DNA of 64,000 nt from Gemmatimonas phototrophica (GTDB lineage Bacteria; Gemmatimonadota; Gemmatimonadetes; Gemmatimonadales; Gemmatimonadaceae), in NCBI RefSeq assembly GCF_000695095.2, contig NZ_CP011454.1, forward strand, positions 3,286,001-3,350,000. Reading direction: 5' to 3'. The stretch's first letter is position 1, and the number at the start of each line of letters is the position of its first letter. The translations under genes and the position numbers were made by a program. Positions 1 through 64,000 of this stretch are shown one piece after another. Below the pieces are notes generated by a model, which saw nothing but the letters and a program-made list of their open reading frames with translations, had not been told where the DNA came from and searched no databases.

Positions 1-803
1 GGGGCGACACCAACGGTCACATCGGCCACCTGCCCCAGCGTAACCGGCGTGCCCCCGCGCACCGCCACCACGGTACTGGCAATATCCGCGACCGATTGCA
101 CGCGCCCAATTCCGCGAATCACGTATTCCTGTCCGCGATCCATGTACACGCCACCCGATGCGTTGGCATTTGAGCCACGCGCCGCGCGTACCACCTGCTC
201 GAGCGACACACCGGCCCGCATCATGCGCGCCGGATCAGCCAACACCTGATACTGTTTCACCGCGCCGCCAATGGGAATGACCTGCGCCACCCCCGGCACT
301 GCCAGCAGGCGACGGCGTATGGTCCAATCGGCTACCGTACGCAGCTCCGTTGGCGACTGGCTGCCGGTAAGGCCAATCATGAGGATTTCCCCCATCACGC
401 TGGACACCGGCGCCAGCACCGGCGCGGAAATGCCCGCAGGTAGGGCCGCCGCGACGGTCTGCAGCTTCTCGGCCACGATCTGACGGGCGCGGAAGATGTC
501 CGTGCCCCAATCGAACTCCACCCACACCACCGAAATGCCTTGCGCGGTGGACGACCTCACGCGTCGCACACCGGTCGCTCCATTTACCGAGGTCTCGATG
601 GGGAAGGACACGAGCGCCTCCACCTCCTCCGGTGCCATCCCATGGGCTTCGGTGAGCACCGTAACGGTGGGCGCCGTGAGGTCGGGAAAGACGTCCACGG
701 GCATCTGCCATGCCGTCCATGCACCAGCAACGAGCATCACGCCCGAGACGGCCAACACGATGACGCGGTTGGCCAGCGCCCAGGCAATCAGGCGATTCAA
801 CAT
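1..803 (-). CDS. Heavy-metal RND efflux pump, inner-membrane subunit (CusA/CzcA family), 3' part missing
   Basis: Translating the minus strand from the ATG at 803 gives an uninterrupted 267-codon N-terminus that runs off the window. It begins MLNRLIAWALANRVIVLAVS, the first transmembrane helix of HME-type RND pumps, followed by the family-typical segments MPVDVFPDL, EEVEALVSFPIE, GISVVWVEFDWGTDI and PAGISAPVLAPVSSVMGEI. The family uses the proton motive force to export metal cations through a CusC-type outer-membrane channel. It is the last visible gene of a minus-strand operon, starting 10 bp after the adaptor's stop codon. The helix-4 residues that separate Cu/Ag, Zn/Co/Cd and Ni pumps lie outside the window, so the substrate stays open; the copper neighbours to the right make Cu plausible. 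Confidence 0.93.
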   Translation of the reverse strand, partial: MLNRLIAWALANRVIVLAVSGVMLVAGAWTAWQMPVDVFPDLTAPTVTVLTEAHGMAPEEVEALVSFPIETSVNGATGVRRVRSSTAQGISVVWVEFDWGTDIFRARQIVAEKLQTVAAALPAGISAPVLAPVSSVMGEILMIGLTGSQSPTELRTVADWTIRRRLLAVPGVAQVIPIGGAVKQYQVLADPARMMRAGVSLEQVVRAARGSNANASGGVYMDRGQEYVIRGIGRVQSVADIASTVVAVRGGTPVTLGQVADVTVGVA

Positions 804-813
804 GCGAGGCGCC

Positions 814-2310
814 TCAATGTTCGTGACCGTGCGCTGGCACGGCCGTAGACAGCGACGCCAGTCGCACCTGATACGCCGCTCCCGTCACCACGCGCTCTCC
901 GGCGAGAATACCGCTGCGCACCGACACGCGCTCTCCTTGACGCGCACCAAGGTCGAGCACCCGTCTCTCGAAGCTTTCTCCTTCGGTCTGCACATACGCG
1001 ATGGATCGGCCGTCTTCGTCGAGTACCGCCGAGGCAGGTATGACGACACCGGCCTCTCGTTGTCCCGTCTGCACAAACACGCGCGCAGCAGCGCCAATCT
1101 TGAGGGAGGCATCTGCATTGGCCACTTCCAGCAGCAGCGGCACGGAGCGAGAGACGGAATCGATGACACTGCCGAGTGATACCATTCGGCGGGCCTGGTA
1201 GATACGGTCCGACCCCTCCACACGGAACTCCATACCCGATGTACGCGATACGTTTGCTGCCTGCGCCGCCGGAACGTTCACACGCAGCCACACCACCGAC
1301 GGATCGATCACGGTAAACAACAATGCTCCTGCGTCGACGCGACTACCGGGCATGATGCGACGGTCAGCGATAACGCCGGTCAACGGCGAACGCACCGCGA
1401 CCCGACCGCCCTCTGTGAGTGCTCCCCCACTGTATCCCGCCAGCGCCTCGCGCGCCGCAGCCAGACGAATCTCGGCTTCGTGTACCCGTCGCTGCGGTAC
1501 GGCTTCCACCGCGAGCAGACGAGTGGCGCGCGCATACTCGTCTTCCGCCTCACGCAACCGGGCGCGGGCCTCTGCGTAGGCCGCGCTCCCCGCATCGCCG
1601 ATCGAGGGGGACAACAGCGCAAGCGTTTGTCCACGCGACACGCGGCTGCCTGGCGCCGGCGCGTTGACGACACCGGCTGCATCGATCAGCCCGGCAATGG
1701 GCGCACTCACCTGCGCAAAGCGACCGGCGGCCGCCTCGATCATACCGGGCGCCTCGAAGCTCCCTGCCAGTTCTCCCGCAGTGGCAAATGCCGAACGAAA
1801 GCCCGGCGTTTTCCACGCCTGTTCTTTCAGGAACGCGATCCCGCTCTCCGCACCGCCCGAATCTCGCGGCGCCGCAGCGGCGTTCGCGTACACCGTGAGC
1901 CCGGGAACGAACAGGCTGTCGCGTGCCTGCGGGCTCTCCACGCGAATGACGAGATCGTAGACCCCTGCCTGCGTGAACGTGGGGCTCGGGCCATAGATGC
2001 CGGGGGCACGTGGAGCCTCCTGCACCACCACCAGCGGCGCGCCACCGCCGCGCGGCGTGAAGGTCAGCGTGATGCGTCCCGAACGAAGCGGTGTGAAATC
2101 CGTGAGATCGGTGAGATGCACCGCAAACTTGTCGGGCGCGCCCACGATCAGCGCCGGATGCTCCATGAACAGTTCGGTGCTGTCGGTCCACTGGGTAATG
2201 GCGCCACCGGCCGGTTCATCTGCCGCGCCCTCGGTAGCCTCTGGTGTCGATGTTCCACAGGCAGTAGTGCCGAAGAGCGCCAGGAAATAGAGAAAAGAGC
2301 GGCCGGTCAT
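814..2310 (-). CDS. Periplasmic adaptor (membrane-fusion) lipoprotein of RND metal efflux, CusB/CzcB family
   Basis: 498 aa. The N-terminus has a short hydrophobic segment ending in TTAC at Cys18, a weak lipobox, so the adaptor is probably lipid-anchored. Residues about 45-150 form an extra beta-rich domain resembling YtkA/FixH modules (TFTPRGGGAPLVVV, GIYGPSPTFTQAGVYDLVI). The adaptor body follows: barrel-sandwich halves (APIAGLIDAAGVVNAPAPG, VAVRSPLTGVIADRRIMPG), an alpha hairpin (EARARLREAEDEYARATRL) and C-terminal beta domains. It ends in PAHGHEH, a small His cluster that could hand metal to the pump. Its ATG overlaps the stop of the upstream channel gene by 4 bp, so the two are translationally coupled. 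Confidence 0.92.
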   Translation of the reverse strand: MTGRSFLYFLALFGTTACGTSTPEATEGAADEPAGGAITQWTDSTELFMEHPALIVGAPDKFAVHLTDLTDFTPLRSGRITLTFTPRGGGAPLVVVQEAPRAPGIYGPSPTFTQAGVYDLVIRVESPQARDSLFVPGLTVYANAAAAPRDSGGAESGIAFLKEQAWKTPGFRSAFATAGELAGSFEAPGMIEAAAGRFAQVSAPIAGLIDAAGVVNAPAPGSRVSRGQTLALLSPSIGDAGSAAYAEARARLREAEDEYARATRLLAVEAVPQRRVHEAEIRLAAAREALAGYSGGALTEGGRVAVRSPLTGVIADRRIMPGSRVDAGALLFTVIDPSVVWLRVNVPAAQAANVSRTSGMEFRVEGSDRIYQARRMVSLGSVIDSVSRSVPLLLEVANADASLKIGAAARVFVQTGQREAGVVIPASAVLDEDGRSIAYVQTEGESFERRVLDLGARQGERVSVRSGILAGERVVTGAAYQVRLASLSTAVPAHGHEH

Positions 2311-3692
2311 CGGATTGACTCGAGAGTGGAGAAGAGAGGCACGCCTGCCGCGCGAGCGAGTGCCACGCGTCGCTGCGCGATATTTGTCGTGAGGGTCAGC
2401 AGAGTAAGCTCGGTTTCCTGCCAGGCACGCACGGCCTCAAGCCATTCGGCTAGCGTGATTTCGCCTTCCGCATACGCCGCCTGCACCGCCCGGAGCGCGA
2501 GGCGCGACTCGGCACCTGCAAAGGGCTGCAACAGTGCGTACTCTGCTTGTGCGCCACGCAGGGCAGTGAACGCCTCCGTCACCTCACGCGTCACGCGACG
2601 TCGTACAAGATCGGCCTCAGCGCCAGTCTGGCGCGCCGTTGCATCGGCCGCAGCAACAGCGCCCACGCGTCGGTCGAACAGCGGCAGCGGCAGCGAAAAT
2701 CCCGCGACAAAGCCGTACAGCGAAACGCCGCTGCTCGCTCCACTTTGTACACGCTCACCCTTGTAACCCGCGGACAGCGCTGGCATGGGCACACGTTCGC
2801 GCGCAGCGAGCCGTGCATCAGCCAGCGCCGCTTGGACCTCGCGCCCTGCACCAATAACGTCGGCTCTCGCCGCGAGGGCCCGCCCCACCAGCGAGTCGCT
2901 CGTTTCGGCCAACGTCGAGGACGGCAACGCCAGGTTGTTGAGCATAGTAGCGAGCAAGGAGGTAAAGGCTGTGCTCGCAGTGTCACCTGGTGCAACCGTG
3001 GGGACGGCAATACGGTCGGCCGATACCCCGGTGAGCAACGCCAGCTGCTCACGAGCAGCACGTGCCTGCATGGCGGCCTCTGCACGGCGGGCGGCATACC
3101 GCCCCACCTCCAGTCGCAGACGTCGATCCACGTAGGCTGCCACATCACCTGCGCGCACCCGCTCATTCCCCACGCGCTGGGCCTCGCGGGCCGTTCGTAA
3201 GGCGGCATCGGCAAGGTGTATCCGATGTTCCGCACTCATTGCCTCGATGTAGACGCGAACCAACTCCGCGTCGATCGCTTGCGTACTGCCGGCAAGGCGG
3301 GCTTCCGCTACCTCCACGCGCAGTCGCGCAGCTACGATACGCGCCGAACGCTGCCCGGCGACGTCCAACGGCCACTCGATCTGGGCAATGTCCTGTGCAT
3401 TGGACTGACCAACACGTGACGTTTGTTCACGCCCATACGCCAGGCTGGGATTGGGAAACGCCGCCGACTGTCGTTCGCGGGCGGCGGCCACGACCACCGC
3501 TTCCTTCGCCGAGCGAACTGCGGGATCGAGACGAAGCGCCGCCGTGCGCGCGTCGCGCAATGACAGCAGTTCCGCGCGCTCTGTGACGGCGGTACGATCC
3601 TGCGCCGGCAGTTGCCGCGCGCTGAGACTCAAGAGGAGAAGCGCCGCGGCGCAAACCGGTTGGCTCCAGAGAAACGAGACCACGAGTACCAT
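2307..3692 (-). CDS. TolC-type outer-membrane channel of the RND system (CusC/CzcC family)
   Basis: 461 aa with a signal peptide of about 30 residues (hydrophobic LLLLSLSARQLPAQ). The rest shows the repeated long helices of outer-membrane efflux proteins: an Ala/Arg/Glu-rich pattern, LRLDPAVRSAKEAVVVA near the start, the loop FSLPLPLFDRR in the second half, and EGEITLAEWLEAVRAWQETE near the C-terminus. The family forms a trimeric channel that works with the CusB- and CusA-type subunits. It is the first of three tightly coupled cusCBA-like genes; a 136-bp gap without an obvious terminator separates it from the His-rich gene upstream, so both may share one transcript. Confidence 0.9.
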   Translation of the reverse strand: MVLVVSFLWSQPVCAAALLLLSLSARQLPAQDRTAVTERAELLSLRDARTAALRLDPAVRSAKEAVVVAAARERQSAAFPNPSLAYGREQTSRVGQSNAQDIAQIEWPLDVAGQRSARIVAARLRVEVAEARLAGSTQAIDAELVRVYIEAMSAEHRIHLADAALRTAREAQRVGNERVRAGDVAAYVDRRLRLEVGRYAARRAEAAMQARAAREQLALLTGVSADRIAVPTVAPGDTASTAFTSLLATMLNNLALPSSTLAETSDSLVGRALAARADVIGAGREVQAALADARLAARERVPMPALSAGYKGERVQSGASSGVSLYGFVAGFSLPLPLFDRRVGAVAAADATARQTGAEADLVRRRVTREVTEAFTALRGAQAEYALLQPFAGAESRLALRAVQAAYAEGEITLAEWLEAVRAWQETELTLLTLTTNIAQRRVALARAAGVPLFSTLESIR

Positions 3693-3828
3693 GGGCTGAC
3701 GTTCCCGTGGGCCCTACGACGCCGGCCATATGCGCGTGTCGCATCCCTCGGGGACAGTCGCGCGCGGGCGCGACCGTGTACGGGTCACGCATCGGTGCAC
3801 AATGGGCGCACGACGCGTGACGGGGACG

Positions 3829-4266
3829 TCAGCAGGTGGGTGGAGCTCGAAGAGCGGGCGGAGGACCGGTGTTTGGCGCGGGGCGTGCAAGCGACACGAT
3901 GTCCCATCGCGACAGCGCGGGACGTTCATGCGTGGCGATCGCTTTATCGACAGCGGCTGCGCCAACCAAGACCGGCGCCTCGAGCGCACTCCGGATATCT
4001 GGCTTGCCGGTGGCAATGGACACGACGCGGGCGTGCCCGTGCGCATGTCCGTGATCCTGCTCGCTCAGCGTTGCGCCGTCGTAGTCGTTGTCGGCGTTGC
4101 TGGAATGGTCACCATGATGCTCATGGTGATGCTCGGCGCGATGCCCGTGATGTTCCGCGCCGTGCGCGTGCGCTACGCCGTGCGCCACGGCGAGGCCGGG
4201 CGACGCGAAGCCAGCCACAAAGGCAAGCACGATAAGGGTCCAGCGGGACCAGGCGGAGCGGGCCAT
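3829..4266 (-). CDS. Small exported histidine-rich protein, probably metal-binding
   Basis: 145 aa from ATG 4266; a longer frame opens upstream to 4338, but the internal ATG starts directly with a signal peptide (MARSAWSRWTLIVLAFVAGF, then SPGLAVAHG). The mature protein has a dense His tract at about residues 28-75 with HAHGAEHHGHRAEHHHEHHGD and HGHAHGHAR, then an ordinary segment ending in NTGPPPALRAPPTC. Small His-rich exported proteins of the CzcI/DUF2946 kind often sit at the head of RND efflux operons, and this one lies just upstream of the channel gene. A periplasmic metal buffer or donor is inferred; no catalytic motif is seen. Confidence 0.75.
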   Translation of the reverse strand: MARSAWSRWTLIVLAFVAGFASPGLAVAHGVAHAHGAEHHGHRAEHHHEHHGDHSSNADNDYDGATLSEQDHGHAHGHARVVSIATGKPDIRSALEAPVLVGAAAVDKAIATHERPALSRWDIVSLARPAPNTGPPPALRAPPTC

Positions 4267-4375
4267 GGAGGAAAATGTACACCGCAACGCGTTTATAGGT
4301 ATACCGAGCCAAGGAACGGGCATTGCCACATCGAGCACGATGCCCGCACTGGTCCTTTACGGAGAGACCTCGTGT

Positions 4376-5302
4376 TTACGGCAAACGGACGTGCGTCACG
4401 CGCGCTTCCCCTACGCTTTCGCGCACCCGTCGCTCTACCCAGCGCGCGAGCGCCGGGTGCGGCGCCAATGGCTCGCCCGCATAAATGCTCGGTGTCCCGC
4501 GGATGTCATTGGGCACCTTGTCCCGACTCACACTTCCCTTCGACACCAGCACCGGCACCACGATGACATTGCGCCCGGTCGCGAGGTGCTGCAGCTCAAT
4601 GAGTTCCCGTACTCGTCTTACTGCCTCGGCGCGAACCGGCGCCGGCGCATCATCGCGCACCATGTCGACACGCACGTCGCGGAAGCCAGTCCATGCTTTC
4701 ACTGAATCGGCCACCGGTCGGAGATTGTCCATCCACGCGGCGTAGTCCTCTGCCGAGTTGGGGCCGTGCCCCACGATGAACAGCGCATCCGTGTTGGGCG
4801 TTTTTGAAAGCAGGAGCGCGCGATCAGTCAGGATGCGCGCCACCTCTGGCGATGCATCCAACGCCTTGGCCATGTGCAGGGGCACTTTGCTGGTAGGACG
4901 CTCGATACCGCTCATGTGCAAGTGGTGCGTCATCTGATCGTCGAGCTGAACGGAGTCGCCCGCCAGGTAGCGGATCTGGTCGTAGTGCCCGCTATGGCTG
5001 GAGACCAGCAGTGGCACGACCACAATGCGCGTGACTCCCTGCGCCTCCAAGCGCGCCACAGCGTCCTGGAAGCGGGCACGCGGTGCTTCCGGACCCATCA
5101 GGAAGCTGATTTCGACCGGACCGCCCGTTTGTGCACCGGCGACACTGTGGCGCACGGTGGCATTCCACAACGAGTCGCCACCGTGGGCAACGACAATGGT
5201 TCCAATGCTCTGCGCGGCCGCTGGCAGGGGCAGCAGCAGAGCGACAATGGCACAGGCGCGACGGACACTGCGCAGAGGAATCCGTGAAATCAGAGAAGTC
5301 AT
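4376..5302 (-). CDS. Exported two-domain CbiX/sirohydrochlorin-chelatase-like protein
   Basis: 308 aa from ATG 5302, chosen because a signal peptide (ACAIVALLLPLPAAAQ) follows at once; an in-frame ATG at 5392 would add 30 unrelated residues. Two CbiX-type halves follow: the first with GTIVVAHGGDS and VTRIVVVPLLVSSHSGH, the second with LFIVGHGPNS and GRNVIVVPVLVSKGS. Both keep the His of the HG motif that serves metal insertion in class II chelatases. Known relatives are cytoplasmic cobalt or iron chelatases of tetrapyrrole synthesis; export and the position ahead of a metal efflux operon make a periplasmic metal-binding role more likely than cofactor synthesis. The exact substrate is unknown. 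Confidence 0.85.
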   Translation of the reverse strand: MTSLISRIPLRSVRRACAIVALLLPLPAAAQSIGTIVVAHGGDSLWNATVRHSVAGAQTGGPVEISFLMGPEAPRARFQDAVARLEAQGVTRIVVVPLLVSSHSGHYDQIRYLAGDSVQLDDQMTHHLHMSGIERPTSKVPLHMAKALDASPEVARILTDRALLLSKTPNTDALFIVGHGPNSAEDYAAWMDNLRPVADSVKAWTGFRDVRVDMVRDDAPAPVRAEAVRRVRELIELQHLATGRNVIVVPVLVSKGSVSRDKVPNDIRGTPSIYAGEPLAPHPALARWVERRVRESVGEARVTHVRLP

Positions 5303-5331
5303 GATGGGGAACTCATGGATTGACCGTTTCT

Positions 5332-5352
5332 TGTTGAGAATGTCTCTCAACA
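5332..5352. promoter_or_regulatory. Inverted repeat, likely operator of the CbiX/RND operon
   Basis: Perfect 8-bp arms TGTTGAGA and TCTCAACA are separated by 5 bp (atgtc). The site lies just downstream of the -10 element of the minus-strand promoter at 5365-5392, where a repressor would block initiation. The binding protein is unknown; it does not match the TTTAC-N5-GTAAA copper-type palindromes to its right or the DtxR-type box at 62528. Confidence 0.55.
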
Positions 5353-5364
5353 GGCGAAAGTTGA

Positions 5365-5392
5365 GTATTATCATCAATCCCGACAAAGTCAA
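5365..5392 (-). promoter_or_regulatory. Sigma70-type promoter for the CbiX/His-rich/RND operon
   Basis: Read on the minus strand: -35 TTGACT (5392-5387), 16-bp spacer, -10 TAATAC (5370-5365), in a locally AT-rich stretch. It would give a 5' leader of about 55 nt before ATG 5302 and transcribe the whole minus-strand metal operon. Confidence 0.6.
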
Positions 5393-5469
5393 TCGGATTA
5401 ATCTGGAGCACGATCACGCCGTTCCACTTTGCTGCCGTGGTAAGGGGGAACCGTTGGGCGCACCATCCT

Positions 5470-5484
5470 TTTATCTTCAGTAAA
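5470..5484. promoter_or_regulatory. Copper-type operator copy 1 (TTTAT-N5-GTAAA)
   Basis: Reads TTTAT CTTCA GTAAA, one mismatch from the palindrome TTTAC-N5-GTAAA found three more times in this window, always before copper genes. It lies 26 bp before the first gene of the operon that encodes the BlaI-type repressor, so autoregulation is expected. Confidence 0.6.
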
Positions 5485-5510
5485 GCGTTCGACACCAGGC
5501 CGTCCCCCTC

Positions 5511-6893
5511 ATGCCTTCCGTGCACCTTTTTCGACCTTCCTGCCGTCGCCTGCGTCGGCCCCTGCCCCGTGCGGTACTCGCGGCAGCGCTGGCTCCGGTC
5601 TTCGGCGCTTGCGCCCATGGCTCGCTACAGCGCGATGTTTCCGCCGTTGACGACCTGCTGCGCGAGCGCGCCGGTGTTGTGGTTCCCAGTCGTTCCGAGT
5701 TCGGAGCCGCCATTGGCGCGGACACCGTGGCGAAGCTGCTGGCCGCGCCCCTCACCCCCGAAACGGCGGTGCGCATCGCCCTGATCTCCCACCCCGCCCT
5801 GCGGGCGACGTACGCCGAGCTTGGTCTCGCGCGCGCCGACGTGGTGCAGGCGGCGCTCGTTGCCAACCCGGTGGTAACACTGGAGCGATTTACCGCGGGG
5901 CGGTTTCAGGAGTTCGGCATCGCCCAATCGTTTATCGATCTGCTGTCACTGCCGATGCGACGTCGTGTCGCCGAGGCGCAGTTGACCGGTGCCAGATTAC
6001 GTGTGGCCGATCAAGTATTCCAGCAGGTGGTCGAGGTGAGACACAGTTTGGTGGAGGCGGTTGCGGCAGCGCAGATCCGCGAGATCCGTGATCGGGCGCA
6101 GGCGGCGGCAGCAGCGTCGGCGACCGCCGCCACAGCCATCCACGCCGCCGGCAACCTCAAGGATCTCGATCTCGTCAACGAACGCGCGGCCGCGTCGGAG
6201 TTCCAGGCCGGCGCCATCGAGGCCCGCGGCGAAAGTCAGTCGAGCCGGGAGCGCCTCGTGCGCGCGCTCGGCGTTTCAACAACCGGGGCGGCCCTCGTAC
6301 TGCCGGAGCGGCTCCCTGACCTTCCAGCGAACGATCCCACCGAAGATACGCTCGTGGCGCTGGCGGCTCGCAGCCGACTGGATCTCGCGGCGGCGCTTCA
6401 GGATGTGAATGCGGCCGGCAAGGCGTTGGGGCTCACGAATCGCTTCCGGTTGCTCCCCGATGGTACACTCTCCTTCGCCGGAGAGGGAGAAGACGGCGGT
6501 CCATTCGAGAGTGGCCCGGGCTTCTCAATTCCGCTGCCGTTCTTCGACCGTGGGCAGGCCCGAATGCTGCGCGCACAGAGCGCACTGCGCGCCGCCACCG
6601 CCAGGCACGAGGCGCTGACCTTGTCGATGCGTGCCGATGTGCGTGCGGCGCACGCGCTGCTGACGGCGGCGCGCGAGCGATTCGATGAGTATCGGTCACG
6701 CGTGGTACCGTTGCGGCGACGTGTCACCGAAGAGGCGCAATTGCAGTACAACGCCATGGCCGTGAGCGTTTTTGGTCTGCTGCAGGCCAGACAGGGGGAA
6801 CTGAACGCCGGACAAGGGTATATCGAGGCGCTCAGTGACTATTGGAAGGCACGTATCCAGTTGGAGCGTGCCGTGGGGACCAGCCTGCCATGA
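5511..6893 (+). CDS. TolC-like outer-membrane efflux lipoprotein of the copper operon
   Basis: 460 aa. The N-terminus LAAALAPVFGAC gives a lipobox-like Cys34. The body is alpha-helical with two outer-membrane-efflux repeats: RIALISHPALRATYAELGLARAD and the matching second-half loop GPGFSIPLPFFDRGQARML, plus ARQGELNAGQGYIEALSDYW at the end. It resembles CusC/CopB-type channels associated with multicopper oxidases. No adaptor or pump gene lies in this operon, so it may serve another pump or act in oxidase/copper traffic. Its stop overlaps the oxidase start by 4 bp (ATGA). Distinct from the channel at 2307-3692. Confidence 0.86.
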   Translation: MPSVHLFRPSCRRLRRPLPRAVLAAALAPVFGACAHGSLQRDVSAVDDLLRERAGVVVPSRSEFGAAIGADTVAKLLAAPLTPETAVRIALISHPALRATYAELGLARADVVQAALVANPVVTLERFTAGRFQEFGIAQSFIDLLSLPMRRRVAEAQLTGARLRVADQVFQQVVEVRHSLVEAVAAAQIREIRDRAQAAAAASATAATAIHAAGNLKDLDLVNERAAASEFQAGAIEARGESQSSRERLVRALGVSTTGAALVLPERLPDLPANDPTEDTLVALAARSRLDLAAALQDVNAAGKALGLTNRFRLLPDGTLSFAGEGEDGGPFESGPGFSIPLPFFDRGQARMLRAQSALRAATARHEALTLSMRADVRAAHALLTAARERFDEYRSRVVPLRRRVTEEAQLQYNAMAVSVFGLLQARQGELNAGQGYIEALSDYWKARIQLERAVGTSLP

Positions 6894-8275
6894 GTGACAT
6901 GTCAAAGATGGACCGTCGCCGATTGCTGACATCGAGCCTCGGGGCAGTCGCGGGTGGTGCCCTGTTCGGGCTACCCGCCACGGCCTCTGCGGCCACCCGC
7001 ACGACCGTCTCCCATGATGACGGGACGATCTTCGCGCCCGGACGCCCAGGACGCGACTACACGCCGGTCATCACCCCCAACGGGTCTACCTTGCCGTTCA
7101 AGATCGTGGACGGCGTGAAGGTCTTTCACCTGATCGCGGCGCCGGTCGAGCACGAGTTCGCTCCCGGGCTCCAGGCGCAGTGCTGGGGCTTCAACGGCAG
7201 TACCCCCGGTCCCACCATCGAGGCCGTCGAGGGGGACCGCGTGCGCATCTACGTGACCAACGCGCTCCCGGCCGCGACCAGTGTACACTGGCACGGCATC
7301 ATCCTGCCGTCTGGTATGGACGGTGTGTCAGGGCTCAGCCAGGCACCAATTCCGCCGCAGAGCACGTTCCGATACGAGTTCACGTTGCGCCAGCACGGTA
7401 CGTACATGTATCACTCGCACCGTGACGAGATGACGCAGCAGGCACTCGGCATGATGGGGATGTTCATCATCCACCCTCGAGTCGCTCCCACGCGCCGCCC
7501 GGACCGGGATTTTGTGCTCCTGTCGGGCGAGTGGAAGGTCCTCCCGGGCGCCCGTCGTCCCGACCCGAACGAGATGCTCGAGTTCAACGTGCTGACGTTC
7601 AACGGCAAGGCGTATCCCGGAACGGCGCCGCTGATGGTTGAGCGCAATGAGTTCGTACGCATCCGTCTGGGCAATTTGAGCGCCATGAGCCACCACTCCA
7701 TCCACATTCACGGTCACACGTGGACACTGGTGGCGACTGACGGAGGAGATATTCCGCAGTCCGCCCGCTGGCCGGAGGTAACCCAGCTGGTGCCGGTCGG
7801 CAGCACGCGCACCATGGAGTTCGTGGCTGACAATCCCGGTGACTGGTCGCTGCATTGCCACATGTCGCATCACACCATGACGCAGATGGGACACAACGGC
7901 ATCAGCATGCTCGGCGCCGACGCGGAGATGATCGACAAGGCCGTGCAGCCGGTTATCCCGTCGTACATGACCATGGGACACGACGGCATGGGGGATATGG
8001 CCGAGATGGGGATGCCGGTGCCGAAGAACAGCACGCCCATGATGGGCGCCCCCGGTCCCCATGGCTATATCGATATGGGTGGCATGTTCACGGTGATGAA
8101 GGTGCGCGAACGTGTGCGTCCGGGCGACGAGACATCGTGGTGGCAGGCGCCGGAAGGGACGCAGGCGCGCGAAGCCACGCCGCAGGAACTGCAGCGCGAC
8201 CGCATAACGCTGCCGGAGTTCAAGGCAAAGCCGGCGGGACACGCGCATCATCATCCACCCGGAGACGAGTCGTGA
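6890..8275 (+). CDS. Tat-exported multicopper oxidase (copper-detoxification type)
   Basis: 461 aa starting at ATG 6890, which overlaps the upstream stop. A Tat-type signal (MDRRRLLTSSLGAVAGGALF) is followed by cupredoxin domains with all copper ligands: HWHG (H133, H135), HSH (H174, H176), HSIHIHGH (H268, H271, H273) and HCHMSHH (H321, C322, H323, H327) with the axial Met332. After the type 1 site comes a Met-rich segment (GHDGMGDMAEMGMPVP and more Met), as in copper-resistance oxidases where such Mets bind Cu(I). Two-domain-like length is shorter than CueO (about 500 aa). It probably oxidises periplasmic Cu(I) to Cu(II). Second gene of the four-gene copper operon. Confidence 0.93.
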   Translation: MSDMSKMDRRRLLTSSLGAVAGGALFGLPATASAATRTTVSHDDGTIFAPGRPGRDYTPVITPNGSTLPFKIVDGVKVFHLIAAPVEHEFAPGLQAQCWGFNGSTPGPTIEAVEGDRVRIYVTNALPAATSVHWHGIILPSGMDGVSGLSQAPIPPQSTFRYEFTLRQHGTYMYHSHRDEMTQQALGMMGMFIIHPRVAPTRRPDRDFVLLSGEWKVLPGARRPDPNEMLEFNVLTFNGKAYPGTAPLMVERNEFVRIRLGNLSAMSHHSIHIHGHTWTLVATDGGDIPQSARWPEVTQLVPVGSTRTMEFVADNPGDWSLHCHMSHHTMTQMGHNGISMLGADAEMIDKAVQPVIPSYMTMGHDGMGDMAEMGMPVPKNSTPMMGAPGPHGYIDMGGMFTVMKVRERVRPGDETSWWQAPEGTQAREATPQELQRDRITLPEFKAKPAGHAHHHPPGDES

Positions 8276-8718
8276 GCGCGCGCAAAGCTCCGCTCCCGAA
8301 GATGGGTGATGCGGTGCGACTTTCCGCTGAGGGAGTGGCGAAGGTGCTCGGTGATCTCGAGGCCAGGCTGCTCACCGTTGTCTGGCAGCTGGATATGCCG
8401 GCGACGGCGCGCACCGTGCACGAGATGATCATCGACGAGCACGAGGTCGCGCTGCTCACGGTGGTCACTGTGTTGAACAAGCTCGTGGAGAAGCGCATCC
8501 TCACGCGCCGGAAAATTGGCGGGTTGCTGCACTATGCCGCCGCCATTTCGGCCGCCGATTTCCATGATGTCGCATCCCGGCGAATGGTGGAAGGCGTCAT
8601 CGACTTTGCACCCGAGCGACTCGCCGCGTGCTTTGTGGACGTGCTGGCGGAGCGCGACCCAGCGCAACTGGATCATCTCGCGGCCCTTGTCGAAGAGGCG
8701 CGCCGCCGTCGTGGTTGA
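8272..8718 (+). CDS. BlaI/MecI/CopY-family winged-helix repressor
   Basis: 148 aa starting at GTG 8272, which overlaps the oxidase stop (GTGA) and follows a GGAGACGAG ribosome site. The core matches BlaI-type winged helices: LEARLLTVVWQLDMPATARTVHEMI, then the recognition-helix region ALLTVVTVLNKLVEKRILTRRKIGGLLHY. The C-terminal helices (about 100-145) would dimerise. BlaI proteins repress beta-lactamase genes and are inactivated by a BlaR1 protease; CopY relatives repress copper ATPases. Here the protease partner is encoded next and the genes around are all copper genes, so it most likely controls the TTTAC-N5-GTAAA sites at 5470, 9767, 12911 and 12999. No CopY Cys hook (CxCx4CxC) is seen. 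Confidence 0.9.
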   Translation: MSARKAPLPKMGDAVRLSAEGVAKVLGDLEARLLTVVWQLDMPATARTVHEMIIDEHEVALLTVVTVLNKLVEKRILTRRKIGGLLHYAAAISAADFHDVASRRMVEGVIDFAPERLAACFVDVLAERDPAQLDHLAALVEEARRRRG

Positions 8719-9763
8719 TCAACGACGGCCGTGGCTTCGGGCAGGTACCGTGGTGGGGGAGCGTCGGTATCAACGGCTCCTGATCATCGGTCTGGCGAGC
8801 ATCCTCGTGCTGTCGCTCGTGCCGGTCATCGGCACGCACCTGCTCGGCGCGGCGGAACGACCGCTGTCGGGGAGCGATCACATCGGCGCCCTCTGTCTCA
8901 TTGCGCTGCATGAGCTCCTGTCGCCGGCGCACCATCTGCTGCATGTGCTGGTGGCGGCAGGTTTCGTGTGGGCGATTGGGGAGACCGCGAAGAAGGCACT
9001 CCACACGCGGCGTGTCCTCGCGGGACTCCCGGTACGCCGCCTTGCGCACGCAGAAATCGCGCTCGCCACGCGGAGTGGGCTCGATGCGCATGAGGTGCTG
9101 GTGATCGCCGGACTCCCCATTCCGGCATTCACGGCTGGGCCGTGGCTGCGCCCCCGCGTCTATGTGGCCGAAGCGCTCATGGTGGGCGAGGATTCGCTGT
9201 CCACCGAAGAGGTGGTTGCCGTTCTCGCGCACGAAGCCGCGCACGTTCGCCGACGCGATCCGATGCGTTTCCTTGCGCTCCGCCTGATGGCTCGTGCGCT
9301 TTTCTGGGTCCCTGCCCTTCGCGCTATCGCGGAGGACATCGCCGATGAAGCGGAGATCATCGCGGACGACGCGGCGAGCGCGGTGACGGGCCCACTCACG
9401 GTGGCGAGCGCCCTAGTGAAACTCGGGGGGTGGAAGGTGCCGGAGTCGTCCCTCACGGTCGTCGCATTCCTCCGCCGTGACCTGCTCGACCGGCGTGTGC
9501 GGCGGCTCGTGGGCGAGGAATACCGCCCTCAGGGACGGCTGAGCGGGGCATCGGTGGTCGTGGCGGCCCTGGCGCTCACCGTGAGTACATTGTCCGGCGT
9601 GGTCGATGTGCACGATCTGCCCAACGCGCCGGGACATCCATCATCGCATCAGCATTGCGAGCACGATGGCATGTTCGCCGCGGGGCATTTGTTCTGTCGG
9701 TGGGGAGTGGCGGGGCCACTTGTCCCCGACGGTGTTGCCGATTGTCCACACGCACGCAGCTGA
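8711..9763 (+). CDS. BlaR1-type M56 membrane metalloprotease with a His/Cys-rich periplasmic tail
   Basis: About 350 aa if started at GTG 8711 (8-bp overlap with the repressor gene); GTG 8750 is also possible. TM segments at about 23-45, 58-90 and 280-298 surround a zinc protease domain with HEAAH (174-178) and a downstream Glu in DEAEIIADD (213). Classical BlaR1 ends in a large penicillin-binding sensor; here that is replaced by a 50-residue tail rich in His and Cys (H301, H309, H313, H315, C316, H318, H326, C329, C345, H347). This looks like a metal sensor. Inferred role: sense periplasmic copper and cleave the BlaI-type repressor. Confidence 0.88.
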   Translation: MVDQRRPWLRAGTVVGERRYQRLLIIGLASILVLSLVPVIGTHLLGAAERPLSGSDHIGALCLIALHELLSPAHHLLHVLVAAGFVWAIGETAKKALHTRRVLAGLPVRRLAHAEIALATRSGLDAHEVLVIAGLPIPAFTAGPWLRPRVYVAEALMVGEDSLSTEEVVAVLAHEAAHVRRRDPMRFLALRLMARALFWVPALRAIAEDIADEAEIIADDAASAVTGPLTVASALVKLGGWKVPESSLTVVAFLRRDLLDRRVRRLVGEEYRPQGRLSGASVVVAALALTVSTLSGVVDVHDLPNAPGHPSSHQHCEHDGMFAAGHLFCRWGVAGPLVPDGVADCPHARS

Positions 9764-9766
9764 CGC

Positions 9767-9781
9767 TTTACTGGGCATAAA
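9767..9781. promoter_or_regulatory. Copper-type operator copy 2 (TTTAC-N5-ATAAA)
   Basis: Reads TTTAC TGGGC ATAAA, one mismatch from the shared palindrome. It sits 3 bp after the protease stop codon and 56 bp before copC, so copC and the following NTF2-like gene probably have their own regulated promoter. Confidence 0.6.
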
Positions 9782-9836
9782 ACTAGGGATAGGTTCAGGG
9801 AGTCGTCGTCACTTCCTTCCTGCCAATTTCCACGCC

Positions 9837-10211
9837 ATGTCCCTCCGTCGCGCATTCACGCGGTCACTGTTGCTTGTCGCCGCCCTCCCTGTCCTGGCGA
9901 CAGCAACCGTCCTTCCGCACGCGAAATTGAAAAGTTCACTGCCCGCTGCTGGCAGCACGGTGAGCGCCCCCAAAGAACTTCGTCTCACGTTCTCGGAAAA
10001 GGTCGAGCTCAAAATTGCCAAGGTGACGTTGCTCCGCGGCACAGAAGAGATGGCCGCCTTGGGTGACGTGTCGGCCGACGCGCAGACCCCAGAGACGGTG
10101 CTGGTCCCGGTAACCAAGCCGTTAGTCGCGGGATCGTACACGGTGAAGTACCGTGTGGCCGGTCCAGACGGTCACCCGATGGGCGGCTCGTTTGTGTTCA
10201 GCGTGAAATAA
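9837..10211 (+). CDS. copC: CopC-family periplasmic copper-binding protein
   Basis: 124 aa from ATG 9837, followed by a signal peptide (SLLLVAALPVLATATVLPHA). The mature part is a CopC/YobA beta barrel: HAKLKSSLPAAGSTVSAPKELRLTFSEKVE at the start and GPDGHPMGGSFVFSV at the end. The N-terminal His28 and the Asp111/His113 pair of the DGHP motif are the Cu(II) ligands of the family; no Met-rich Cu(I) site is seen, so it is the Cu(II)-only type. The frame opens further upstream inside the protease gene, but only this ATG gives a signal peptide. One base separates it from the next gene. Confidence 0.92.
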   Translation: MSLRRAFTRSLLLVAALPVLATATVLPHAKLKSSLPAAGSTVSAPKELRLTFSEKVELKIAKVTLLRGTEEMAALGDVSADAQTPETVLVPVTKPLVAGSYTVKYRVAGPDGHPMGGSFVFSVK

Positions 10212-10212
10212 G

Positions 10213-10722
10213 ATGACGATGCGCCTTGCAACGCTCATGTTGGGAGCTGTGGCCTTCGGTTCGATGACGGTGTCATCCAGCGCTTCTGCACAATCGGCCA
10301 ATCGTTCCATTCAGCAGGCCACCGCTGTTATTCGTGCGGTGTTTGCAGCGGCCGAACGCGCCGACCTGGCCGCGCTCGATACGTTGTACGCCGGTGACAG
10401 CCTCACGGTGTTTGAGAGTGCCGGTATCAATCGGGGGTGGAAGGACTACCGCGACCATCATCTCGGGCCTGAACTGAAAGAGATGACCGGTTTCAAGTAC
10501 CGTCCCATCGACATCACCACGCGAGTGGAGGGAAACCTCGCCTGGGCCACGGTGAGTTATGCGCTGCAGGCCAAAGAAGGCACCCGGACCATCGATAACT
10601 TTGGACGCGGAACCTACGTGCTGGAACGAGCGGGCAGCGGCGACAAGGCGCGGTGGGTTGTGCGGCATTCGCACACGGCCTCTCGTGCCCGGCGGCCCAA
10701 TGACCCGCCCATGCCGCAGTAG
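10213..10722 (+). CDS. Exported NTF2/SnoaL-like (DUF4440-type) protein
   Basis: 169 aa with a signal peptide (LMLGAVAFGSMTVSSSASAQ). The mature part is a cone-shaped NTF2-like fold: an N-terminal helix (IQQATAVIRAVFAAAERADLAALDTLYAGDSL), the SAGINRGWKDYRDHHLGPELKEM segment and terminal strands (LAWATVSYALQAKEG, RWVVRHSHTASR). The conserved HH in DHHL recurs in the paralogue at 13058-13540. Its job in copper handling is unknown; it follows copC by one base, and its partner is divergent from the copper ATPase, so a role in the copper response is inferred from context only. Confidence 0.75.
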   Translation: MTMRLATLMLGAVAFGSMTVSSSASAQSANRSIQQATAVIRAVFAAAERADLAALDTLYAGDSLTVFESAGINRGWKDYRDHHLGPELKEMTGFKYRPIDITTRVEGNLAWATVSYALQAKEGTRTIDNFGRGTYVLERAGSGDKARWVVRHSHTASRARRPNDPPMPQ

Positions 10723-10765
10723 CGTAGGGGGCGAGGTTGGCGGAATGCATACCCTCCGTCGCGTA

Positions 10766-12850
10766 CTACAGCCGCACGCGACGGAGCAGTTGCGCGTTGA
10801 GCGCCACAATAATGGTGCTGAACGACATGAGCACCGCACCAATCGCTGGTGTGAGCACGATGCCCCATGGCGCGAGGACGCCGGCGGCTAGCGGAATGGC
10901 CACGATATTGTAGCCGGCCGCCCACCAGAGGTTCTGCACCATTTTCCGATAGGTCGCGCGCGACAGGCTGACGATGCGCGGCACATCGCGGGGATCGCTG
11001 CGCACGAGCACTACGTCACCCGCCTCAACGGCGACATCGGTCCCTGCGCCAATGGCGATGCCCACGTCGGCCGAAACGAGCGCCGGTGCATCATTCACTC
11101 CGTCTCCCACCATCGCCACGCGCTTCCCCTGCTTCTGCAGCCGTTCGATGTTTGCTGCTTTCTGCTCGGGAAGGACCTGAGCCAGCACCGTGTCAATGCC
11201 GAGCTCACGCGCAACCGCGTCGGCAACGGTCTGTGCATCGCCGGTCATCATGACGACCTCGATACCGGCCGCGTGCAATTGCTTCACCGCCTCGGCAGAT
11301 TCCGGTCGCACCGCATCGGCCACGGCGAACGCCGCGATAGTGCGTCCCGACTCCACTAGATAGATGACGCCTTGTCCGGCGGCCATCACGGTCTCCGTAT
11401 ACGTCTGCAACTCTGCAGTCGGCGAAATCCCGAGGCTGGCCAGTAGATTGGGCCCGCCCCCCTCGAGCTGTCGGCCGTTGACCACCGCGCGCACGCCGCG
11501 ACCTGGTATGGACTCAAAATTCGTGGCCGCGGGCACTTCGAGTTTGCGCTCAGCGGCGCTCGTGACAATGGCACGTGCCACCGGGTGTTCGGCATCGCGT
11601 TCCACGGCCGCAGCAAGGCGCAGCGCCTCGTCCTCGCCAAGGCCCACCGCCGTTTTCATTGAGACCACGCGATGCTGACCGAGTGTCAACGTACCGGTCT
11701 TGTCGAACACCACGGTCGTGAGGTTCCGCGCCTCCTCCAATCCACGACGATCTCGTACCAGTAGCCCGCTCTGCGCGCCAAGCGTGGTCGAGATGGCGAG
11801 GACCAGCGGCACCGCCAGTCCAAGCGCGTGCGGGCAGCTGATCACCAGCACGGTTACCAGTCGCTCGACCGCTGTAGCCATCGTTGCACCGCTCGCCAAC
11901 CATGCCACGAACGTCACGGCGCCTGCGCCAATGGCAATCCACGTCAGCCAGAACGCCGCGCGGTCGGCAAGCATCTGCGCGCCCGAACGCGACGCTTGTG
12001 CTTGGGCAACCAGCCGCATGATCCCCGCAAGTGCGGTGTGGTCACCCGTCCCTGTGACCTCCACCCGCAGCGATCCCGCCCCATTTATCGCACCAGCAAT
12101 GACCGTGGCGCCCTCCGCCTTCTCGACCGGCGCAGACTCTCCGGTGATTAGCGCTTCGTTCACCGCGCTCCTGCCAGCCCTCACAACTCCATCTGCCGGC
12201 ACATTGGCGCCCGGGCGCACCAGCACGATGTCGCCATCGTGAAGCGCGGCCACCGGCACCTCCTCCAGCCGCTCATCGGTGCCCGCTCCGTGCACGCGCG
12301 TCGCTGAAGATGGAAGCAGTTTTGCCAGTTCGCCGAGTGCGCCCTGCGCCTGCGAGACCGAGCGCATTTCGAGCCAGTGTCCCAGCAGCATGATGGTCAC
12401 CAGACTCGCCAGCTCTTCCCACAGCGGCATGGCGGGGAAGCCGAGCACGACGGCCGCGCTGAACGCGAAGGCCACGCTGATAGCGAGCGCGATCAGCGTC
12501 ATCATCGCTGGGACGCGGTCCGCGATCTCTTGCCGTGCTCCTCGCAAGAAGGGCCAGCCGCCGTACGCGAAGACGGCCGTGCCAAATATCGCCGGGATCC
12601 ATCTGGCGCCGGGAAAAACCGGCGCGGTATAACCCAGCGCGTTCTGGAGCATGTGCCCCCAGACCAGTGTCGGCAGCGTCAGCGCCAGCGAGAGCCAGAA
12701 CTTGTTCTTGAACATGTCGACCGAGTGGCCGGCATGCTTGTCATGCGCGCCGTGGTCGGTGCCAGCCATACCGCCTGCGGCATGCGACGAGTGCGACACC
12801 GTCTGCGTGTCTGCCGACTGATGGTGATGAGCCGTGTGAGCATCCGTCAT
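10766..12850 (-). CDS. CopB-type copper-translocating P1B ATPase (CPH motif)
   Basis: 694 aa from ATG 12850; the frame runs open further upstream but only this start gives the typical His-rich cytosolic N-terminus ([25 protein letters not shown]) followed by TM1 at about 51. Motifs: TGES (236-239), CPH in [12 protein letters not shown] (339-341), phosphorylation site DKTGT (D383), AEHPVARAI and [13 protein letters not shown] instead of CPC defines the P1B-3 (CopB) group, which exports copper to the periplasm. No CxxC HMA domain is present, as usual for CopB. Divergent from the gene at 13058, with two copper-type operators in the shared intergenic region. Confidence 0.94.
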
Positions 12851-12910
12851 TCTGTGCTTCAACCCGTTATGAGGGACACATTGTGTGCGGCCGTTCTCTT
12901 TCAAGCTAGT

Positions 12911-12931
12911 GGCTTTACGCTGAGTAAAGCC
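12911..12931. promoter_or_regulatory. Copper-type operator copy 3 (perfect palindrome)
   Basis: Perfect 8-bp arms GGCTTTAC and GTAAAGCC around a 5-bp centre (GCTGA), the best copy of the TTTAC-N5-GTAAA motif. It lies 61 bp upstream of the CopB ATPase start. Confidence 0.7.
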
Positions 12932-12998
12932 GGGCCCGCCAGCCCGTACGGGCACCTGCTCCCACTCCGCGCTGCCGATAGCCCAGTTGCCATGCCGC

Positions 12999-13013
12999 TT
13001 TACGGACCGTAAA
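12999..13013. promoter_or_regulatory. Copper-type operator copy 4 (perfect core)
   Basis: TTTAC GGACC GTAAA, 45 bp before the NTF2-like gene at 13058 and 68 bp from copy 3. Two sites in one divergent intergenic region suggest separate control of both directions. Confidence 0.7.
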
Positions 13014-13057
13014 GTCCACGGCGTGACGCGTCTCTCATATTCTTCTGCCCGCCAACC

Positions 13058-13540
13058 ATGCCCTTCCGCCTGACTCGCCCATCCTGCCTGATTGCACTGG
13101 CGCTCTGCTTCGGCGGACTCGCGCCGCGCGTTCGCGCTCAGGCCACGCCAGCTTCGCCGAGTGACTCCGCGGCCGCGGCCGCGACGGTCGAACGATTTCA
13201 CCAGGCGCTGTCGGCACACGACTCCGTGACCGCCGTGTCGTTGCTGGCATACGACGCGCTCATTTTGGAGAGCGGCGTGATTGAATCGCGGGCGGATTAT
13301 GTGGGCCACCATCTGGCCGCCGATATGAAAGCCGGTCAGGGGGCGAAGCGCACCAAGACGGTGCTGCGCGTTACCGTGATTGGCGAGGTCGCCTACGTGG
13401 TCACGAAAACGGCGACGCCGGCCACCAATGCGGACGGCTCGAATGGCTCAGACATGGCCGAACTCATGCTGCTGTCGAAGTCGGGAACAGGGTGGACCAT
13501 CCGCGCCGTGCACTGGTCCTCGCGGCGGCGCCGAGCATGA
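13058..13540 (+). CDS. Exported NTF2/SnoaL-like protein, paralogue of 10213-10722
   Basis: 160 aa with a signal peptide (CLIALALCFGGLAPRVRAQ). Core helix VERFHQALSAHDSVTAVSLLAYDALILESG, the motif ESRADYVGHHLAADMK matching the GWKDYRDHHLGPELK segment of the paralogue, then strands ending in GWTIRAVHWSSRRRRA. Divergent from the CopB ATPase and preceded by a perfect copper-type operator. Function unknown; exported NTF2-like folds bind small hydrophobic ligands in other contexts, but no ligand can be read from the sequence. Confidence 0.75.
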   Translation: MPFRLTRPSCLIALALCFGGLAPRVRAQATPASPSDSAAAAATVERFHQALSAHDSVTAVSLLAYDALILESGVIESRADYVGHHLAADMKAGQGAKRTKTVLRVTVIGEVAYVVTKTATPATNADGSNGSDMAELMLLSKSGTGWTIRAVHWSSRRRRA

Positions 13541-13648
13541 GATATCAGCAGGCTGTTGGAGACCGACGCAGCTGTCTGTAACGCGTGCGACGCTGCGTGG
13601 TTGCCGGAGCCTCGTTGCTGGCATCTTTGGCCGGGCGCGCAGCACGGC

Positions 13649-13918
13649 TCACAACGCCAGGGGTTCAGGCAGGTCCACCGAAACAGAGGTAGCCATGACG
13701 AGGGGGTACCAGACCGGTGCGCCCGGTGATTGGTCCACGCGAAATCCAAGCGCAGGCAGCGGCTGTACGAACTCGTCATAAGCGTTTCTGCTGCGGTACT
13801 CACCGACGACGTCTACGTCGTCGATGGGACGCAGACGATGTAGTCCACGGTCGGTGATGAAGAACGGCACCATCAGTCCGCCGACAAAGACGAACTCATT
13901 CACGGCACCGTCTCGCAA
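13649..13918 (-). pseudogene. Remnant of a nucleotidyltransferase-like (AbiEii-related) protein
   Basis: The 89-residue frame contains NEFVFVGGLMVPFFITD, RPIDDVDVVGEYRSRNAYDEF and LPALGFRVDQSPGAPV, which match in order the start of a family of hypothetical nucleotidyltransferase-fold proteins (usual pattern GG...RPTxDVDVIVE...LRxxGFxxDxxxGAPxCRW). The match stops at GAPV; the remaining 18 residues are unrelated and the expected C-terminal half is absent. The first codon is a TTG. Best read as a truncated gene at the left edge of the accessory region. Confidence 0.45.
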
Positions 13919-14364
13919 GGCGGCCGTACGTCGAACCTGCTGCGCGTTGTGCGCCTACCAGTGCGAAGAGCTCGTACTGTGGCGGATTCGTCGTCGCGGT
14001 GTGCACGGCTCTCGCATATAGTGGCTCGAGCGTTTCATCGCGAGCGCGCCCCTCTGCTGACGGCCAGACATAGGCGCCGGCCCCAGTGAAATTGACGGCC
14101 AGCGATGGCGCGGCGGCATGTGCCGATGGAACACCACGCACCTCGGCCCGTGGCGTCGGCGCAAACACGTACGGGACACCACAGCGGGCGTGAACGGCAG
14201 AATAGGCTCCGCGTCCAGTGTTCTTGAACTATGGACATGGACAGTGTCGTAGAAGCCGTCAGGTATTCCAGCGTGGTGGCATGTCAAACAGAGCGTCCAT
14301 CCGACCCGGAAGAAGCATCGCAGCCGAACCAGGAGTCGCCTTACCCCACTCCACAACGCACCAG
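13919..14364. other. Non-coding stretch, probably decayed DNA
   Basis: Several overlapping frames are open here but all have unlikely composition (strings of Arg, Pro and Cys), and none looks like a protein. Together with the truncated gene to the left this looks like decayed accessory DNA outside the tRNA-derived repeat array. Confidence 0.4.
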
Positions 14365-14446
14365 CGCCGCCATCACTCGTAAGTGACGGCGGCGCTTGTA
14401 ATTGCCCCTCCTGGGGTCGAACCAGGAACCTTCTGATCCAGAGTCG
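14365..14446 (-). repeat. tRNA-Gln-derived direct repeat, copy 1 (left end of array)
   Basis: 82 bp nearly identical to 18746-18836: a terminator hairpin (CGCCGCCATCACT ... AGTGACGGCGGCG), then, on the minus strand, the 3' part of tRNA-Gln from the anticodon stem to the discriminator base. The 5' half of the tRNA is absent, so it is not a functional tRNA. It has the structure of an attachment-site remnant and marks the left end of the first module. Confidence 0.8.
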
Positions 14447-14711
14447 CTCATGTGTCGCGGCGTCAGCGACGCGTTGCGGATTTCGCGTTCGGAACGGCGT
14501 AGTGACGCACGCGAAGTGTGGAAGACCACAAACAACCGACGTTTTCGACGATGGATAAACCAAGGGACTACGCTCGCCGTCCGAGTTCGCAGGGGCAGAT
14601 CGGCTCGTGATGTTTCCGAGCGATTTCACACCCACATGCCAACTGCTGACCACCAGATTTTCAGTGCCAACGGAGTGGCGGTGTCGGCCTCCATATCGCG
14701 ACAGTCACCCA

Positions 14712-15242
14712 TCACCGTCCGCGCTGGCGCCGAGCCCTTCCCGTGGGAGGGGAAACAAACGCCAGCGCCGAGTGCGTTGCGAGGATCGCGGAAACCTGCT
14801 GCAGATCAGCACCGAGCGCCGTGACGCGTTCGGCGCCGAGGGCGTCTGCAATCATTGCCTCGATGCGCGCGAGGACGGCGCGTCCGTGTGCGACGGCTTC
14901 ATATCCGGCCGACGTCAAGCTGACGAGAGTGGCGCGCCCGTCCGACGGGTCGGGTGAGTATGCGACCCAACCGCGAGCCTCGCATCCGCTCAAGGCTTGC
15001 CCAACTGCCTGCTTGGAGACATCGGCTTGGCGCGCGAGGTCGGTAACCCGTGCCGGCCCAGCTTCGAGCCATGGCAAGAGGCGCATGAGGGCCGGGCGAG
15101 CGATGGCCTCCCCCAGCTCGAGATTCACAACCGCTTGGGCGAGCTCGTCCCACTGGCGAGCAGCGGTAAGTAGCGCGAGGGCGAAGTTGGGCTGCTTCAG
15201 AGGTGTTTGCGGCATTCCTGAAGGGTACTGCTTCCGAGACAT
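14712..15242 (-). CDS. MarR-family transcriptional regulator
   Basis: 176 aa from ATG 15242 (MSRKQYPSGMPQ); ATG 15215 is an alternative and the open frame upstream to 15332 overlaps the divergent gene. The winged helix is clear: GPARVTDLARQADVSKQAVGQALSGCEARGWVAYSPDPSDGRATLVSLTSAGYEAV, with dimerisation helices on both sides. MarR proteins usually repress a divergent enzyme or pump gene and respond to small phenolic or lipophilic ligands. Here it is divergent from a dehalogenase-like hydrolase, with two palindromes in the 47-bp gap. Both genes lie in module 1 of the tRNA-derived array. Confidence 0.85.
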   Translation of the reverse strand: MSRKQYPSGMPQTPLKQPNFALALLTAARQWDELAQAVVNLELGEAIARPALMRLLPWLEAGPARVTDLARQADVSKQAVGQALSGCEARGWVAYSPDPSDGRATLVSLTSAGYEAVAHGRAVLARIEAMIADALGAERVTALGADLQQVSAILATHSALAFVSPPTGRARRQRGR

Positions 15243-15243
15243 T

Positions 15244-15280
15244 AGACAACCCCATTGTCTTTTTAGTAAATGCCATTTAC
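15244..15280. promoter_or_regulatory. Two palindromes between marR-like and hydrolase genes
   Basis: AGACAA-N5-TTGTCT (15244-15260) and GTAAAT-N3-ATTTAC (15266-15280) lie side by side in the divergent intergenic region. MarR regulators bind such 16-20-bp palindromes over their own promoters. The first abuts the ATG of the regulator gene; the second is 9 bp before the hydrolase start. Confidence 0.55.
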
Positions 15281-15289
15281 CAATTGACC

Positions 15290-16165
15290 ATGATGACAAC
15301 TCCCGATTGGCTCGACCGCGAGCAGTGGCCATACCACCCGCGCGAGTACACCGACCCCGATGGTCGAATGCACTACGTCGACGAGGGGGATGGTCCCCTG
15401 ATCATCCTTGTTCACGGCACACCCACCTGGAGCCTGGAATGGCGCCACGTCATTCACGCGCTCCGACCCCAGTTCCGTCTGCTGGCGGTCGACCATCTTG
15501 GATTTGGTTTGTCAGAGCGTCCCAAAGGCGTGGCCTACACCCCCGAGGCGCACGCCGAACGTTTTCGCCGGTGGCACGAGACGGTGGTCGGCACGTTGCC
15601 TTACGCCATGATCGTACACGATTTTGGCGGACCCATCACGCTGCCGTCCGTGCTCGCCGATCCGCAGTCCTGCCGCCGACTCATCGTGACCAACAGTTGG
15701 GGCTGGGACATGGCGCGCGATCCGGCCTTGCGTAGGCAAATCAACTTGGTTCAGGGGATGCTGGGCCGCTGGCTCTATCGGTACGCGAATGCGTCACAGC
15801 GCCTGCTGATGCCAAAGGCCTACGGCAACCGCGCGGCCCTCACCCCGTCAATCCATGCGCAGTACCTCGCACCATTCCGAGATCCGGAGGCACGAGAACG
15901 GGTGCTGTACGCTTTGGCGCGATCCCTGAAGTTAAGCGCCGCGTTCTTCGACGATCTCTACGCCAAGCGACAGCGCCTAGCCACCGTACCGACGCACGTC
16001 GTGTGGGGAATGAAGGACGGAACGTTACCGCCGTCCATTCTGGACGGCTGGCGAGTCGCGCTGCCACATGCCGTAGTGCACCCGTTCGAGGAATCCGGCC
16101 ACTGGCCGCAAGAAGAGAAACCTGAACGGTTCACCGCGTTGGTTCGCTCGATATTGACAATGTGA
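15290..16165 (+). CDS. Haloalkane-dehalogenase-like alpha/beta hydrolase
   Basis: 291 aa from ATG 15290 (MMTTPDWLDREQWPY); ATG 15293 is equally possible. The alpha/beta-hydrolase motifs are LIILVHGTPTWSLEWR (oxyanion loop), AMIVHDFGGPITL with Asp at the nucleophile position, HVVWGMKDGTL, and FEESGHWPQEEKPE with the catalytic His. Asp in HD(W/F)GG is typical of dehalogenases and epoxide hydrolases rather than Ser esterases; HGxPTWS also fits the haloalkane dehalogenase group, though the residue after the nucleophile is Phe where those enzymes have the halide-binding Trp. Substrate unknown. Likely controlled by the divergent MarR-type regulator. Confidence 0.82.
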   Translation: MMTTPDWLDREQWPYHPREYTDPDGRMHYVDEGDGPLIILVHGTPTWSLEWRHVIHALRPQFRLLAVDHLGFGLSERPKGVAYTPEAHAERFRRWHETVVGTLPYAMIVHDFGGPITLPSVLADPQSCRRLIVTNSWGWDMARDPALRRQINLVQGMLGRWLYRYANASQRLLMPKAYGNRAALTPSIHAQYLAPFRDPEARERVLYALARSLKLSAAFFDDLYAKRQRLATVPTHVVWGMKDGTLPPSILDGWRVALPHAVVHPFEESGHWPQEEKPERFTALVRSILTM

Positions 16166-16210
16166 CCCGCGTTTCCCTCGGATTTGCCCATTAACCGCCG
16201 TAACCACAAA

Positions 16211-16292
16211 CGCCGCCATCACTCGTAAGTGACGGCGGCGCTTGCAATTGCCCCTCCTGGGGTCGAACCAGGAAGCTTCTCCTTTAGAGTCG
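16211..16292 (-). repeat. tRNA-Gln-derived direct repeat, copy 2
   Basis: Same unit as copy 1: terminator hairpin plus tRNA-Gln 3' portion. The T arm and acceptor strand are identical to the real tRNA, but the anticodon arm has drifted (AAGCTTCTCCTTTAGAGTC instead of AACCTTCTGATCCAGAGTC). It separates the hydrolase module from the DUF3396-like module. Confidence 0.8.
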
Positions 16293-16865
16293 ATCTGCGA
16301 AGCGTCGAGCAGGCGCGAACTTGCCTTTTTGCCAAGCGATTTAACTGTTCGACCAAGCTCGAGTGCGTATCTGCCAACTCGTGCGCTCTTCGGCATCAGT
16401 AGTCTGGCTTGAGTTGTCCGCGTTCCGAGTACCGATCAGCGTAAGAAAACCTGGGGTCAAGCTACGGTGGTGATGTACTCCGTAGCGGAAGCGGTGTCCC
16501 TCCACGTAGGGGGCGAGCTGAAGGAGAGCAACTGGATGCCGCGCGCGATCATAATCGAGACCTGCCGCTAATCGGCGTTAGCCTGTGCGCAGAACGAAGG
16601 CCGCTGCCAGCGCGACGGCCAACATGCCTCTGCCTACTCGGTCTACGGCCCACTTCCGGGCCACCGTGGCGACGACCGCCATCGACTCCCGCCCCGCATA
16701 GAGTGAGTCCGGCTGGACCAGGACCCGGGGGGCAGACCACATAGAGACAATCAATCTGAGAGAGTACACTATTCTCACTGAGCGACCAGTCCGAACTTAC
16801 GCTGTGCCTTCCAGCTAATAAGCACCGTCTACGCATCATAGGCTGAAAGCCGGGAACCGTATCCA
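16293..16865. other. Mostly non-coding part of module 2
   Basis: About 570 bp without a convincing gene. The first 65 bp (with GCCAAG at 16331-16336 and GACCAAG at 16351-16357) resemble the corresponding sequence next to copy 3, so they may be the element-specific arm of an attachment site. A 66-codon minus-strand frame at 16578-16778 ends in a hydrophobic stretch but has no recognisable start signal or family. Confidence 0.4.
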
Positions 16866-17708
16866 GTGGGTACCATCCAGACGCAAAAGAGGCACCTTGG
16901 CTGCTTCGTATTCTTTGGGCCGAATGACATTGAGCCGGAACAGTTGCTGCCCAACATGCTGTCCGCTGTGGCGCCTTGCGAGCCCGTTTCATTGCTCGTG
17001 GGTCGTCCTACACAGAGCCTCAACCGCAAGTATCTCGGATACGGTTCCGTGCAGAAGGCATGGCACGGCCCTCCACCAGCTGAACTAGTCTCACTCACTA
17101 ACGTGGCGGCCAATGTGTACGACCGCGAGAACTACGACTATATCGAGATGGGGTTCTTGCGCGGTCGGACAGGCCAGGATAGCAGCAATTTGCCCTACCT
17201 CGGAGAAATGGGTCTTCTCCGCACCAACCCGTTTGCACCGATCAATGTTTGGGTATTCGTCCGCGAGATGCTGGACATGTTTGGTCGGTGGCCGTCTGCG
17301 CAATACGGCTACATCCACTGTGCAAGTGAGCGGTTGTATCTGACTATTGAGGCGAGCGTCACTCCTGGGAACCCGATGATCCCCGAAACGCTCGAACATA
17401 CCATTGATCGCTTTCGTCTGACGTATCCGCTTCGCAACACGCTAGGTGAGCGCATTGTCGGCGCTCACTGGGGCATCATGCTGGGAAGTCACTTGGCCAA
17501 AGAGCTTGGCGGACTCCAGCGCATCACCGCGGAAGCGCCGGTGTTCCGTGTGTCGCCGCTTCCAAACGACGGCGTATTCCTCCAATTGACTGAAACGCCT
17601 CTGCCGCTCGACACGCCAGAGATGATGCGCGCCCTACCGGCTTTCGAGGCGTACCTGGAGCCCATCAGCCTCCCGATTGGGCCATACTTTCGCCGAAAGA
17701 TTTCATGA
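16866..17708 (+). CDS. DUF3396-like protein (possible type VI immunity-type protein)
   Basis: 280 aa from GTG 16866. No signal peptide or membrane helix. The C-terminal third resembles DUF3396 (the family called type VI immunity): GAHWGIMLGSHLAKELGGLQRITAEAPVFRVSPLPNDGVFLQLTE, then an acidic/Pro segment and PAFEAYLEPISLP near the end. The N-terminal half (YDRENYDYIEMGFLRGRTGQ, WVFVREMLDMFGRWPSAQYGYIHC) fits the same fold less clearly. It is the only gene of module 2. The immunity assignment is by remote motif match only; no toxin gene is adjacent. Confidence 0.5.
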   Translation: MGTIQTQKRHLGCFVFFGPNDIEPEQLLPNMLSAVAPCEPVSLLVGRPTQSLNRKYLGYGSVQKAWHGPPPAELVSLTNVAANVYDRENYDYIEMGFLRGRTGQDSSNLPYLGEMGLLRTNPFAPINVWVFVREMLDMFGRWPSAQYGYIHCASERLYLTIEASVTPGNPMIPETLEHTIDRFRLTYPLRNTLGERIVGAHWGIMLGSHLAKELGGLQRITAEAPVFRVSPLPNDGVFLQLTETPLPLDTPEMMRALPAFEAYLEPISLPIGPYFRRKIS

Positions 17709-17869
17709 TCACGAACGGTCCGTAGACTGCGAAGCCGCCGTGAAGCCCCGCATCACCCGTCGTCCGCGTGGCCACCGCACGTAGGAGGAGTGGGCGATGC
17801 CGGGCGGAAACCAGGAATGCTCTGACAAACAGGAACCAGGAATGGACGCATTGGCCCGCAAAACACAAA

Positions 17870-17949
17870 CGCCGCCATCACCTAAGTGACGGCGGCGCTT
17901 GCGATTGCCCCTCCTGGGGTCGAACCAGGAACCTTCTGATCCAGAGTCG
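17870..17949 (-). repeat. tRNA-Gln-derived direct repeat, copy 3
   Basis: Terminator hairpin (loop two bases shorter than in the other copies) plus tRNA-Gln 3' portion with the anticodon arm intact (CTTCTGATCCAGAGTC). It separates module 2 from module 3. Nothing coding is seen between 17709 and 17869. Confidence 0.8.
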
Positions 17950-17988
17950 AGCTGCCGAGCATTGTAGCGACGCCGATTTGCGGTTTTT

Positions 17989-18017
17989 GCCAAGTGGCTT
18001 GGCTTTTCGGCCAAGTT
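17989..18017. repeat. Inverted GCCAAG repeats beside repeat copy 3
   Basis: GCCAAG-N3-CTTGGC (17989-18003) is followed by a further GGCCAAG (18009-18015). A related, less perfect arrangement lies at the same distance from copy 2 (16331-16357). Such paired sites next to an attachment core are what integrase or excisionase arm sites look like; the function is inferred. Confidence 0.4.
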
Positions 18018-18186
18018 GAAAGGCGATAGACGCAACTCTCGCGGGTACAGTCGTCACGGTAATGGCGGTCAACGCCAGCGCCTCCAAGTTGCCTGACTGC
18101 ACCCTTTGGGCAGGAAGGCTCTGAGGTCTGCGGCAGCCCCACCGCGTTGACCCTCTGCAACCGTCCCGTAGCCATAACGCTGCTGG

Positions 18187-18192
18187 TATATT
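18187..18192 (+). promoter_or_regulatory. -10 element, leaderless start of the DUF4160 gene
   Basis: TATATT, then 6 nt (CTGGGC), then ATG 18199. Transcription would start at or next to the start codon. No good -35 and no Shine-Dalgarno site is seen. Confidence 0.5.
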
Positions 18193-18198
18193 CTGGGC

Positions 18199-18438
18199 AT
18201 GTCGCCAACCGTCCTGCGCGAAGGCCCCTTCCGCCTGTTCTTCTTCTCGCGTGAGGAACCCCGAATGCATGTACACGTGTCTCATCCGGACGGGGAGGCC
18301 AAGTTCTGGCTGGTACCGCACGTGGCACTCGCGGACGCGGTCGGTCTCACCGCTCGGCAGCTCACTGAGGCACAAGACATTGTCGAACGTCACACAAGGG
18401 AGATCCGCGATGCCTGGCTCCGCCACTTCGGCCCCTGA
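18199..18438 (+). CDS. DUF4160 protein
   Basis: 79 aa. The family signature is almost the whole protein: GPFRLFFFSREEPRMHVHVS (conserved EPxHVHV), then AKFWLVPHVALADAVGLTARQL and EAQDIVERHTREIRDAWLRHF. DUF4160 proteins are typically encoded directly before a DUF2442 gene, often in mobile or toxin-antitoxin-like settings. Here the DUF2442 gene overlaps its end by 29 bp, and the pair fills module 3 of the tRNA-derived array. Biochemical function unknown. Confidence 0.85.
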   Translation: MSPTVLREGPFRLFFFSREEPRMHVHVSHPDGEAKFWLVPHVALADAVGLTARQLTEAQDIVERHTREIRDAWLRHFGP

Positions 18439-18685
18439 GGTCACAAACGTCTCCCGGCACGGCTTCTGGCTGTTGCTGGGCGAAGAGGAACTGCTTGTAC
18501 GGTTCGACGATTTCCCGTGGTTCCGACAGGCGACCATTGAGGCGCTCACGCGCGTCGAATGGCCGAGTCCGGATCACCTGTACTGGCCGCTGCTGGACGT
18601 GGACCTCTCCGTCCGCTCAATCCAACGGCCGGCAGATTTTCCTCTGGTATCGAGAGCGACCCCTGCCCCAGCGACGGGTACGTAA
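18410..18685 (+). CDS. DUF2442 protein, partner of the DUF4160 gene
   Basis: 91 aa from ATG 18410, inside the end of the upstream gene, an overlap that implies coupled translation. Signature: VTNVSRHGFWLLLGEEELLVRFDDFPWFRQATIEALTRVEWPSPDHLYWPLLDVDLSVRSI, matching the DUF2442 core (GFW...F..FPWF..A...W..LD.DL). The last 20 residues are poorly ordered. DUF4160-DUF2442 pairs are widely co-occurring and suspected toxin-antitoxin-like modules; this is inference. Confidence 0.85.
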   Translation: MPGSATSAPEVTNVSRHGFWLLLGEEELLVRFDDFPWFRQATIEALTRVEWPSPDHLYWPLLDVDLSVRSIQRPADFPLVSRATPAPATGT

Positions 18686-18745
18686 CTCGGGAGTCTCCGA
18701 GAGGCTGGAACGGGGAATCCCCTCCAGTCTCCCGCAGAACACAAA

Positions 18746-18776
18746 CGCCGCCATCACTCGTAAGTGACGACGGCGC
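18746..18776 (-). terminator. Rho-independent terminator of tRNA-Gln
   Basis: On the minus strand a GC-rich hairpin (arms GCGCCGTCGTCACT and AGTGATGGCGGCG, TACG loop) is followed by TTTGTGTT. It lies 6 bp after the tRNA 3' end and is duplicated in every array copy. Confidence 0.7.
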
Positions 18777-18836
18777 TTGCAATTGCCCCTCCTGGGGTCG
18801 AACCAGGAACCTTCTGATCCAGAGTCAGACGCTCTG
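18746..18836 (-). repeat. tRNA-Gln-derived repeat, copy 4 (inside the intact tRNA locus)
   Basis: Reference copy of the array unit: terminator hairpin, 7-bp link, and the 3' part of the complete tRNA-Gln gene. Distances between successive copies are 1846, 1659 and 876 bp. Identity with copies 1 and 3 ends at the anticodon stem (GAGTC), after which only this copy continues into the tRNA 5' half. Confidence 0.85.
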
Positions 18837-18855
18837 CCAGTTGAGCTAAGGGGCA
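18783..18855 (-). tRNA. tRNA-Gln (anticodon CTG)
   Basis: 73 nt on the minus strand folding into a full cloverleaf: acceptor TGCCCCT/AGGGGCA with the U1-A72 pair typical of tRNA-Gln, D arm GCTC/GAGC, anticodon stem TCTGA/TCAGA with loop CTCTGGA, T arm CCTGG/CCAGG with loop TTCGACC. CCA is not encoded. It lies downstream of glnS and the Uma2 gene on the same strand. Its 3' half is copied three times to the left, so it serves as an attachment site. Confidence 0.95.
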
Positions 18856-18925
18856 GCTGGCTTCAACAGGGCAACACCCCGCTGAGCGGTCAAATATAGG
18901 GAAACCGGCCCGCTACGGTAGGGGG

Positions 18926-19501
18926 TCAGCCAACAGATTCGGCAGGCCCCAGCACCGCTCGCATGAATATCGGCACCTCGAGCGAAAAGGCGGACCCGGC
19001 GCCCGCCGGCTGCCACACCACCGTCCCGGCACACACTTCCGGACGATCGGCCTCCGGCGTCCACCGCTCGATCAGCTCCGACTCGAGGTCCACCAGCCAG
19101 CACTCGATCCCGGCCCGCTGATATCGCGGGCGCTTGCGCAGCCGATCCGACCGAACGGTCGACGGGGACAGCACCTCAATCGCCAAAAACGGCGCCGGGG
19201 GTGGCACCTCTCCGCGCACCACGTCCATTCCCACGGGATGGATGACCAGGACATCGGGCTGCATCAACGTGAATGGGTCCAGCACCACGTCGTAGGGCGA
19301 AAACATGACCTCGCCAATCGGCTGTGCCTCGACATATCCAATGAGCGCGCCACCGATCCTCGTGACCGCCCGCTGGTGCACAAACCACGGCATGGGGCTC
19401 ACCAGCAGCTCCCCGTCCACGGTCTCGTACCGACGCGCAGGATCCTCCGGCAACGCCCACACGTCCTCCACCGACCAGCGGCGCTCCTGCACGTTTGGCA
19501 T
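18926..19501 (-). CDS. Uma2-family (DUF820, PD-(D/E)XK-fold) protein
   Basis: 191 aa. Family motifs: YETVDGELLVSPMPWFVHQRAV near residue 25, LMQPDVLVIHP (the catalytic Asp), LAIEVLSPSTVRSDR (Glu-x-Leu-SPST) and the Lys in KRPRYQRAGIECWLVD. These correspond to the PD-ExK nuclease residues of the Uma2 family, whose role in cells is unknown; the family is expanded in cyanobacteria and some other phyla. Its start is 5 bp after the glnS stop, so it is cotranscribed with glnS and lies just ahead of tRNA-Gln. Confidence 0.88.
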   Translation of the reverse strand: MPNVQERRWSVEDVWALPEDPARRYETVDGELLVSPMPWFVHQRAVTRIGGALIGYVEAQPIGEVMFSPYDVVLDPFTLMQPDVLVIHPVGMDVVRGEVPPPAPFLAIEVLSPSTVRSDRLRKRPRYQRAGIECWLVDLESELIERWTPEADRPEVCAGTVVWQPAGAGSAFSLEVPIFMRAVLGPAESVG

Positions 19502-19506
19502 ATCGC

Positions 19507-21198
19507 CTACCCCTTCTTCACTTCCTTCGCCCAGCTGTCCCGCAGCCCCACAATGCGGTTGAACACCAGCTTCTCCGGCGTGCTGCTCTCGGGCTCGCTC
19601 ATGAAGTACCCGGTGCGCTCGAACTGATAACGCGACCCAATGGGATCGTTCGCCACACTCGGCTCGATCCTGGCGTCCGGAATGACTACCAGCGACGCCG
19701 GGTTGAGCGCGCTCAAGAAGTCCTGCCCCTCGGGCACATCATCCGGATTGGGCTGCGAAAACAAACGGTCATACAGCCGCACTTCACACGACAGCGCCTG
19801 CGCCGCGCTCACCCAGTGAATGGTGCCCTGCACCTTGCGACCGTCCGGCGCGTTGCCGCTGCGCGTGTCCGGGTCGTACGTGCAGCGCAGCTCAATCACC
19901 TCGCCGGCGTCGTTCTTGATGACTTCGTTGCAGGTAATGAGATACCCGAACCGCAACCGCACCTCACGACCCGGCGACAACCGATAGAACTTCTTCGGCG
20001 CGTCTTCCATGAAGTCGTCGCGGTCCACATACAGCTCACGCGAGAAGGGCATGCTGCGCGACCCCGTCTTGGGCACATCGTGCGGATAGCTCGGCGCATC
20101 GAGCATCTCCACCTGCCCTTCCGGATAATTCGTGAGCACCACCTTGAGCGGATTGAGCACGCACAACACGCGCGGCACTTCCATGTTCAGGTCGTTGCGC
20201 ACCGCATGCTCAAACGTGGCGATCTCCACCCGCGCATCCTTGCGCGCCACACCAATGACTTCGGCAAACGCGCGAATGGCCTCCGGACGCACACCACGAC
20301 GACGCAGCCCGGCAATGGTGGGCATGCGCGGATCATCCCAGCCGCTCACGTGTCCGTCGTTCACCAGCCGCAACAGCTTGCGCTTGCTGAGAATCGTGTA
20401 ATCCAGCTCGAGGCGCGCAAACTCGATTTGCGTGGGCGGGTTGGTAAACCCGGCCTCGGCGACGAGCCAGTCGTAAATCTCGCGCGCGTCCTTGAACTCC
20501 AGTGTGCACAACGAGCGCGTGATGCCTTCAATGGCATCGCTCAGGCCGTGCGCAAAATCGTAGAGCGGGTAAATGCACCAGTCATTGCCGCGACGATAGT
20601 GATGCGCATGGCGAATACGCAGCAACAGCGGATCACGCATGATCATGTTGGGGTGCGCCATGTCGATCTTGGCGCGCAACACCTTCGCGCCGTCGGGGAA
20701 CTCGCCGGCCTTCATGCGACGCAGCAGATCGAGATTCTCATCGGCACTGCGATCGCGCCACGGGCTGGGCGTCCCCGCCGAGGTAACCGTGCCGCGGTTG
20801 GTGCGGATCTGCTCTTCGTTCTGGTCGTCCACGTACGCCTTGCCCTTGAGCACCAGCGACTCGGCAATGTCGTACAGCTGCTCGAAGTAGTCGGAGGCGT
20901 AGTACAGTCCGTCCCACTGGAAGCCCAGCCACTGCACGTCGCGCTGAATGGACTCCACGTACCGCACGTCTTCCGTGGCGGGGTTGGTGTCGTCGAAGCG
21001 CAGATTGCAGGTGCCCCCAAACTCCTGGGCGATCCCGAAGTTCAGGCAAATGGACTTCGCGTGCCCCATATGCAAAAAGCCATTTGGCTCGGGAGGGAAC
21101 CGCGTGGCCGGCCCACGGCCAAAGCGGCCGGTCGCCACATCTTCGGCGACCATCTCACGGATGAAGTCGCGACGCGGGGCCGCACTATTTTCAGACAT
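19507..21198 (-). CDS. glnS: Glutaminyl-tRNA synthetase
   Basis: 563 aa from ATG 21198 (MSENSAAPRRDF); GTG 21213 would add five residues. The class I catalytic domain has RFPPEPNGFLHMGHAKS (HIGH variant), NLRFDDTNP and the KMSKS-like LSKRKL; the C-terminal anticodon-binding beta barrels follow (FSRELYVDRDDFME, VRLRFGYLITCNEV, FSQPNPDD). The enzyme charges tRNA-Gln with glutamine directly. Its cognate tRNA-Gln(CTG) is encoded about 650 bp downstream on the same strand, an unusual proximity. Confidence 0.97.
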   Translation of the reverse strand: MSENSAAPRRDFIREMVAEDVATGRFGRGPATRFPPEPNGFLHMGHAKSICLNFGIAQEFGGTCNLRFDDTNPATEDVRYVESIQRDVQWLGFQWDGLYYASDYFEQLYDIAESLVLKGKAYVDDQNEEQIRTNRGTVTSAGTPSPWRDRSADENLDLLRRMKAGEFPDGAKVLRAKIDMAHPNMIMRDPLLLRIRHAHHYRRGNDWCIYPLYDFAHGLSDAIEGITRSLCTLEFKDAREIYDWLVAEAGFTNPPTQIEFARLELDYTILSKRKLLRLVNDGHVSGWDDPRMPTIAGLRRRGVRPEAIRAFAEVIGVARKDARVEIATFEHAVRNDLNMEVPRVLCVLNPLKVVLTNYPEGQVEMLDAPSYPHDVPKTGSRSMPFSRELYVDRDDFMEDAPKKFYRLSPGREVRLRFGYLITCNEVIKNDAGEVIELRCTYDPDTRSGNAPDGRKVQGTIHWVSAAQALSCEVRLYDRLFSQPNPDDVPEGQDFLSALNPASLVVIPDARIEPSVANDPIGSRYQFERTGYFMSEPESSTPEKLVFNRIVGLRDSWAKEVKKG

Positions 21199-21324
21199 CG
21201 GGGAATCGGACACGTGTGTACGGGTAAGGATGACCGTTCAATCTAATCCCCGCTGGTATACATCGGAGAACAGTGGGGTAGCCCGTGAGGGTTTCGCTCC
21301 TTCTCACGTTCCGGGTTCTCGCCT

Positions 21325-21330
21325 TAATCT
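21325..21330 (+). promoter_or_regulatory. -10 element, leaderless start of the 21337 lipoprotein gene
   Basis: TAATCT, 6 nt (GCCTGC), ATG 21337. No Shine-Dalgarno site. Confidence 0.5.
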
Positions 21331-21336
21331 GCCTGC

Positions 21337-22653
21337 ATGTCACGCCGCGCCCGTTCCGTGTTCCTGGCCGTCTGCCTCGCGGTTCCCCTGCTCAGCGGGT
21401 GCCGAGGCGGAGCGTTTGCCTATGGGCCAGAGCTCAAGGCGGCCCAGGCCAACTTTGACGGGATCATTGCCGGATTCGAGGCGCGCTTCACCAACGTGTC
21501 GCGCCAGCAGAAGGTGCAGTACGGGCGCATGCGCATTGGCCGCTACGCCTTTGCCCCGTCCAAACTGGTGGAGGACACCGCCATCTGGACGGCCATGCGT
21601 ACGTCACGTACCGGCGCCGAACGCGACGCCGAATGGCAGGCCGCGCTGGTAAACAACCAGTACCAGTTCGTACCGCGCACCGGGACGCCCACGCCCGGTA
21701 AACTGGGCGACCAGCGCCACCTCATTGGCTTGTCACGGCGTGGCCCCGACGACTGGTTCTGGCACACCGTGGTGGAGCACCACGTGGGCACGATCCCCCC
21801 GTCGCGGCTCAACGAGGTGGCCAAAGGGATCTTCCTGAGCGCCGAACGCCCCGGCAGTGCCATGCGGACCGATTACCGCAGTGCGTTTCCACGCACCACG
21901 ACGGCCATGGGGCGGCTGCTCACCATGGACAGCATCAACGCCGTCTCCCAGTTGGACGGATCGACACTGGTATCCATGCAGGTCCGCATCGACTCCCGTC
22001 GCATTGCGAGCAACTTCCCCCAGTACGCCAAGTTCCTGCAGAAGTACGTGGAGCCGGCCAAGTACCGGTACCGTCTGTCCGACCGCTACGGGAACGACTG
22101 GTTTGATGCACAGGCAGCCAACCGGGTGCTCACCATGCGCTTCCGCACCAAAGGGGGCATGCTGCAGCCGATTACCGGGGCGGCGCGCCCCATGCCGGAC
22201 ACGCTCATCCTGAACGTGGACGCCATGGCCAAACTGGGGCTCTTTTCGGTGGGCGTCTCCAACATGGTGGGAGAGTTCGTGCACCTCTCCACCCCCCGCG
22301 AGCGGGGCTGGCAGATCCGGTTTACCCGCGAGCCCAAGTGGCACCTGCCGCTAATCGCGGAACGTCTGCTCAGCTCGGCCATCCGCCACCCCTTCGAGGG
22401 GACGGGCGTGTACTTCAGGATCGGGTTGCGAACCGGCCCCAATGGTCAAACCATCAGCGAGCGCGTAGTGGATGTGGCGGTGAAGGAGAGCGCCATCATG
22501 CGCTGGCTGGGGAACCTGGGGTTCACGGCCATGAGCGACTTTGCCGGGCAGGTGGAGGAGGAGGAGAACCGGTTCCTCGTGGAGCTGTTCCGAGCCATGC
22601 GCACCGATATGGAGGGGCTGGTAGCGACCGGCGGCGCGGGCGCGGAGCCTTGA
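21337..22653 (+). CDS. Lipoprotein of unknown function
   Basis: 438 aa with a lipoprotein signal (SVFLAVCLAVPLLSGC, Cys22 in LLSGC). The mature protein is soluble, basic and mixed alpha/beta, with no recognised domain. Features: QKVQYGRMRIGRYAFAPSKLVEDTAIWT, WFWHTVVEHHVGTIPP, repeated VSQLDGSTLVSMQVRIDSRR and RYRLSDRYGNDWFDAQ, and a C-terminal helical part (NRFLVELFRAMRTDMEGL). It stands alone between glnS (divergent) and tRNA-Ala (convergent). I do not recognise the family. Confidence 0.8.
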   Translation: MSRRARSVFLAVCLAVPLLSGCRGGAFAYGPELKAAQANFDGIIAGFEARFTNVSRQQKVQYGRMRIGRYAFAPSKLVEDTAIWTAMRTSRTGAERDAEWQAALVNNQYQFVPRTGTPTPGKLGDQRHLIGLSRRGPDDWFWHTVVEHHVGTIPPSRLNEVAKGIFLSAERPGSAMRTDYRSAFPRTTTAMGRLLTMDSINAVSQLDGSTLVSMQVRIDSRRIASNFPQYAKFLQKYVEPAKYRYRLSDRYGNDWFDAQAANRVLTMRFRTKGGMLQPITGAARPMPDTLILNVDAMAKLGLFSVGVSNMVGEFVHLSTPRERGWQIRFTREPKWHLPLIAERLLSSAIRHPFEGTGVYFRIGLRTGPNGQTISERVVDVAVKESAIMRWLGNLGFTAMSDFAGQVEEEENRFLVELFRAMRTDMEGLVATGGAGAEP

Positions 22654-22661
22654 GAAACAAG

Positions 22662-22696
22662 GAAGCCCCGATAAGTCAGGGACTTACCAGGGCTTC
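22662..22696. terminator. Bidirectional terminator-like hairpin
   Basis: GAAGCCC/GGGCTTC arms with an inner AAGT/ACTT pairing, 8 bp after the lipoprotein stop and about 170 bp beyond the 3' end of the convergent tRNA-Ala. The minus-strand side continues CTTGTTTC. Confidence 0.6.
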
Positions 22697-22866
22697 ACAA
22701 ACTGCCACGCGCACCGTCATTGGAACTCTCCGTCCTACCGATCGGCGGCGGGCTTACGTTGTTGTACACTGGACGATGCACGGGGTTCCTGCGTCACACC
22801 AGCGCCGGATGTGTCACAACCCGGTACCCGCTGGGACACCAAAACGTCACCGAACGGGAAGTACAG

Positions 22867-22939
22867 TGGAGCTGAGGGGGCTCGAACCCCTGACCTCTGC
22901 AATGCGAATGCAGCGCTCTCCCAGCTGAGCTACAGCCCC
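22867..22939 (-). tRNA. tRNA-Ala (anticodon CGC)
   Basis: 73 nt on the minus strand: acceptor GGGGCTG/CAGCTCC (one G-U pair), D arm GCTC/GAGC, anticodon stem CTGCA/TGCAG with loop TTCGCAT, T arm AGGGG/CCCCT with TTCGAGC. Discriminator A, CCA not encoded. No repeat copies nearby. Confidence 0.94.
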
Positions 22940-22954
22940 AGTGACCCGGATAAG

Positions 22955-22981
22955 AAAAGCCCCGCTCCTGTGGCGCGGGGC
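22955..22981 (-). terminator. Terminator-like hairpin just upstream of tRNA-Ala
   Basis: GCCCCGC-N9-GCGGGGC. On the minus strand the stem is followed by TTTTCTT, the pattern of an intrinsic terminator, yet it lies 16 bp 5' of tRNA-Ala and faces into it. No minus-strand gene lies to the right, so it would stop antisense transcription of the photolyase gene. Confidence 0.5.
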
Positions 22982-23083
22982 CCATCGGGTTACGGAGGGG
23001 AAGCTAGCCAGTGGATGGGCGGTGTCAAGGTGGTGACACATTCGCGGGCACCCTCGGCGCCTGTCATGCGTTTCCTCCGAGCC

Positions 23084-24571
23084 ATGACCATTTCGATTTC
23101 CGCCACGACTGCACCGCACCCGCTCGACGCCGACTACGTGCGCGACCAACTGGTCCCGCGCACGGTGGACGTGAACGGCAAGACGTACAATCCCGATGGG
23201 GAGTACGTGCTGTATTGGATGCAGGCCACTCATCGGCTGGATGAGAACTGGGGGCTCCGGGCAGCCATCCGTACGGCCAACCGCGTGAACCTCCCGCTGG
23301 TGATCCATCAGGGACTCGACCCCACGTATCCGCACGCCAGCGACCGCCACCACACGTTCATTCTGCAGGGCGCACGGGATACGGCGCGCCATGCCGAGTC
23401 CCTTGGCCTGCACTATCAGTTCGTGCTGCGACGCACACGCGAAGACGACAGACGCGTGGTGGATCGCGTGGCCGCGCGCGCGTATGTGGTGATCACCGAT
23501 CTGTTTCCCACGGCGGGCATTCGCGAGCGAGTGGCGCGCTTTGCCGAACGGGTGAACTGTCGCGTGTTGGCGGTGGACAGTGTGTGTTCCGTGCCGAGCG
23601 GCGCGTTTACCAAGGCGGAGTTTGCGGCGCGCACCATTCGCCCCAAACTGGGCAAGCTGCTGGACCACGCTATTGAGCCGGTAGCGGAAGGCATGCCACG
23701 AGTGGCAGTGAGTGAGCCACTGCGCCTCTCGCTGCGTGCGACCATCGCCGAAGGGGGCGGGCTGGTGCCATTGGCACTGGCCACCATGAGTGATGACGAC
23801 ATTGCACGGGAAGTCGCGCAGTGCGAGATCGACCACACCGTTCCGGCGGTGGCGCTGGCGGGAGGCAGTGTGGCGGCGACGGCGCGCTTTGCGGCGTTTC
23901 TTTTCTCGGCGCTGCCCAACTACGCGGAGCAGCGCAACGAAGCGGGCGATGCCGACGGCACATCACGGTTGTCGCCGTATCTGCATTACGGACAGATCCC
24001 ATCGGCGCGATTGATTCGCGAGGCGCGCACGACCGGAGTGGCGGCCGCCGACCTGGATGCGTTTGTGCAGCAGGTCACCACCTGGCGTGAGCTGGCGTAC
24101 AACTGGTGTGTACGGACCCCCAACTTCGACCAGCTTTCGGCACTGCCCGATTGGGTGCAACGCACCATGGCCGAGCATGTGAACGACCCCCGGCCGGCGT
24201 TGTACGATCTGGAGGAGCTTGAGACGGGACACACCGGTGATCGCTTGTGGAATGCGTCGCAACACGAACTGGTGACACAGGGCATTATCCACAACTATCC
24301 CCGCATGCTGTGGGGCAAGACGATCCTGCTCTGGACACCGGATTACGAGCAGGCACGCACCATCATGTTTCACCTGAACGACAAGTACGCGCTCGACGGG
24401 CGTGACCCGAACAGCGTGGGTGGCATTATGTGGTGCCTCGGGTTGTGGGACCGCCCCTGGGGGAACAAGCCTGTCTGGGGCGGTATCCGCCCCATGGTGA
24501 CGCACCGGGCGAAGATGAAATTCGATGTGGAGGGGTACATCGCGCGGGTACGCGGGAGCCGGCTGCTGTGA
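23084..24571 (+). CDS. Class II CPD photolyase (deoxyribodipyrimidine photolyase)
   Basis: 495 aa from ATG 23084; ATG 23066 is also possible. The N-terminal Rossmann part has YVLYWMQATHRLDENWGLRAA, typical of class II enzymes, and the C-terminal FAD domain has LHYGQI, TWRELAYNWCVRTPNFD, LPDWVQRTMAEH, WNASQHELVTQGIIHNYPRMLWGKTILLWT and DGRDPNSVGGIMWCLGLWDRPW, all class II signatures. It repairs cyclobutane pyrimidine dimers using blue light, FADH- and electron transfer along a Trp chain. Monocistronic, between tRNA-Ala and the dehydratase gene. Confidence 0.95.
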   Translation: MTISISATTAPHPLDADYVRDQLVPRTVDVNGKTYNPDGEYVLYWMQATHRLDENWGLRAAIRTANRVNLPLVIHQGLDPTYPHASDRHHTFILQGARDTARHAESLGLHYQFVLRRTREDDRRVVDRVAARAYVVITDLFPTAGIRERVARFAERVNCRVLAVDSVCSVPSGAFTKAEFAARTIRPKLGKLLDHAIEPVAEGMPRVAVSEPLRLSLRATIAEGGGLVPLALATMSDDDIAREVAQCEIDHTVPAVALAGGSVAATARFAAFLFSALPNYAEQRNEAGDADGTSRLSPYLHYGQIPSARLIREARTTGVAAADLDAFVQQVTTWRELAYNWCVRTPNFDQLSALPDWVQRTMAEHVNDPRPALYDLEELETGHTGDRLWNASQHELVTQGIIHNYPRMLWGKTILLWTPDYEQARTIMFHLNDKYALDGRDPNSVGGIMWCLGLWDRPWGNKPVWGGIRPMVTHRAKMKFDVEGYIARVRGSRLL

Positions 24572-24575
24572 GGGC

Positions 24576-24630
24576 GATGTAGCACCGATGTCGTCGCGAT
24601 GTAGCTGCGATGTAGCCGTGATGTAGTTCT
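24576..24630. repeat. Five 11-bp direct repeats upstream of the dehydratase gene
   Basis: Five head-to-tail units of exactly 11 bp: GATGTAGCACC, GATGTCGTCGC, GATGTAGCTGC, GATGTAGCCGT, GATGTAGTTCT (consensus GATGTAGNNNN). The array starts 4 bp after the photolyase stop and ends 16 bp before the -10 of the next gene. An 11-bp period is close to one DNA helical turn, so bound proteins would line up on one face. Confidence 0.75.
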
Positions 24631-24646
24631 GCACGGCGGCGCGTGT

Positions 24647-24652
24647 TACAAT
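24647..24652 (+). promoter_or_regulatory. -10 element, leaderless start of the dehydratase gene
   Basis: TACAAT, 6 nt (CCGCGC), ATG 24659. The -35 position falls at the end of the 11-bp repeat array and does not match TTGACA, which fits an activator-dependent promoter. Confidence 0.55.
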
Positions 24653-24658
24653 CCGCGC

Positions 24659-25642
24659 ATGTCCTCCTTCAATCCAGCCATTGTTCCCGCAGTCAGTGCG
24701 GTGCGGACCGCCGCCGAACGGCTGCGCACGTTCTTGCCACCCAGTCGCGTGGCGCGCCATGACGCGTTGAGTGATGCCCTCGGGGTAGACGTCTGGTTCA
24801 AGTATGAACTGGAGAACCCCACCGGGTCGTTCAAGGTGCGCGGTGCGTACAACGTGTTGGCCGGCCTCTCGCCGGAGGATCGGGAGAAAGGGGTGGTGGC
24901 GTCGAGTGCCGGCAATCATGGCCTCGGTGTGGCCTACGCCGCGCGGGCGTTCGAGACCCCCGCCATGTTGTACGTCCCCAGCACGGCCCCCCAGGTGAAG
25001 AAGGATGGCATCCGGTCGCTGGGCACTGTCGTCAACGATGAGGCGCCGGACTACGATGCGGCCATGGTCCTGGCCAAGGCGCACGCGGCGCGCGAGGGCA
25101 TTCGTTTCATCAATCCGTGCCTGGGGCTCGATTTGCTGGCCGGTCAGGGGACGGTGGCGCTGGAGCTTCTGGAGCAACTCCCCGACCTGCGGACCGTGGT
25201 GATTTGCACCGGCGGCGGTGGCTTGCTTGGCGGAATGGGGGCCGTCTTCCGCCCGCTCGCCCCTCAGGTGCGTGTCGTTGGTGTGCAGACCGTGGAAACG
25301 GCGGCGATGACGAAGAGTGTCCGCGCGGGAATGGTGATCGACTCGCCGGTCACGCCGACGCTCGCCGACGGCCTGGCGGGGCAGATTGATGACGACGCCT
25401 TGCATATCGGGCAGACCTGCGCCGACGAGCTGCTGCTGGTCAGCGAGGAGGAGCTGGGCGAAACGATCGCCTGGCTGCATCGCACGACCGGCATGGCGGT
25501 GGAAGGCGCCGGCGCCGTTACCGTGGCGGCGCTCCGGCATGGAAAACTGGATGCGCCCACGGGTCCGCTGGTGGCCCTGGTGAGCGGCCGAAATATCGAC
25601 CCGTCACGGCTCCAGCATCTGCTCGCCCAGTTTCCGGGCTGA
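24659..25642 (+). CDS. PLP-dependent threonine/serine dehydratase-type enzyme
   Basis: 327 aa, fold type II PLP enzyme. The PLP Lys is in ENPTGSFKVRGAYN, the Asn-containing loop is SSAGNHGLGVAYAA, and the phosphate-binding Gly loop is CTGGGGLLGGM; the C-terminal SGRNID carries the Ser/Asn near the pyridine N. It is short and lacks the ACT-like regulatory domain of biosynthetic IlvA, so it resembles catabolic TdcB or serine racemase/dehydratases that give 2-oxobutyrate or pyruvate plus ammonia. Substrate choice cannot be fixed from the sequence. Monocistronic with its own promoter region and a strong terminator after it. Confidence 0.9.
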   Translation: MSSFNPAIVPAVSAVRTAAERLRTFLPPSRVARHDALSDALGVDVWFKYELENPTGSFKVRGAYNVLAGLSPEDREKGVVASSAGNHGLGVAYAARAFETPAMLYVPSTAPQVKKDGIRSLGTVVNDEAPDYDAAMVLAKAHAAREGIRFINPCLGLDLLAGQGTVALELLEQLPDLRTVVICTGGGGLLGGMGAVFRPLAPQVRVVGVQTVETAAMTKSVRAGMVIDSPVTPTLADGLAGQIDDDALHIGQTCADELLLVSEEELGETIAWLHRTTGMAVEGAGAVTVAALRHGKLDAPTGPLVALVSGRNIDPSRLQHLLAQFPG

Positions 25643-25660
25643 GTAAAGGGCCATCACGCA

Positions 25661-25694
25661 CAACGCCGGCGTCATGGGAATGACGCCGGCGTTG
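25661..25694. terminator. Intrinsic terminator after the dehydratase gene
   Basis: Perfect 14-bp arms (CAACGCCGGCGTCA / TGACGCCGGCGTTG) with a 6-bp loop, then TTTACG. It lies between convergent genes (dehydratase and KGG protein), so it may act in both directions. Confidence 0.85.
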
Positions 25695-25750
25695 TTTACG
25701 GGCGGAAATCGATTGGGCACGGCGCACATCGGCCGTGTACTACCGCAGTC

Positions 25751-26113
25751 TCAGCGCGCCGACGACTCGTCGATCCGGGGCACGTCGCTCCGGGTACGGT
25801 CGGCAGGCACCGAAAGCGGCTGCCCCATATCACGTGACACCTGCATTGGAACTTCCCGTTCCGATCCACGGGAAATCCGCGCCTGCCGCGCCGCTGCGCT
25901 GCGGGATTCCCCTCCTTCACGGCCAATGGCAGCCATGTGGGCCCGATCCCGGCTCACGGTTACGCCGCCCTTGCGCCCAGCTTCCCGGGCCTCATTGGAC
26001 GACCACTCGTGCGCCGTACCCTTCTCATGAGCGGCTCGGCCGCCCTTGCTCGCGATCTCACGCTGACGCGCAGGATCCATTGACGCGAAGCCGCGTCGGC
26101 TCTTTCCGGTCAT
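25751..26113 (-). CDS. KGG-repeat (YciG-type) small stress protein
   Basis: 120 aa, hydrophilic. KGG-type repeats: RGFASMDPARQREIASKGGRAAHEKG, then SNEAREAGRKGGVTVSRDRAHMAAIGREGGESR, each a short helix ending in KGG/EGG. This is the stress-induced KGG family (YciG and plant LEA-like relatives), thought to act in general or desiccation stress. The last 35 residues are low complexity. Convergent with the dehydratase gene across the terminator. Confidence 0.85.
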   Translation of the reverse strand: MTGKSRRGFASMDPARQREIASKGGRAAHEKGTAHEWSSNEAREAGRKGGVTVSRDRAHMAAIGREGGESRSAAARQARISRGSEREVPMQVSRDMGQPLSVPADRTRSDVPRIDESSAR

Positions 26114-26298
26114 ACGCCCCCCGGCTGTCCGGATGAACTATCGAGTGCGGTTTGTGGGCCGTGATGGACCGTCCGTCACAGATCCAGCATTCCGCGGCGA
26201 TTACAACCAACCTGTACTGCAAACCCCGGGCCGCTCTTCTGGCCGCGGGTCTTCACAGTGGGGTATTGCAAACATGGGACCGCAAATGGGCTGTTACA

Positions 26299-26326
26299 CC
26301 CCCGGCATCAGCCCCAGCGCCGGGGG
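26299..26326 (+). other. Stable hairpin just upstream of the RNase Z gene
   Basis: CCCCCGGC and GCCGGGGG form a perfect 8-bp stem with a 12-nt loop, ending 9 bp before the -10 hexamer of rnz. No T-run follows, so it is not a normal terminator; it covers the expected -35 region. Confidence 0.4.
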
Positions 26327-26335
26327 ACACTCGCC

Positions 26336-26341
26336 TATATT
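26336..26341 (+). promoter_or_regulatory. -10 element, leaderless start of rnz
   Basis: TATATT, 6 nt (CGTGCG), ATG 26348. No Shine-Dalgarno site. Confidence 0.5.
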
Positions 26342-26347
26342 CGTGCG

Positions 26348-27304
26348 ATGCCGCTGCTCGTTCGTTTCCTTGGTACCGCCGCCTCCCGCCCCACGGTTGA
26401 GCGCGGAGTCGCTTCTCTCGCTCTAATACGAGAGGGCCAGACTCTTCTTTTCGACTGCGGGGAAGGGACCCAGCGTCAGATGATGCGGTTCGGGGTCTCG
26501 TTTGCTTTCGAAGATCTCTTCTTCACGCACACGCATTCCGACCACATTCTGGGTATTACCGGACTCATCCGTACTATGGCGCTGCAAGGGCGGACCGAGC
26601 GCCTACGATTGTGGGCTCCCCGTGGCGCCGGCAAAACGTTGCGTCAATGCATCAGTTTGGGTGGCGAGCGCACCACGTTTCCTGTAGACATCACTGAGCT
26701 CGAAGCCGGCGCCACACTTTCACGTGGCGACTACCGAATTGAGACATTTGCCGTGAGCCATGGCCCGTCCGCCTCGCTCGGCTACGCCCTCGTTGAAGAA
26801 GAACGGAAGGGGCGGTTCAACCCGGAGCTCGCCCGCGAGCTCGGCATCCCCGAAGGGCCGCTCTGGGGGCGCATTCACCGAGGGGAGTCCATTACCCTCG
26901 AGGACGGGCGGATCATTGAGGCCAGGGTGCTGGTTGGCGAACGCCGCCGAGGACGCCGGGTCGTGATTACCGGCGATACCCGCCCGTGTGCCGCCACTAT
27001 TGAGGCCGCACGCGATGCCGACCTGCTGATCCACGAGGCGACCTTTGCCGACGAGGAAGCCCAGCGCGCGCTGGAGACGGGGCATAGCACGGCGCGCGAG
27101 GCCGCAGAAGTGGCGCACGCCGCTGGTGCGCGGAGATTGGCCCTGACCCACATCTCGGCCCGCTATTCACTCAACGCCAAGGAGCTGGAGCGCGAGGCCA
27201 GACAGGTGTTCCGGGAAACGGTGGTGGTGAAAGACGGTACCGAGATCGTGCTGGGACTCACCGAGGAGTTGGCCACGCAGCTGCCGTCCCCGGATGCCGA
27301 CTAG
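26348..27304 (+). CDS. rnz: Ribonuclease Z (tRNA 3'-processing endonuclease)
   Basis: 318 aa from ATG 26348; the open frame upstream has no conserved sequence. Metallo-beta-lactamase fold with LLFDCGEGTQRQM, the zinc motif FTHTHSDHILG, SHGPSASLGYAL, VITGDTRP, LIHEATF and LTHISARYS. The family removes 3' trailers from tRNA precursors, which matters for tRNAs without an encoded CCA such as both tRNAs in this window. Full bacterial short-form length. Its stop overlaps the convergent MFS gene by 4 bp. Confidence 0.96.
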   Translation: MPLLVRFLGTAASRPTVERGVASLALIREGQTLLFDCGEGTQRQMMRFGVSFAFEDLFFTHTHSDHILGITGLIRTMALQGRTERLRLWAPRGAGKTLRQCISLGGERTTFPVDITELEAGATLSRGDYRIETFAVSHGPSASLGYALVEEERKGRFNPELARELGIPEGPLWGRIHRGESITLEDGRIIEARVLVGERRRGRRVVITGDTRPCAATIEAARDADLLIHEATFADEEAQRALETGHSTAREAAEVAHAAGARRLALTHISARYSLNAKELEREARQVFRETVVVKDGTEIVLGLTEELATQLPSPDAD

Positions 27305-28569
27305 GTCTTGAGCTGTTTGAGCCGGCGCAGGCTCGGCACGCGCCAGGCAATGGTCCCCACCACGGCCAGCGTCGCAACGCCACCGACCACGACCGCCGTT
27401 ACCGCCCCCCACCAGCGGGCCGTGAGCCCGCTTTCGAAGGCGCCAATTTCGTTTGAGCTGCCAATGAAGATCTGATTCACGCTGGAGACGCGCCCCAGCA
27501 GCGCCTCCGGGGTGCGCATCTGAAGCATGAGACTGCGAATCACCACGCTGATCATGTCACTGGCCCCGCCCAGCGCCAGGAACGCCATGGAAAGCGGCAG
27601 GCTGCGGCTGAGGCCAAACCCAATAGTGCACAGCCCAAAGCCGGTCACGGCGAGCAACAGATTGCGACCGGAATGCGCAAAGGGGGGAAAGCGCGTGAGC
27701 AGCACACTCGACACCACGGCGCCGGCGGCGGGAGCCGCACGCAGCAGCCCGAGGCCCGTGGGACCGGCCTGCAGAATTTCGCCGGCGAAGAGCGGGAGCA
27801 GCGCCACGGCCCCACCAAACAGCACCGAGAACAAGTCGAGCGTGAGGGCGCTGAGAAGCAGCGAGTCAGCAAACACGAAACGCAGGCCGCCAAGAATGGC
27901 CACGCGCATGGGTTCCCCGCTGGCGTCCCGTACCGGCGAGGTATGTCGCACGAGCAGAAGCACCACCACGGCGAATGCCATCAGCAGCGCATCCACCGCA
28001 TAACTGAGGGTGATGCCGCCCATCGCGTAGAGCAGGCCGCCCAACGCAGGCCCCAGCACGGCCGCCAACTGCCAGCTGCCACTGCGCCAGGTAATGGCAT
28101 TGCTGTACAACGGGCGTGGCACCAGCTCCGCGCTGAGCGCCTGGCGGGCCGGCTGCAAAAAGGCGCGGGCAATTCCGCTCACGACAATCACGGCATAGAT
28201 GGCCCGTACCCGCTCGGGCGCCGTTAGTGGCGTGTCACCAATGGGGGCCGGATGCCCCAGCCACCACAACGCGAGAGAACAGCCCACCAGGACACTGAGC
28301 GCCATTACGGCCACGCGCCGACGGTCGTGCGTATCGGCCACGTGTCCCGCAAAGAGGGACATGCTGATGGCGGGCAGTGCCTCCGCCAGCCCCACCAGTC
28401 CCAACGCCAGCGGATCACGGGTGAGATCGTAAATCTGCCAGCCAACTACCGTGCCCTGGATCTGCACCCCGAGCGTGAGGGTGAACAGCGCCAGGATATA
28501 GCGACGAAAATTGGGAATGCGGAGCGCCGCAAAGGTATCGGGCGCGCCGCCGGTGGCGTCAGCGGTCAT
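27301..28569 (-). CDS. MFS transporter (EntS/MFS_3-type exporter)
   Basis: 422 aa with about 12 hydrophobic segments. Start chosen at ATG 28569 because a TAGGTT hexamer lies exactly 6 nt upstream; ATG 28575 would add two residues. Typical sequences: FRRYILALFTLTLGVQIQGTVVGWQIYDLTRDPLALGLVGLAEALP, the A-loop GHVADTHDRRRV, and SSVNQIFIGSSNEIGAFESGL. This subfamily includes the enterobactin exporter EntS and macrolide efflux-like proteins. Substrate unknown. Tail-to-tail with rnz. Confidence 0.9.
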   Translation of the reverse strand: MTADATGGAPDTFAALRIPNFRRYILALFTLTLGVQIQGTVVGWQIYDLTRDPLALGLVGLAEALPAISMSLFAGHVADTHDRRRVAVMALSVLVGCSLALWWLGHPAPIGDTPLTAPERVRAIYAVIVVSGIARAFLQPARQALSAELVPRPLYSNAITWRSGSWQLAAVLGPALGGLLYAMGGITLSYAVDALLMAFAVVVLLLVRHTSPVRDASGEPMRVAILGGLRFVFADSLLLSALTLDLFSVLFGGAVALLPLFAGEILQAGPTGLGLLRAAPAAGAVVSSVLLTRFPPFAHSGRNLLLAVTGFGLCTIGFGLSRSLPLSMAFLALGGASDMISVVIRSLMLQMRTPEALLGRVSSVNQIFIGSSNEIGAFESGLTARWWGAVTAVVVGGVATLAVVGTIAWRVPSLRRLKQLKT

Positions 28570-28575
28570 GCGCAT

Positions 28576-28581
28576 AACCTA
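28576..28581 (-). promoter_or_regulatory. -10 element, leaderless start of the MFS gene
   Basis: On the minus strand TAGGTT, 6 nt (ATGCGC), ATG 28569. Confidence 0.45.
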
Positions 28582-28607
28582 GCGAAGAAGACTCGCCATA
28601 CCGTAAC

Positions 28608-28639
28608 GCAAAACGACGTCCCGCAGGACGTCGTTTTGC
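28608..28639 (-). terminator. Intrinsic terminator between the outer-membrane-type gene and the MFS gene
   Basis: Perfect 14-bp arms GCAAAACGACGTCC / GGACGTCGTTTTGC with a 4-bp loop (CGCA); the stem itself carries the A/T tracts. It lies 22 bp after the stop codon of the 28662-29438 gene. Confidence 0.8.
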
Positions 28640-28661
28640 ACCACCCCACACGGGGTACAAC

Positions 28662-29438
28662 TCAGCGCCGCACGACCAATCCGACGCCGGCGAAGTAGTC
28701 CCGCTTGGCCATCGTGGTGGGGCCAACCCCACCGCGCACATCGAGCTGAACGTCGGGGCTGAACAGAAACGTGAAGCCGCTGTTCACGTACTTGCTGACC
28801 ACCTTGGACCCATCCTGCGGGGCGAAGGCGTAGGCTTCAGCATACAGACCCACGCGACCCGTTGCGGCAATTCCGAATGAGCCGCTGCCGGCGTATTCCG
28901 TGAAGCTGCGGACGCCGTCATAGGGGCGCGCCACATTGAAGTTGCTGGAGAAACTCACCCGATCGGAGAGGGTCCAGGCGCCAAGGACTTTCACCTCGGG
29001 CTGGGCACGCTGCGTCCGATACACGCGCGATCCGCTCGGCACCGTGGTGTGCGTGATGACGGAGAGCGCCGGCTTCCACGACGGCGATTCCGGTCCTTCG
29101 GCGAGCTTGAACTTGAAGCCCACGGAAGCGTCCTGCATCCCGCTGGTAAGCGCATCACCAGCGCGCTCGCGCACGAAGGAGTTGCCCGCGACGCGGAGTT
29201 CCACCTTGCTGGCCAGTCCCGCCCGCATGAGGACTTCGCCGAACGCCGTTGAGCGCGTGTCCCCCTCGCGGGAGAAGGTGCTGCCAGACTCGACCTGCAC
29301 ATGCCCTTTATCCACCAGCACGGTGGCTTCCGTAAAGTCCGGTCGGTCCGAGACCAGCGCGTCACGCGTACCCATAGTGGCACAGGCGGACAGGGACGTA
29401 CCCGCCACGACGGCGGTCAGCAAATGACGAAATGACAT
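28662..29438 (-). CDS. Outer-membrane beta-barrel-like lipoprotein (transporter of the MetA/PF13557 type)
   Basis: 258 aa from ATG 29438, followed by a lipoprotein-type signal (LLTAVVAGTSLSAC). The mature part starts with SDRPDFTEATVLVDKGHVQVESG, a signature of small barrel proteins annotated as putative MetA-pathway transporters, and continues in alternating strands (KVELRVAGNSFVR, GFKFKLAEG, VSFSSNFNVARPYDG, GLYAEAYAFAPQ, YVNSGFTFLFSPDVQLDVRGGVG). The lipobox on a barrel protein is unusual and may be fortuitous. Function unknown; monocistronic with its own terminator. Confidence 0.75.
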   Translation of the reverse strand: MSFRHLLTAVVAGTSLSACATMGTRDALVSDRPDFTEATVLVDKGHVQVESGSTFSREGDTRSTAFGEVLMRAGLASKVELRVAGNSFVRERAGDALTSGMQDASVGFKFKLAEGPESPSWKPALSVITHTTVPSGSRVYRTQRAQPEVKVLGAWTLSDRVSFSSNFNVARPYDGVRSFTEYAGSGSFGIAATGRVGLYAEAYAFAPQDGSKVVSKYVNSGFTFLFSPDVQLDVRGGVGPTTMAKRDYFAGVGLVVRR

Positions 29439-29553
29439 ATCGGGAGGTCGAAATGAGGATTCCACAGATACCAGCCACATCGCCGGTGTTCCCCTCATTT
29501 CGGCTTATCCCAATCCAAGCTTTAGCAGACTGTCACACTTTCCACACGCATCG

Positions 29554-30081
29554 TCACATTGAACGAACTGGGGCCGAGCCTCCCGTTTCGTTGGTGGTGC
29601 GTGCCTCATCCTGCCGTTCCTCGAGGCGGCGGCGGCGGCGAGCCTGCGCGGCGTCGTAGCGACGCTGCTGTTCGTCCGTTTCCGGATCCACCTTCGCAAT
29701 GGGCACCGGGCGCCCGTTGCGATCAATCGCCACGAACGTGAGATAGCAGGTATTGGTGTGTCGCCGCGTGCCGTTGATCAGATCTTCCGCTTCCACGCGG
29801 ACACCGATTTCCATGGACGTCGTGCCCACGAAGTTGACCGATGCCTTGCAGGTGACCAGGTCGCCCACGTGAATGGGCTCGCGGAAATCCACGCGATCAA
29901 TGGACGCGGTGACGCAGGCCGTCCGGGCATGCCGGAATGCCGACACGGCGGCGGCTTTGTCTACCATGGCCATGATGGCCCCCCCGAACGCGTGCCCCAG
30001 GATATTGGCATCGTGCGGCATAATGAGCTCGCTCGTCTCGTGTTGCGAGGCGGCCACGGGGCGTGACGGTCGATCGGTCAT
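29554..30081 (-). CDS. Hotdog-fold acyl-CoA thioesterase (YciA/BACH type)
   Basis: 175 aa from ATG 30081, which overlaps the upstream stop by 4 bp. Core: SELIMPHDANILGHAFGGAIMAMVDKAAAVSAFRHART (the NxxGxxFGG motif with catalytic Asn/Asp region), ASIDRVDFREPIHVGDLVTCKASVNFVG and a final strand CYLTFVAID. These enzymes hydrolyse long- or medium-chain acyl-CoA. The last 40 residues are charged (EEQRRYDAAQARRRRRLEE type). Last gene of a four-gene minus-strand operon. Confidence 0.92.
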   Translation of the reverse strand: MTDRPSRPVAASQHETSELIMPHDANILGHAFGGAIMAMVDKAAAVSAFRHARTACVTASIDRVDFREPIHVGDLVTCKASVNFVGTTSMEIGVRVEAEDLINGTRRHTNTCYLTFVAIDRNGRPVPIAKVDPETDEQQRRYDAAQARRRRRLEERQDEARTTNETGGSAPVRSM

Positions 30082-31334
30082 TGATTCGGGGAATTGGAGA
30101 TTTGGCGCATCAGTGCAGTGGCCGGTTGACGAACGCGGGCGGGCGGCGTGACGCGCCACGAGGCCCGTTGCACCATGCCGTCGAGCGCGGTGGAGACATC
30201 GAACGCGCGTGCCAGCGCGGCGCGTCCGGCGCTATCGAGTGGCGGAGTTTCGAGGGCAATGAGCTGGTAGGCCGGTGCTCCCACCGTGGCCACGGGCCAC
30301 TCACGCCGCGACGACGCCAAGCGCCGCGAGCGCAGCACGAGTGCCAGCGTTTCGCCATCGGCCGACGGCATGGCCACTACCTCATAGGCGGCGCGGTCCC
30401 AGCTGACCCGAGTAGAGTCAGACGCCCATTCCGGCAACGTCTCTCGCACGCCCTGCCACCAGGCGGGCGCCTTGACGGCCATTGGGGGGAGATACAAGGC
30501 AAGAGCCTCACCATCAGGGGCCTGTCCGGGCACCATGAACGCAATGGCCGGGTCACGCGCCAGATCCGTGATGCCGAAGCTCGTGCTATCGAAGGCAAAG
30601 CTGGACAGTGTTTCCACGGCCGCCTGTGCCCGGTCATCGCCGGCGTCACCCGCCTTCCTGATGCTGTCGGTCAACTGCACGAGTGCGGCGCGCGCATCGC
30701 GCATGACGCGGGTGGCTTCTTCGTTCCCAAGGACATCCGCCAGCGTCGCGAGGTGTCCGCTGCGGACATCCACCACGAAGCGGCGCCCCCGATGCTGGTG
30801 GGGAGGGCCACCATCGATATCGGCGTTGAGCAGGTGCTCAAAGGTCAGGAAGGGGCCGTGCACATCCAGAATTTCGATCTCGTCGTGCACCACCGTGCGT
30901 GGATCGTCCGGCGCGTCGTCGTCGCTCGGATCGATCTCTTCATCACGGGGATGTAGCCGGCGCCAATTCCCGAGCTCACGCAGCACCGTGCTGTCCGCAA
31001 ACAGCAATGTGCTGTCGGTGGACTGCAACGCGCGCGACCAGAGCCGCACCGTGGCGAACGAGGCGTCCGGGTATTCGGCGCCGTCATCCGACAGGAAGAT
31101 TTCAAAGAGGCGACCATCTACCTCCGTGAGCAGAATGGGTGCGCTCCGGACACGCATCCCTTCTCCGCTGCTGCGCACCCAGTACGTGGAGTCACCGGCC
31201 GCAAACAAAAACTCCGCCGCAGGCAAGGCCTCGGACGACCGGGCCGTCTCTGAACAGGCTGCGCCGACGGCAACCGCCATCATCAGCGCCGTCCACTGCA
31301 CGACCGTACGAACAGCTCGAGAGCGACGCAGCAT
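30078..31334 (-). CDS. Lipoprotein of unknown function
   Basis: 418 aa with a lipoprotein signal (VVQWTALMMAVAVGAAC, Cys27). Mature part rich in Asp/Ser and beta strands: DSTYWVRSSGEGMRVRSAPILL, EIEILDVHGPFLTFEHLLNADIDGGPPHQHRGRRFVVDVRSGHLATLADVLG, AYEVVAMPSADGETLALVLRSRRL. The middle resembles secreted DUF3298/RsiV-like proteins in style but I cannot confirm a family. It sits between the class V aminotransferase-like gene and the thioesterase gene, with start and stop overlaps on both sides. Confidence 0.75.
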   Translation of the reverse strand: MLRRSRAVRTVVQWTALMMAVAVGAACSETARSSEALPAAEFLFAAGDSTYWVRSSGEGMRVRSAPILLTEVDGRLFEIFLSDDGAEYPDASFATVRLWSRALQSTDSTLLFADSTVLRELGNWRRLHPRDEEIDPSDDDAPDDPRTVVHDEIEILDVHGPFLTFEHLLNADIDGGPPHQHRGRRFVVDVRSGHLATLADVLGNEEATRVMRDARAALVQLTDSIRKAGDAGDDRAQAAVETLSSFAFDSTSFGITDLARDPAIAFMVPGQAPDGEALALYLPPMAVKAPAWWQGVRETLPEWASDSTRVSWDRAAYEVVAMPSADGETLALVLRSRRLASSRREWPVATVGAPAYQLIALETPPLDSAGRAALARAFDVSTALDGMVQRASWRVTPPARVRQPATALMRQISNSPNQ

Positions 31335-32600
31335 TCAGTGCCCCTGCACCAGTACGCGAACGCCATCCACCAGCCGCGCAATCTCATCGGCGGTGCTGTA
31401 GCAGCTGCAACCGGCGCGTACGAACCCTTCTTCCGCATAGCCCAATCGGCGGGCCACCGTGGTGGCGTAGAAGTCCCCGTGCGACAGATACACGCCACGC
31501 GGTGCCATGAAACGGGCCACCGCTTCCGACGAATAGCCGTTCACGCGGAACGACACGGTCGGCGTGCGCGGAGTGCCCGGTGGCGGGCCATAGAGCGTGA
31601 CCTGCTCCAGGTCGGAAAGCCCCTGCCACAGTTGCGCGAACAGCTGCTCGCCACGTGCGTGCAACCCGCTCATGGCCACCGCCAGTCGGTCCCGTCGCGG
31701 CGCCAACACATCGCCGGCGATGCTGGCCAGAAACTCCACGGCGGCCGCTGCCCCGACAATGCCTTCGTGATTCTGCGTGCCGGTTTCCAGACACTCCGGC
31801 ACCCAGTCGGGTGACGGTTCAAGACGCGGCAGGTCGAGCGCGGCCGTGGCCTCCGCGCGCCCGTACACGACGCCCACATGCGGCCCGTAGAACTTGTACG
31901 CGCTGCACAACAGGAAGTCCGCCCCCAGGGCCTTCACGTCCACCAGGTTATGCGGTGCATAGTGCACGGCATCCACCACCGTGATGGCCCCGGCGGCCTT
32001 CGCGAGTCGCACCAGACGCGACACATCGCTGACGGTACCAAGGATGTTCGAAGCGGCCCCGATGGCGACCACTCGGGTACGATCGGAGAGCAGTCGTTCA
32101 AACGCACCGGCTTCGTGCCGATACGTGTCGAGATCGAGGGGCAGCCACTTGAGCACCACGCCCCGCTCCTTCGCCAACGCCTGCCACGGCGCCACATTGG
32201 CGTGGTGATCCAGCTCGGTGATGATGATCTCATCGCCCGCCTTGAGCCCGCGGCCAATGGCCCGCGCGATGTGAAAGAGCAGCGTGGTCATGTTGGCGCC
32301 AAAGGCAATTTCTCCGGCCGTCGCGCCAAGGAAATCGGCCAGCGTTTCGCGCGCCTGCATGAGCAGCGCGTCGGTCTCCGCGCTGGTGGGATACGCCCAG
32401 TGGGTGTTGGCGTTGTGATGCAGCAGGTAATACGTCATGGCTTCGGCGACGCCCCTGGGCACCTGGGTGCCCCCTGGACCGTCGAAGTACGCCACCGGCA
32501 CATCCCCTTCGCGTCGAGCCAGCGCCGGGAACTGGGCGCGAATGGCCTCCACACTGGCAATCGTTTCGGCACTACCCGTCTGCACGAGAGTGGTGGACAT
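31335..32600 (-). CDS. Class V aminotransferase/cysteine-desulfurase-like PLP enzyme
   Basis: 421 aa, fold type I. YFDGPGGTQVPRGVAEAM at the start, ITELDHHANVAPWQALAKERG, VDAVHYAPHNLVDVKALGADFLLCSAYKFYGPHVGVVYGR (PLP Lys in SAYKF), and GTQNHEGIVG. The active-site loop with a Cys that defines true desulfurases is not obvious; relatives are annotated as cysteine desulfurase-like proteins of unknown substrate. It starts 2 bp after the dehydrogenase stop, and its own stop abuts the next start. Confidence 0.9.
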   Translation of the reverse strand: MSTTLVQTGSAETIASVEAIRAQFPALARREGDVPVAYFDGPGGTQVPRGVAEAMTYYLLHHNANTHWAYPTSAETDALLMQARETLADFLGATAGEIAFGANMTTLLFHIARAIGRGLKAGDEIIITELDHHANVAPWQALAKERGVVLKWLPLDLDTYRHEAGAFERLLSDRTRVVAIGAASNILGTVSDVSRLVRLAKAAGAITVVDAVHYAPHNLVDVKALGADFLLCSAYKFYGPHVGVVYGRAEATAALDLPRLEPSPDWVPECLETGTQNHEGIVGAAAAVEFLASIAGDVLAPRRDRLAVAMSGLHARGEQLFAQLWQGLSDLEQVTLYGPPPGTPRTPTVSFRVNGYSSEAVARFMAPRGVYLSHGDFYATTVARRLGYAEEGFVRAGCSCYSTADEIARLVDGVRVLVQGH

Positions 32601-32602
32601 GG

Positions 32603-33517
32603 TCAGCCCTCCGTGGGACGGCCGCCAACCATCGCTCCGCCCAGTCGTTCCACCACCTGCACCGCTTCCACGTGATCGGCCTCTTCTCCGAGTTCGGAGT
32701 GCGCCAGGCGGAACAGTTCCGACGTGAGTTGCAGCAGCGGGGCGACGATCTTCTGCTCCCGCGCGAGCTCGGCGGCAATACCCACATCCTTGTCGAGCAG
32801 CGCCAACCGGAACGTGCGCGGAAAGGCGCGCGTCACCACCCGGTCGGGGAACAGGTTCATGCTTGCGTTGGAGCGACCGCTCGAGGTGTTGATGACATCG
32901 AGGGCCACCTCGGCTTTCACCCCGGCCTTCTCGAGCGCAACCAATCCTTCGGCCGTCCCCCAGATATGCATGGCCAGCAAGGCATTGTTCACCGCCTTGA
33001 GAGCGTCTCCGGCGCCCACGCCACCGCAGTGTACGATCTTCTTGCCAAAGCTCTCGAGGACCGGACGGACACGTTCGAGCGTGGCTTCGTCACCGCCAAT
33101 CATAACGGTCAGTGCCCCCTGCTCCGCTCCCACGACACCACCGGACACCGGTGCGTCCAAAAACCCGATCCCGCGCTCGGCCAGGCGTGCGGCCATGCGG
33201 CGTGATGTGGCGGCGTCACCGGACGTGCAATCCACCAGGACCGACCCCGCCGGCATGGTGGCCAGCAACCCGTCCGGGCCATCGAGCAGGGCCTCCACGT
33301 CGCGTGACACCGGCAGACAGGTCACGACCACGTCACGATCGCGTGCGGCCTCCGCCGGAGTGGCGGCCTGGCGCGCGCCCGTTGCCGCCGCAAATGCCTC
33401 GGCCTTGGACGGGGTACGGTTCCACACCGCCAGATCGAACGCCGGGCGGGCGAGATGCTTGGCCATCGGAGTTCCGATGGCGCCTAGACCGAGAAAAGCG
33501 ACGCGTGGCATGCTCAT
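32603..33517 (-). CDS. Beta-hydroxyacid dehydrogenase (3-hydroxyisobutyrate dehydrogenase family)
   Basis: 304 aa from ATG 33517 (MSMPRVAF), with a second ATG at 33511. NAD(P) loop VAFLGLGAIGTPMAKHLAR, substrate motif FLDAPVSGGVVGAEQGALTVMIGGD, catalytic Lys region GAGDALKAVNNALLAMHIWGTAEG. Members reduce or oxidise small 3-hydroxyacids (hydroxyisobutyrate, tartronate semialdehyde, glyoxylate/succinic semialdehyde); the actual substrate is not clear. First gene of the operon that continues with the class V aminotransferase-like enzyme. Confidence 0.93.
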   Translation of the reverse strand: MSMPRVAFLGLGAIGTPMAKHLARPAFDLAVWNRTPSKAEAFAAATGARQAATPAEAARDRDVVVTCLPVSRDVEALLDGPDGLLATMPAGSVLVDCTSGDAATSRRMAARLAERGIGFLDAPVSGGVVGAEQGALTVMIGGDEATLERVRPVLESFGKKIVHCGGVGAGDALKAVNNALLAMHIWGTAEGLVALEKAGVKAEVALDVINTSSGRSNASMNLFPDRVVTRAFPRTFRLALLDKDVGIAAELAREQKIVAPLLQLTSELFRLAHSELGEEADHVEAVQVVERLGGAMVGGRPTEG

Positions 33518-33580
33518 GGGGGTAAACGTCTTCTCACGGTGCCGGTTGAGGACGAACGGGGCGCCGTCGAGATTGGAAAG

Positions 33581-33820
33581 ATGCCACGTCTCCGCATCCA
33601 CGTGCAGATCGAAGGGCTGCTTTCGGTCCACGCCGTTCGCGCCGTCTGGACCGCCCTCGGCGCCGTGCCGGGGGTGCTGACGGCTGAGGTCTCCATGAAA
33701 GGGGCCATTCTCGAGGCCGACGGGCCGGTGGACCGCCAGCAGCTCGAGGAGGCGCTGGCCGCGGCCGGAGTGACCGTGACAGGGCTGACGGTGGAGAAGG
33801 GGTCGTTGCCCGTGCTGTAG
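33581..33820 (+). CDS. Small HMA-fold-like protein lacking the metal-binding cysteines
   Basis: 79 aa from ATG 33581 (GTG 33539 would add 14). The pattern RIHVQIEGLLSVHAVRAVWTALGAVPGVLTAEVSMKGAILEADGPVDRQQLEEALAAAGVTVTGL follows the beta-alpha-beta-beta-alpha-beta HMA fold (strand, loop, helix, GVxxxxV strand, strand, helix), but the usual MxCxxC loop is replaced by EGLLSVH, so it cannot bind Cu(I) in the normal way. Divergent from the dehydrogenase gene. Function unknown. Confidence 0.65.
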   Translation: MPRLRIHVQIEGLLSVHAVRAVWTALGAVPGVLTAEVSMKGAILEADGPVDRQQLEEALAAAGVTVTGLTVEKGSLPVL

Positions 33821-33931
33821 CCCTCCGGGCGAGGGGCGGAGCGCCCGGGATTCGCGATCCCTCCGGGGCGTCGCTTTGCGCCTTCGGGGTGCCGCACTAA
33901 CTTGCGCCCAAGACCGCCGCCCTCTCTGCCG

Positions 33932-35344
33932 ATGACGCCTCGCTCCGACAAAATCCGGCCGCTTGCCGCGCTGATCGTGCCGGACCTGCTCGAGCTGCTC
34001 GAGGAGCATCCGGAAAGCATCGGCCCGCAAACGGAAGAAATGCATCCGGCCGACCTCGCCGACGTGGCCGAGGCGTTGCCGGAGGAGTTGGTGCGGGCCT
34101 TTTTGGCGGCGCTGCCACGTGAGCGCGCAGCCGAGGTATTGGAGTACCTCGATGAGGAACTCCGCACGCAGGTGCTGGAGGAGCTGCCGGCCGGGGAAGC
34201 CGCCGAAATCGTGGCGGAAATGGACCCCGACGAGCGCGCCGACGCGCTCGAAGAGCTCGACGAAGAAACCGCCGACGAGATTCTTCAGGAGCTCGAGCCT
34301 GAAGAAAAGGCCGAGACGGAACGGCTGCTGCAGTACGATCCGTACACCGCCGGTGGTCTGATGACCACCGAGTTCGTGTCGGTGCTGGAAACGCTCACGG
34401 TTGAGGAGTCGCTGCGCGGCGTGCGCGCGATGGCGCGCGGCGGCCGTCGCGAGGCGATGTACACCATCTACACGGTGGACGACACCGGCCGGCTGCGCGG
34501 CGTACTATCGCTGCGTGAGCTGTTGGCGGCGCCGGAAGGCACGCGAATCAGTGAGTTGGCGTGGAGCGAAGTGGTGAGCGTGTCGCCAGACATGCTGCAG
34601 GAAGAAGTCTCGCAGATCACGTCCAACTACGACCTCGTGGCGTTGCCCGTGGTGGACGTGGACAAGCGGCTGCTGGGCGTGGTCACGGTGGACGACGTCA
34701 TTGACGTGATCCAGGAAGAAGGCACCGAAGACGCGCAGAAGTTTGGTGGAATGGAGGCGCTCGAAGAGCCCTACATGCAGATCTCGCTCTGGCAGAACGT
34801 GCGCAAACGTGGTGGCTGGCTGGCCGTGCTGGCGGTGAGTGAGATGTTGACCGCCTCCGTGATGGCGCGCTACGAGGATGAACTGGGGCGTGTCATTCTG
34901 CTCGCACAATTCATTCCGCTCATCATGAGCTCGGGCGGCAACTCCGGATCGCAGGCCACGTCGCTCATCATCCGCGCCATGGCACTGGGTGAAGTGCGGT
35001 TGTCCGACTGGTGGCAGGTGGTGCAGCGCGAACTGCCGGCAGGTCTCATTCTCGGGCTCATGCTGGGTACGCTGGCCGCGGCGCGCATTTCGGCCTGGGC
35101 CCTGTTGGGCTTGTACGACTACGGGCCCCATCATTTCCGGCTGGCACTGACGGTGGGCATCACGCTGGTGAGCATTGTGACCATTGGATCGCTCACCGGC
35201 TCGATGTTGCCGTTCCTCTTGCGTCGCCTTGGTTTTGACCCCGCCAGTGCGTCGGCACCGTTCGTGGCCACGCTGGTGGATGTATCGGCGATCAGCATCT
35301 ACTTCAGTGTGGCCTACATGATGCTGCGCGGGACGCTGCTCTGA
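33932..35344 (+). CDS. mgtE: Magnesium transporter MgtE
   Basis: 470 aa from ATG 33932. Acidic N-terminal helical domain (HPADLADVAEALPEELVRAFL and repeats, DPDERADALEELDEETADEIL), two CBS domains (LLQYDPYTAGGLMTTEFVSV onward and SVSPDMLQEEVSQITSNYDLVALPVVD), then the membrane domain with about five helices including GGNSGSQATSLIIRAMALGEV. The family is a Mg2+-gated Mg2+ channel/transporter in which the cytosolic acidic domain senses Mg2+. Full length. No riboswitch-like leader is seen in the 110 bp upstream. Confidence 0.95.
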   Translation: MTPRSDKIRPLAALIVPDLLELLEEHPESIGPQTEEMHPADLADVAEALPEELVRAFLAALPRERAAEVLEYLDEELRTQVLEELPAGEAAEIVAEMDPDERADALEELDEETADEILQELEPEEKAETERLLQYDPYTAGGLMTTEFVSVLETLTVEESLRGVRAMARGGRREAMYTIYTVDDTGRLRGVLSLRELLAAPEGTRISELAWSEVVSVSPDMLQEEVSQITSNYDLVALPVVDVDKRLLGVVTVDDVIDVIQEEGTEDAQKFGGMEALEEPYMQISLWQNVRKRGGWLAVLAVSEMLTASVMARYEDELGRVILLAQFIPLIMSSGGNSGSQATSLIIRAMALGEVRLSDWWQVVQRELPAGLILGLMLGTLAAARISAWALLGLYDYGPHHFRLALTVGITLVSIVTIGSLTGSMLPFLLRRLGFDPASASAPFVATLVDVSAISIYFSVAYMMLRGTLL

Positions 35345-35391
35345 GTACTCCGCACGCCACGCGGGCCGCGCTCTGGCGCGGAACGCTCGCG

Positions 35392-36270
35392 GTGGTGTTG
35401 AGTGCCTGCTGCTTCGGGTCCATTTCACCGCTCACGGTCATTGCCACCGATCGTGGCATGGCACTCGAGAGCATTCAGACGTGGCGCTACTTCACGAGCG
35501 CGCTCGTCCTCGTGGGTATTGGCCTCTGGCAACGACCGCCACGTGCGGCCGCGTCGCTGGGCCCGTGGTATCGCCCGCGAACGCTGCTGCTGGCCGGCAG
35601 CGGTCAGGCGCTGGTGGCCACGCTGGCGCTGCTGGCCCTGCGCTGGCTCCCGGCGGCCACGGCCAGCTTTCTCTTTTACACGTATCCCGCCTGGGTCACC
35701 ATCATTACGGCGGTTCGCGGGCTGGAGCCCCTCGATCGGACGCGTCTGGTGGCGCTGACGCTGTCGCTGGGGGGGATCGCGGCCATGGTGGGGGCGCCTG
35801 ATGCGGCGAGTCTTGCCCCAGTTGGACTGGCCGTCATTCTTACCGCGGCGCTCGTCTATGCCCTGTACATCCCACTATTGAGTTCGCTGCAGCGAGGACG
35901 TCACCCCCTCGACGTTTCGCGAGCCATCGCGGTGGGCGGCACCGCACTCTTTGCCGTTTGGTCGCTGAGCACGGGCACCCTCTTCACCATTCCCGATCGG
36001 GTCGCCTTTGGGGCCAGCCTGTTGCAGGGCATCCTGTCGGCGGGATCCTTTCTGGGCTTCCTGGCCGGGCTCAAGGTGCTGGGGAATGTGCGCACCGCCA
36101 TCACCAGCACCGTAGAACCCTTCTGGACAACCCTGCTGGGAGTGCTCCTGCTCAATCAGGGGATCGGCTCCGGCACCATTTTGGGCGGCGCGGCCATCAT
36201 GGGCGCCGTATTGTTACTGCAGCGTCCGGTGGCCTCCCCGCCGGCTCAATCGTCAAACGTTGTCACATAG
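35392..36270 (+). CDS. EamA-family (DMT superfamily) membrane transporter
   Basis: 292 aa from GTG 35392, ten hydrophobic segments in two EamA repeats ([73 protein letters not shown]). The called start lies inside the first helix: the frame upstream of it back to 35344 ([12 protein letters not shown]) looks like real EamA N-terminus but holds no ATG/GTG/TTG, only a CTG at 35341 overlapping the mgtE stop. Initiation at that CTG is possible. Substrate (amino acid or metabolite export) unknown. Confidence 0.85.
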
Positions 36271-36376
36271 TTGTGGCGGCGTTGTTGTTGCGTGTACACG
36301 GAACGCAGCAAAACTGCAGAGGGAATGCTCCACCGTCGTCGGCCGCTGGCCGGCTCTTTCACCGAGATCGCACGCG

Positions 36377-37393
36377 ATGGCAAAGATTCTGGTTACCGGC
36401 GCCGCCGGCTTCATTGGGTATCACACGAGCGAGCGTCTGCTGGCGCGCGGTGACGAAGTGGTGGGGTTGGACAATCTCAACGACTACTACGATCCCACGC
36501 TCAAGGAGGCGCGCCTGGCGCGCCTGACCAGCCAGCCAGGCTTCCGCTTTGTGCGCCTGGACCTGGGTGATCGCGCCGGGATGGAGCAGCTCTTTGCCAC
36601 GGAGCGCTTTGACAAGGTGATCAATCTGGCCGCCCAGGCCGGCGTGCGATATTCACTGACGAACCCCCACACCTACATCGACAGCAATCTTGTGGGATTT
36701 CTGCACATCCTCGAAGGATGCCGCCATCATGGCGTGAAGCATCTCACGTACGCCAGCTCGTCGAGTGTGTACGGCGCCAACACCGCGATGCCATTCTCGG
36801 TGCACCAGAATGTGGATCACCCGTTGTCACTGTACGCGGCCACCAAGAAGGCCAACGAGCTCATGGCACACACGTACAGCCACCTGTACGGATTGCCCAC
36901 CACCGGCCTGCGTTTCTTCACGGTGTACGGCCCGTGGGGACGCCCGGATATGGCGCTCTTTCTGTTTACGAAAGCCATTCTCGAAGGGAAGCCCATTGAC
37001 GTGTTCAACCACGGCAAGATGCAGCGGGACTTCACCTACATCGACGATATTGTGGAAGGGGTGATTCGTACCAACGATCACGTGGCCCCCGTCAATGCGG
37101 ACTGGGATTCCGACTCCCCCGACCCGGCCACCAGCAAGGCCCCGTACCGCATCTACAATATCGGCAACAACAATCCGGTGGAGTTGATGCACCTCATCAG
37201 CACTCTCGAGCAGGCCTTGGGCCGGACGGCGGAGAAGCGCCTGCTGCCCTTGCAGATGGGCGATGTGCCGGCCACCTATGCCGATGTGGAAGCGCTGGTG
37301 CAGGACGTGGGCTTTGCACCCAAGACGCCAATCGAAACGGGCGTGCAGCGGTTCGTTGCGTGGTATGTGGACTACTTCTCCGCACGCCAGTGA
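36377..37393 (+). CDS. UDP-glucuronate 4-epimerase-type SDR epimerase
   Basis: 338 aa from ATG 36377. NAD loop [37 protein letters not shown] (hallmark of UDP-GlcA 4-epimerases), [18 protein letters not shown], catalytic YxxxK in [33 protein letters not shown] and [13 protein letters not shown]. The enzyme makes UDP-galacturonate from UDP-glucuronate for polysaccharides. It opens the polysaccharide locus and has its own terminator, so it is a separate transcript from asnB onward. Confidence 0.93.
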
Positions 37394-37453
37394 GCTGACC
37401 TCTCTGAGGGGGACTCCCGCTGGCAGGGCCCCCCGCCACAGCAATTGCACACA

Positions 37454-37486
37454 GCGCTCGGCCATGACAGCCGGGCGCTTTTCTTT
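37454..37486 (+). terminator. Intrinsic terminator after the epimerase gene
   Basis: GCGCTCGGC-N7-GCCGGGCGC (one G-T pair) followed by TTTTCTTT. The rest of the 333-bp gap up to 37727 shows no gene; TTGATC-N16-TATTGC around 37576-37603 is a weak promoter candidate for asnB. Confidence 0.85.
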
Positions 37487-37726
37487 GGCATAGTCCATGC
37501 TTTTTCACGTAGCGTCAGCGAATGCGCGACCCTGCGACCGGCCTGCTTGCCGGCATCGGCCGGGGCGCGTAAGTGGTTGATCAGCAAGTGACTTACCGTA
37601 TTGCCGCGAACTCCAGCATCACCCGAAGCGTGGCCGACGTCGGACACGATGAACGGAAAGAACTGCCCATAGACGGCAGATTCTACCGGCGAATGTGCAC
37701 TCGAAGTACCGGGCGACCTAGCCAAC

Positions 37727-39667
37727 ATGTGCGGTATTGCCGGTTTCTGGACCAGCCCATTCAAAGAGGGGACGGCACGTCCCATCCTTGAGCGGATGAC
37801 GTCTTCGCTGCAGCACCGTGGGCCAGATGCACAGGGTGCCTGGTTCGACGGGCGCACCGGTATTGCCCTGGGTCATCGCCGTCTGGCCATTGTGGATCTG
37901 AGCGAGATGGGTCACCAGCCGATGGCATCGGCCGATGACCGTTATCAGCTGGTGTTCAATGGAGAGATCTACAATTTCCGGGTGTTGCGTGCGGAGTTGG
38001 AAGCGGACGGTGTGCAGTTCCGCGGAGGATCCGACACGGAAGTTCTGCTCGCGTTGATTTCCCGCGTCGGGTTGGAACAGGCCTTGACGAAATGCGTCGG
38101 CATGTTCGCCATTGCCCTGTGGGACCGCCAGCAGTGTACGCTGCAGTTGGCACGTGACCGGTTTGGGGAGAAGCCTCTCTACGTCGCCCGCGTTCCGGAC
38201 GGGATTGTCTTTGCCTCAACGCTCGTGCCCATCGAGCAGCATCCGGATTTTGACAGCACCATCGATTTTCAGTCGGTGGCGTCAGTGCTTTGCCATGGGT
38301 ACGTGTCCACTTCCCGTTCCATCTTTGCCAATGCAAGCAAAGTGTTGCCGGGAACGATCCAGACCTGGACGACGGCTCCTGTCCTCGCCCCCTCGATCAC
38401 AACCTACTGGTCGGCCGAGAGCGCGGCGGCAAACGGGATCACCACGCCTTTTGCCGGGACTGACCGTGATGCGTCTGAGATGCTGGACCAGGCGCTTCGT
38501 CGTGCCGTCAGCGAGCAAATGCTGGCGGATGTCCCGTTGGGTGCATTCCTCAGTGGCGGGGTTGATTCCTCGCTCATCGTGGCCCTGATGCAGGACCTCG
38601 GGTCCCGGTCTGCACGTACGTTCACGGTTGGCTTTGAAGATCCGGCGTTTGACGAAGCGCGGCATGCCGAGGCGGTTGCGACACATCTGGGAACGGATCA
38701 CACCACGTTGATTCTTACGGCTCAGAACGCGCTGGACATCATTCCGCGTCTCGCCGACATGTACGATGAGCCGTTCGCCGACCAGTCGCAGATTCCCACG
38801 GCGGCCGTCGCGGCGCTCGCGCGCCGTCATGTCACGGTCGCGCTGTCCGGAGATGGTGGCGACGAACTTTTTGGCGGCTATCGCCGATACCGCTTCGTGG
38901 AGAAGGCCTGGAAGCGCCTTGGCTACGTCCCACGGCCAGCCCGCCATCTCGCCAGTCAGGCCTTGTCCTCCGTGTCCCGCAGTTCGTGGGATTCCATGTT
39001 CAGTCTCGGCGAGGCATTCCCGCGACAAGTGTCCGGTGACCGCGTCCACAAGTTTGCATCGCTGCTTGCCTCCGAAACACCGGAGCAATTCTACCGCGGT
39101 GTGCTTTGCGCGTGGATGGATCCCGCGGAGGTCATTCCCCAGCTGACGCGCAGCGTTGGCACCCGGACACCGAAAGGCAGCACCCTCCCCGGGAGTCTCC
39201 TCGGTCGGATGATGCTGGATGATCAGACATCCTATTTGCCCGACGATGTCCTGGTAAAGGTGGATCGCGCGACGATGGCCAGCAGCCTCGAATCGCGATC
39301 GCCGATCCTTGATCACCGGGTTGCGGAACTCGCGTGGAGCTTCAACCGGAATCAGTGGCAGCGCCAGAAGCGTGGGAAGCATGTACTTCGCTCGGTGCTT
39401 GAACGCTATGTTCCGTCGAGCGTGGTTGACCGCCCGAAACAGGGCTTCGGCGTCCCGATTGCTGCGTGGCTGCGTGGCCCTCTGCGCCCGTGGGCCGACG
39501 CCATGCTGGCGCCCGAGGAATTGCAGCGAGACCACCTGCTGAACCCCGCACCGATACGTCGGCGCTGGCAGCAGCATCTCTCCGGTCAGTGCGACTGGTC
39601 CACATCACTGTGGCATGTGCTGATGTTCCAGTCGTGGCGAATGTCCAGCCACCGGCGGGCACGATAA
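37727..39667 (+). CDS. Glutamine-hydrolysing asparagine synthase of the polysaccharide locus
   Basis: 646 aa. N-terminal Ntn glutaminase with the nucleophile Cys2 (MCGIAGFW), HRGPDAQG, GHRRLAIVDLS and NGEIYNF; C-terminal synthetase with the ATP loop LSGGVDSSLIVALM and DGGDELFGGYRRYR. AsnB-type amidotransferases in surface polysaccharide clusters are believed to amidate uronic acids or related sugars rather than make asparagine, which fits the neighbouring galacturonate-forming epimerase. The next start overlaps its TAA by one base. Confidence 0.93.
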   Translation: MCGIAGFWTSPFKEGTARPILERMTSSLQHRGPDAQGAWFDGRTGIALGHRRLAIVDLSEMGHQPMASADDRYQLVFNGEIYNFRVLRAELEADGVQFRGGSDTEVLLALISRVGLEQALTKCVGMFAIALWDRQQCTLQLARDRFGEKPLYVARVPDGIVFASTLVPIEQHPDFDSTIDFQSVASVLCHGYVSTSRSIFANASKVLPGTIQTWTTAPVLAPSITTYWSAESAAANGITTPFAGTDRDASEMLDQALRRAVSEQMLADVPLGAFLSGGVDSSLIVALMQDLGSRSARTFTVGFEDPAFDEARHAEAVATHLGTDHTTLILTAQNALDIIPRLADMYDEPFADQSQIPTAAVAALARRHVTVALSGDGGDELFGGYRRYRFVEKAWKRLGYVPRPARHLASQALSSVSRSSWDSMFSLGEAFPRQVSGDRVHKFASLLASETPEQFYRGVLCAWMDPAEVIPQLTRSVGTRTPKGSTLPGSLLGRMMLDDQTSYLPDDVLVKVDRATMASSLESRSPILDHRVAELAWSFNRNQWQRQKRGKHVLRSVLERYVPSSVVDRPKQGFGVPIAAWLRGPLRPWADAMLAPEELQRDHLLNPAPIRRRWQQHLSGQCDWSTSLWHVLMFQSWRMSSHRRAR

Positions 39668-41067
39668 TGCGCGAACTCCTGTCACCGGCACACGCCGTGT
39701 CGCAGCACGTGCACCGTCGGCTTGGGCCGTTGTGGAGCGCGGCCGCCGTGATCGGCATACTCACACTCGGCGGGAAAGCCATTGGCCTCGTCAAAGAGAT
39801 GCTGGTGGCGGCACGATTTGGAACAGCTCCCGAACTGGATGCGCTGTTGATGGCTCTCGCCATTCCAACGTTCGCCATCAACGTCGTGGTTGGCGTCCTT
39901 CCCATGGCGCTGACCCCGGCCTTTGTGGCGGCCCGAACACGGGGCGGATTGACGGAAGCTCGTCAACTTGCCGGTACGGCCTTCCGCCAGACGTACCGGG
40001 TGATGCTCGTGCTGGCGTTTGCGCTCGCTGCCCTGACGGTACTGCTCGCCGAACTCCCGGGATCGGGACTCTCAGACATTGCGCGTCAGCGCATCCCGCT
40101 GATGGCGGCCATTCTCATCCCCTTCACGTTCCTGCAGGGGGCGAGTGCGGCGTGGACCGGCATTCTCGCGGCCGATGGTGCGTTCGCGGTTGGCGCACTG
40201 GCAACGGCGTCATTGCCGACCATGATGCTGCTGTCGGTGCTCGCCTTCAGCGACTCACTCGGCGTTACGGCAATCGCGGTAGGCCTTGTCGCGGGCTGCG
40301 TCACGCAAGCCTTGTTGCTTGGCCTTACGCTCCGACATCGTGGCCTTTCGCTCTGGGAGCGGAACGCTTCACTACAGGCTGTCAATCGTCAGTATATCCC
40401 GGCGATCGCCGGCGCGATCTTTACGAGCAGCTGTGGTCTGATAGATCAGATCATGGCGAGTGCGCTTCCCTCGGGGGCCGTCTCAACGCTGTCATACGCC
40501 GGCAAGTTGGTCGCGGTTGGGCTCGGCATAGCGATTGTCGCCATTGGAACGCCACTGCTTCCGCATGTCTCGCGGCTGGTGGAACAAGGCGAGTGGTTGG
40601 CGCTCCGAACGTTTCAGCGTCGGGCATCGCTGGTCGTTCTGGCGGTTACCGTCCCGTCGTCCATTCTGCTCGCGTTCGTGTCCGAGCCTATCGTGCGCAT
40701 CGCCTTTGAACGTGGCGCATTCAGTGCGAATGACACGGCGCAGGTGGCCCTGGTTCAGTCGTACTACATGCTGCAGATACCCGGGCAGTTTCTGGCCGTT
40801 ATCTACGCGCGCTCCCTCGCCGCCATGCGCATGACCAGCCGGATCGGCTCGGTCGCCTTGGTCAGCCTGTTCGTGAATGTGATCGGCAACCTGTACTTCA
40901 TGCGAAGGATGGGGGCGCCCGGCATCGCGCTGTCCACGGCGACCGTACAGACCGTGTCCGCCTTGCTCCTCTTTGTGCTCTGTGAGCGGCTACTGCGTGA
41001 GCGACTGCGCGACGGAGATCCCCAGTTCCCCTCTCTCGCTCCTGTCGTTGCTCCTCCAACATCCTGA
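39667..41067 (+). CDS. MurJ/MviN-type lipid-linked oligosaccharide flippase
   Basis: 466 aa from ATG 39667, about 13-14 hydrophobic helices. MVF-family marks: LGGKAIGLVKEMLVAARFGTAPELDALLMALAIPTF, the central SSCGLIDQIMASALPSGAVSTLSYAGKLVAVGLGIAIVAIGTPLLPHVSRL and FERGAFSANDTAQVA. MurJ flips lipid II; a MurJ-like protein inside a Wzz/Wzy locus most likely replaces Wzx as the flippase for the polysaccharide repeat unit. Confidence 0.9.
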   Translation: MRELLSPAHAVSQHVHRRLGPLWSAAAVIGILTLGGKAIGLVKEMLVAARFGTAPELDALLMALAIPTFAINVVVGVLPMALTPAFVAARTRGGLTEARQLAGTAFRQTYRVMLVLAFALAALTVLLAELPGSGLSDIARQRIPLMAAILIPFTFLQGASAAWTGILAADGAFAVGALATASLPTMMLLSVLAFSDSLGVTAIAVGLVAGCVTQALLLGLTLRHRGLSLWERNASLQAVNRQYIPAIAGAIFTSSCGLIDQIMASALPSGAVSTLSYAGKLVAVGLGIAIVAIGTPLLPHVSRLVEQGEWLALRTFQRRASLVVLAVTVPSSILLAFVSEPIVRIAFERGAFSANDTAQVALVQSYYMLQIPGQFLAVIYARSLAAMRMTSRIGSVALVSLFVNVIGNLYFMRRMGAPGIALSTATVQTVSALLLFVLCERLLRERLRDGDPQFPSLAPVVAPPTS

Positions 41068-41070
41068 CTC

Positions 41071-42093
41071 GTGAATCGATCTGCAGCTTCCGACAAGGCG
41101 AACCCCGACGTGCTGGCGTTCTGGTCCTTCGTATCAGCACTCCGGCCCTACGCCACGCGCTTGCTGATGGCAGCCGCTTTGGGGGCCACGCTGGGCGCGT
41201 CCTGGCGCTTGCTCCGTGCTCCGGAGTGGCGGGCGGAGGCCTCCTTCATTCCCGTGATCAGCGGGAATGCAAACGGTCTCGCGGGAGTAGCCGCGCAGCT
41301 GGGCTTCAATATGCCTACCGCCGACCCCATGCAATCGCCCGCCGTGTACGTAGAAACACTGCGTTCGCGCGCCTTCCTTCAGCGGCTGATTGCCAAGGCG
41401 GGGGGCGAATCCGCCCTGGCGACCTCGTTTCACATTACCGAAGACGACGAGGGAAGACGGTTGGAGTCCCTCCTCGTAGCGCTACGTGATGCCTTGGACA
41501 TTTCCGCGGATCCGAAGACGAATGTGATCATGCTCGCCGTGTACACGAAAGATGCGGCGCTGTCGCTACGCCTTGCTCAACACGCGCTGGAGTTGGCCCA
41601 GACGATGAATGTGGAACGGCGCCAACTGCGCTATGCCGCTGAGCGCAGTTTTGCAACGTCACGTCGATTGGCAGCGGACACCGTGCTGGCAGCGGCCGAT
41701 GTGGCTTTGCGGAACTTCAGACTCGCCAATCGCACGTTCACCAATGCCCCTCGCTTGGAGTCTGAGCAGAGGCGACTGGAACGGGAGATCTCTCAGGCTC
41801 AGCAGGTGGTTCAGGCACTGAGACAGTTCGAGGAGCAATCGCGCTTAGATGAAGCGCGCGACACTCCGATGTTCACGCTGGTGCAACCTCCCTTTGGCGC
41901 ACGCATTCCAGAGGGCCGAAAGACCGTACTCTTCGGTCTGTTGACCGCGGTGTTGGCAGCGGGTGCCGTTGGGGCCTTCCTGCTGTTCCGTGACCTGGCT
42001 CGCGTCCAGTTGTCGCTCCGGCCCTCACCAAATACAACGTCTGATTCGCGTCCGACTCCGTTGGAAGATCGCGAGGTACACCGTGCCGCGTGA
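41071..42093 (+). CDS. Wzz-type polysaccharide co-polymerase (chain-length determinant)
   Basis: 340 aa from GTG 41071. Two membrane helices flank a periplasmic domain: N-terminal RLLMAAALGATLGASWRLL and C-terminal TVLFGLLTAVLAAGAVGAFLLFRDL. Between them lie WRAEASFIPV, a coiled stretch (RRQLRYAAERSFATSRRL, EQRRLEREISQAQQVVQAL) and the Pro-rich segment before the last helix (FTLVQPPFGARIPEGRKT). No cytosolic Tyr-kinase domain is attached. It sets chain length with the Wzy polymerase encoded next, which overlaps it by 11 bp. Confidence 0.88.
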   Translation: MNRSAASDKANPDVLAFWSFVSALRPYATRLLMAAALGATLGASWRLLRAPEWRAEASFIPVISGNANGLAGVAAQLGFNMPTADPMQSPAVYVETLRSRAFLQRLIAKAGGESALATSFHITEDDEGRRLESLLVALRDALDISADPKTNVIMLAVYTKDAALSLRLAQHALELAQTMNVERRQLRYAAERSFATSRRLAADTVLAAADVALRNFRLANRTFTNAPRLESEQRRLEREISQAQQVVQALRQFEEQSRLDEARDTPMFTLVQPPFGARIPEGRKTVLFGLLTAVLAAGAVGAFLLFRDLARVQLSLRPSPNTTSDSRPTPLEDREVHRAA

Positions 42094-43570
42094 ATCGCTC
42101 GGCGCATCCTCTGTCGGACTGCTGATGCTGACGTGCGCTATCAGCGCCGCGGCGGCCATGCTTGCTGCGATGGGACACCTTGCCGGAGCCTTTGGCTTTG
42201 CAGCGGCGGCGGCGCTCCTGCTGCTGTGGGCGGCGCGCAGCGTCACCGGCCACTGGAGCGCGCTGGCGGTCCTGTTTGTTGGGTTCTTCGCACTTTACGG
42301 GCTTTCAGGTCCGCTGAATGTGATCGCCGGTGCGCCTCTTGCCGACATCTTTGCATTTCCGTACCGCACCACTGACTATCTGCAGCAGCAATCGTTAGCC
42401 ACCCTTGGCCTCGCGCTGGGATTCTCTGCGTTTTCCCTCCGTTCCGCCGTCCGTGCGCCTCAACACACGGACGCCACTGCCGGCTGTGCCTCGCCCGCGA
42501 ACGCGCCCGATGCGCTGGGGATTCCCTTCAGTACGGCTCTTCTTTGCCTGGGTCTCGCATCGGCCTTTGAAATCGTCACCTTCCTTCGCGTGGGTGGACT
42601 TCCGGCACTGGCACTGGGCAAAGCGGTCTATCAAAGCCGTGCCTCTGATCTGTCCATGAGTCTGCCCTCCATTGAACTGGCCTCCTTTGGCTTCGGCCTG
42701 GCGGCCATGTGGTTCGCCGAAAACAGTTCCCGTCAGGACCGCATCGATCGCCTACGTCGTGCCGGTCTGATTTTGCTGTTTGCGCTACCCGTGTTGGGTG
42801 TGGCCCTTGCACTCGGCCGCCGAGGGCCGCTGTTCGGTTGGGCCTTGGTATGGATCGTTGGACGGAGCATCTACAAACCCTTTCGAACCATTCCGCCTCG
42901 CCTGGTCCTGGCCGCCGTCGCCTTGGTCACCGCAAGCGGGGTGCTCTTCGCTGGTCGGGCAACGCTCGCCTTCGGCGTGGCCACCGGAGACTGGGCGCCC
43001 TTCCTCAATACGGTGACCGACGCGCCGCGAGTGATCGAGGCCATCAACCCTGCAGGAAGCGAGTTTGGCGCCACCTTTGGCAACTTCTCGGAGTATGCCA
43101 TGCGCGCCAACGAGTCGCCGCGTTTGGGCGACACGTATGTCGCCGGCCTCAGCACCCTGATTCCCCAGGTGTTGTACCCGGGACAAAAGCCCCGCACCAT
43201 CACGTACGAATTCCGCGACACGTTCTTTCCTACCGAGGCCGCGCGCGGAGCAATCGCGAGCACCGGATTCTCATCGATCATGGAAGCGTACATGAACTTC
43301 CGTGACGCGGGTGTCGTGCTCGTCTATGTGGTGGTAGGCGTGGTCCTGCTCCTGACTGAGCAGTTGCGGGTGGCCGGTCCGTATAGCGCCCTGTTCTACC
43401 TGCAGCTGATCCCCATCACGCAAGTATTTCATCGGAGCGAGCTATCGCTGCCGTTGGGGGTTGCCTGCCTGTCGCTGTTCCTCGTGCTCGTGGTACGGGG
43501 TGCCGCTCTTGTCCTCGCCTTGCTCACCGCTGGCACATCACTGTCTCCCCGTGGAGGTCTCCATGCCTGA
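42083..43570 (+). CDS. Wzy-type O-antigen/capsule polymerase (putative)
   Basis: 495 aa from GTG 42083 (VPRESLGASS). Ten or more hydrophobic helices with large loops, the layout of Wzy/EpsG-type polymerases, including a long periplasmic loop (VTDAPRVIEAINPAGSEFGATFGNFSEYAMRANESPRLGDTYVAGLSTLIPQVLYPGQKPRTI). Sequence motifs are poor in this class, so the call rests on topology and on the place between Wzz and the sugar enzymes. Overlaps the genes on both sides. Confidence 0.8.
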   Translation: MPRESLGASSVGLLMLTCAISAAAAMLAAMGHLAGAFGFAAAAALLLLWAARSVTGHWSALAVLFVGFFALYGLSGPLNVIAGAPLADIFAFPYRTTDYLQQQSLATLGLALGFSAFSLRSAVRAPQHTDATAGCASPANAPDALGIPFSTALLCLGLASAFEIVTFLRVGGLPALALGKAVYQSRASDLSMSLPSIELASFGFGLAAMWFAENSSRQDRIDRLRRAGLILLFALPVLGVALALGRRGPLFGWALVWIVGRSIYKPFRTIPPRLVLAAVALVTASGVLFAGRATLAFGVATGDWAPFLNTVTDAPRVIEAINPAGSEFGATFGNFSEYAMRANESPRLGDTYVAGLSTLIPQVLYPGQKPRTITYEFRDTFFPTEAARGAIASTGFSSIMEAYMNFRDAGVVLVYVVVGVVLLLTEQLRVAGPYSALFYLQLIPITQVFHRSELSLPLGVACLSLFLVLVVRGAALVLALLTAGTSLSPRGGLHA

Positions 43571-44783
43571 CTCGCAACCGTTCCTGCCATTCGCACTCCC
43601 TGACCTCACCGAGACGGAGATTGATGCCGTAGTGCGGGTCCTCCGGTCCGGTTGGATTACGACGGGTCCCGAAACGCGCGCCTTCGAGCAGGAGTTCGCA
43701 GAGCGGCTTGGCGTACGCCATGCCATTGCCGTCAGTTCATGTACGGCGGCCCTTCACCTCGCCCTCGAGGCGGTCGGCGTTCGGGCGGGTGATGAGGTGC
43801 TGACCACGACCATCACGTTTACGGCAACGGCAGAGGTGGTCGAATATCTGGGAGCACGCACACGCTTTGTGGACGTGGAAGACGATACGCTCAACATGTC
43901 GCCATTCGCGACCCGCGCCATGATCGAGCGGGAATACCAGCAGTCTCCGGATGGCAGCTACCGGCACCGCGTTACAGGTGGACGGCTGGCCGCCATTGTA
44001 CCCGTGCACTATGCGGGTCATCTGGTGGACATGCCGGCCTTCCTCGACCTCGGCAGGGAATACGCCATTCCGGTCGTCGACGACGCAGCGCACGCATTAC
44101 CGGCGTCATTGCATGGTCAATCCGTCGGGACGTTTGGCAATCCCACTGCGTTCAGTTTCTATGCCACCAAGACACTGGCCGTTGGCGACGGTGGTATGCT
44201 GACCACCGATGACGATGCCATTGCCGCGCGTGCGCGCATCATGAGCCTGCACGGAATCAGCCGGGATGCCTGGAAGCGATATCGCCAGGATGGCACGTGG
44301 TACTACGAGGTGCTCGAGCCTGGATTCAAGTACAACATGACCGACATCGCTGCCGCGCTGGGTCGGGTGCAACTCTCCCGGCTTGATGACATGACGGCGC
44401 GGCGCGCCGCTCTGGCGGCGCGCTATGACGCGGCCTTCGCCAATGGGGACACCATTCGCGTTCCGGTCGTTCGCCCGGGGGTGCAGACGGCCTGGCATCT
44501 CTATCCGATCCGTCTCAACGCGTCAGCTGGAGTATCCCGCGACGAACTGATTGAGGCTCTGAAGGCCCGAGGTATCGGCACGAGCGTTCACTTCATTCCC
44601 CTGCACCGTCAGCCCTTTTACGCCAACAAGTATGGCTATTCACCCGCCGATTTCCCCATCGCCGAGGCGGCCTACGCACAGTATCTCTCCCTGCCTTTGT
44701 ACTCAGGAATGAGCGACGCGGACGTCGAGCGCGTCATCGAGGCCATAGGGGAAGTCATTCCGGTCATGGCGGAGAGCCGCTGA
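43563..44783 (+). CDS. DegT/DnrJ/EryC1-family sugar aminotransferase
   Basis: 406 aa from ATG 43563, with the ribosome site GGAGG 10 nt upstream. Motifs: PLTETEIDAVV-like start, SGWITTGPETRAFEQEFAERLGV, AVSSCTAALHLALEAV, PVHYAGHLVDM, VVDDAAHALPA and the PLP Lys in FSFYATKTLAVGDGGML. The family transfers amino groups to keto sugars bound to UDP or dTDP. The sugar made here is unknown; no partner dehydratase lies in this locus. Confidence 0.94.
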   Translation: MPDSQPFLPFALPDLTETEIDAVVRVLRSGWITTGPETRAFEQEFAERLGVRHAIAVSSCTAALHLALEAVGVRAGDEVLTTTITFTATAEVVEYLGARTRFVDVEDDTLNMSPFATRAMIEREYQQSPDGSYRHRVTGGRLAAIVPVHYAGHLVDMPAFLDLGREYAIPVVDDAAHALPASLHGQSVGTFGNPTAFSFYATKTLAVGDGGMLTTDDDAIAARARIMSLHGISRDAWKRYRQDGTWYYEVLEPGFKYNMTDIAAALGRVQLSRLDDMTARRAALAARYDAAFANGDTIRVPVVRPGVQTAWHLYPIRLNASAGVSRDELIEALKARGIGTSVHFIPLHRQPFYANKYGYSPADFPIAEAAYAQYLSLPLYSGMSDADVERVIEAIGEVIPVMAESR

Positions 44784-44785
44784 TC

Positions 44786-45511
44786 ATGCGTGCCATGGCC
44801 GTGCCCTCGCGTCGAAAGCGCCATGACCAATGGCAGCGCAGCGTGGACGTTCTGATCGCGGCCGGCGCGCTGCTCACCCTGCTGCCACTCCTGGGCGTGA
44901 TCGCGCTTCTTGTCGTGCTGACAGATGGACATCCCGTCTTCTTTCGGCAAACGCGCATTGGGCGATTCGGACAGCCCTTTACCCTGTTGAAGTTCCGTTC
45001 GATGCGGACGGGGAGCGGCTCGTTGGTCACCGTCGCCGGCGACTCGCGCATTACACCAATCGGTTCGCTCCTGCGACGCACCAAACTGGATGAGCTCCCG
45101 CAACTCTGGAACGTCCTGGTGGGCGAGATGAGCATTGTGGGTCCGCGGCCGGAAGTCCCACAGTTCGTGGCGACATGGCCCGTACTGTTCCATTCCATCA
45201 GCAATCTGCGTCCCGGCCTCACCGACTTGGCGTCCTTGGCCCTTGCTGATGAGGAGCAGTTGCTGGGCCGCCACCGCGGAGAACCCGACTTCTATCAGCA
45301 GCGCTTGCTGCCCCGCAAGCTGGCCATGGCCCGCCTGTATCGCCGGCACCGCTCACTGTGGCTCGATGGTGTGCTCATGGCTGGCACGGCCGTACGTATT
45401 TTGGGCGCGCGGTCGTTGGCGGCCAATATGATTGGGATGTCGCTCATTGAACGGGTACGCTATGAAGTGCCCCCACGCCGGCACGGGTGGCAGGCAGGAC
45501 TGGTCGCATGA
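44786..45511 (+). CDS. Monotopic phosphoglycosyl transferase (initiating sugar transferase)
   Basis: 241 aa. One hydrophobic re-entrant segment (VDVLIAAGALLTLLPLLGVIALLVVL), then the PGT core: FFRQTRIGRFGQPFTLLKFRSMRTG, RRTKLDELPQLWNVLVGEMSIVGPRPE and LRPGLTDLASL. It has the short PglC-like architecture, without the extra N-terminal helices of WcaJ/WbaP. The enzyme loads the first sugar phosphate onto undecaprenyl phosphate. Next gene overlaps by ATGA. Confidence 0.94.
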   Translation: MRAMAVPSRRKRHDQWQRSVDVLIAAGALLTLLPLLGVIALLVVLTDGHPVFFRQTRIGRFGQPFTLLKFRSMRTGSGSLVTVAGDSRITPIGSLLRRTKLDELPQLWNVLVGEMSIVGPRPEVPQFVATWPVLFHSISNLRPGLTDLASLALADEEQLLGRHRGEPDFYQQRLLPRKLAMARLYRRHRSLWLDGVLMAGTAVRILGARSLAANMIGMSLIERVRYEVPPRRHGWQAGLVA

Positions 45512-46638
45512 CAACGCCACACGATCGGGGCGTCTTGCTGAATGTCACAACGGGCCTGGCCATGGGCGGTGCCGAGGTGCAATTGGTTGCGCTGGCTACG
45601 CGCCTGCAGGCGCGTGGATGGCGTGTGCACGTCGCCACGATGCTGGAGCCGACAGCATTTTTGCCGGAATTGGAAGCCGCGGGCATTGTGGTGCACCGTC
45701 TCGGCATGCGACGTGGAGTCGCGGACCCGCGAGCGCTCCTGCGGTTGGCTTCCGTGGTACGACAGGTTCGCCCGGACGTCGTACACAGTCATATGGTACA
45801 CGCGAACCTGCTTGCGCGCATGACACGGCTTTTTGCCAGCACCCCGAACCTGGTGTGCACGGCACACAATGTCGATGAGGGAGGGCGTGCGCGTGAGATC
45901 GCGTACCGGGCCACCGATGCCTTGGCAACGGTCACGACCAGCATGTGCGTACGTGGGGTCGAGCGGTATGTGAAGGTGGGCGCTGTACCTGCCCATCGCA
46001 TTCGATATGTCCCGAACGGTGTTGACGTGCATCGATTCAGCCTGGATCCCGCGCTGCGTCAGCACGTCCGGAGCGCTCTCGGAATCGATGATGCGTTTGT
46101 GTGGTTGTGCACGGGTCGCCTGGAGCCGGTGAAACAGCACACCCTGCTCGTTGACGCCATTGCGCAATGTGCACCGGACCGTCGGCTCGTGTTGCTGCAC
46201 GCCGGTCAGGGCCCCTTGGAGGGCGAGGTGCGCGCCCGTGTTGCCGCGCTCGGACTGGAAGATCGCATACGCCTGCTGGGACTGCGCACGGATATTCCGG
46301 CGCTCCTTGCTGCGGCGGATGGGTTTGTCCTGTCGTCGAGCATGGAAGGACTCCCCTTGGTCCTGCTGGAGGCGGCGGCCTCGCATGTGCCGTGTGTGGT
46401 TCCTGATGTTGGCGGATGTGCTGAGATCGTGCGTCATGGGACGACCGGTATTGTCGTTGCACCGAACTCGGCACCAGCACTCGCACAGGGAATGACACAA
46501 TTGATGTCGCTGAGTCGAGAGGAGCGGATGCACATGGGAACCGCGGCACGCCGACACGTCGAGCAGGGCTATGACATCGAAGGCGTGGTCGATCGTTGGG
46601 AGCAGCTCTACGCTGACGTTCGGAGGAGAGCCGCATGA
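45508..46638 (+). CDS. GT4-family glycosyltransferase
   Basis: 376 aa from ATG 45508, overlapping the previous stop. GT-B fold: N-terminal NVTTGLAMGGAEVQLVALATRLQARGW, VHSHMVHANLLARMTRLF, RYVPNGVDVHRF; C-terminal CTGRLEPVKQHTLLVDAI, the donor motif DGFVLSSSMEGLPLVLLEAAAS with E of EGLP, and DVGGCAEIV. Retaining enzyme adding a sugar to the lipid-linked repeat unit; acceptor and donor not predictable. Confidence 0.93.
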   Translation: MTTPHDRGVLLNVTTGLAMGGAEVQLVALATRLQARGWRVHVATMLEPTAFLPELEAAGIVVHRLGMRRGVADPRALLRLASVVRQVRPDVVHSHMVHANLLARMTRLFASTPNLVCTAHNVDEGGRAREIAYRATDALATVTTSMCVRGVERYVKVGAVPAHRIRYVPNGVDVHRFSLDPALRQHVRSALGIDDAFVWLCTGRLEPVKQHTLLVDAIAQCAPDRRLVLLHAGQGPLEGEVRARVAALGLEDRIRLLGLRTDIPALLAAADGFVLSSSMEGLPLVLLEAAASHVPCVVPDVGGCAEIVRHGTTGIVVAPNSAPALAQGMTQLMSLSREERMHMGTAARRHVEQGYDIEGVVDRWEQLYADVRRRAA

Positions 46639-48527
46639 CGCGCGCGGCGCCAAGCGATCAGCCGGTTCGCATCCTGCACATCGTGGGCGGGTCCGCCTTT
46701 GGCGGCGGCTCCATGGTAATCCTGGATCTTGTGCAATCGGCGGTGTCGCACGGTCACGCGGTATCCGTACTGACCACGGAGCCACTCCTGTCGGCTCGCA
46801 CGCGTGCGCTCGGGGGCAACGTGATCGATGTGAACGCCATTGAACGACGGTTGCATCCCTGGTACGATGTCCGCGGCCTCATTCGGCTCGTGCAAGTACT
46901 GCGCAGACATTCGTTCGATGTCGTACACACCCATACTTCGAAAGCCGGCGTGCTCGGTCGGATTGCGGCATTCGTGACCAGGGTCCCGGTCGTCGTGCAT
47001 ACCATGCACGGCATGGCCGTGCATGATCGTTCACCCCGCTGGGCAATCCTGGCGACGGCGGCGGTTGAGAAGCTCATGGCTTTGTGTGCCCACCGCGTGG
47101 TAACCGTCAGCCAGTGGCATCGAAGCTGGGCCCTGTCCCTCGGCATTTCACACGAGGGCAAGCTGCTCGCCATACCAAACGGAGTGAGGCAGGATCGTAC
47201 GCCGGCACGGAGCGTTGAGTCCATTCGAGAGGAACTGCGCGTGGCATCGCACGAAAGCCTGGTGCTGTGCGTCAGCCGTATTGCGGCCGGAAAGGGGCTG
47301 GAAGATCTGGTGCACGCCATGTCGTTGATGCGCACCTTGGCACCGGCGCGCGCAGCGGCGCTTCGGATCGCGGGAACAGGTTCGACGTTGGATGTGCTTC
47401 GCACGGTAGTGGCGGAGGCCGGCTTTGATGCCAACGACGTGCTCATTGGACATCGCGATGACGTCGATGACCTGCTGGCGGCGGCCGACGTGGTGGTTCA
47501 TCCCTCACATCGTGAAGGGCTCTCGCTCGCATTGCTGGAGTCCATGATGGCTGGATGCACACTGGTGGCGAGTGCGATTCCAACCGCTCAGGAGGCGACG
47601 GCAAGCGGAGAGGCGGCATGGTTATACGAACCGGGGAACGTGCCAGCGCTGGCCAGTGCTTTGCGTCGTGCTATTCACGATCCGCGTGAGTCTGCGCGCC
47701 GGCGACAGTTCGCGCGGCGTCGTGCCCGCGAGGAATACAGCGTGTCCTCGATGCAGGATCGGTATGGCGAGGTGTACAACCGTTTGCTGCTGGAACGCAC
47801 TGGCCGACTGGCAGAGCCGAAGGGGGACGTACACGTAGGCGCTGTGGACGAACGCGATATCCCGACGTTGGTGGCGCTGCATCGTTCGGCGTTCCCCGGC
47901 TTCTTCCTGACACGCCTCGGCGATGGCGTGCTGGCGCAGTACTATCGATGCGCACTGGATGCCCCGGGAGGTATCCTGCGGCTCGCGACAGTTGGCGGCG
48001 TGCCGGTGGGCTTCGCCTGCGGCACCAGCCAACCCGCCGCCTTGATGAGGACACTAGTGAAGCGGGCGCCGCGCATTGGCCTCGCGCTGCTTGGCGAATG
48101 TCTTCGTCGGCCAGCCCTGTTGCTCCAACTGATTGGGCGTATTGCCGGTCGTACACGCGATGTCGTGTTGGCGGCCGCCGTCCCGGCGGCGCGGGCGAAC
48201 GACGGTCTGGCTCACACCGGGGCAGAGCTGACCTCGATAGCCGTCCATCCTCGTGCTGCAGGACGTGGGATTGGTCAACTCCTGGTGATCGCGTTTGGCA
48301 AAGTCGCAGCTGCCAAGGGATCGACCGTGGTGCATCTGACGACCGATTCGGCGGACAATTCGCGTGTTCAGTCTTTCTACGAACGACTGGGCTTCAAAAG
48401 AACGGGCACCCTACAGCGAGGGCCCACTCGTTCGATGTGTGCCTATCAGATTGGGGTGAACGATTTGTGCCCCCCGGGACCACAGCCTGGAGTACGGCAT
48501 GATGATGCGGCACGATCGGCAGCCTGA
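46635..48527 (+). CDS. Fusion of a GT4 glycosyltransferase and a GNAT acetyltransferase
   Basis: 630 aa. Residues about 1-390 are a GT-B glycosyltransferase (IVGGSAFGGGSMVILDLV, HTHTSKAGVLGRIAAFVTRVPVVVHTMHG, AIPNGVRQDR, VVHPSHREGLSLALLESMMAG). Residues about 398-600 are a GNAT domain: VGAVDERDIPTLVALHRSAFPGFFL and the acetyl-CoA loop ELTSIAVHPRAAGRGIGQLLV, then DNSRVQSFYERLGFKRTG. The two would transfer a sugar and acetylate it or its neighbour. Upstream overlap ATGA, downstream overlap 29 bp. Confidence 0.9.
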   Translation: MTRAAPSDQPVRILHIVGGSAFGGGSMVILDLVQSAVSHGHAVSVLTTEPLLSARTRALGGNVIDVNAIERRLHPWYDVRGLIRLVQVLRRHSFDVVHTHTSKAGVLGRIAAFVTRVPVVVHTMHGMAVHDRSPRWAILATAAVEKLMALCAHRVVTVSQWHRSWALSLGISHEGKLLAIPNGVRQDRTPARSVESIREELRVASHESLVLCVSRIAAGKGLEDLVHAMSLMRTLAPARAAALRIAGTGSTLDVLRTVVAEAGFDANDVLIGHRDDVDDLLAAADVVVHPSHREGLSLALLESMMAGCTLVASAIPTAQEATASGEAAWLYEPGNVPALASALRRAIHDPRESARRRQFARRRAREEYSVSSMQDRYGEVYNRLLLERTGRLAEPKGDVHVGAVDERDIPTLVALHRSAFPGFFLTRLGDGVLAQYYRCALDAPGGILRLATVGGVPVGFACGTSQPAALMRTLVKRAPRIGLALLGECLRRPALLLQLIGRIAGRTRDVVLAAAVPAARANDGLAHTGAELTSIAVHPRAAGRGIGQLLVIAFGKVAAAKGSTVVHLTTDSADNSRVQSFYERLGFKRTGTLQRGPTRSMCAYQIGVNDLCPPGPQPGVRHDDAARSAA

Positions 48528-49668
48528 GGTCGTACCACCCGCAGGCCGGCCGGTGGCCTTGTTTCTCCCGTCGCTCACCGGTGGCGGCGCCGAACGCGCC
48601 ATTATTGACGCGGCCAGAACACTGCATGGCGACGGCCTGATCGTGGATCTGGTGGTTGCCTCAGCGAAGGGCGCCTATCGCAACGAAGTCCCGGAGGGCG
48701 TGCGCCTGGTTGATCTGCAGTGTCGGCGCACGGCCTCGGCGTTGCTGCCCCTCTCGCAATACCTCAATCGCACCAATCCGCAGGCACTGTTGTCAGCGCT
48801 GACTCACGCCAATGTCGTTGCCGTAATGGCGAGGCGCTTGGCGGGGTGGAAGGGGCGTTTGATTGTGAGTGAGAGGAATACCCTTTCCTCAGCGTGGGGT
48901 CGATGGTCGCCAGCACGACGCCGTCTGCAAGCGGCCGTACTCGCCCAGGTGTATCGACAGGCGGATGGGATAGCTACGGTATCGAAGGGCGTTGCCGATG
49001 ATCTTGTGGAGCTGCTCTCACTGAATCCCGCCACCGTGCGAGTGTTGTACAATGCGACGGCCGCGCCGCACCTGCTCGAGCGTGCCGCCCAACCCCTGGA
49101 CGATCCGTGGCTCGCCCCCGGCGCACCGCCACTGATTCTTGGTGTCGGCCGACTCGATCCACAGAAGGATTTCGGCACGCTGCTTCGTGCGCTCCAGTTG
49201 GCCCGCGCATCGCTTGCGGAAACACCAGCGGCTCAACCGCGCCTGATGATCCTCGGCGAGGGCCCAGAGCGTCCCAGCCTCGAAGCCGAATGCCATTCTC
49301 TTGGGCTCACGGATCACGTGCGATTTCCCGGCTTCGCGGACAATCCATTTGCATGGATGGCGCGCGCCCATCTGTTCGTGCTGTCGTCCCGTTTTGAGGG
49401 GTTGCCGAACGTGCTTATTCAGGCACTGGCGGTCGGGTGCCCTGCCATCAGCACGCGATGCCCGAGTGGTCCAGAAGAGATTCTCGCTGATGGACGGTAT
49501 GGTGTGCTGGTGCCGGTAGGCGACCCCGGTGCGCTGGGGAGGGCGATTGCGGCCGCCTGTCTCAAGCCCCGCGGCACCGTCGACGACGCTGCTGTTTCGC
49601 CCTTCCGACCCGCAGCCGTTCGGAGCGTGCTCCGAGATATGCTGCAGCTGGATGTGACCTACCAGTAA
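48499..49668 (+). CDS. GT4-family glycosyltransferase
   Basis: 389 aa. Start at ATG 48499 inside the previous gene. FLPSLTGGGAERAIIDAARTL, VSERNTLSSAWGRW, VLYNATAAPHLLER, GVGRLDPQKDFGTLLRAL, LILGEGPERPSLE-type turn, HLFVLSSRFEGLPNVLIQALAVGCP and CPSGPEEILADGRYGVLVP. Resembles PglA/AmsD-type N-acetylgalactosamine or galactose transferases, but donor is not certain. Last gene of the polysaccharide operon; its end overlaps the convergent DUF2279 gene by 10 bp. Confidence 0.93.
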   Translation: MMMRHDRQPEVVPPAGRPVALFLPSLTGGGAERAIIDAARTLHGDGLIVDLVVASAKGAYRNEVPEGVRLVDLQCRRTASALLPLSQYLNRTNPQALLSALTHANVVAVMARRLAGWKGRLIVSERNTLSSAWGRWSPARRRLQAAVLAQVYRQADGIATVSKGVADDLVELLSLNPATVRVLYNATAAPHLLERAAQPLDDPWLAPGAPPLILGVGRLDPQKDFGTLLRALQLARASLAETPAAQPRLMILGEGPERPSLEAECHSLGLTDHVRFPGFADNPFAWMARAHLFVLSSRFEGLPNVLIQALAVGCPAISTRCPSGPEEILADGRYGVLVPVGDPGALGRAIAAACLKPRGTVDDAAVSPFRPAAVRSVLRDMLQLDVTYQ

Positions 49669-50510
49669 AGTCCGATGAGCGACGTCTTGTTGCCGGTGTA
49701 GACGAGGGCGGGTCCGGGAAGGCGCAGATTGTGGAGCGCCTTCTTGACCCGCATCCACGCCGGGTGATTGCCCGGTAACCGTTCGGCATCCAGATCGAGC
49801 CCGAGCACATATTCGCTGGGCGTGCCGCCCCCAAAAGCGCGACGTCCCACGGACAGCCGGACCGGCGAGGGCCACACCTTGGCCGCCGAACGCGGCAACA
49901 GGTCGTGCACGTTGGTGGAGAGCCATGCCGTCTGCTGGCTGTAGTCCATCAGCGCCCCACGTGGACCACGACGACGAAACACTGCACGGGGCGCCACGGA
50001 GAAGGAGGGCGTCACCTTCTCGAGCACCGGTACATAGGCCTGTGCGACCGCATAACCCGCGCCGAGCGCATCTACGGCAAGGTCGGTAGGGCTGAACCCG
50101 TTGTAATATCCATCGGCAACTTCCTTGGCGAGACCAACGGTCATCGCCACCGAAGCGCTCCGCCAAGCGGCGCGCCGACGCGCCCCCTGGTCGCCACACG
50201 TCGGCGTCACAGCCGCGCGGGCGATATGATAGGTGCCCAAGGCATGAAGGTGCGAACTGGGATCGGCAAGGATGACGGCCCGGTTCGGCTCATGGGCCAT
50301 GCGCCAGCCGGCGGACCGCGTCGTCCCTTCATATTCCAGTGCCGTAGCCAGCCCTGACATGACGGTCTGCGTGGCAATGGTTACCCGGTTCACCTGCACC
50401 TCGCAGAAAGGATCCTGTGCTCGTACGGATGCCGGCATGCCCCAAAGTCCTATGAGAGCGATTGCCCGTACCGTCCAGTTGCTCCGTCCGTGCACCACTG
50501 CCCGCATCAT
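49659..50510 (-). CDS. DUF2279 (YfiM-like) exported protein
   Basis: 283 aa from ATG 50510, with GGAGGAC just upstream as ribosome site. Signal peptide (AIALIGLWGMPASVRAQ). The DUF2279 region has ADPSSHLHALGTYHIARAAV, SASVAMTVGLAKEVADGYYNGFSPTDLAVDALGAGYAVA (conserved H, GKE and DLxxDxxG), with small-residue helices that may insert in the membrane. The C-terminal half is beta-rich. Function unknown in this family. Convergent with the polysaccharide operon. The 228 bp between it and the SURF1 gene hold no gene. Confidence 0.78.
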   Translation of the reverse strand: MMRAVVHGRSNWTVRAIALIGLWGMPASVRAQDPFCEVQVNRVTIATQTVMSGLATALEYEGTTRSAGWRMAHEPNRAVILADPSSHLHALGTYHIARAAVTPTCGDQGARRRAAWRSASVAMTVGLAKEVADGYYNGFSPTDLAVDALGAGYAVAQAYVPVLEKVTPSFSVAPRAVFRRRGPRGALMDYSQQTAWLSTNVHDLLPRSAAKVWPSPVRLSVGRRAFGGGTPSEYVLGLDLDAERLPGNHPAWMRVKKALHNLRLPGPALVYTGNKTSLIGLYW

Positions 50511-50738
50511 GTCCTCCGAGAGTGAACGCCGGCGTTCGTGCCGACACCTCCGACGGAGCAACCCACGGGCCACATATGGACGAGCTCGCCTGTTTCACCA
50601 CGGGCAAAACTGTTCCGCTCGTGGGTAGACAGCGCGTTTCACAGGCATTTAGGGACATTACTATCCGGAATGAGAACTGTTGCACACTCGCAACAGCATG
50701 TGTTGATCATTTACAGCAGAGCTCGCCATCCGCCAATG

Positions 50739-51461
50739 TCAAGAGCGGCTCCGACTGCGGGTGAATAGCACAAACCCCACGACAAAGACGGCAGCAAATC
50801 CGAACCACTGGAGCGCATAAGAAAGGTGAGGCCCATCGGTCACCGGCGGCGGCGGAACACGAACCGGGCGTGTGATGTCCTGCATGATGGTGTCACCCAG
50901 CGCCAGCAGGACAAAAGGTGCGACCGGTCGGCCAATGAGCGTGGCCATGGTATCGCGATCGAGCAGCCGCATTGCGCGCGGTGAGGAGCGCATGACGGCC
51001 TGGCCTGGCTTGGGTGGCGGGAATGATGTGAGCAACGCGTCAAGCTCCAACGTGTCCGCTTCCTGCGCTTTGTCGAAGTCCACCGTGCGGCCGTCCGCGG
51101 CGTAGACGTACCCGCGCAGCACGATGATGGTGGTATCGCCCCAACTGCCGTCCAGTGGGCGCACCGGCGTGAGCATGTACACACCGGGTGACCCGTTCTG
51201 CGAGCGCGTTGCGTGGACGAGTTCTTTCGAATAGTCCGCGACACCACGTACCGTGACACGGCGCCAGTGCGTGGCACTCGTGTCCTGCCCCTGCAACGCG
51301 GCCAACGACAGCGGTGGCTGTGCGCCGCGCGACGTGACAATGACATTTTGCGCACGCCGCTGCGACAACCGATCCAGCTGCCAGAGTCCCAATCGCACGC
51401 ACACCGCCGCCGTGGCGGCGGTGAGCAGACCAAACACTATAGTGCGCCCACGCGTACTCAT
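50739..51461 (-). CDS. SURF1-family cytochrome oxidase assembly protein
   Basis: 240 aa with one helix at each end (IVFGLLTAATAAVCVRLGLWQLDR and LSYALQWFGFAAVFVVGFVLF), the SURF1 topology. Signature GLWQLDRLSQRRAQN at the start, VYMLTPVRPLDGSWGDTTIIVLRGYVYAADGRTVD in the middle and GPHLSYALQWF at the end. SURF1 helps insert heme a into cytochrome c oxidase. It overlaps glgB by 4 bp and is probably expressed from the glgB promoter, an odd functional pairing. Confidence 0.93.
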   Translation of the reverse strand: MSTRGRTIVFGLLTAATAAVCVRLGLWQLDRLSQRRAQNVIVTSRGAQPPLSLAALQGQDTSATHWRRVTVRGVADYSKELVHATRSQNGSPGVYMLTPVRPLDGSWGDTTIIVLRGYVYAADGRTVDFDKAQEADTLELDALLTSFPPPKPGQAVMRSSPRAMRLLDRDTMATLIGRPVAPFVLLALGDTIMQDITRPVRVPPPPVTDGPHLSYALQWFGFAAVFVVGFVLFTRSRSRS

Positions 51462-54184
51462 GCCTCGTTGGTTTCCGGTCGCGGCGCGTCAGCAGACTTT
51501 CGGCGCGTGGCGCGCGGGCGCGCGGGCGCCGGTGCGGACGGGGCGTCAGCACGATCCAGCGGCGCGGCAGCACCTGCCTGGCCGGAGGCTTCCCCCTGCG
51601 TTTGGCTCGCCCGGCGCTTTACGGCTGGTCGCGTGGCTGGAGCCGCCTTGGCAGACACTTTTGGGGGCGCCGAGGCCATGGGCTTCGCAGGAGATGCCAT
51701 CGGGACCTTCGCCGGCTTGTCTTCAACGGAAATGGCCTTCGGCGCGCGCGCCTTCGTCACCTTTTCCTTGGCGGGAGTCACCTTGGGCACCTTGTCCTTC
51801 ACCGGCTTTTCCTTCTTCGGCTTGGGGGCCTTCTCGGGCTTGGCTGGCTTTGGGGCCTTTTCGGGCTTCGCCGGCTTGGGAGCCTTGGCGGTCTTGGGCG
51901 TCTTGCCTTTTCCACCCCGCTTCCGTGTCTGGTCCGGGATCACCGGGACCGAGAGCGCCGCGGTCTCGCGTACGGGCAGTTCGGGGAGGGATTCCGGAAT
52001 CAGCACCAGCATGCTCAACGGGGGCAACGACACCGTGAACGACTGCTCGAACCCGTGGTACGGCACTGCTTCAGCGTCCGTGTGTGCCTCCACCGGGAAA
52101 CCACTGCCGCCAAACTCCGCCACATCCGAATTCAACACTACGCGATACCGTGTCGACTCCGGGGCACCCAATCGGTAATGCGGACGTGGCACCGGCGTGA
52201 GGTTGAGCACCACGACGGCATGATCCCGGCCATCAAACCGGGCGTATGAAAATACCGACTGCTCACGGTCGGCCACATCAATCCAGCGGTAGCCGCTTGG
52301 GTCATGGTCACCACGCCACAAGCAGGGCTGTTCGCGATAGAGCGCCCCCACAGCCGCCACATACTCCATGAGGCCGCGCCGACGCGGATCGGACAGCAAA
52401 TGCCACTCCAGGCTCACGTCATGGTTCCACTCATGATGCGTGCCCAGTTCGGTGCCCATGAAAAAGAGCGATTTCCCGGGGCGCGTGATGGAGTAGCCAA
52501 TGAGCGTGCGCAGGTTGGCCAGCTTCTGCCAGGTATCGCCCGGCATCTTTTCCAGCATCGACTTCTTGAGATGCACCACCTCGTCGTGCGAGATGGGATT
52601 CATGAACTTCTCGCTGTACTCGTACCACATGGCAAAGGTCAGCTTGTCATGGGCGCCTTTGCGGAAGAACGGGTCAATCTTGTAGTAGTCGAGGGTGTCA
52701 TGCATCCACCCCATGTTCCACTTGAAGGTGAATCCCAGCCCGCCATCACTGATGGGCGCCGTGACCTTGGGCCACGAGGTGCTCTCCTCCGCCACCGTGA
52801 TGACACCAGGGTGCAATGACTGCACCGCGTGATTGAGCTGCTTGAGGAACGCCATGGCTTCGAGATTCTCCCGTCCGCCATGACGATTGCGCAGCCATTG
52901 CCCCGCCTCCCGTCCGTAGTCGAGATACAACATGGACGCGACCGCATCAACGCGGAGACCATCGAGGTGGAACTCTTCAATCCAGTACAGGGCGTTGGCC
53001 ACGAGGAAATTGCGCACCTCGTGTCGAGCGTAGTTGAAAATGTGCGTGCCCCATTCGGGGTGATCACCCAGCCGCGGATCTTCGTGCTCATAACACGCCG
53101 TACCGTCAAAGCGCCGCAGGGCCCAGTCATCCTTGGGGAAATGCGCAGGCACCCAATCGAGCAGAACGCCGAGGCCGGCCTGGTGCAGTGTATCCACCAG
53201 AAACCGGAAGTCATCAGGCGTCCCGAAGCGCGACGTTGGCGCAAAATATCCCCCCACCTGATAGCCCCAGGAACCTCCGAAGGGATGTTCCTGGATGGGG
53301 AGCAGCTCGACGTGCGTGAACCCCAACCGACGCACATGTTCGGCCAGCTTGGGCGCAATCTCCACATAACTCAGCACCCGGTTGTCATCACCGCGCAGCC
53401 ATGACCCCAGATGCACTTCGTAAATGAGCATGGGCTCACGCAGCGGGTCACTTTCCGCGCGTTGCGCCAGCCAGCTGCCGTCGTTCCAGCTGTACGTGCT
53501 GCGTCCCTGCACAATGGAAGCGAAGCCCGGTGACTGCTCCAGCTTGAAGGCATAGGGATCCGTCTTTACCCGCACCGTACCGGTGCGCGTGAGGATCTCA
53601 TACTTGTACAGCGCCTCCGCGCCGACGCCGGGAATGAACAGCTCGAACACGCCGCTGGCGCCAAGAGCTCGCATGGCGTGTGCCCGTCCGTCCCACGCAT
53701 TGAAGCCACCCACCACACTCACGCGGGCGGCATTGGGCGCCCAGACGGCAAAGGCCGTCCCTTCCACCCCATCCATCGTGCACGGGTGGCCGCCCAGCTT
53801 TTCCCACAGACGCAGATGGCGCCCCTCGTTGAACAGGTGCAGATCCATGTCGCCCAGCGTAGGCAGGAACCGGTAGGGATCGTCTTGCACCTGCTCCGTC
53901 CCGTCGGTATCCGTGACTGCCAGCCGGTACGGCAACGGCAGCGATCGATCCGACAGAAACGCCACGAACAAGCCATGCGGATCACGCTGCATGGGAACGT
54001 CGTGCTCGCCAAGCAGGACCCGTACCGCTGAGGCACGCGGCAGGAAGGCGCGGATGGCCACCCCCAGCACCCCATCGACTTCAGCCGAGTGGGCCCCGAG
54101 GAGATCGTGGGGATGCATGGACTCGCCCCGCACCAGACGGAGCGCGGCTTCGGAGAACGCAGATGGCAGTGGGGACGGGTTCAT
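51458..54184 (-). CDS. glgB: 1,4-alpha-glucan branching enzyme with a long basic histone-H1-like tail
   Basis: 908 aa from ATG 54184 (leaderless, see -10 at 54191). Standard GlgB domains: N-terminal CBM48 modules (HPHDLLGAHSAEVDGVLGVAIRAFLP, FAVWAPNAARVSVVGGFNAWDG), GH13 barrel with catalytic Asp in GLRVDAVASMLYLDY, Glu in VITVAEESTSWP and HDEVV, and a C-terminal beta domain. From about residue 750 a tail of some 155 residues is added: Lys/Pro/Ala-rich with PKPAKPEKA repeats, then more Ala/Pro and basic residues. Usual GlgB is about 730 aa. The tail is in frame and cleanly continuous. It may bind nucleic acid or polyanions. Confidence 0.95.
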   Translation of the reverse strand: MNPSPLPSAFSEAALRLVRGESMHPHDLLGAHSAEVDGVLGVAIRAFLPRASAVRVLLGEHDVPMQRDPHGLFVAFLSDRSLPLPYRLAVTDTDGTEQVQDDPYRFLPTLGDMDLHLFNEGRHLRLWEKLGGHPCTMDGVEGTAFAVWAPNAARVSVVGGFNAWDGRAHAMRALGASGVFELFIPGVGAEALYKYEILTRTGTVRVKTDPYAFKLEQSPGFASIVQGRSTYSWNDGSWLAQRAESDPLREPMLIYEVHLGSWLRGDDNRVLSYVEIAPKLAEHVRRLGFTHVELLPIQEHPFGGSWGYQVGGYFAPTSRFGTPDDFRFLVDTLHQAGLGVLLDWVPAHFPKDDWALRRFDGTACYEHEDPRLGDHPEWGTHIFNYARHEVRNFLVANALYWIEEFHLDGLRVDAVASMLYLDYGREAGQWLRNRHGGRENLEAMAFLKQLNHAVQSLHPGVITVAEESTSWPKVTAPISDGGLGFTFKWNMGWMHDTLDYYKIDPFFRKGAHDKLTFAMWYEYSEKFMNPISHDEVVHLKKSMLEKMPGDTWQKLANLRTLIGYSITRPGKSLFFMGTELGTHHEWNHDVSLEWHLLSDPRRRGLMEYVAAVGALYREQPCLWRGDHDPSGYRWIDVADREQSVFSYARFDGRDHAVVVLNLTPVPRPHYRLGAPESTRYRVVLNSDVAEFGGSGFPVEAHTDAEAVPYHGFEQSFTVSLPPLSMLVLIPESLPELPVRETAALSVPVIPDQTRKRGGKGKTPKTAKAPKPAKPEKAPKPAKPEKAPKPKKEKPVKDKVPKVTPAKEKVTKARAPKAISVEDKPAKVPMASPAKPMASAPPKVSAKAAPATRPAVKRRASQTQGEASGQAGAAAPLDRADAPSAPAPARPRATRRKSADAPRPETNEA

Positions 54185-54190
54185 CCTCGA

Positions 54191-54196
54191 AATGTA
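54191..54196 (-). promoter_or_regulatory. -10 element, leaderless start of glgB
   Basis: On the minus strand TACATT, 6 nt (TCGAGG), ATG 54184. It also supports this ATG over the open frame that reaches 54277. Confidence 0.5.
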
Positions 54197-54394
54197 GGGG
54201 ACGAACGTCGCCGGTGGAGGCAGCAACTTCGGGAAACCGCCCGACGCGCGGGACAGGCATCCCGTCCCGCCCCGCATCGTCCGGAACCAGCGATGACACC
54301 TTCACGGGCCGTTGCCGTTTCGAAGCACTACAGGCCGTGCGACGGTCTGGTTGCTTCCATCGTTCAACTCACCGGTTTCGAGGAGCATATCCAA

Positions 54395-54907
54395 ATGATT
54401 CGACTGATCATCGCCACCGTTGCCATCACTGTCGCGACCAGCACAGTTTCGGCCCAGGCGTTCACCACCGACGCGACCAACCGCAGCAGCCGCCGCATCA
54501 TCGGCGTCCCGGCCCCGCTCTCGGCCGATGAACACCTCACCCTGGCTCGCCGCGCCGCCAGTCATGGCGACTTTGATATTGCCCGCCGTGAATACCTGGC
54601 CGCACGCGAACTCGAACGCGGCGCCGGACGCCTTGGTGTCGAAGCGACTATGGGGCTCGTGCAAGTGCTGTATGCCCTGTCATACACCCGTGAAGCCGCG
54701 TACGTGCTCGATGAGTTGGCCGACAGCGCGGCGCTGCGTGGCGATGACAACACCGAAGCACGGTCACGCGCCGATGCCCTGTGGCTCAAGGCGGAGGAGG
54801 GGCTCAAGCAGCAGGCCCGAGAAGACGCGCGACGCGTTCGCGCATTGCTGAAACAGGGACAGCTCAGTGCAAGCACACAGCGCTATGTGGCTGATCGACT
54901 GCGCTGA
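54395..54907 (+). CDS. Small exported TPR-like protein A
   Basis: 170 aa from ATG 54395, with AGGAG 10 nt upstream as ribosome site. Signal peptide (MIRLIIATVAITVATSTVSAQA). The mature part is helical with a TPR-like pattern: LSADEHLTLARRAASHGDFDIARREYLAARELERGAGRLGVEATMGLVQVLYALSYTREAAYVLDELADSAALRGDD. It shares layout and motifs with the next gene (helix pairs, DELA/DQLA and length). Function unknown. Confidence 0.7.
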   Translation: MIRLIIATVAITVATSTVSAQAFTTDATNRSSRRIIGVPAPLSADEHLTLARRAASHGDFDIARREYLAARELERGAGRLGVEATMGLVQVLYALSYTREAAYVLDELADSAALRGDDNTEARSRADALWLKAEEGLKQQAREDARRVRALLKQGQLSASTQRYVADRLR

Positions 54908-55018
54908 TTTCAGGACGCGGTGACACAAAGGCCATCTCGCGGCGTAAGGCAGTCACGATGCCGCGAGATGGCGGACACACCGCCCGGCCCGTTCACATAG
55001 AGATTACGGAGAGACACC

Positions 55019-55522
55019 ATGCTGACGATCGCTCTTGCTGCCCTCATCACTGTTGCACCAGTCCTGCCGTCTTCGCCTCGTGCGGTGGCGCAGGGTGGCG
55101 CGGGGCTGTTCGCACCGATGCTGGCGGTCATTGATTCGCCCCTCGAGCACATAGAGAAGGGGCGTACGGCGCTCGTGGCCGGCGACCTCGCAGTGGCAGA
55201 GCGCGAATTTGCGAAGGCCATTCGCATGCAGCGCACCGACGGTGTGCTGAGCGTTGATGCCTCGTACGGCGCCGCGCAGGTGTTCACCCTCCAGAAGCGT
55301 TTCCGTGACGCCGCCGATGTTCTCGATCAACTTGCCGCCGACGCCAACTTGCTGGGTGATGCGGAAACGGAAGCACGCGTGTTGCTTGATGCGGTTTCGC
55401 TCAAGATCCGTGGTCACCGTAGGGCCGCGGCGCGTCTGGATGCAGATCGCCTCAAGCAACTCGTGACGGATGTCCGCGTGTCCGACGCGACGCGCCGCCT
55501 GATCAAGGTGCGCCTCGTCTGA
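55019..55522 (+). CDS. Small exported TPR-like protein B, paralogue of A
   Basis: 167 aa. Signal peptide (MLTIALAALITVAPVLPSSPRAVAQ); GGAGAG ribosome site before the ATG. Helical repeats HIEKGRTALVAGDLAVAEREFAKAIRMQRTDGVLSVDASYGAAQVFTLQKRFRDAADVLDQLAADANLLGDAETEARVLLDAVSLK, which align with protein A in order. Tandem duplication is likely. No enzymatic motif. Confidence 0.7.
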   Translation: MLTIALAALITVAPVLPSSPRAVAQGGAGLFAPMLAVIDSPLEHIEKGRTALVAGDLAVAEREFAKAIRMQRTDGVLSVDASYGAAQVFTLQKRFRDAADVLDQLAADANLLGDAETEARVLLDAVSLKIRGHRRAAARLDADRLKQLVTDVRVSDATRRLIKVRLV

Positions 55523-55541
55523 CCACACGGCAGGGGGCGTG

Positions 55542-57056
55542 CTAGCGGTATGTCTCGAAAAACCCGCGCCCCCGTCCCTCCAGGACGCGCCCTCGAATAC
55601 GTCCGCGCAGATTCGCCTCCCCGGCCATCTGGATGAACCAGGGCCGGGCGAGGCCGCGTGCATAGTTCCCCTCGCCCCGTTCAGCCAGACCAATACGCGT
55701 ATCGGTCGCCACCGCATCATCAACGGTGAGCTGAAGGTGCAGCGTATCGCCGCCGCGCACATCAAAGAGGTCGGCCGTGGCCGGCACACTGAGATCGCCC
55801 GCCGCTGTGCGCACGACACGCGCATCGTTGTACTGAATGACCCGTGGGCGGAACAACGCGAGAAACCCACGTTCGTCAGTCACATACACGAACAGCGGTG
55901 ACGTTCCACCGGTGGTGTCCTCGGGTGTCACCCGTCCGAACAGCAGGGTGTACGCACCGGCGCGCGTGGCGCCCCATTCCCACGTCACACCACGCCAGCC
56001 GCCCCAGTTGTGATCATGATACGCTTGTGCATTCTCGTATCGGTCACACCGGCCAGCCACGCAAATGGAACCTGTTGCCGCTGCGCGCAGCGCTGGCACG
56101 GCGTAGCCTGACGTAAAGTCACCACTCACGAGCGTGGCGCCGGGAAACTCCACGCGAGGTGCCGGAGAGACGACAAGGTCAACGGTCAACACCGCATTGG
56201 TGCCCACTTCGCGCCCAACCGACTTCACCGCATACCGGCCGTCGGGGAGCACCGTCACTCGGCCCTCACCAATCTGCACGTCGGCATCCTGCAGACTGAA
56301 TCGCACCCGCTCCCGCGGGACATTGGTCACGAATCGCCGTGGGGGCCGGCCACGCTCGTGCAAGGTGACCAGCAGCTGGCCACCCCACTGCTGGCCACGC
56401 ACATCGCCACCCACCAGGAAGGTGATAAAGGCCCAGCGTGACGCATCGGCCGACAGCACGTTGAAGTAGTGCCACTCGCCCCACGATTCGGCGTTCGCCA
56501 TGCCATCGGCGGGACGGTGAAAGTGATCGATATCGTGGCGAAGCTCTGCGGCGGTTGGTCGCATCCAGCGCGCATCGCTGGCATCATCGTCCCATGCGCC
56601 CTGCGCAATGCGCGGCATGGCCCCCAGCTGGCGCGTGGCCGACGGGACTTCGCCCGACGCACGCACCGGGTACTCCACGCCGTCAGGCGTGGTGAGATAC
56701 AGCAGCTTCCCTTCCAATTGCGGGGCAGCAACCCCTACGGCGTCGGCCAGCCGCGGTGCGCTCAGCACCTGACGGTGCACGAAACGCGCGTTGGGCACCG
56801 AAAAGAACAACCCGCCAAGCCCTCCGGTGGTGAGGACTTCAATGTCGATCCCTTCAGGAAGGACGGTGACTTGCCCGCCCCCCACCAGACGTTCCTGACT
56901 GGCTTGCCGCACCATGGCTTCGCCTACGGCAAGCAACACGATCATGACCCCCACGCCCACACCAAAGCCGCCGCACAGCAGCATCGCCCGCCACGGCCGA
57001 GTGCTGACGGTGCGCCACGCCAGCAACCAGGAGGTCGCCAATCGCCAGGCGTTCAC
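55542..57056 (-). CDS. Permease N-terminus fused to a CrtC/AttH-type lipocalin domain
   Basis: 504 aa. Residues 23-48 form one membrane helix (WRAMLLCGGFGVGVGVMIVLLAVGEAMV), then a MacB-PCD-like periplasmic part to about 150, as in FtsX-type permeases. Instead of the three C-terminal helices, residues about 185-495 form a CrtC/AttH-like double lipocalin: SWGEWHYFNVLSADASRWAFITFLVGGD, RYENAQAYHDHNWGGWRGVTWEWGATRAGAYTLLFGRV, RPWFIQMAGEANLRGRIRGRVLEGRGRGFFETYR. AttH proteins are encoded with att-type ABC transporters and bind or hydrate hydrophobic ligands. Overlaps the ATPase stop by 4 bp; last gene of the operon. Confidence 0.85.
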   Translation of the reverse strand: MNAWRLATSWLLAWRTVSTRPWRAMLLCGGFGVGVGVMIVLLAVGEAMVRQASQERLVGGGQVTVLPEGIDIEVLTTGGLGGLFFSVPNARFVHRQVLSAPRLADAVGVAAPQLEGKLLYLTTPDGVEYPVRASGEVPSATRQLGAMPRIAQGAWDDDASDARWMRPTAAELRHDIDHFHRPADGMANAESWGEWHYFNVLSADASRWAFITFLVGGDVRGQQWGGQLLVTLHERGRPPRRFVTNVPRERVRFSLQDADVQIGEGRVTVLPDGRYAVKSVGREVGTNAVLTVDLVVSPAPRVEFPGATLVSGDFTSGYAVPALRAAATGSICVAGRCDRYENAQAYHDHNWGGWRGVTWEWGATRAGAYTLLFGRVTPEDTTGGTSPLFVYVTDERGFLALFRPRVIQYNDARVVRTAAGDLSVPATADLFDVRGGDTLHLQLTVDDAVATDTRIGLAERGEGNYARGLARPWFIQMAGEANLRGRIRGRVLEGRGRGFFETYR

Positions 57057-57778
57057 GCGCGGGGATTCCGCGTATCGGAGGCGACGCGTCCGTCCAGGAG
57101 GCGAATGACCCGCTGCGCCGTATTGGCCACCACCGCATCATGCGTCACGAACACCAACGTGGTGCCGTCGCGATGCAACTGACCAAACAGCTGCAACAGG
57201 GTTTCGCCCGTTGCCGCATCGAGTTCGCCGGTGGGCTCGTCGGCCAGCAGCAGCGCCGGCTCATTGGCCAACGCACGCGCAATGGCCACCCGCTGCTGCT
57301 CACCGCCGGAAAGCTGTGTGGGGCGATGATCGCGGCGTTCGCCGAGCCCCACGTACCCCAGCAGCTCCGCGGCGCGACGACGACGTACCACCTTGGGCAC
57401 GCCCGCTTCGGCGAGCGGCAACTCCACATTCTCCAGCGCCGACAACGTGGGCATGAGGTAAAAGCGCTGAAAGACGAATCCGATGTGACGCAGGCGAAAA
57501 GCCGTGGCATCGGCATCGTTCAACTGAGCCGTATCACGCCCATTCACCAGCACCCGACCGGCACTCGGCACATCCACCGCCCCCAGCAAATGCAGCAGCG
57601 TGCTCTTGCCACATCCTGATGGGCCCGTGATAGCGGCGAACTCTCCGCGACCAATGGTGAGGTCGATTCCGCGCACGGCCTGGACTGACGCTGCTCCCAT
57701 GGTGTAGCTGCGTACCACCTGCTCGCAGTGAATCACCGGGTTGCCGGCGGGGAGATGAGGGAGTTCAGCCAACGGCAT
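57053..57778 (-). CDS. ABC transporter ATPase (LolD/MacB-type, AttE-like)
   Basis: 241 aa from ATG 57778. Walker [11 protein letters not shown]-loop [21 protein letters not shown], signature [15 protein letters not shown], Walker [13 protein letters not shown]-loop VFVTHD. Member of the family that drives MacB/FtsX-fold permeases, i.e. mechanotransmission rather than classical import. Works with the two FtsX-type proteins upstream and the lipocalin fusion downstream. Overlaps the upstream gene by 14 bp. Confidence 0.95.
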
Positions 57779-58988
57779 CCTCGCGCAACGCGCGCACAAT
57801 GGGTATGGACGCAGCGCGCCAGGCGGGAATCAGTCCGGCAAGCGTACCGGAGACCAGCAACAAGGCCAGCGACTTCCAGGCCGCTTCCGGGCTCCACAGG
57901 AAGAAATCGAAAGCGGCCGGCAACCCGGGGAAATCGCGCAGAATGGCGTTGAGCCACTGCGCCGTGACAAGCCCCAGCACGAGCCCACCGGCAATACCGG
58001 CACTGCTCATGAACAGTCCTTCGAGAAACACCTGACGCAACACGCCGCCTTTCTGTGTGCCGATGGCGCGCAGCACCGCGATCTCGCCACGTCGTTCGTT
58101 CACGGAGAGCGTGACCAGCGTGGCGACCAGCAAAAAGCCAATACCGAGACTGATGGCCCCGAGCACAAAGGCGAGCTGCCGAAAGTACGACAGCCGCTCT
58201 TCCACCTGCCGAATGGCCGTCTCCGTGCTGATGGCGGTGATCCGCGGCTGTGTTGAGGCAATCCACGAGCGCACCGCTTCCACGCCGGCTGAATCACCGC
58301 GGCGGGATTCGGCCATGGCCACCGACATGCGGTCACGATAGGCCGGCCCCAGCAATGTGCGCACTTCGCGCAGCGGTAACGCCATGACCGGTGTTTCCGC
58401 CGGCACATAGAAGAAGCGCCCCTCACCCGTGAGGACCACCACGCGCGACCGTGCCGCGGTGCGCAGCTGCGCATCCAGCCCGGCAGCCACGGTCATGGTG
58501 TCTCCCAATCGTTTGCCACTACGCACCAGGAAGGTGCGATTCACGACGGCGGTGAGCGGCGCATTGGCCTGCACGCTGTCGCGCGGGCCGGTCATGTCCG
58601 TGCCGGCATCCAGGACATAGTCTCCCTGCACATCCCCTTCGAGTCCGAGCGTAAAGACCGAGGGGAATGTGTTTCCGGGAAGAGAGAGCGTGCTGCCCAG
58701 CGCCGGACTGACCGCGGTGATGTCCGGATTGGCCCGGAGCGCAGCGACGATGGCGGACGCCCCATCGATGGTGGCTTCGCTGTCGAACGGCAGCGTACCC
58801 TTGGGGGACACACGTAGCTGATAGCCGCGCGTGAGCAGCAGCGAGCGGAACGACTCGCGCATCCCGGTGGCCAGCATCACCATGTCGAGCAGCAGCGCCG
58901 CCGCCACGGCAATGCCGAGCACGGCGAGCAGCGTGCGCGCCGGGTTTCGGCGGAGCGTGGCAAACGCCAGGGTGACGCGCATGCTCAT
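57765..58988 (-). CDS. FtsX/MacB-type ABC permease (AttF/G-like)
   Basis: 407 aa from ATG 58988 (ATG 58982 second). Topology: helix 1 (TLLAVLGIAVAAALLLDMVMLATGM), large periplasmic domain, then three helices at the C-terminus (FVLGAISLGIGFLLVATLVTLSVNERRGEIAVLRAIGTQKGGVLRQVFLEGLFM with the FtsX-type coupling segment, and SLALLLVSGTLAGLIPAWRAASIP). Substrate not known. Spaced 7 bp from the gene upstream. Confidence 0.93.
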   Translation of the reverse strand: MSMRVTLAFATLRRNPARTLLAVLGIAVAAALLLDMVMLATGMRESFRSLLLTRGYQLRVSPKGTLPFDSEATIDGASAIVAALRANPDITAVSPALGSTLSLPGNTFPSVFTLGLEGDVQGDYVLDAGTDMTGPRDSVQANAPLTAVVNRTFLVRSGKRLGDTMTVAAGLDAQLRTAARSRVVVLTGEGRFFYVPAETPVMALPLREVRTLLGPAYRDRMSVAMAESRRGDSAGVEAVRSWIASTQPRITAISTETAIRQVEERLSYFRQLAFVLGAISLGIGFLLVATLVTLSVNERRGEIAVLRAIGTQKGGVLRQVFLEGLFMSSAGIAGGLVLGLVTAQWLNAILRDFPGLPAAFDFFLWSPEAAWKSLALLLVSGTLAGLIPAWRAASIPIVRALREDAVG

Positions 58989-58995
58989 GCGGACC

Positions 58996-59877
58996 TCACC
59001 GTCCCAGCAAGGTGAGCGGCGGAGTGCGCACCAGTCGCCAGGCGGCCACCGTACCGGCGCCAATGCCGAGCGCCAGACTGGTGAGCGTGGCGAAGGCAAA
59101 GATTTCCGGCGTCAGCAGAGCAAACAGCAAAGGCGTGCGGTACACCTGCTGAAAGTGCGCGTTCACGATGAGGCTGGAGATCCATCCAATGCCCGCCCCA
59201 ATCACGCTGCCGATCACCGACACGAGTGCCGCCTCCAATACAATCGCGCGCACGACGGTGCCGCGGGAAATCCCCATCAGCCGCAGCGCCGCAATATCCC
59301 GCCGGCGTTCCTCCACACTCAGCAGCAGCAGACAGAGCAGAAAGACCGCACTGGCGACCACCGTGATCAGACCAATGGCCTTGTGAAAGCGCTCCACCAC
59401 CCGGAATGTGCGCGAGCTCTGCACGGCCACATCACTGGACTTGTGGGCCCGAAAGCCAAAGGCCACGTGATTGATGCGCGCCACGGCGGAATCCACGGAT
59501 ACCGAGTCGGGTACCCCCACGGCAAAGCGATCAACACGATCATCCAGTCCCAGCAGCGCCTGCAGGTGCCCCACGTGCGTGCGAATGCGATACTCGCGAC
59601 GGGCCACTTCGGCGGGATCGGCCTTGCGCTCGAACACGGCGGCAATCTGTACACTGTCGCCCGGCACCCCGGGCGTCCCGGAGAGACGCACCACGCTGCC
59701 AGGGCGCAGACCAAAATCCTCCGCCATACGCACATCCACGGCGATGCCACGCAGTGCGGGGGCACGGCGTCCGTATGTTGGCGACAGCGCACTGTCGCCC
59801 TGCCCCTGCGCCGGGGCCGCGCCGGCAGCAACGAGCAGAATCGCCAGGGCGACGCGTGCCGCCATCCGGATTGTCAT
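58996..59877 (-). CDS. FtsX-type ABC permease with a reduced N-terminus (AttF/G-like)
   Basis: 293 aa from ATG 59877. Its first hydrophobic segment (ARVALAILLVAAGAAPAQGQ) looks like a cleavable signal peptide rather than a long first helix. After a short periplasmic part come three FtsX helices (IGLITVVASAVFLLCLLLLSVEERRRDIAALRLMGISRGTVVRAIVLEAALVSVIGSVIGAGIGW and the last near 265). Shorter than normal FtsX proteins; the missing first helix might be supplied by the lipocalin fusion protein. Confidence 0.88.
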   Translation of the reverse strand: MTIRMAARVALAILLVAAGAAPAQGQGDSALSPTYGRRAPALRGIAVDVRMAEDFGLRPGSVVRLSGTPGVPGDSVQIAAVFERKADPAEVARREYRIRTHVGHLQALLGLDDRVDRFAVGVPDSVSVDSAVARINHVAFGFRAHKSSDVAVQSSRTFRVVERFHKAIGLITVVASAVFLLCLLLLSVEERRRDIAALRLMGISRGTVVRAIVLEAALVSVIGSVIGAGIGWISSLIVNAHFQQVYRTPLLFALLTPEIFAFATLTSLALGIGAGTVAAWRLVRTPPLTLLGR

Positions 59878-59899
59878 GAGCCCCTGCTCCCGCGCGGTG

Positions 59900-60697
59900 T
59901 CAGCGGGAGGATTTGCGGGTGCGGGGGCGTTCCACGGAAGGCACGTCGGCAGCAACTGAGGAGGACGCAGCGGCCGGGGCGGCGCTGACAGCATGAGCGG
60001 CAGTGGCAGAAGCAGACATAGACTCCACCAACACCTGGGCGGCAAGATTGGGTCCCACCACCGGCTCCTGTGCTCCCACCCGCAGCGTGATCGGCCCGTC
60101 GAAGGGCGCCCGGTCCACCAATGTGATCTCCGCGCCCGGCTGCAGTGCGATTTCGGCGAGATAGCGCAGCAACGACGGATCCTTGTCGCTCACCCGGACC
60201 ATGCGCGCGCTTTCGCCCACCGCGAGATCGGCCAGGGTGCGATGGACGCGCTCGTCCACCACGCCGTCGGCGGTGGGGATGGGGGCGCCGTGCGGATCTT
60301 CGGTGGGGTTCCCAAGGGCAGCGGCCATTCGATCGATAAGATGATCGGAGGCCGCATGTTCGAGCCGCTCCGCTTCATCATGCACACGATCCCAGGGATA
60401 GCCCAGCACGCGCGTGAGGTACGTTTCGAGGATCCGGTGCCGACGGATGGTGCGCAGCGCCGCCTGTCGTCCGGCCTGGGTGAGCTGTACCCCACGGTAG
60501 GGCACGTGATCGAGAAACCCTTGCGTGGCCAGCCGACGAATCATCCCGGTGACGGACGCCGGCGCGACATCGAGCGCATTGGCCACATCGGAGGTCGCCG
60601 CCGCGCCGAAGCGGGTCTCGAGCTCGTAGATGGCCTTGAGATAGTCTTCGACCGGCTCCGTAAGGAGCGGTGGGGCGGAGGCGGCGCGCTCGGACAT
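59900..60697 (-). CDS. DtxR/MntR-family metal-dependent repressor
   Basis: 265 aa from ATG 60697. Winged helix (PVEDYLKAIYELETRFGAAATSDVANALDVAPASVTGMIRRLATQGFLDHVPYRGVQLT), dimer/metal domain (RRHRILETYLTRVLGYPWDRVHDEAERLEHAASDHLIDRMAAALG: the EAERLEH pattern carries metal ligands), and a C-terminal FeoA/SH3 domain (LAVGESARMVRVSDKDPSLLRYLAEIALQPGAEITLV). A further Ala/Ser-rich tail is of unknown use. The DtxR-type box at 62528, in front of mntH at the start of its own operon, is the obvious target. Mn2+ or Fe2+ sensing is not separable here. Confidence 0.92.
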   Translation of the reverse strand: MSERAASAPPLLTEPVEDYLKAIYELETRFGAAATSDVANALDVAPASVTGMIRRLATQGFLDHVPYRGVQLTQAGRQAALRTIRRHRILETYLTRVLGYPWDRVHDEAERLEHAASDHLIDRMAAALGNPTEDPHGAPIPTADGVVDERVHRTLADLAVGESARMVRVSDKDPSLLRYLAEIALQPGAEITLVDRAPFDGPITLRVGAQEPVVGPNLAAQVLVESMSASATAAHAVSAAPAAASSSVAADVPSVERPRTRKSSR

Positions 60698-60707
60698 ATG
60701 ACAAAGA

Positions 60708-61148
60708 TCAGCGAGGGCGACCACCAGCGGGACCCCTGACCATCAACACCGGCACCATGGTTCGGTGCCGAACGCCATTGGCGGTGGTCCCATACAGCAA
60801 GTCCTGCAGGCCGCGATGCCCGTGAGTCGCCATCGCAATGAGGTCACACTGCTCCCGATCGGCGGCCGCGGCAATTTCCGTCGCCGGGTCTCCCGCCGCC
60901 AGCACGGCTTCGGTTTCGTAGCCCTCCGCGCGCAAGGTGGTGCACAGCGCTTCGATGTACCCGCGGTCGAGCCGCATCTCCTCGGACTCCCGCAGCTTGA
61001 GCGAGAGTTGATTGCGCGCGGCCCAGCCATCGGCCACGTGAATGAGCACCAGCGACGACTGACACATGGCGGCCAACTGGCGCACATGCGCCAGAATGAC
61101 CTGGTCGTACGACGAGTGCTCCAGGGGGACGAGAATGCGACGGTACAT
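60708..61148 (-). CDS. Universal stress protein (UspA family)
   Basis: 146 aa from ATG 61148, which overlaps the mntH stop by one base. Usp fold: [26 protein letters not shown] at the start, SLVLIHVADGW, DLIAMATHGHRG and GTTANGVRHRTMVPVLMVRG (related to the ATP-binding GxxGxxxxxx(S/T)xPV motif; the usual Gly/Ser/Thr positions are partly changed). Small nucleotide-binding stress protein encoded between mntH and the regulator, so metal-controlled. Confidence 0.92.
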   Translation of the reverse strand: MYRRILVPLEHSSYDQVILAHVRQLAAMCQSSLVLIHVADGWAARNQLSLKLRESEEMRLDRGYIEALCTTLRAEGYETEAVLAAGDPATEIAAAADREQCDLIAMATHGHRGLQDLLYGTTANGVRHRTMVPVLMVRGPAGGRPR

Positions 61149-62521
61149 CAGGCCATCCATCCGCTGACGGTTTGCACCAGCAACCACACATTCAACGTCG
61201 CAATCACCGCCGCGACGGCGTACGCAGCCACCCTGAGGGGCTTCGAATTGACGAACTCGCCCATCTTGCGGCGGTCAGAGGTAAACTGCACCAGCGGGAA
61301 CACGGCAAACGACAGTTGCAGCGACAGAATGACCTGACTGAACACCAGCAGCTTGGCCGTGCCACTCTCCCCGTATAGTATCGCCACGATGGCAGCCGGC
61401 ACGATGGCAATGGCCCGGGTAATCAACCGGCGCAGCCAGGGGCGGATGCGCAGGTCGAGAAACCCTTCCATCACAATCTGTCCCGCCAGTGTGCCGGTGA
61501 GCGTGGAATTCTGCCCGGACGCCAGCAAGGCGAGCGCGAAGACGGCACTGGCGGCGCCCACGCCCAGGAGGGGCGTGAGCAATTTGTACGCGTCCTGAAT
61601 TTCCGCCACTTCGGTGTTGCCCGTCGTGTGAAACGTCGCCGCCGCCACAATCAGAATGGCGGCGTTGATGAACAGGGCGAAGGTGAGCGCAATGGTGGAA
61701 TCAAGAAAGGCGAAGCGCACGGCTTCCCGCTTTCCTTCGGCATTCTCGGCGTACTTGCGCGTCTGCACGATGCTTGAGTGCAGATACAAGTTGTGCGGCA
61801 TCACCGTGGCGCCCAGAATGCCGATGGCGATGTAGAGCATCTCAGGATTCCTCACGATCTCCGCCGTGGGGACAAAGCCCCGGGCCACCTCGCCCAGGTC
61901 GGGGCGCGAGATGAACAGCTCAAAGAGGAAGCAGCCTCCCACCACGGCGATGAGCGCGATGACCATCGCTTCGAGCAGCCGAAAGCCCTTGTTCTGCAAG
62001 AGGAGGACGATCATCACGTCGAACGCCGTAATGGCGATGCCCACGGGAAGAGACAGCCCGAAGAGCAGATTGAGGGCAATGGCGGTGCCAATGACCTCGG
62101 CCAGATCACAGGCGGCAATCGCCAGCTCACAGAGCACCCAGAGGGCCAGCCCCGTTCGACGCGAGTAGTGATCGCGGCAGGCCTGCGCAAGATCGCGGCC
62201 GGTGACAATCCCCAGTTTGGACGCGAGCCCTTGCAGCAGCACGGCCATGAGATTGGACAGCAGAATGACGGACAGCAGCGTGTAGCCAAAGCGCGAGCCG
62301 CCGGCGAGATCGGTGGCCCAGTTCCCCGGGTCCATGTATCCCACGGCCACCAGATATCCCGGACCGGCAAAGGCCAGCAGCTTGCGAAACCACCCGGTCC
62401 CGTTGACTTCGACCGAGCGATAGACCTCCGCCAGCGACGGCGCCAACCGGGCGCGACGCCAGCCCGGTTCCCCTTCGGGCGTCTCCGGCGATGGTGTAGA
62501 AGCAGAATTGGGCAATATCAT
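61148..62521 (-). CDS. mntH: NRAMP-family Mn2+/Fe2+ transporter MntH
   Basis: 457 aa, 11-12 helices. Helix 1 carries the metal ligands in [18 protein letters not shown] (DPGN), helix 6 the [10 protein letters not shown] motif, and the consensus GQ(N/S)[17 protein letters not shown] is present. NRAMP proteins import Mn2+ or Fe2+ with protons. First gene of the seven-gene minus-strand operon, with a DtxR-type palindrome across its promoter. Confidence 0.96.
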
Positions 62522-62527
62522 GCCTAC

Positions 62528-62547
62528 AGTTTAGGCTCACCTAAACT
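62528..62547. promoter_or_regulatory. DtxR/MntR-type operator
   Basis: AGTTTAGG-N4-CCTAAACT: perfect 8-bp arms, close to the TTAGGTTAGSCTAACCTAA box of DtxR/IdeR-type regulators. It covers the -10 and part of the spacer of the mntH promoter, 7 bp before the ATG. Confidence 0.8.
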
Positions 62548-62556
62548 TTGTGGCAA
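62528..62556 (-). promoter_or_regulatory. mntH promoter, leaderless
   Basis: On the minus strand: -35 TTGCCA (62556-62551), 17-bp spacer, -10 TAAACT (62533-62528), 6 nt, ATG 62521. The best full promoter among the leaderless-type starts of the window. Confidence 0.7.
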
Positions 62557-62667
62557 GTGAGTGCACGGGAACCCCCGACTGCGGCGCCTACGTCAGGTGA
62601 CGTATCGATAGGACATCCCCTGAGTCGCAGTTTGCCGGAGCTCGACGCACCCCTTCCGGTTACCGCC

Positions 62668-63786
62668 ATGATGAACCTCACTTCACGGCACGCGGCCACC
62701 ATGGCGCTGCCTCTCCTGTTCGCCCTCGCCACTGCTGTGCCGGCCCAGCAGGCACCAGCCGATTCGACCGTCGGTCGTCGTCGCATCCAACCCTTTCCGG
62801 CCTTCGGCTCGGCGCCGGAAACCGGTCTGCAGTTTGGCCTGACGGTGCTCTCCGTCTTTGAACCTCCCGCCATGCGCCATGCCCGACCGGCCTCGGTGGT
62901 GGCAACGGCCCTGCGCAGCACCAAGGGGCAGACCCGCGTGAGCATTGAAGGGGAACGCTGGTCTGCCAACAATGACCGACGCCTGCAGGGGCTGCTGGCC
63001 TGGCAGAAATTCCCGCTTCCCTACTATGGCCTTGGCGCCACTTCTCCGGAACAGGCCAAAGAGCTGTATACGCCCACCGGAGTGGAGGCGACGGCATCGG
63101 TGCAGCAACGGCTGCGCGGCGCCTGGTATGCGCTGGCCACGGCCCGTTTCCTTTCGCAGGACATCACACCGGACAGCGCCACCGGTGCGTTGGCACTCAA
63201 TACCCGCATTGTGGGGCGCACGGGCGGACGCGTCGGTGAACTGGGCCTTGGCGTACTTCGAGACTCGCGGGACTTCGTCTTCAACCCGACACGCGGCACC
63301 TTCGCGCAACTGACATACGCCGTCAGCGCGGAGGCGACCGGCTCCGAGTTCGCCTACGAGCGGCTCCGGTTCGATGCCCGCAAATACGCTTCCCTCGGCG
63401 GTGAACATGTCCTGGCGTGGCAGGCACAACTCATTGGGACCACGGGAGCACCGCCATTCGATCAATTGGCGCTCGTGGGTGGTGGTGACATCATGCGCGG
63501 GTACGCGCGCGGCCGTTACCGTGAAGCGTGGTTCACCGCCGCGCAGGTTGAATATCGTTCGCCCATCCGTCGCCGATTGGGGATGGTGGCTTTTGCCGGA
63601 GCGGGCACCGTGGCCAGCACGGCTGGAGGGCTCGCGGATTTCGTGGAGGGCACCCTGCTTCCCACCTACGGCGCGGGGGCTCGCATCCAGATTGATGCGC
63701 GTCAGCGCACAGCCGTGCGGGTGGACTACGGCCGTGGCACTAAAGGCGCGAGTGGGCTGTACATCGGGTTCAATCAGGCGTTCTAA
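62668..63786 (+). CDS. BamA/TamA-like surface-antigen (Omp85 barrel) protein
   Basis: 372 aa from ATG 62668. Signal peptide (ATMALPLLFALATAVPAQ). The whole mature protein is a barrel of about 16 strands with the Omp85 features GGGDIMRGYARGRYR (the (V/I)RG(Y/F) motif of the barrel lid) and a C-terminal Phe (YIGFNQAF). No POTRA domain is present at the N-terminus, unlike BamA or TamA, so it is closer to bacterial surface antigen/patatin-type D15 barrels. Divergent from mntH; separated from it by the DtxR box. Confidence 0.85.
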   Translation: MMNLTSRHAATMALPLLFALATAVPAQQAPADSTVGRRRIQPFPAFGSAPETGLQFGLTVLSVFEPPAMRHARPASVVATALRSTKGQTRVSIEGERWSANNDRRLQGLLAWQKFPLPYYGLGATSPEQAKELYTPTGVEATASVQQRLRGAWYALATARFLSQDITPDSATGALALNTRIVGRTGGRVGELGLGVLRDSRDFVFNPTRGTFAQLTYAVSAEATGSEFAYERLRFDARKYASLGGEHVLAWQAQLIGTTGAPPFDQLALVGGGDIMRGYARGRYREAWFTAAQVEYRSPIRRRLGMVAFAGAGTVASTAGGLADFVEGTLLPTYGAGARIQIDARQRTAVRVDYGRGTKGASGLYIGFNQAF

Positions 63787-63801
63787 TTAGGCGTGCCCAT
63801 C

Positions 63802-64000
63802 ATGTCCGCTTTCGCATTGCCATTCAGCGGTCGCCACCGCGAACTCGAACTCGTGTCACAGGTGCGCGGCGAGGCCGCGGCCGGGCATGGTCAACTCCTG
63901 CTGCTCTCGGGCGATGGCGGTGTTGGCAAAACACGACTGGTGCAGGAAGCCGCCACGGCTGCCCGCGCTGCCGGATGGCAGGTTGCCATTGGGAACGCGT
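63802..64000 (+). CDS. AAA-ATPase domain protein, 5' end only
   Basis: The 66 visible codons from ATG 63802 read MSAFALPFSGRHRELELVSQ, then HGQLLLLSGDGGVGKTRLVQEAATAARAAGW with a Walker A loop (GDGGVGKT). The FxGRxxEL start and this P-loop are typical of the large AAA_16-type ATPases of LuxR/adenylate-cyclase or kinase-type regulators. The rest is outside the window. Confidence 0.7.
   Translation, partial: MSAFALPFSGRHRELELVSQVRGEAAAGHGQLLLLSGDGGVGKTRLVQEAATAARAAGWQVAIGNA

Follow-up and report, generated by a model that had tools for sequence, protein, structure and literature searches.

A candidate copper-linked BlaI/BlaR1-type proteolytic switch with conserved His/Cys ligand sets in Gemmatimonas phototrophica

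Within a 64,000-nt stretch of the Gemmatimonas phototrophica genome (NZ_CP011454.1, assembly GCF_000695095.2, forward strand positions 3,286,001-3,350,000; hereafter "the window"), the gene for a BlaI-type repressor adjoins that for a BlaR1-like membrane protease in the midst of copper genes, and this pair very probably switches on copper-defence genes in Gemmatimonas-type bacteria. Conservation, genomic neighbourhood and candidate operators strongly support a copper-linked BlaI/BlaR1-type switch with a ligand-bearing, predicted outward-facing protease tail, for which we infer copper as the ligand, the membrane topology, protease activation and repressor cleavage. At the level of sequence, the proposal is founded on the pair itself, the conservation of its ligands, its neighbours, its operator sites and a repressor free of a CopY-type metal site; metal binding, activation and cleavage are drawn by analogy from BlaR1 and PetP. 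We consider a BlaR1-style proteolytic switch, linked to copper and serving its detoxification, to be the likely explanation.

A repressor-protease pair within a copper locus

As the sequence-only reading had proposed, the pair lies inside a multicopper oxidase operon, directly behind the genes for an outer-membrane factor and the oxidase and ahead of copC (Table 1). The blaI start overlaps the 3' end of the oxidase gene, and the blaI and protease reading frames share 8 nt. The repressor belongs to the BlaI/MecI/CopY family (PF03965 score 63.7 bits, cut-off 22.6). Three further features on the opposite strand adjoin these genes: a CbiX-like protein with an apparent signal peptide (PF01903; 4376-5302), divergent from the operon, a secreted chelatase-fold protein being an odd component of a copper locus; a small protein, encoded between the cusC-like and cbiX-like genes (3829-4266), that matches no family and contains a stretch very rich in His; and genes for heavy-metal efflux of the RND type (cusC-, cusB- and cusA-like; 1-3692), before which no operator-like site was seen. 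A search of the G. phototrophica genome for CueR gave no match, and a single CsoR/RcnR-family gene was found, distant from the locus; other copper regulators are neither proven nor excluded.

Table 1. Features of the copper locus, in window coordinates (OEP, outer-membrane efflux protein; MCO, multicopper oxidase)
Feature	Position	Strand	Remarks
Predicted operator, 2 mismatches	5469..5485	+	between divergent cbiX-like gene and OEP-MCO-blaI-protease operon
OEP gene, first in operon	5511..6893	+	PF02321 E=1e-25
CopA-like MCO gene	6890..8275	+	PF07732 E=1.6e-40; TIGR01480 E=2.7e-50 (below cut-off)
BlaI/MecI/CopY-family repressor gene	8272..8718	+	148 aa, GTG start; PF03965 E=2.5e-17
M48/M56-type membrane gluzincin protease gene	8711..9763	+	350 aa, GTG start; PF01435 E=4e-8; PF05569 E=8e-6
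Second ligand set, residues 43-78	8837..8944	+	in and next to predicted TM1-TM2 extracytoplasmic segment
Catalytic HEAAH (H174, E175, H178)	9230..9244	+	kept in 39/39 orthologues
E215 (ExxAD), presumed third zinc ligand	9353..9355	+	39/39 orthologues; aligns to E-V-E-A-D of BlaR1 8exp
His/Cys tail after last predicted TM	9605..9760	+	H301, H315-C316-x-H318, H326-L-F-C329, C345-P-H347
Predicted operator, 2 mismatches	9766..9782	+	before copC; copC sites in many other loci
copC	9837..10211	+	NF033814, 103.9 bits (cut-off 95)
Secreted SnoaL/DUF4440-like protein gene	10213..10722	+	PF13474 E=3.4e-9; recurs beside pair in relatives
Copper-type P1B ATPase gene	10766..12850	-	TIGR01511 and TIGR01525 above cut-off; start set at a Met
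Predicted operator, exact	12913..12929	+	between P1B ATPase and SnoaL-like genes
Predicted operator, exact	12998..13014	+	same ATPase/SnoaL-like intergenic region as 12913 site
Second SnoaL/DUF4440-like gene	13058..13540	+	PF14534 E=2.9e-6; divergent from ATPase, behind two exact operators

The association of this pair with copper genes extends well beyond the window. In each of 34 relatives' loci for which 12 kb or more of sequence was available, blaI adjoined the protease gene, the gene pairing seen in BlaR1-type and PetR-PetP systems, and it did so even where no oxidase was found nearby. Within about 10 kb of the protease, CopC was encoded in 27 of these loci, a multicopper oxidase in 23 and a copper-type ATPase in 21. 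At least one of the three was present in 31 of the 34, versus none of 20 control M56 loci from the same phylum (Fisher p=5.5e-12, a value that serves only as a guide because these loci lack phylogenetic independence). Searching plasmids with the two proteins gave no matches, and nothing was found in IMG/VR.

The two SnoaL/DUF4440-like proteins look secreted and recur beside the copper pair with up to 93% identity in relatives, where their genes also have the pair's operators upstream.

Two conserved His/Cys sets flank a BlaR1-like catalytic site

The protease had been described from the letters alone as an M56 enzyme with an intact HEAAH motif and downstream Glu. Both catalytic elements were found as described, and H174, E175, H178 and E215, the HExxH-plus-Glu signature of BlaR1-type gluzincins, are invariant among 39 orthologues, whereas the family label holds only in part: the protein passes the Pfam cut-off for M48 (PF01435, 33.7 against 20.3) but falls short of that for M56 (PF05569, 25.7 against 31), and its sequence thus places it between M48/HtpX and M56/BlaR1. 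Consistent with this placement, a profile of 34 orthologues matched, over parts of the catalytic region, the solved structures of HtpX (3cqb, 3e-7) and BlaR1 (8exp/8exs, 1.4e-3). A Pfam search detected no transpeptidase or penicillin-binding domain in the protease, in agreement with the earlier reading, and only about 52 residues follow the last predicted transmembrane segment.

This tail (residues 299-350) has exactly the seven His (301, 309, 313, 315, 318, 326, 347) and three Cys (316, 329, 345) previously counted between H301 and H347, and most are strongly conserved. Conservation was assessed on 39 distinct full-length Gemmatimonadota proteins with a mean pairwise identity of 48%, taken from orthologues drawn from 395 Gemmatimonadota genomes and a scan of GTDB contigs. 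A seven-ligand pattern, HCxH...HLxC...CPH, is kept in 36-39 of the 39 (H315 in 37, C316 in 39, H318 in 36, H326 in 38, C329 in 37, C345 in 37 and H347 in 38), so that the tail, whose lack of conservation would have spoken against a sensor role, proved conserved. Identity to the window protein averages 79% at the His/Cys positions of the tail versus 26% at its other 42 positions. The tail is degenerate in three orthologues (L057, L065 and L075), and the motif is absent from 19 control M56-type proteins of the same phylum, some of which have Cys-free His-rich tails.

A second set, overlooked in the sequence-only reading, is also conserved: H43, H57, C62 and H74 are present in all 39 orthologues, H78 in 38 and H67 in 35. 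Between the two sets, in residues 81-298, the only conserved His or Cys residues are the two catalytic His. Both sets are predicted to lie on the outer side of the membrane, based on hydropathy and the positive-inside distribution of Lys/Arg charges (five in residues 1-21 and six in 92-110, as opposed to few in residues 43-60 or the tail). An AlphaFold model of the protease built from five input sequences was poor (mean pLDDT 51.7; 30-54 in the tail).

In one relative (genome G180, locus L046, ~7992-9033), the protease orthologue is interrupted: it matches in two pieces and has an in-frame TAG, owing either to an error in sequencing or to a broken gene.

A candidate operator palindrome

Operators had been guessed before copC and related genes, a suggestion borne out by four sites resembling the palindrome CTTTAC-N5-GTAAAG, which was first spotted by inspecting the promoters of the window (Table 1). 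A perfect match is found only twice in the complete 4.7-Mb genome, each time in the ATPase/SnoaL-like intergenic region. Within the window alone, the nine sites with up to three mismatches do not exceed chance expectation (5.4); there, the operator signal is carried by the best-matching sites and by where they stand, not by the total count. The site at 5469, found in the same place in three relatives (L036, L043 and L078), may serve both directions, since the cbiX-like gene is divergent from the operon. The palindrome resembles BlaI-type sites in its TTAC/GTAA half-sites.

The 590 kb of relatives' neighbourhoods contain 12 exact sites and 33 with at most one mismatch at spacing 5, compared to means of 0.01 and 0.21 for scrambled palindromes. 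At the remaining spacings between 0 and 10, the same half-sites yielded none, either exact or with at most one mismatch, and the palindrome was not found in 380 kb of control loci. Sites are located shortly upstream of blaI, copC, MCO/OEP and SnoaL genes in many genera; several relatives' loci have no operator within one mismatch. Across the family, in a scan of 395 genomes, exact sites were found in 14 of 43 genomes with the protease (E<=1e-40) versus 1 of 97 without it, a split counted by hand from two tables. This co-occurrence, together with the sites before the repressor's own gene, suggests that the repressor binds CTTTAC-N5-GTAAAG. The CopY/BlaI box TACA-N-TGTA was also considered and rejected: within the window it matches loosely at three places (24098, 26202 and 36875), none near the genes of the copper pair.

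Sites identical to CTTTAC-N5-GTAAAG, many sharing the core CTTTACATnATGTAAAG, were also seen in loci L132-L142 (family f5, genus g70), with none of these copper genes nor this pair within 1.5 kb; they probably represent the operator of another regulator.

Proposed mechanism, competing explanations and known systems

Without excess copper, the repressor would occupy CTTTAC-N5-GTAAAG sites before its own operon (OEP, MCO, blaI and protease) as well as operators before copC, the P1B-ATPase gene and the SnoaL-like genes. Copper outside the cytoplasmic membrane would be bound by the His/Cys residues of the tail (HCxH, HLxC, CPH), probably joined by H43, H57, C62, H74 and H78 of the TM1-TM2 segment, and binding would activate the HEAAH metalloprotease on the cytoplasmic side. 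The active protease would then cleave the repressor or trigger its loss, derepressing the regulon, the switch itself included. Of the copper-sensing proteolytic switch originally suggested, the copper link thus stands on conservation, neighbourhood and operators, and copper binding and cleavage are steps that we infer.

Were copper sensed by the repressor itself in the manner of CopY, the protease would be either a passenger or an enzyme that exerts quality control on the secreted oxidase. The repressor does sit in the family that contains CopY, and its match to the CopY model is weak (TIGR02698, 30.7 against a cut-off of 122), but the CopY-type Cys-x-Cys metal motif is present in none of 38 repressor orthologues, most of which have no Cys at all, and the protease gene keeps company with blaI where no oxidase is near. 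Direct copper sensing by the repressor is thus unlikely and was rejected for want of this motif, and we hold the corresponding passenger scenario to be very doubtful. With such a repressor the signal should enter elsewhere, and the protease, given two conserved and predicted outward-facing ligand sets, would be the natural sensor.

A closer competitor accepts that the pair controls copper genes by proteolysis and assigns the Cys/His set a structural role (zinc or disulfides), the signal being thiol oxidation, another metal (Ag, Zn) or an accessory copper protein. The His/Cys ligands could indeed hold Zn or form disulfides instead: three conserved Cys outside the membrane are available for the latter, and conservation alone does not name a metal. 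Against this, the ligand-type His are as strongly conserved as the Cys, and the neighbourhood is specifically of copper type (CopC, CopA-like oxidase, copper-type ATPase); we consider this competitor improbable. A standard beta-lactam sensor pair lying by chance among copper genes would fit the BlaI-family membership of the repressor and the weak resemblance of the protease profile to BlaR1, yet the absence of a penicillin-binding domain, for which we rejected this function, the short tail and the copper genes found in nearly all relatives' loci render it extremely improbable.

The preferred reading, a copper-linked proteolytic switch, has a published counterpart. The BlaI-family regulator PetR of Synechocystis sp. 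PCC 6803 is removed by the BlaR1-family protease PetP in the presence of copper (Garcia-Canas et al. 2021, as described in PMC7896320, PMC13421787, PMC10141476 and PMC12292863). The targets of PetRP number only four proteins, connected with the exchange between plastocyanin and cytochrome c6 (PMC7896320, PMC10141476), and the pair is described as not driving a copper-homeostasis response (PMC7896320; 2023 review, PMC10141476). Copper input to a BlaR1-type system, initially put forward as new, is thus not wholly so. Among the literature matches for BlaI/M56/BlaR1 with copper, only commentary and reviews on PetRP and papers on CopY were relevant, and the 2023 review regards what BlaR homologues do in heterotrophic marine bacteria as an open question (PMC10141476). 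In both systems a BlaR1-type membrane protease is encoded next to a BlaI-type regulator, and copper-dependent proteolytic loss of the regulator, as with PetR, is predicted here by analogy. They differ in their regulons: PetRP is tied to electron-carrier exchange, whereas the neighbours of the Gemmatimonas pair are copper-detoxification genes and its regulon is predicted to serve copper detoxification.

Other known systems share individual components. BlaR1-BlaI and MecR1-MecI of staphylococci likewise combine a repressor with a membrane gluzincin protease whose HExxH and Glu can be aligned (8exp), but the profile match is weak and the Gemmatimonas protease carries its His/Cys tail in place of a penicillin-binding sensor. 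CopY/CopR of Gram-positive bacteria have the repressor superfamily and the kind of target genes in common with this locus; they differ in the C-x-C site, absent here, and in the operator, CTTTAC-N5-GTAAAG as opposed to the CopY consensus RNYKACANNYGTMRNY (PMC7253601). HtpX and other M48 proteases provide the best structural match of the catalytic region (3cqb) and a Pfam score above cut-off, whereas the Gemmatimonas protease has a repressor partner gene, conserved outer ligands and a copper neighbourhood.

What appears new is therefore a lineage separate from PetRP that combines two conserved sets of ligands with a regulon predicted to serve copper detoxification. We lean towards a hitherto undescribed class of copper sensor, in which a BlaR1/HtpX-like protease would read periplasmic copper directly through a two-part site (the HCxH-HLxC-CPH tail and the TM1-TM2 His/Cys set) and, throughout Gemmatimonadota and independently of PetP, control detoxification by proteolysing the repressor irreversibly. 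Such a switch would extend the one published copper BlaI/BlaR1-type system that we found, PetRP, from cyanobacterial electron-carrier exchange to a regulon predicted to serve copper defence in a second phylum. It also provides a specific candidate for the metal site, conserved among orthologues, together with a candidate operator, neither of which is given for PetP in the reviews cited here (PMC7896320, PMC13421787, PMC10141476, PMC12292863). Both lend themselves to gel-shift assays and point mutations, and they are relevant to the way in which new sensor inputs arise in BlaR1-type proteases.

Other BlaI/M56 pairs, at loci L098, L099 and L101-L105 (families f5/f7), have C-terminal tails that are His-rich and Cys-free, with none of these copper genes near; these pairs may respond to a different metal or signal.
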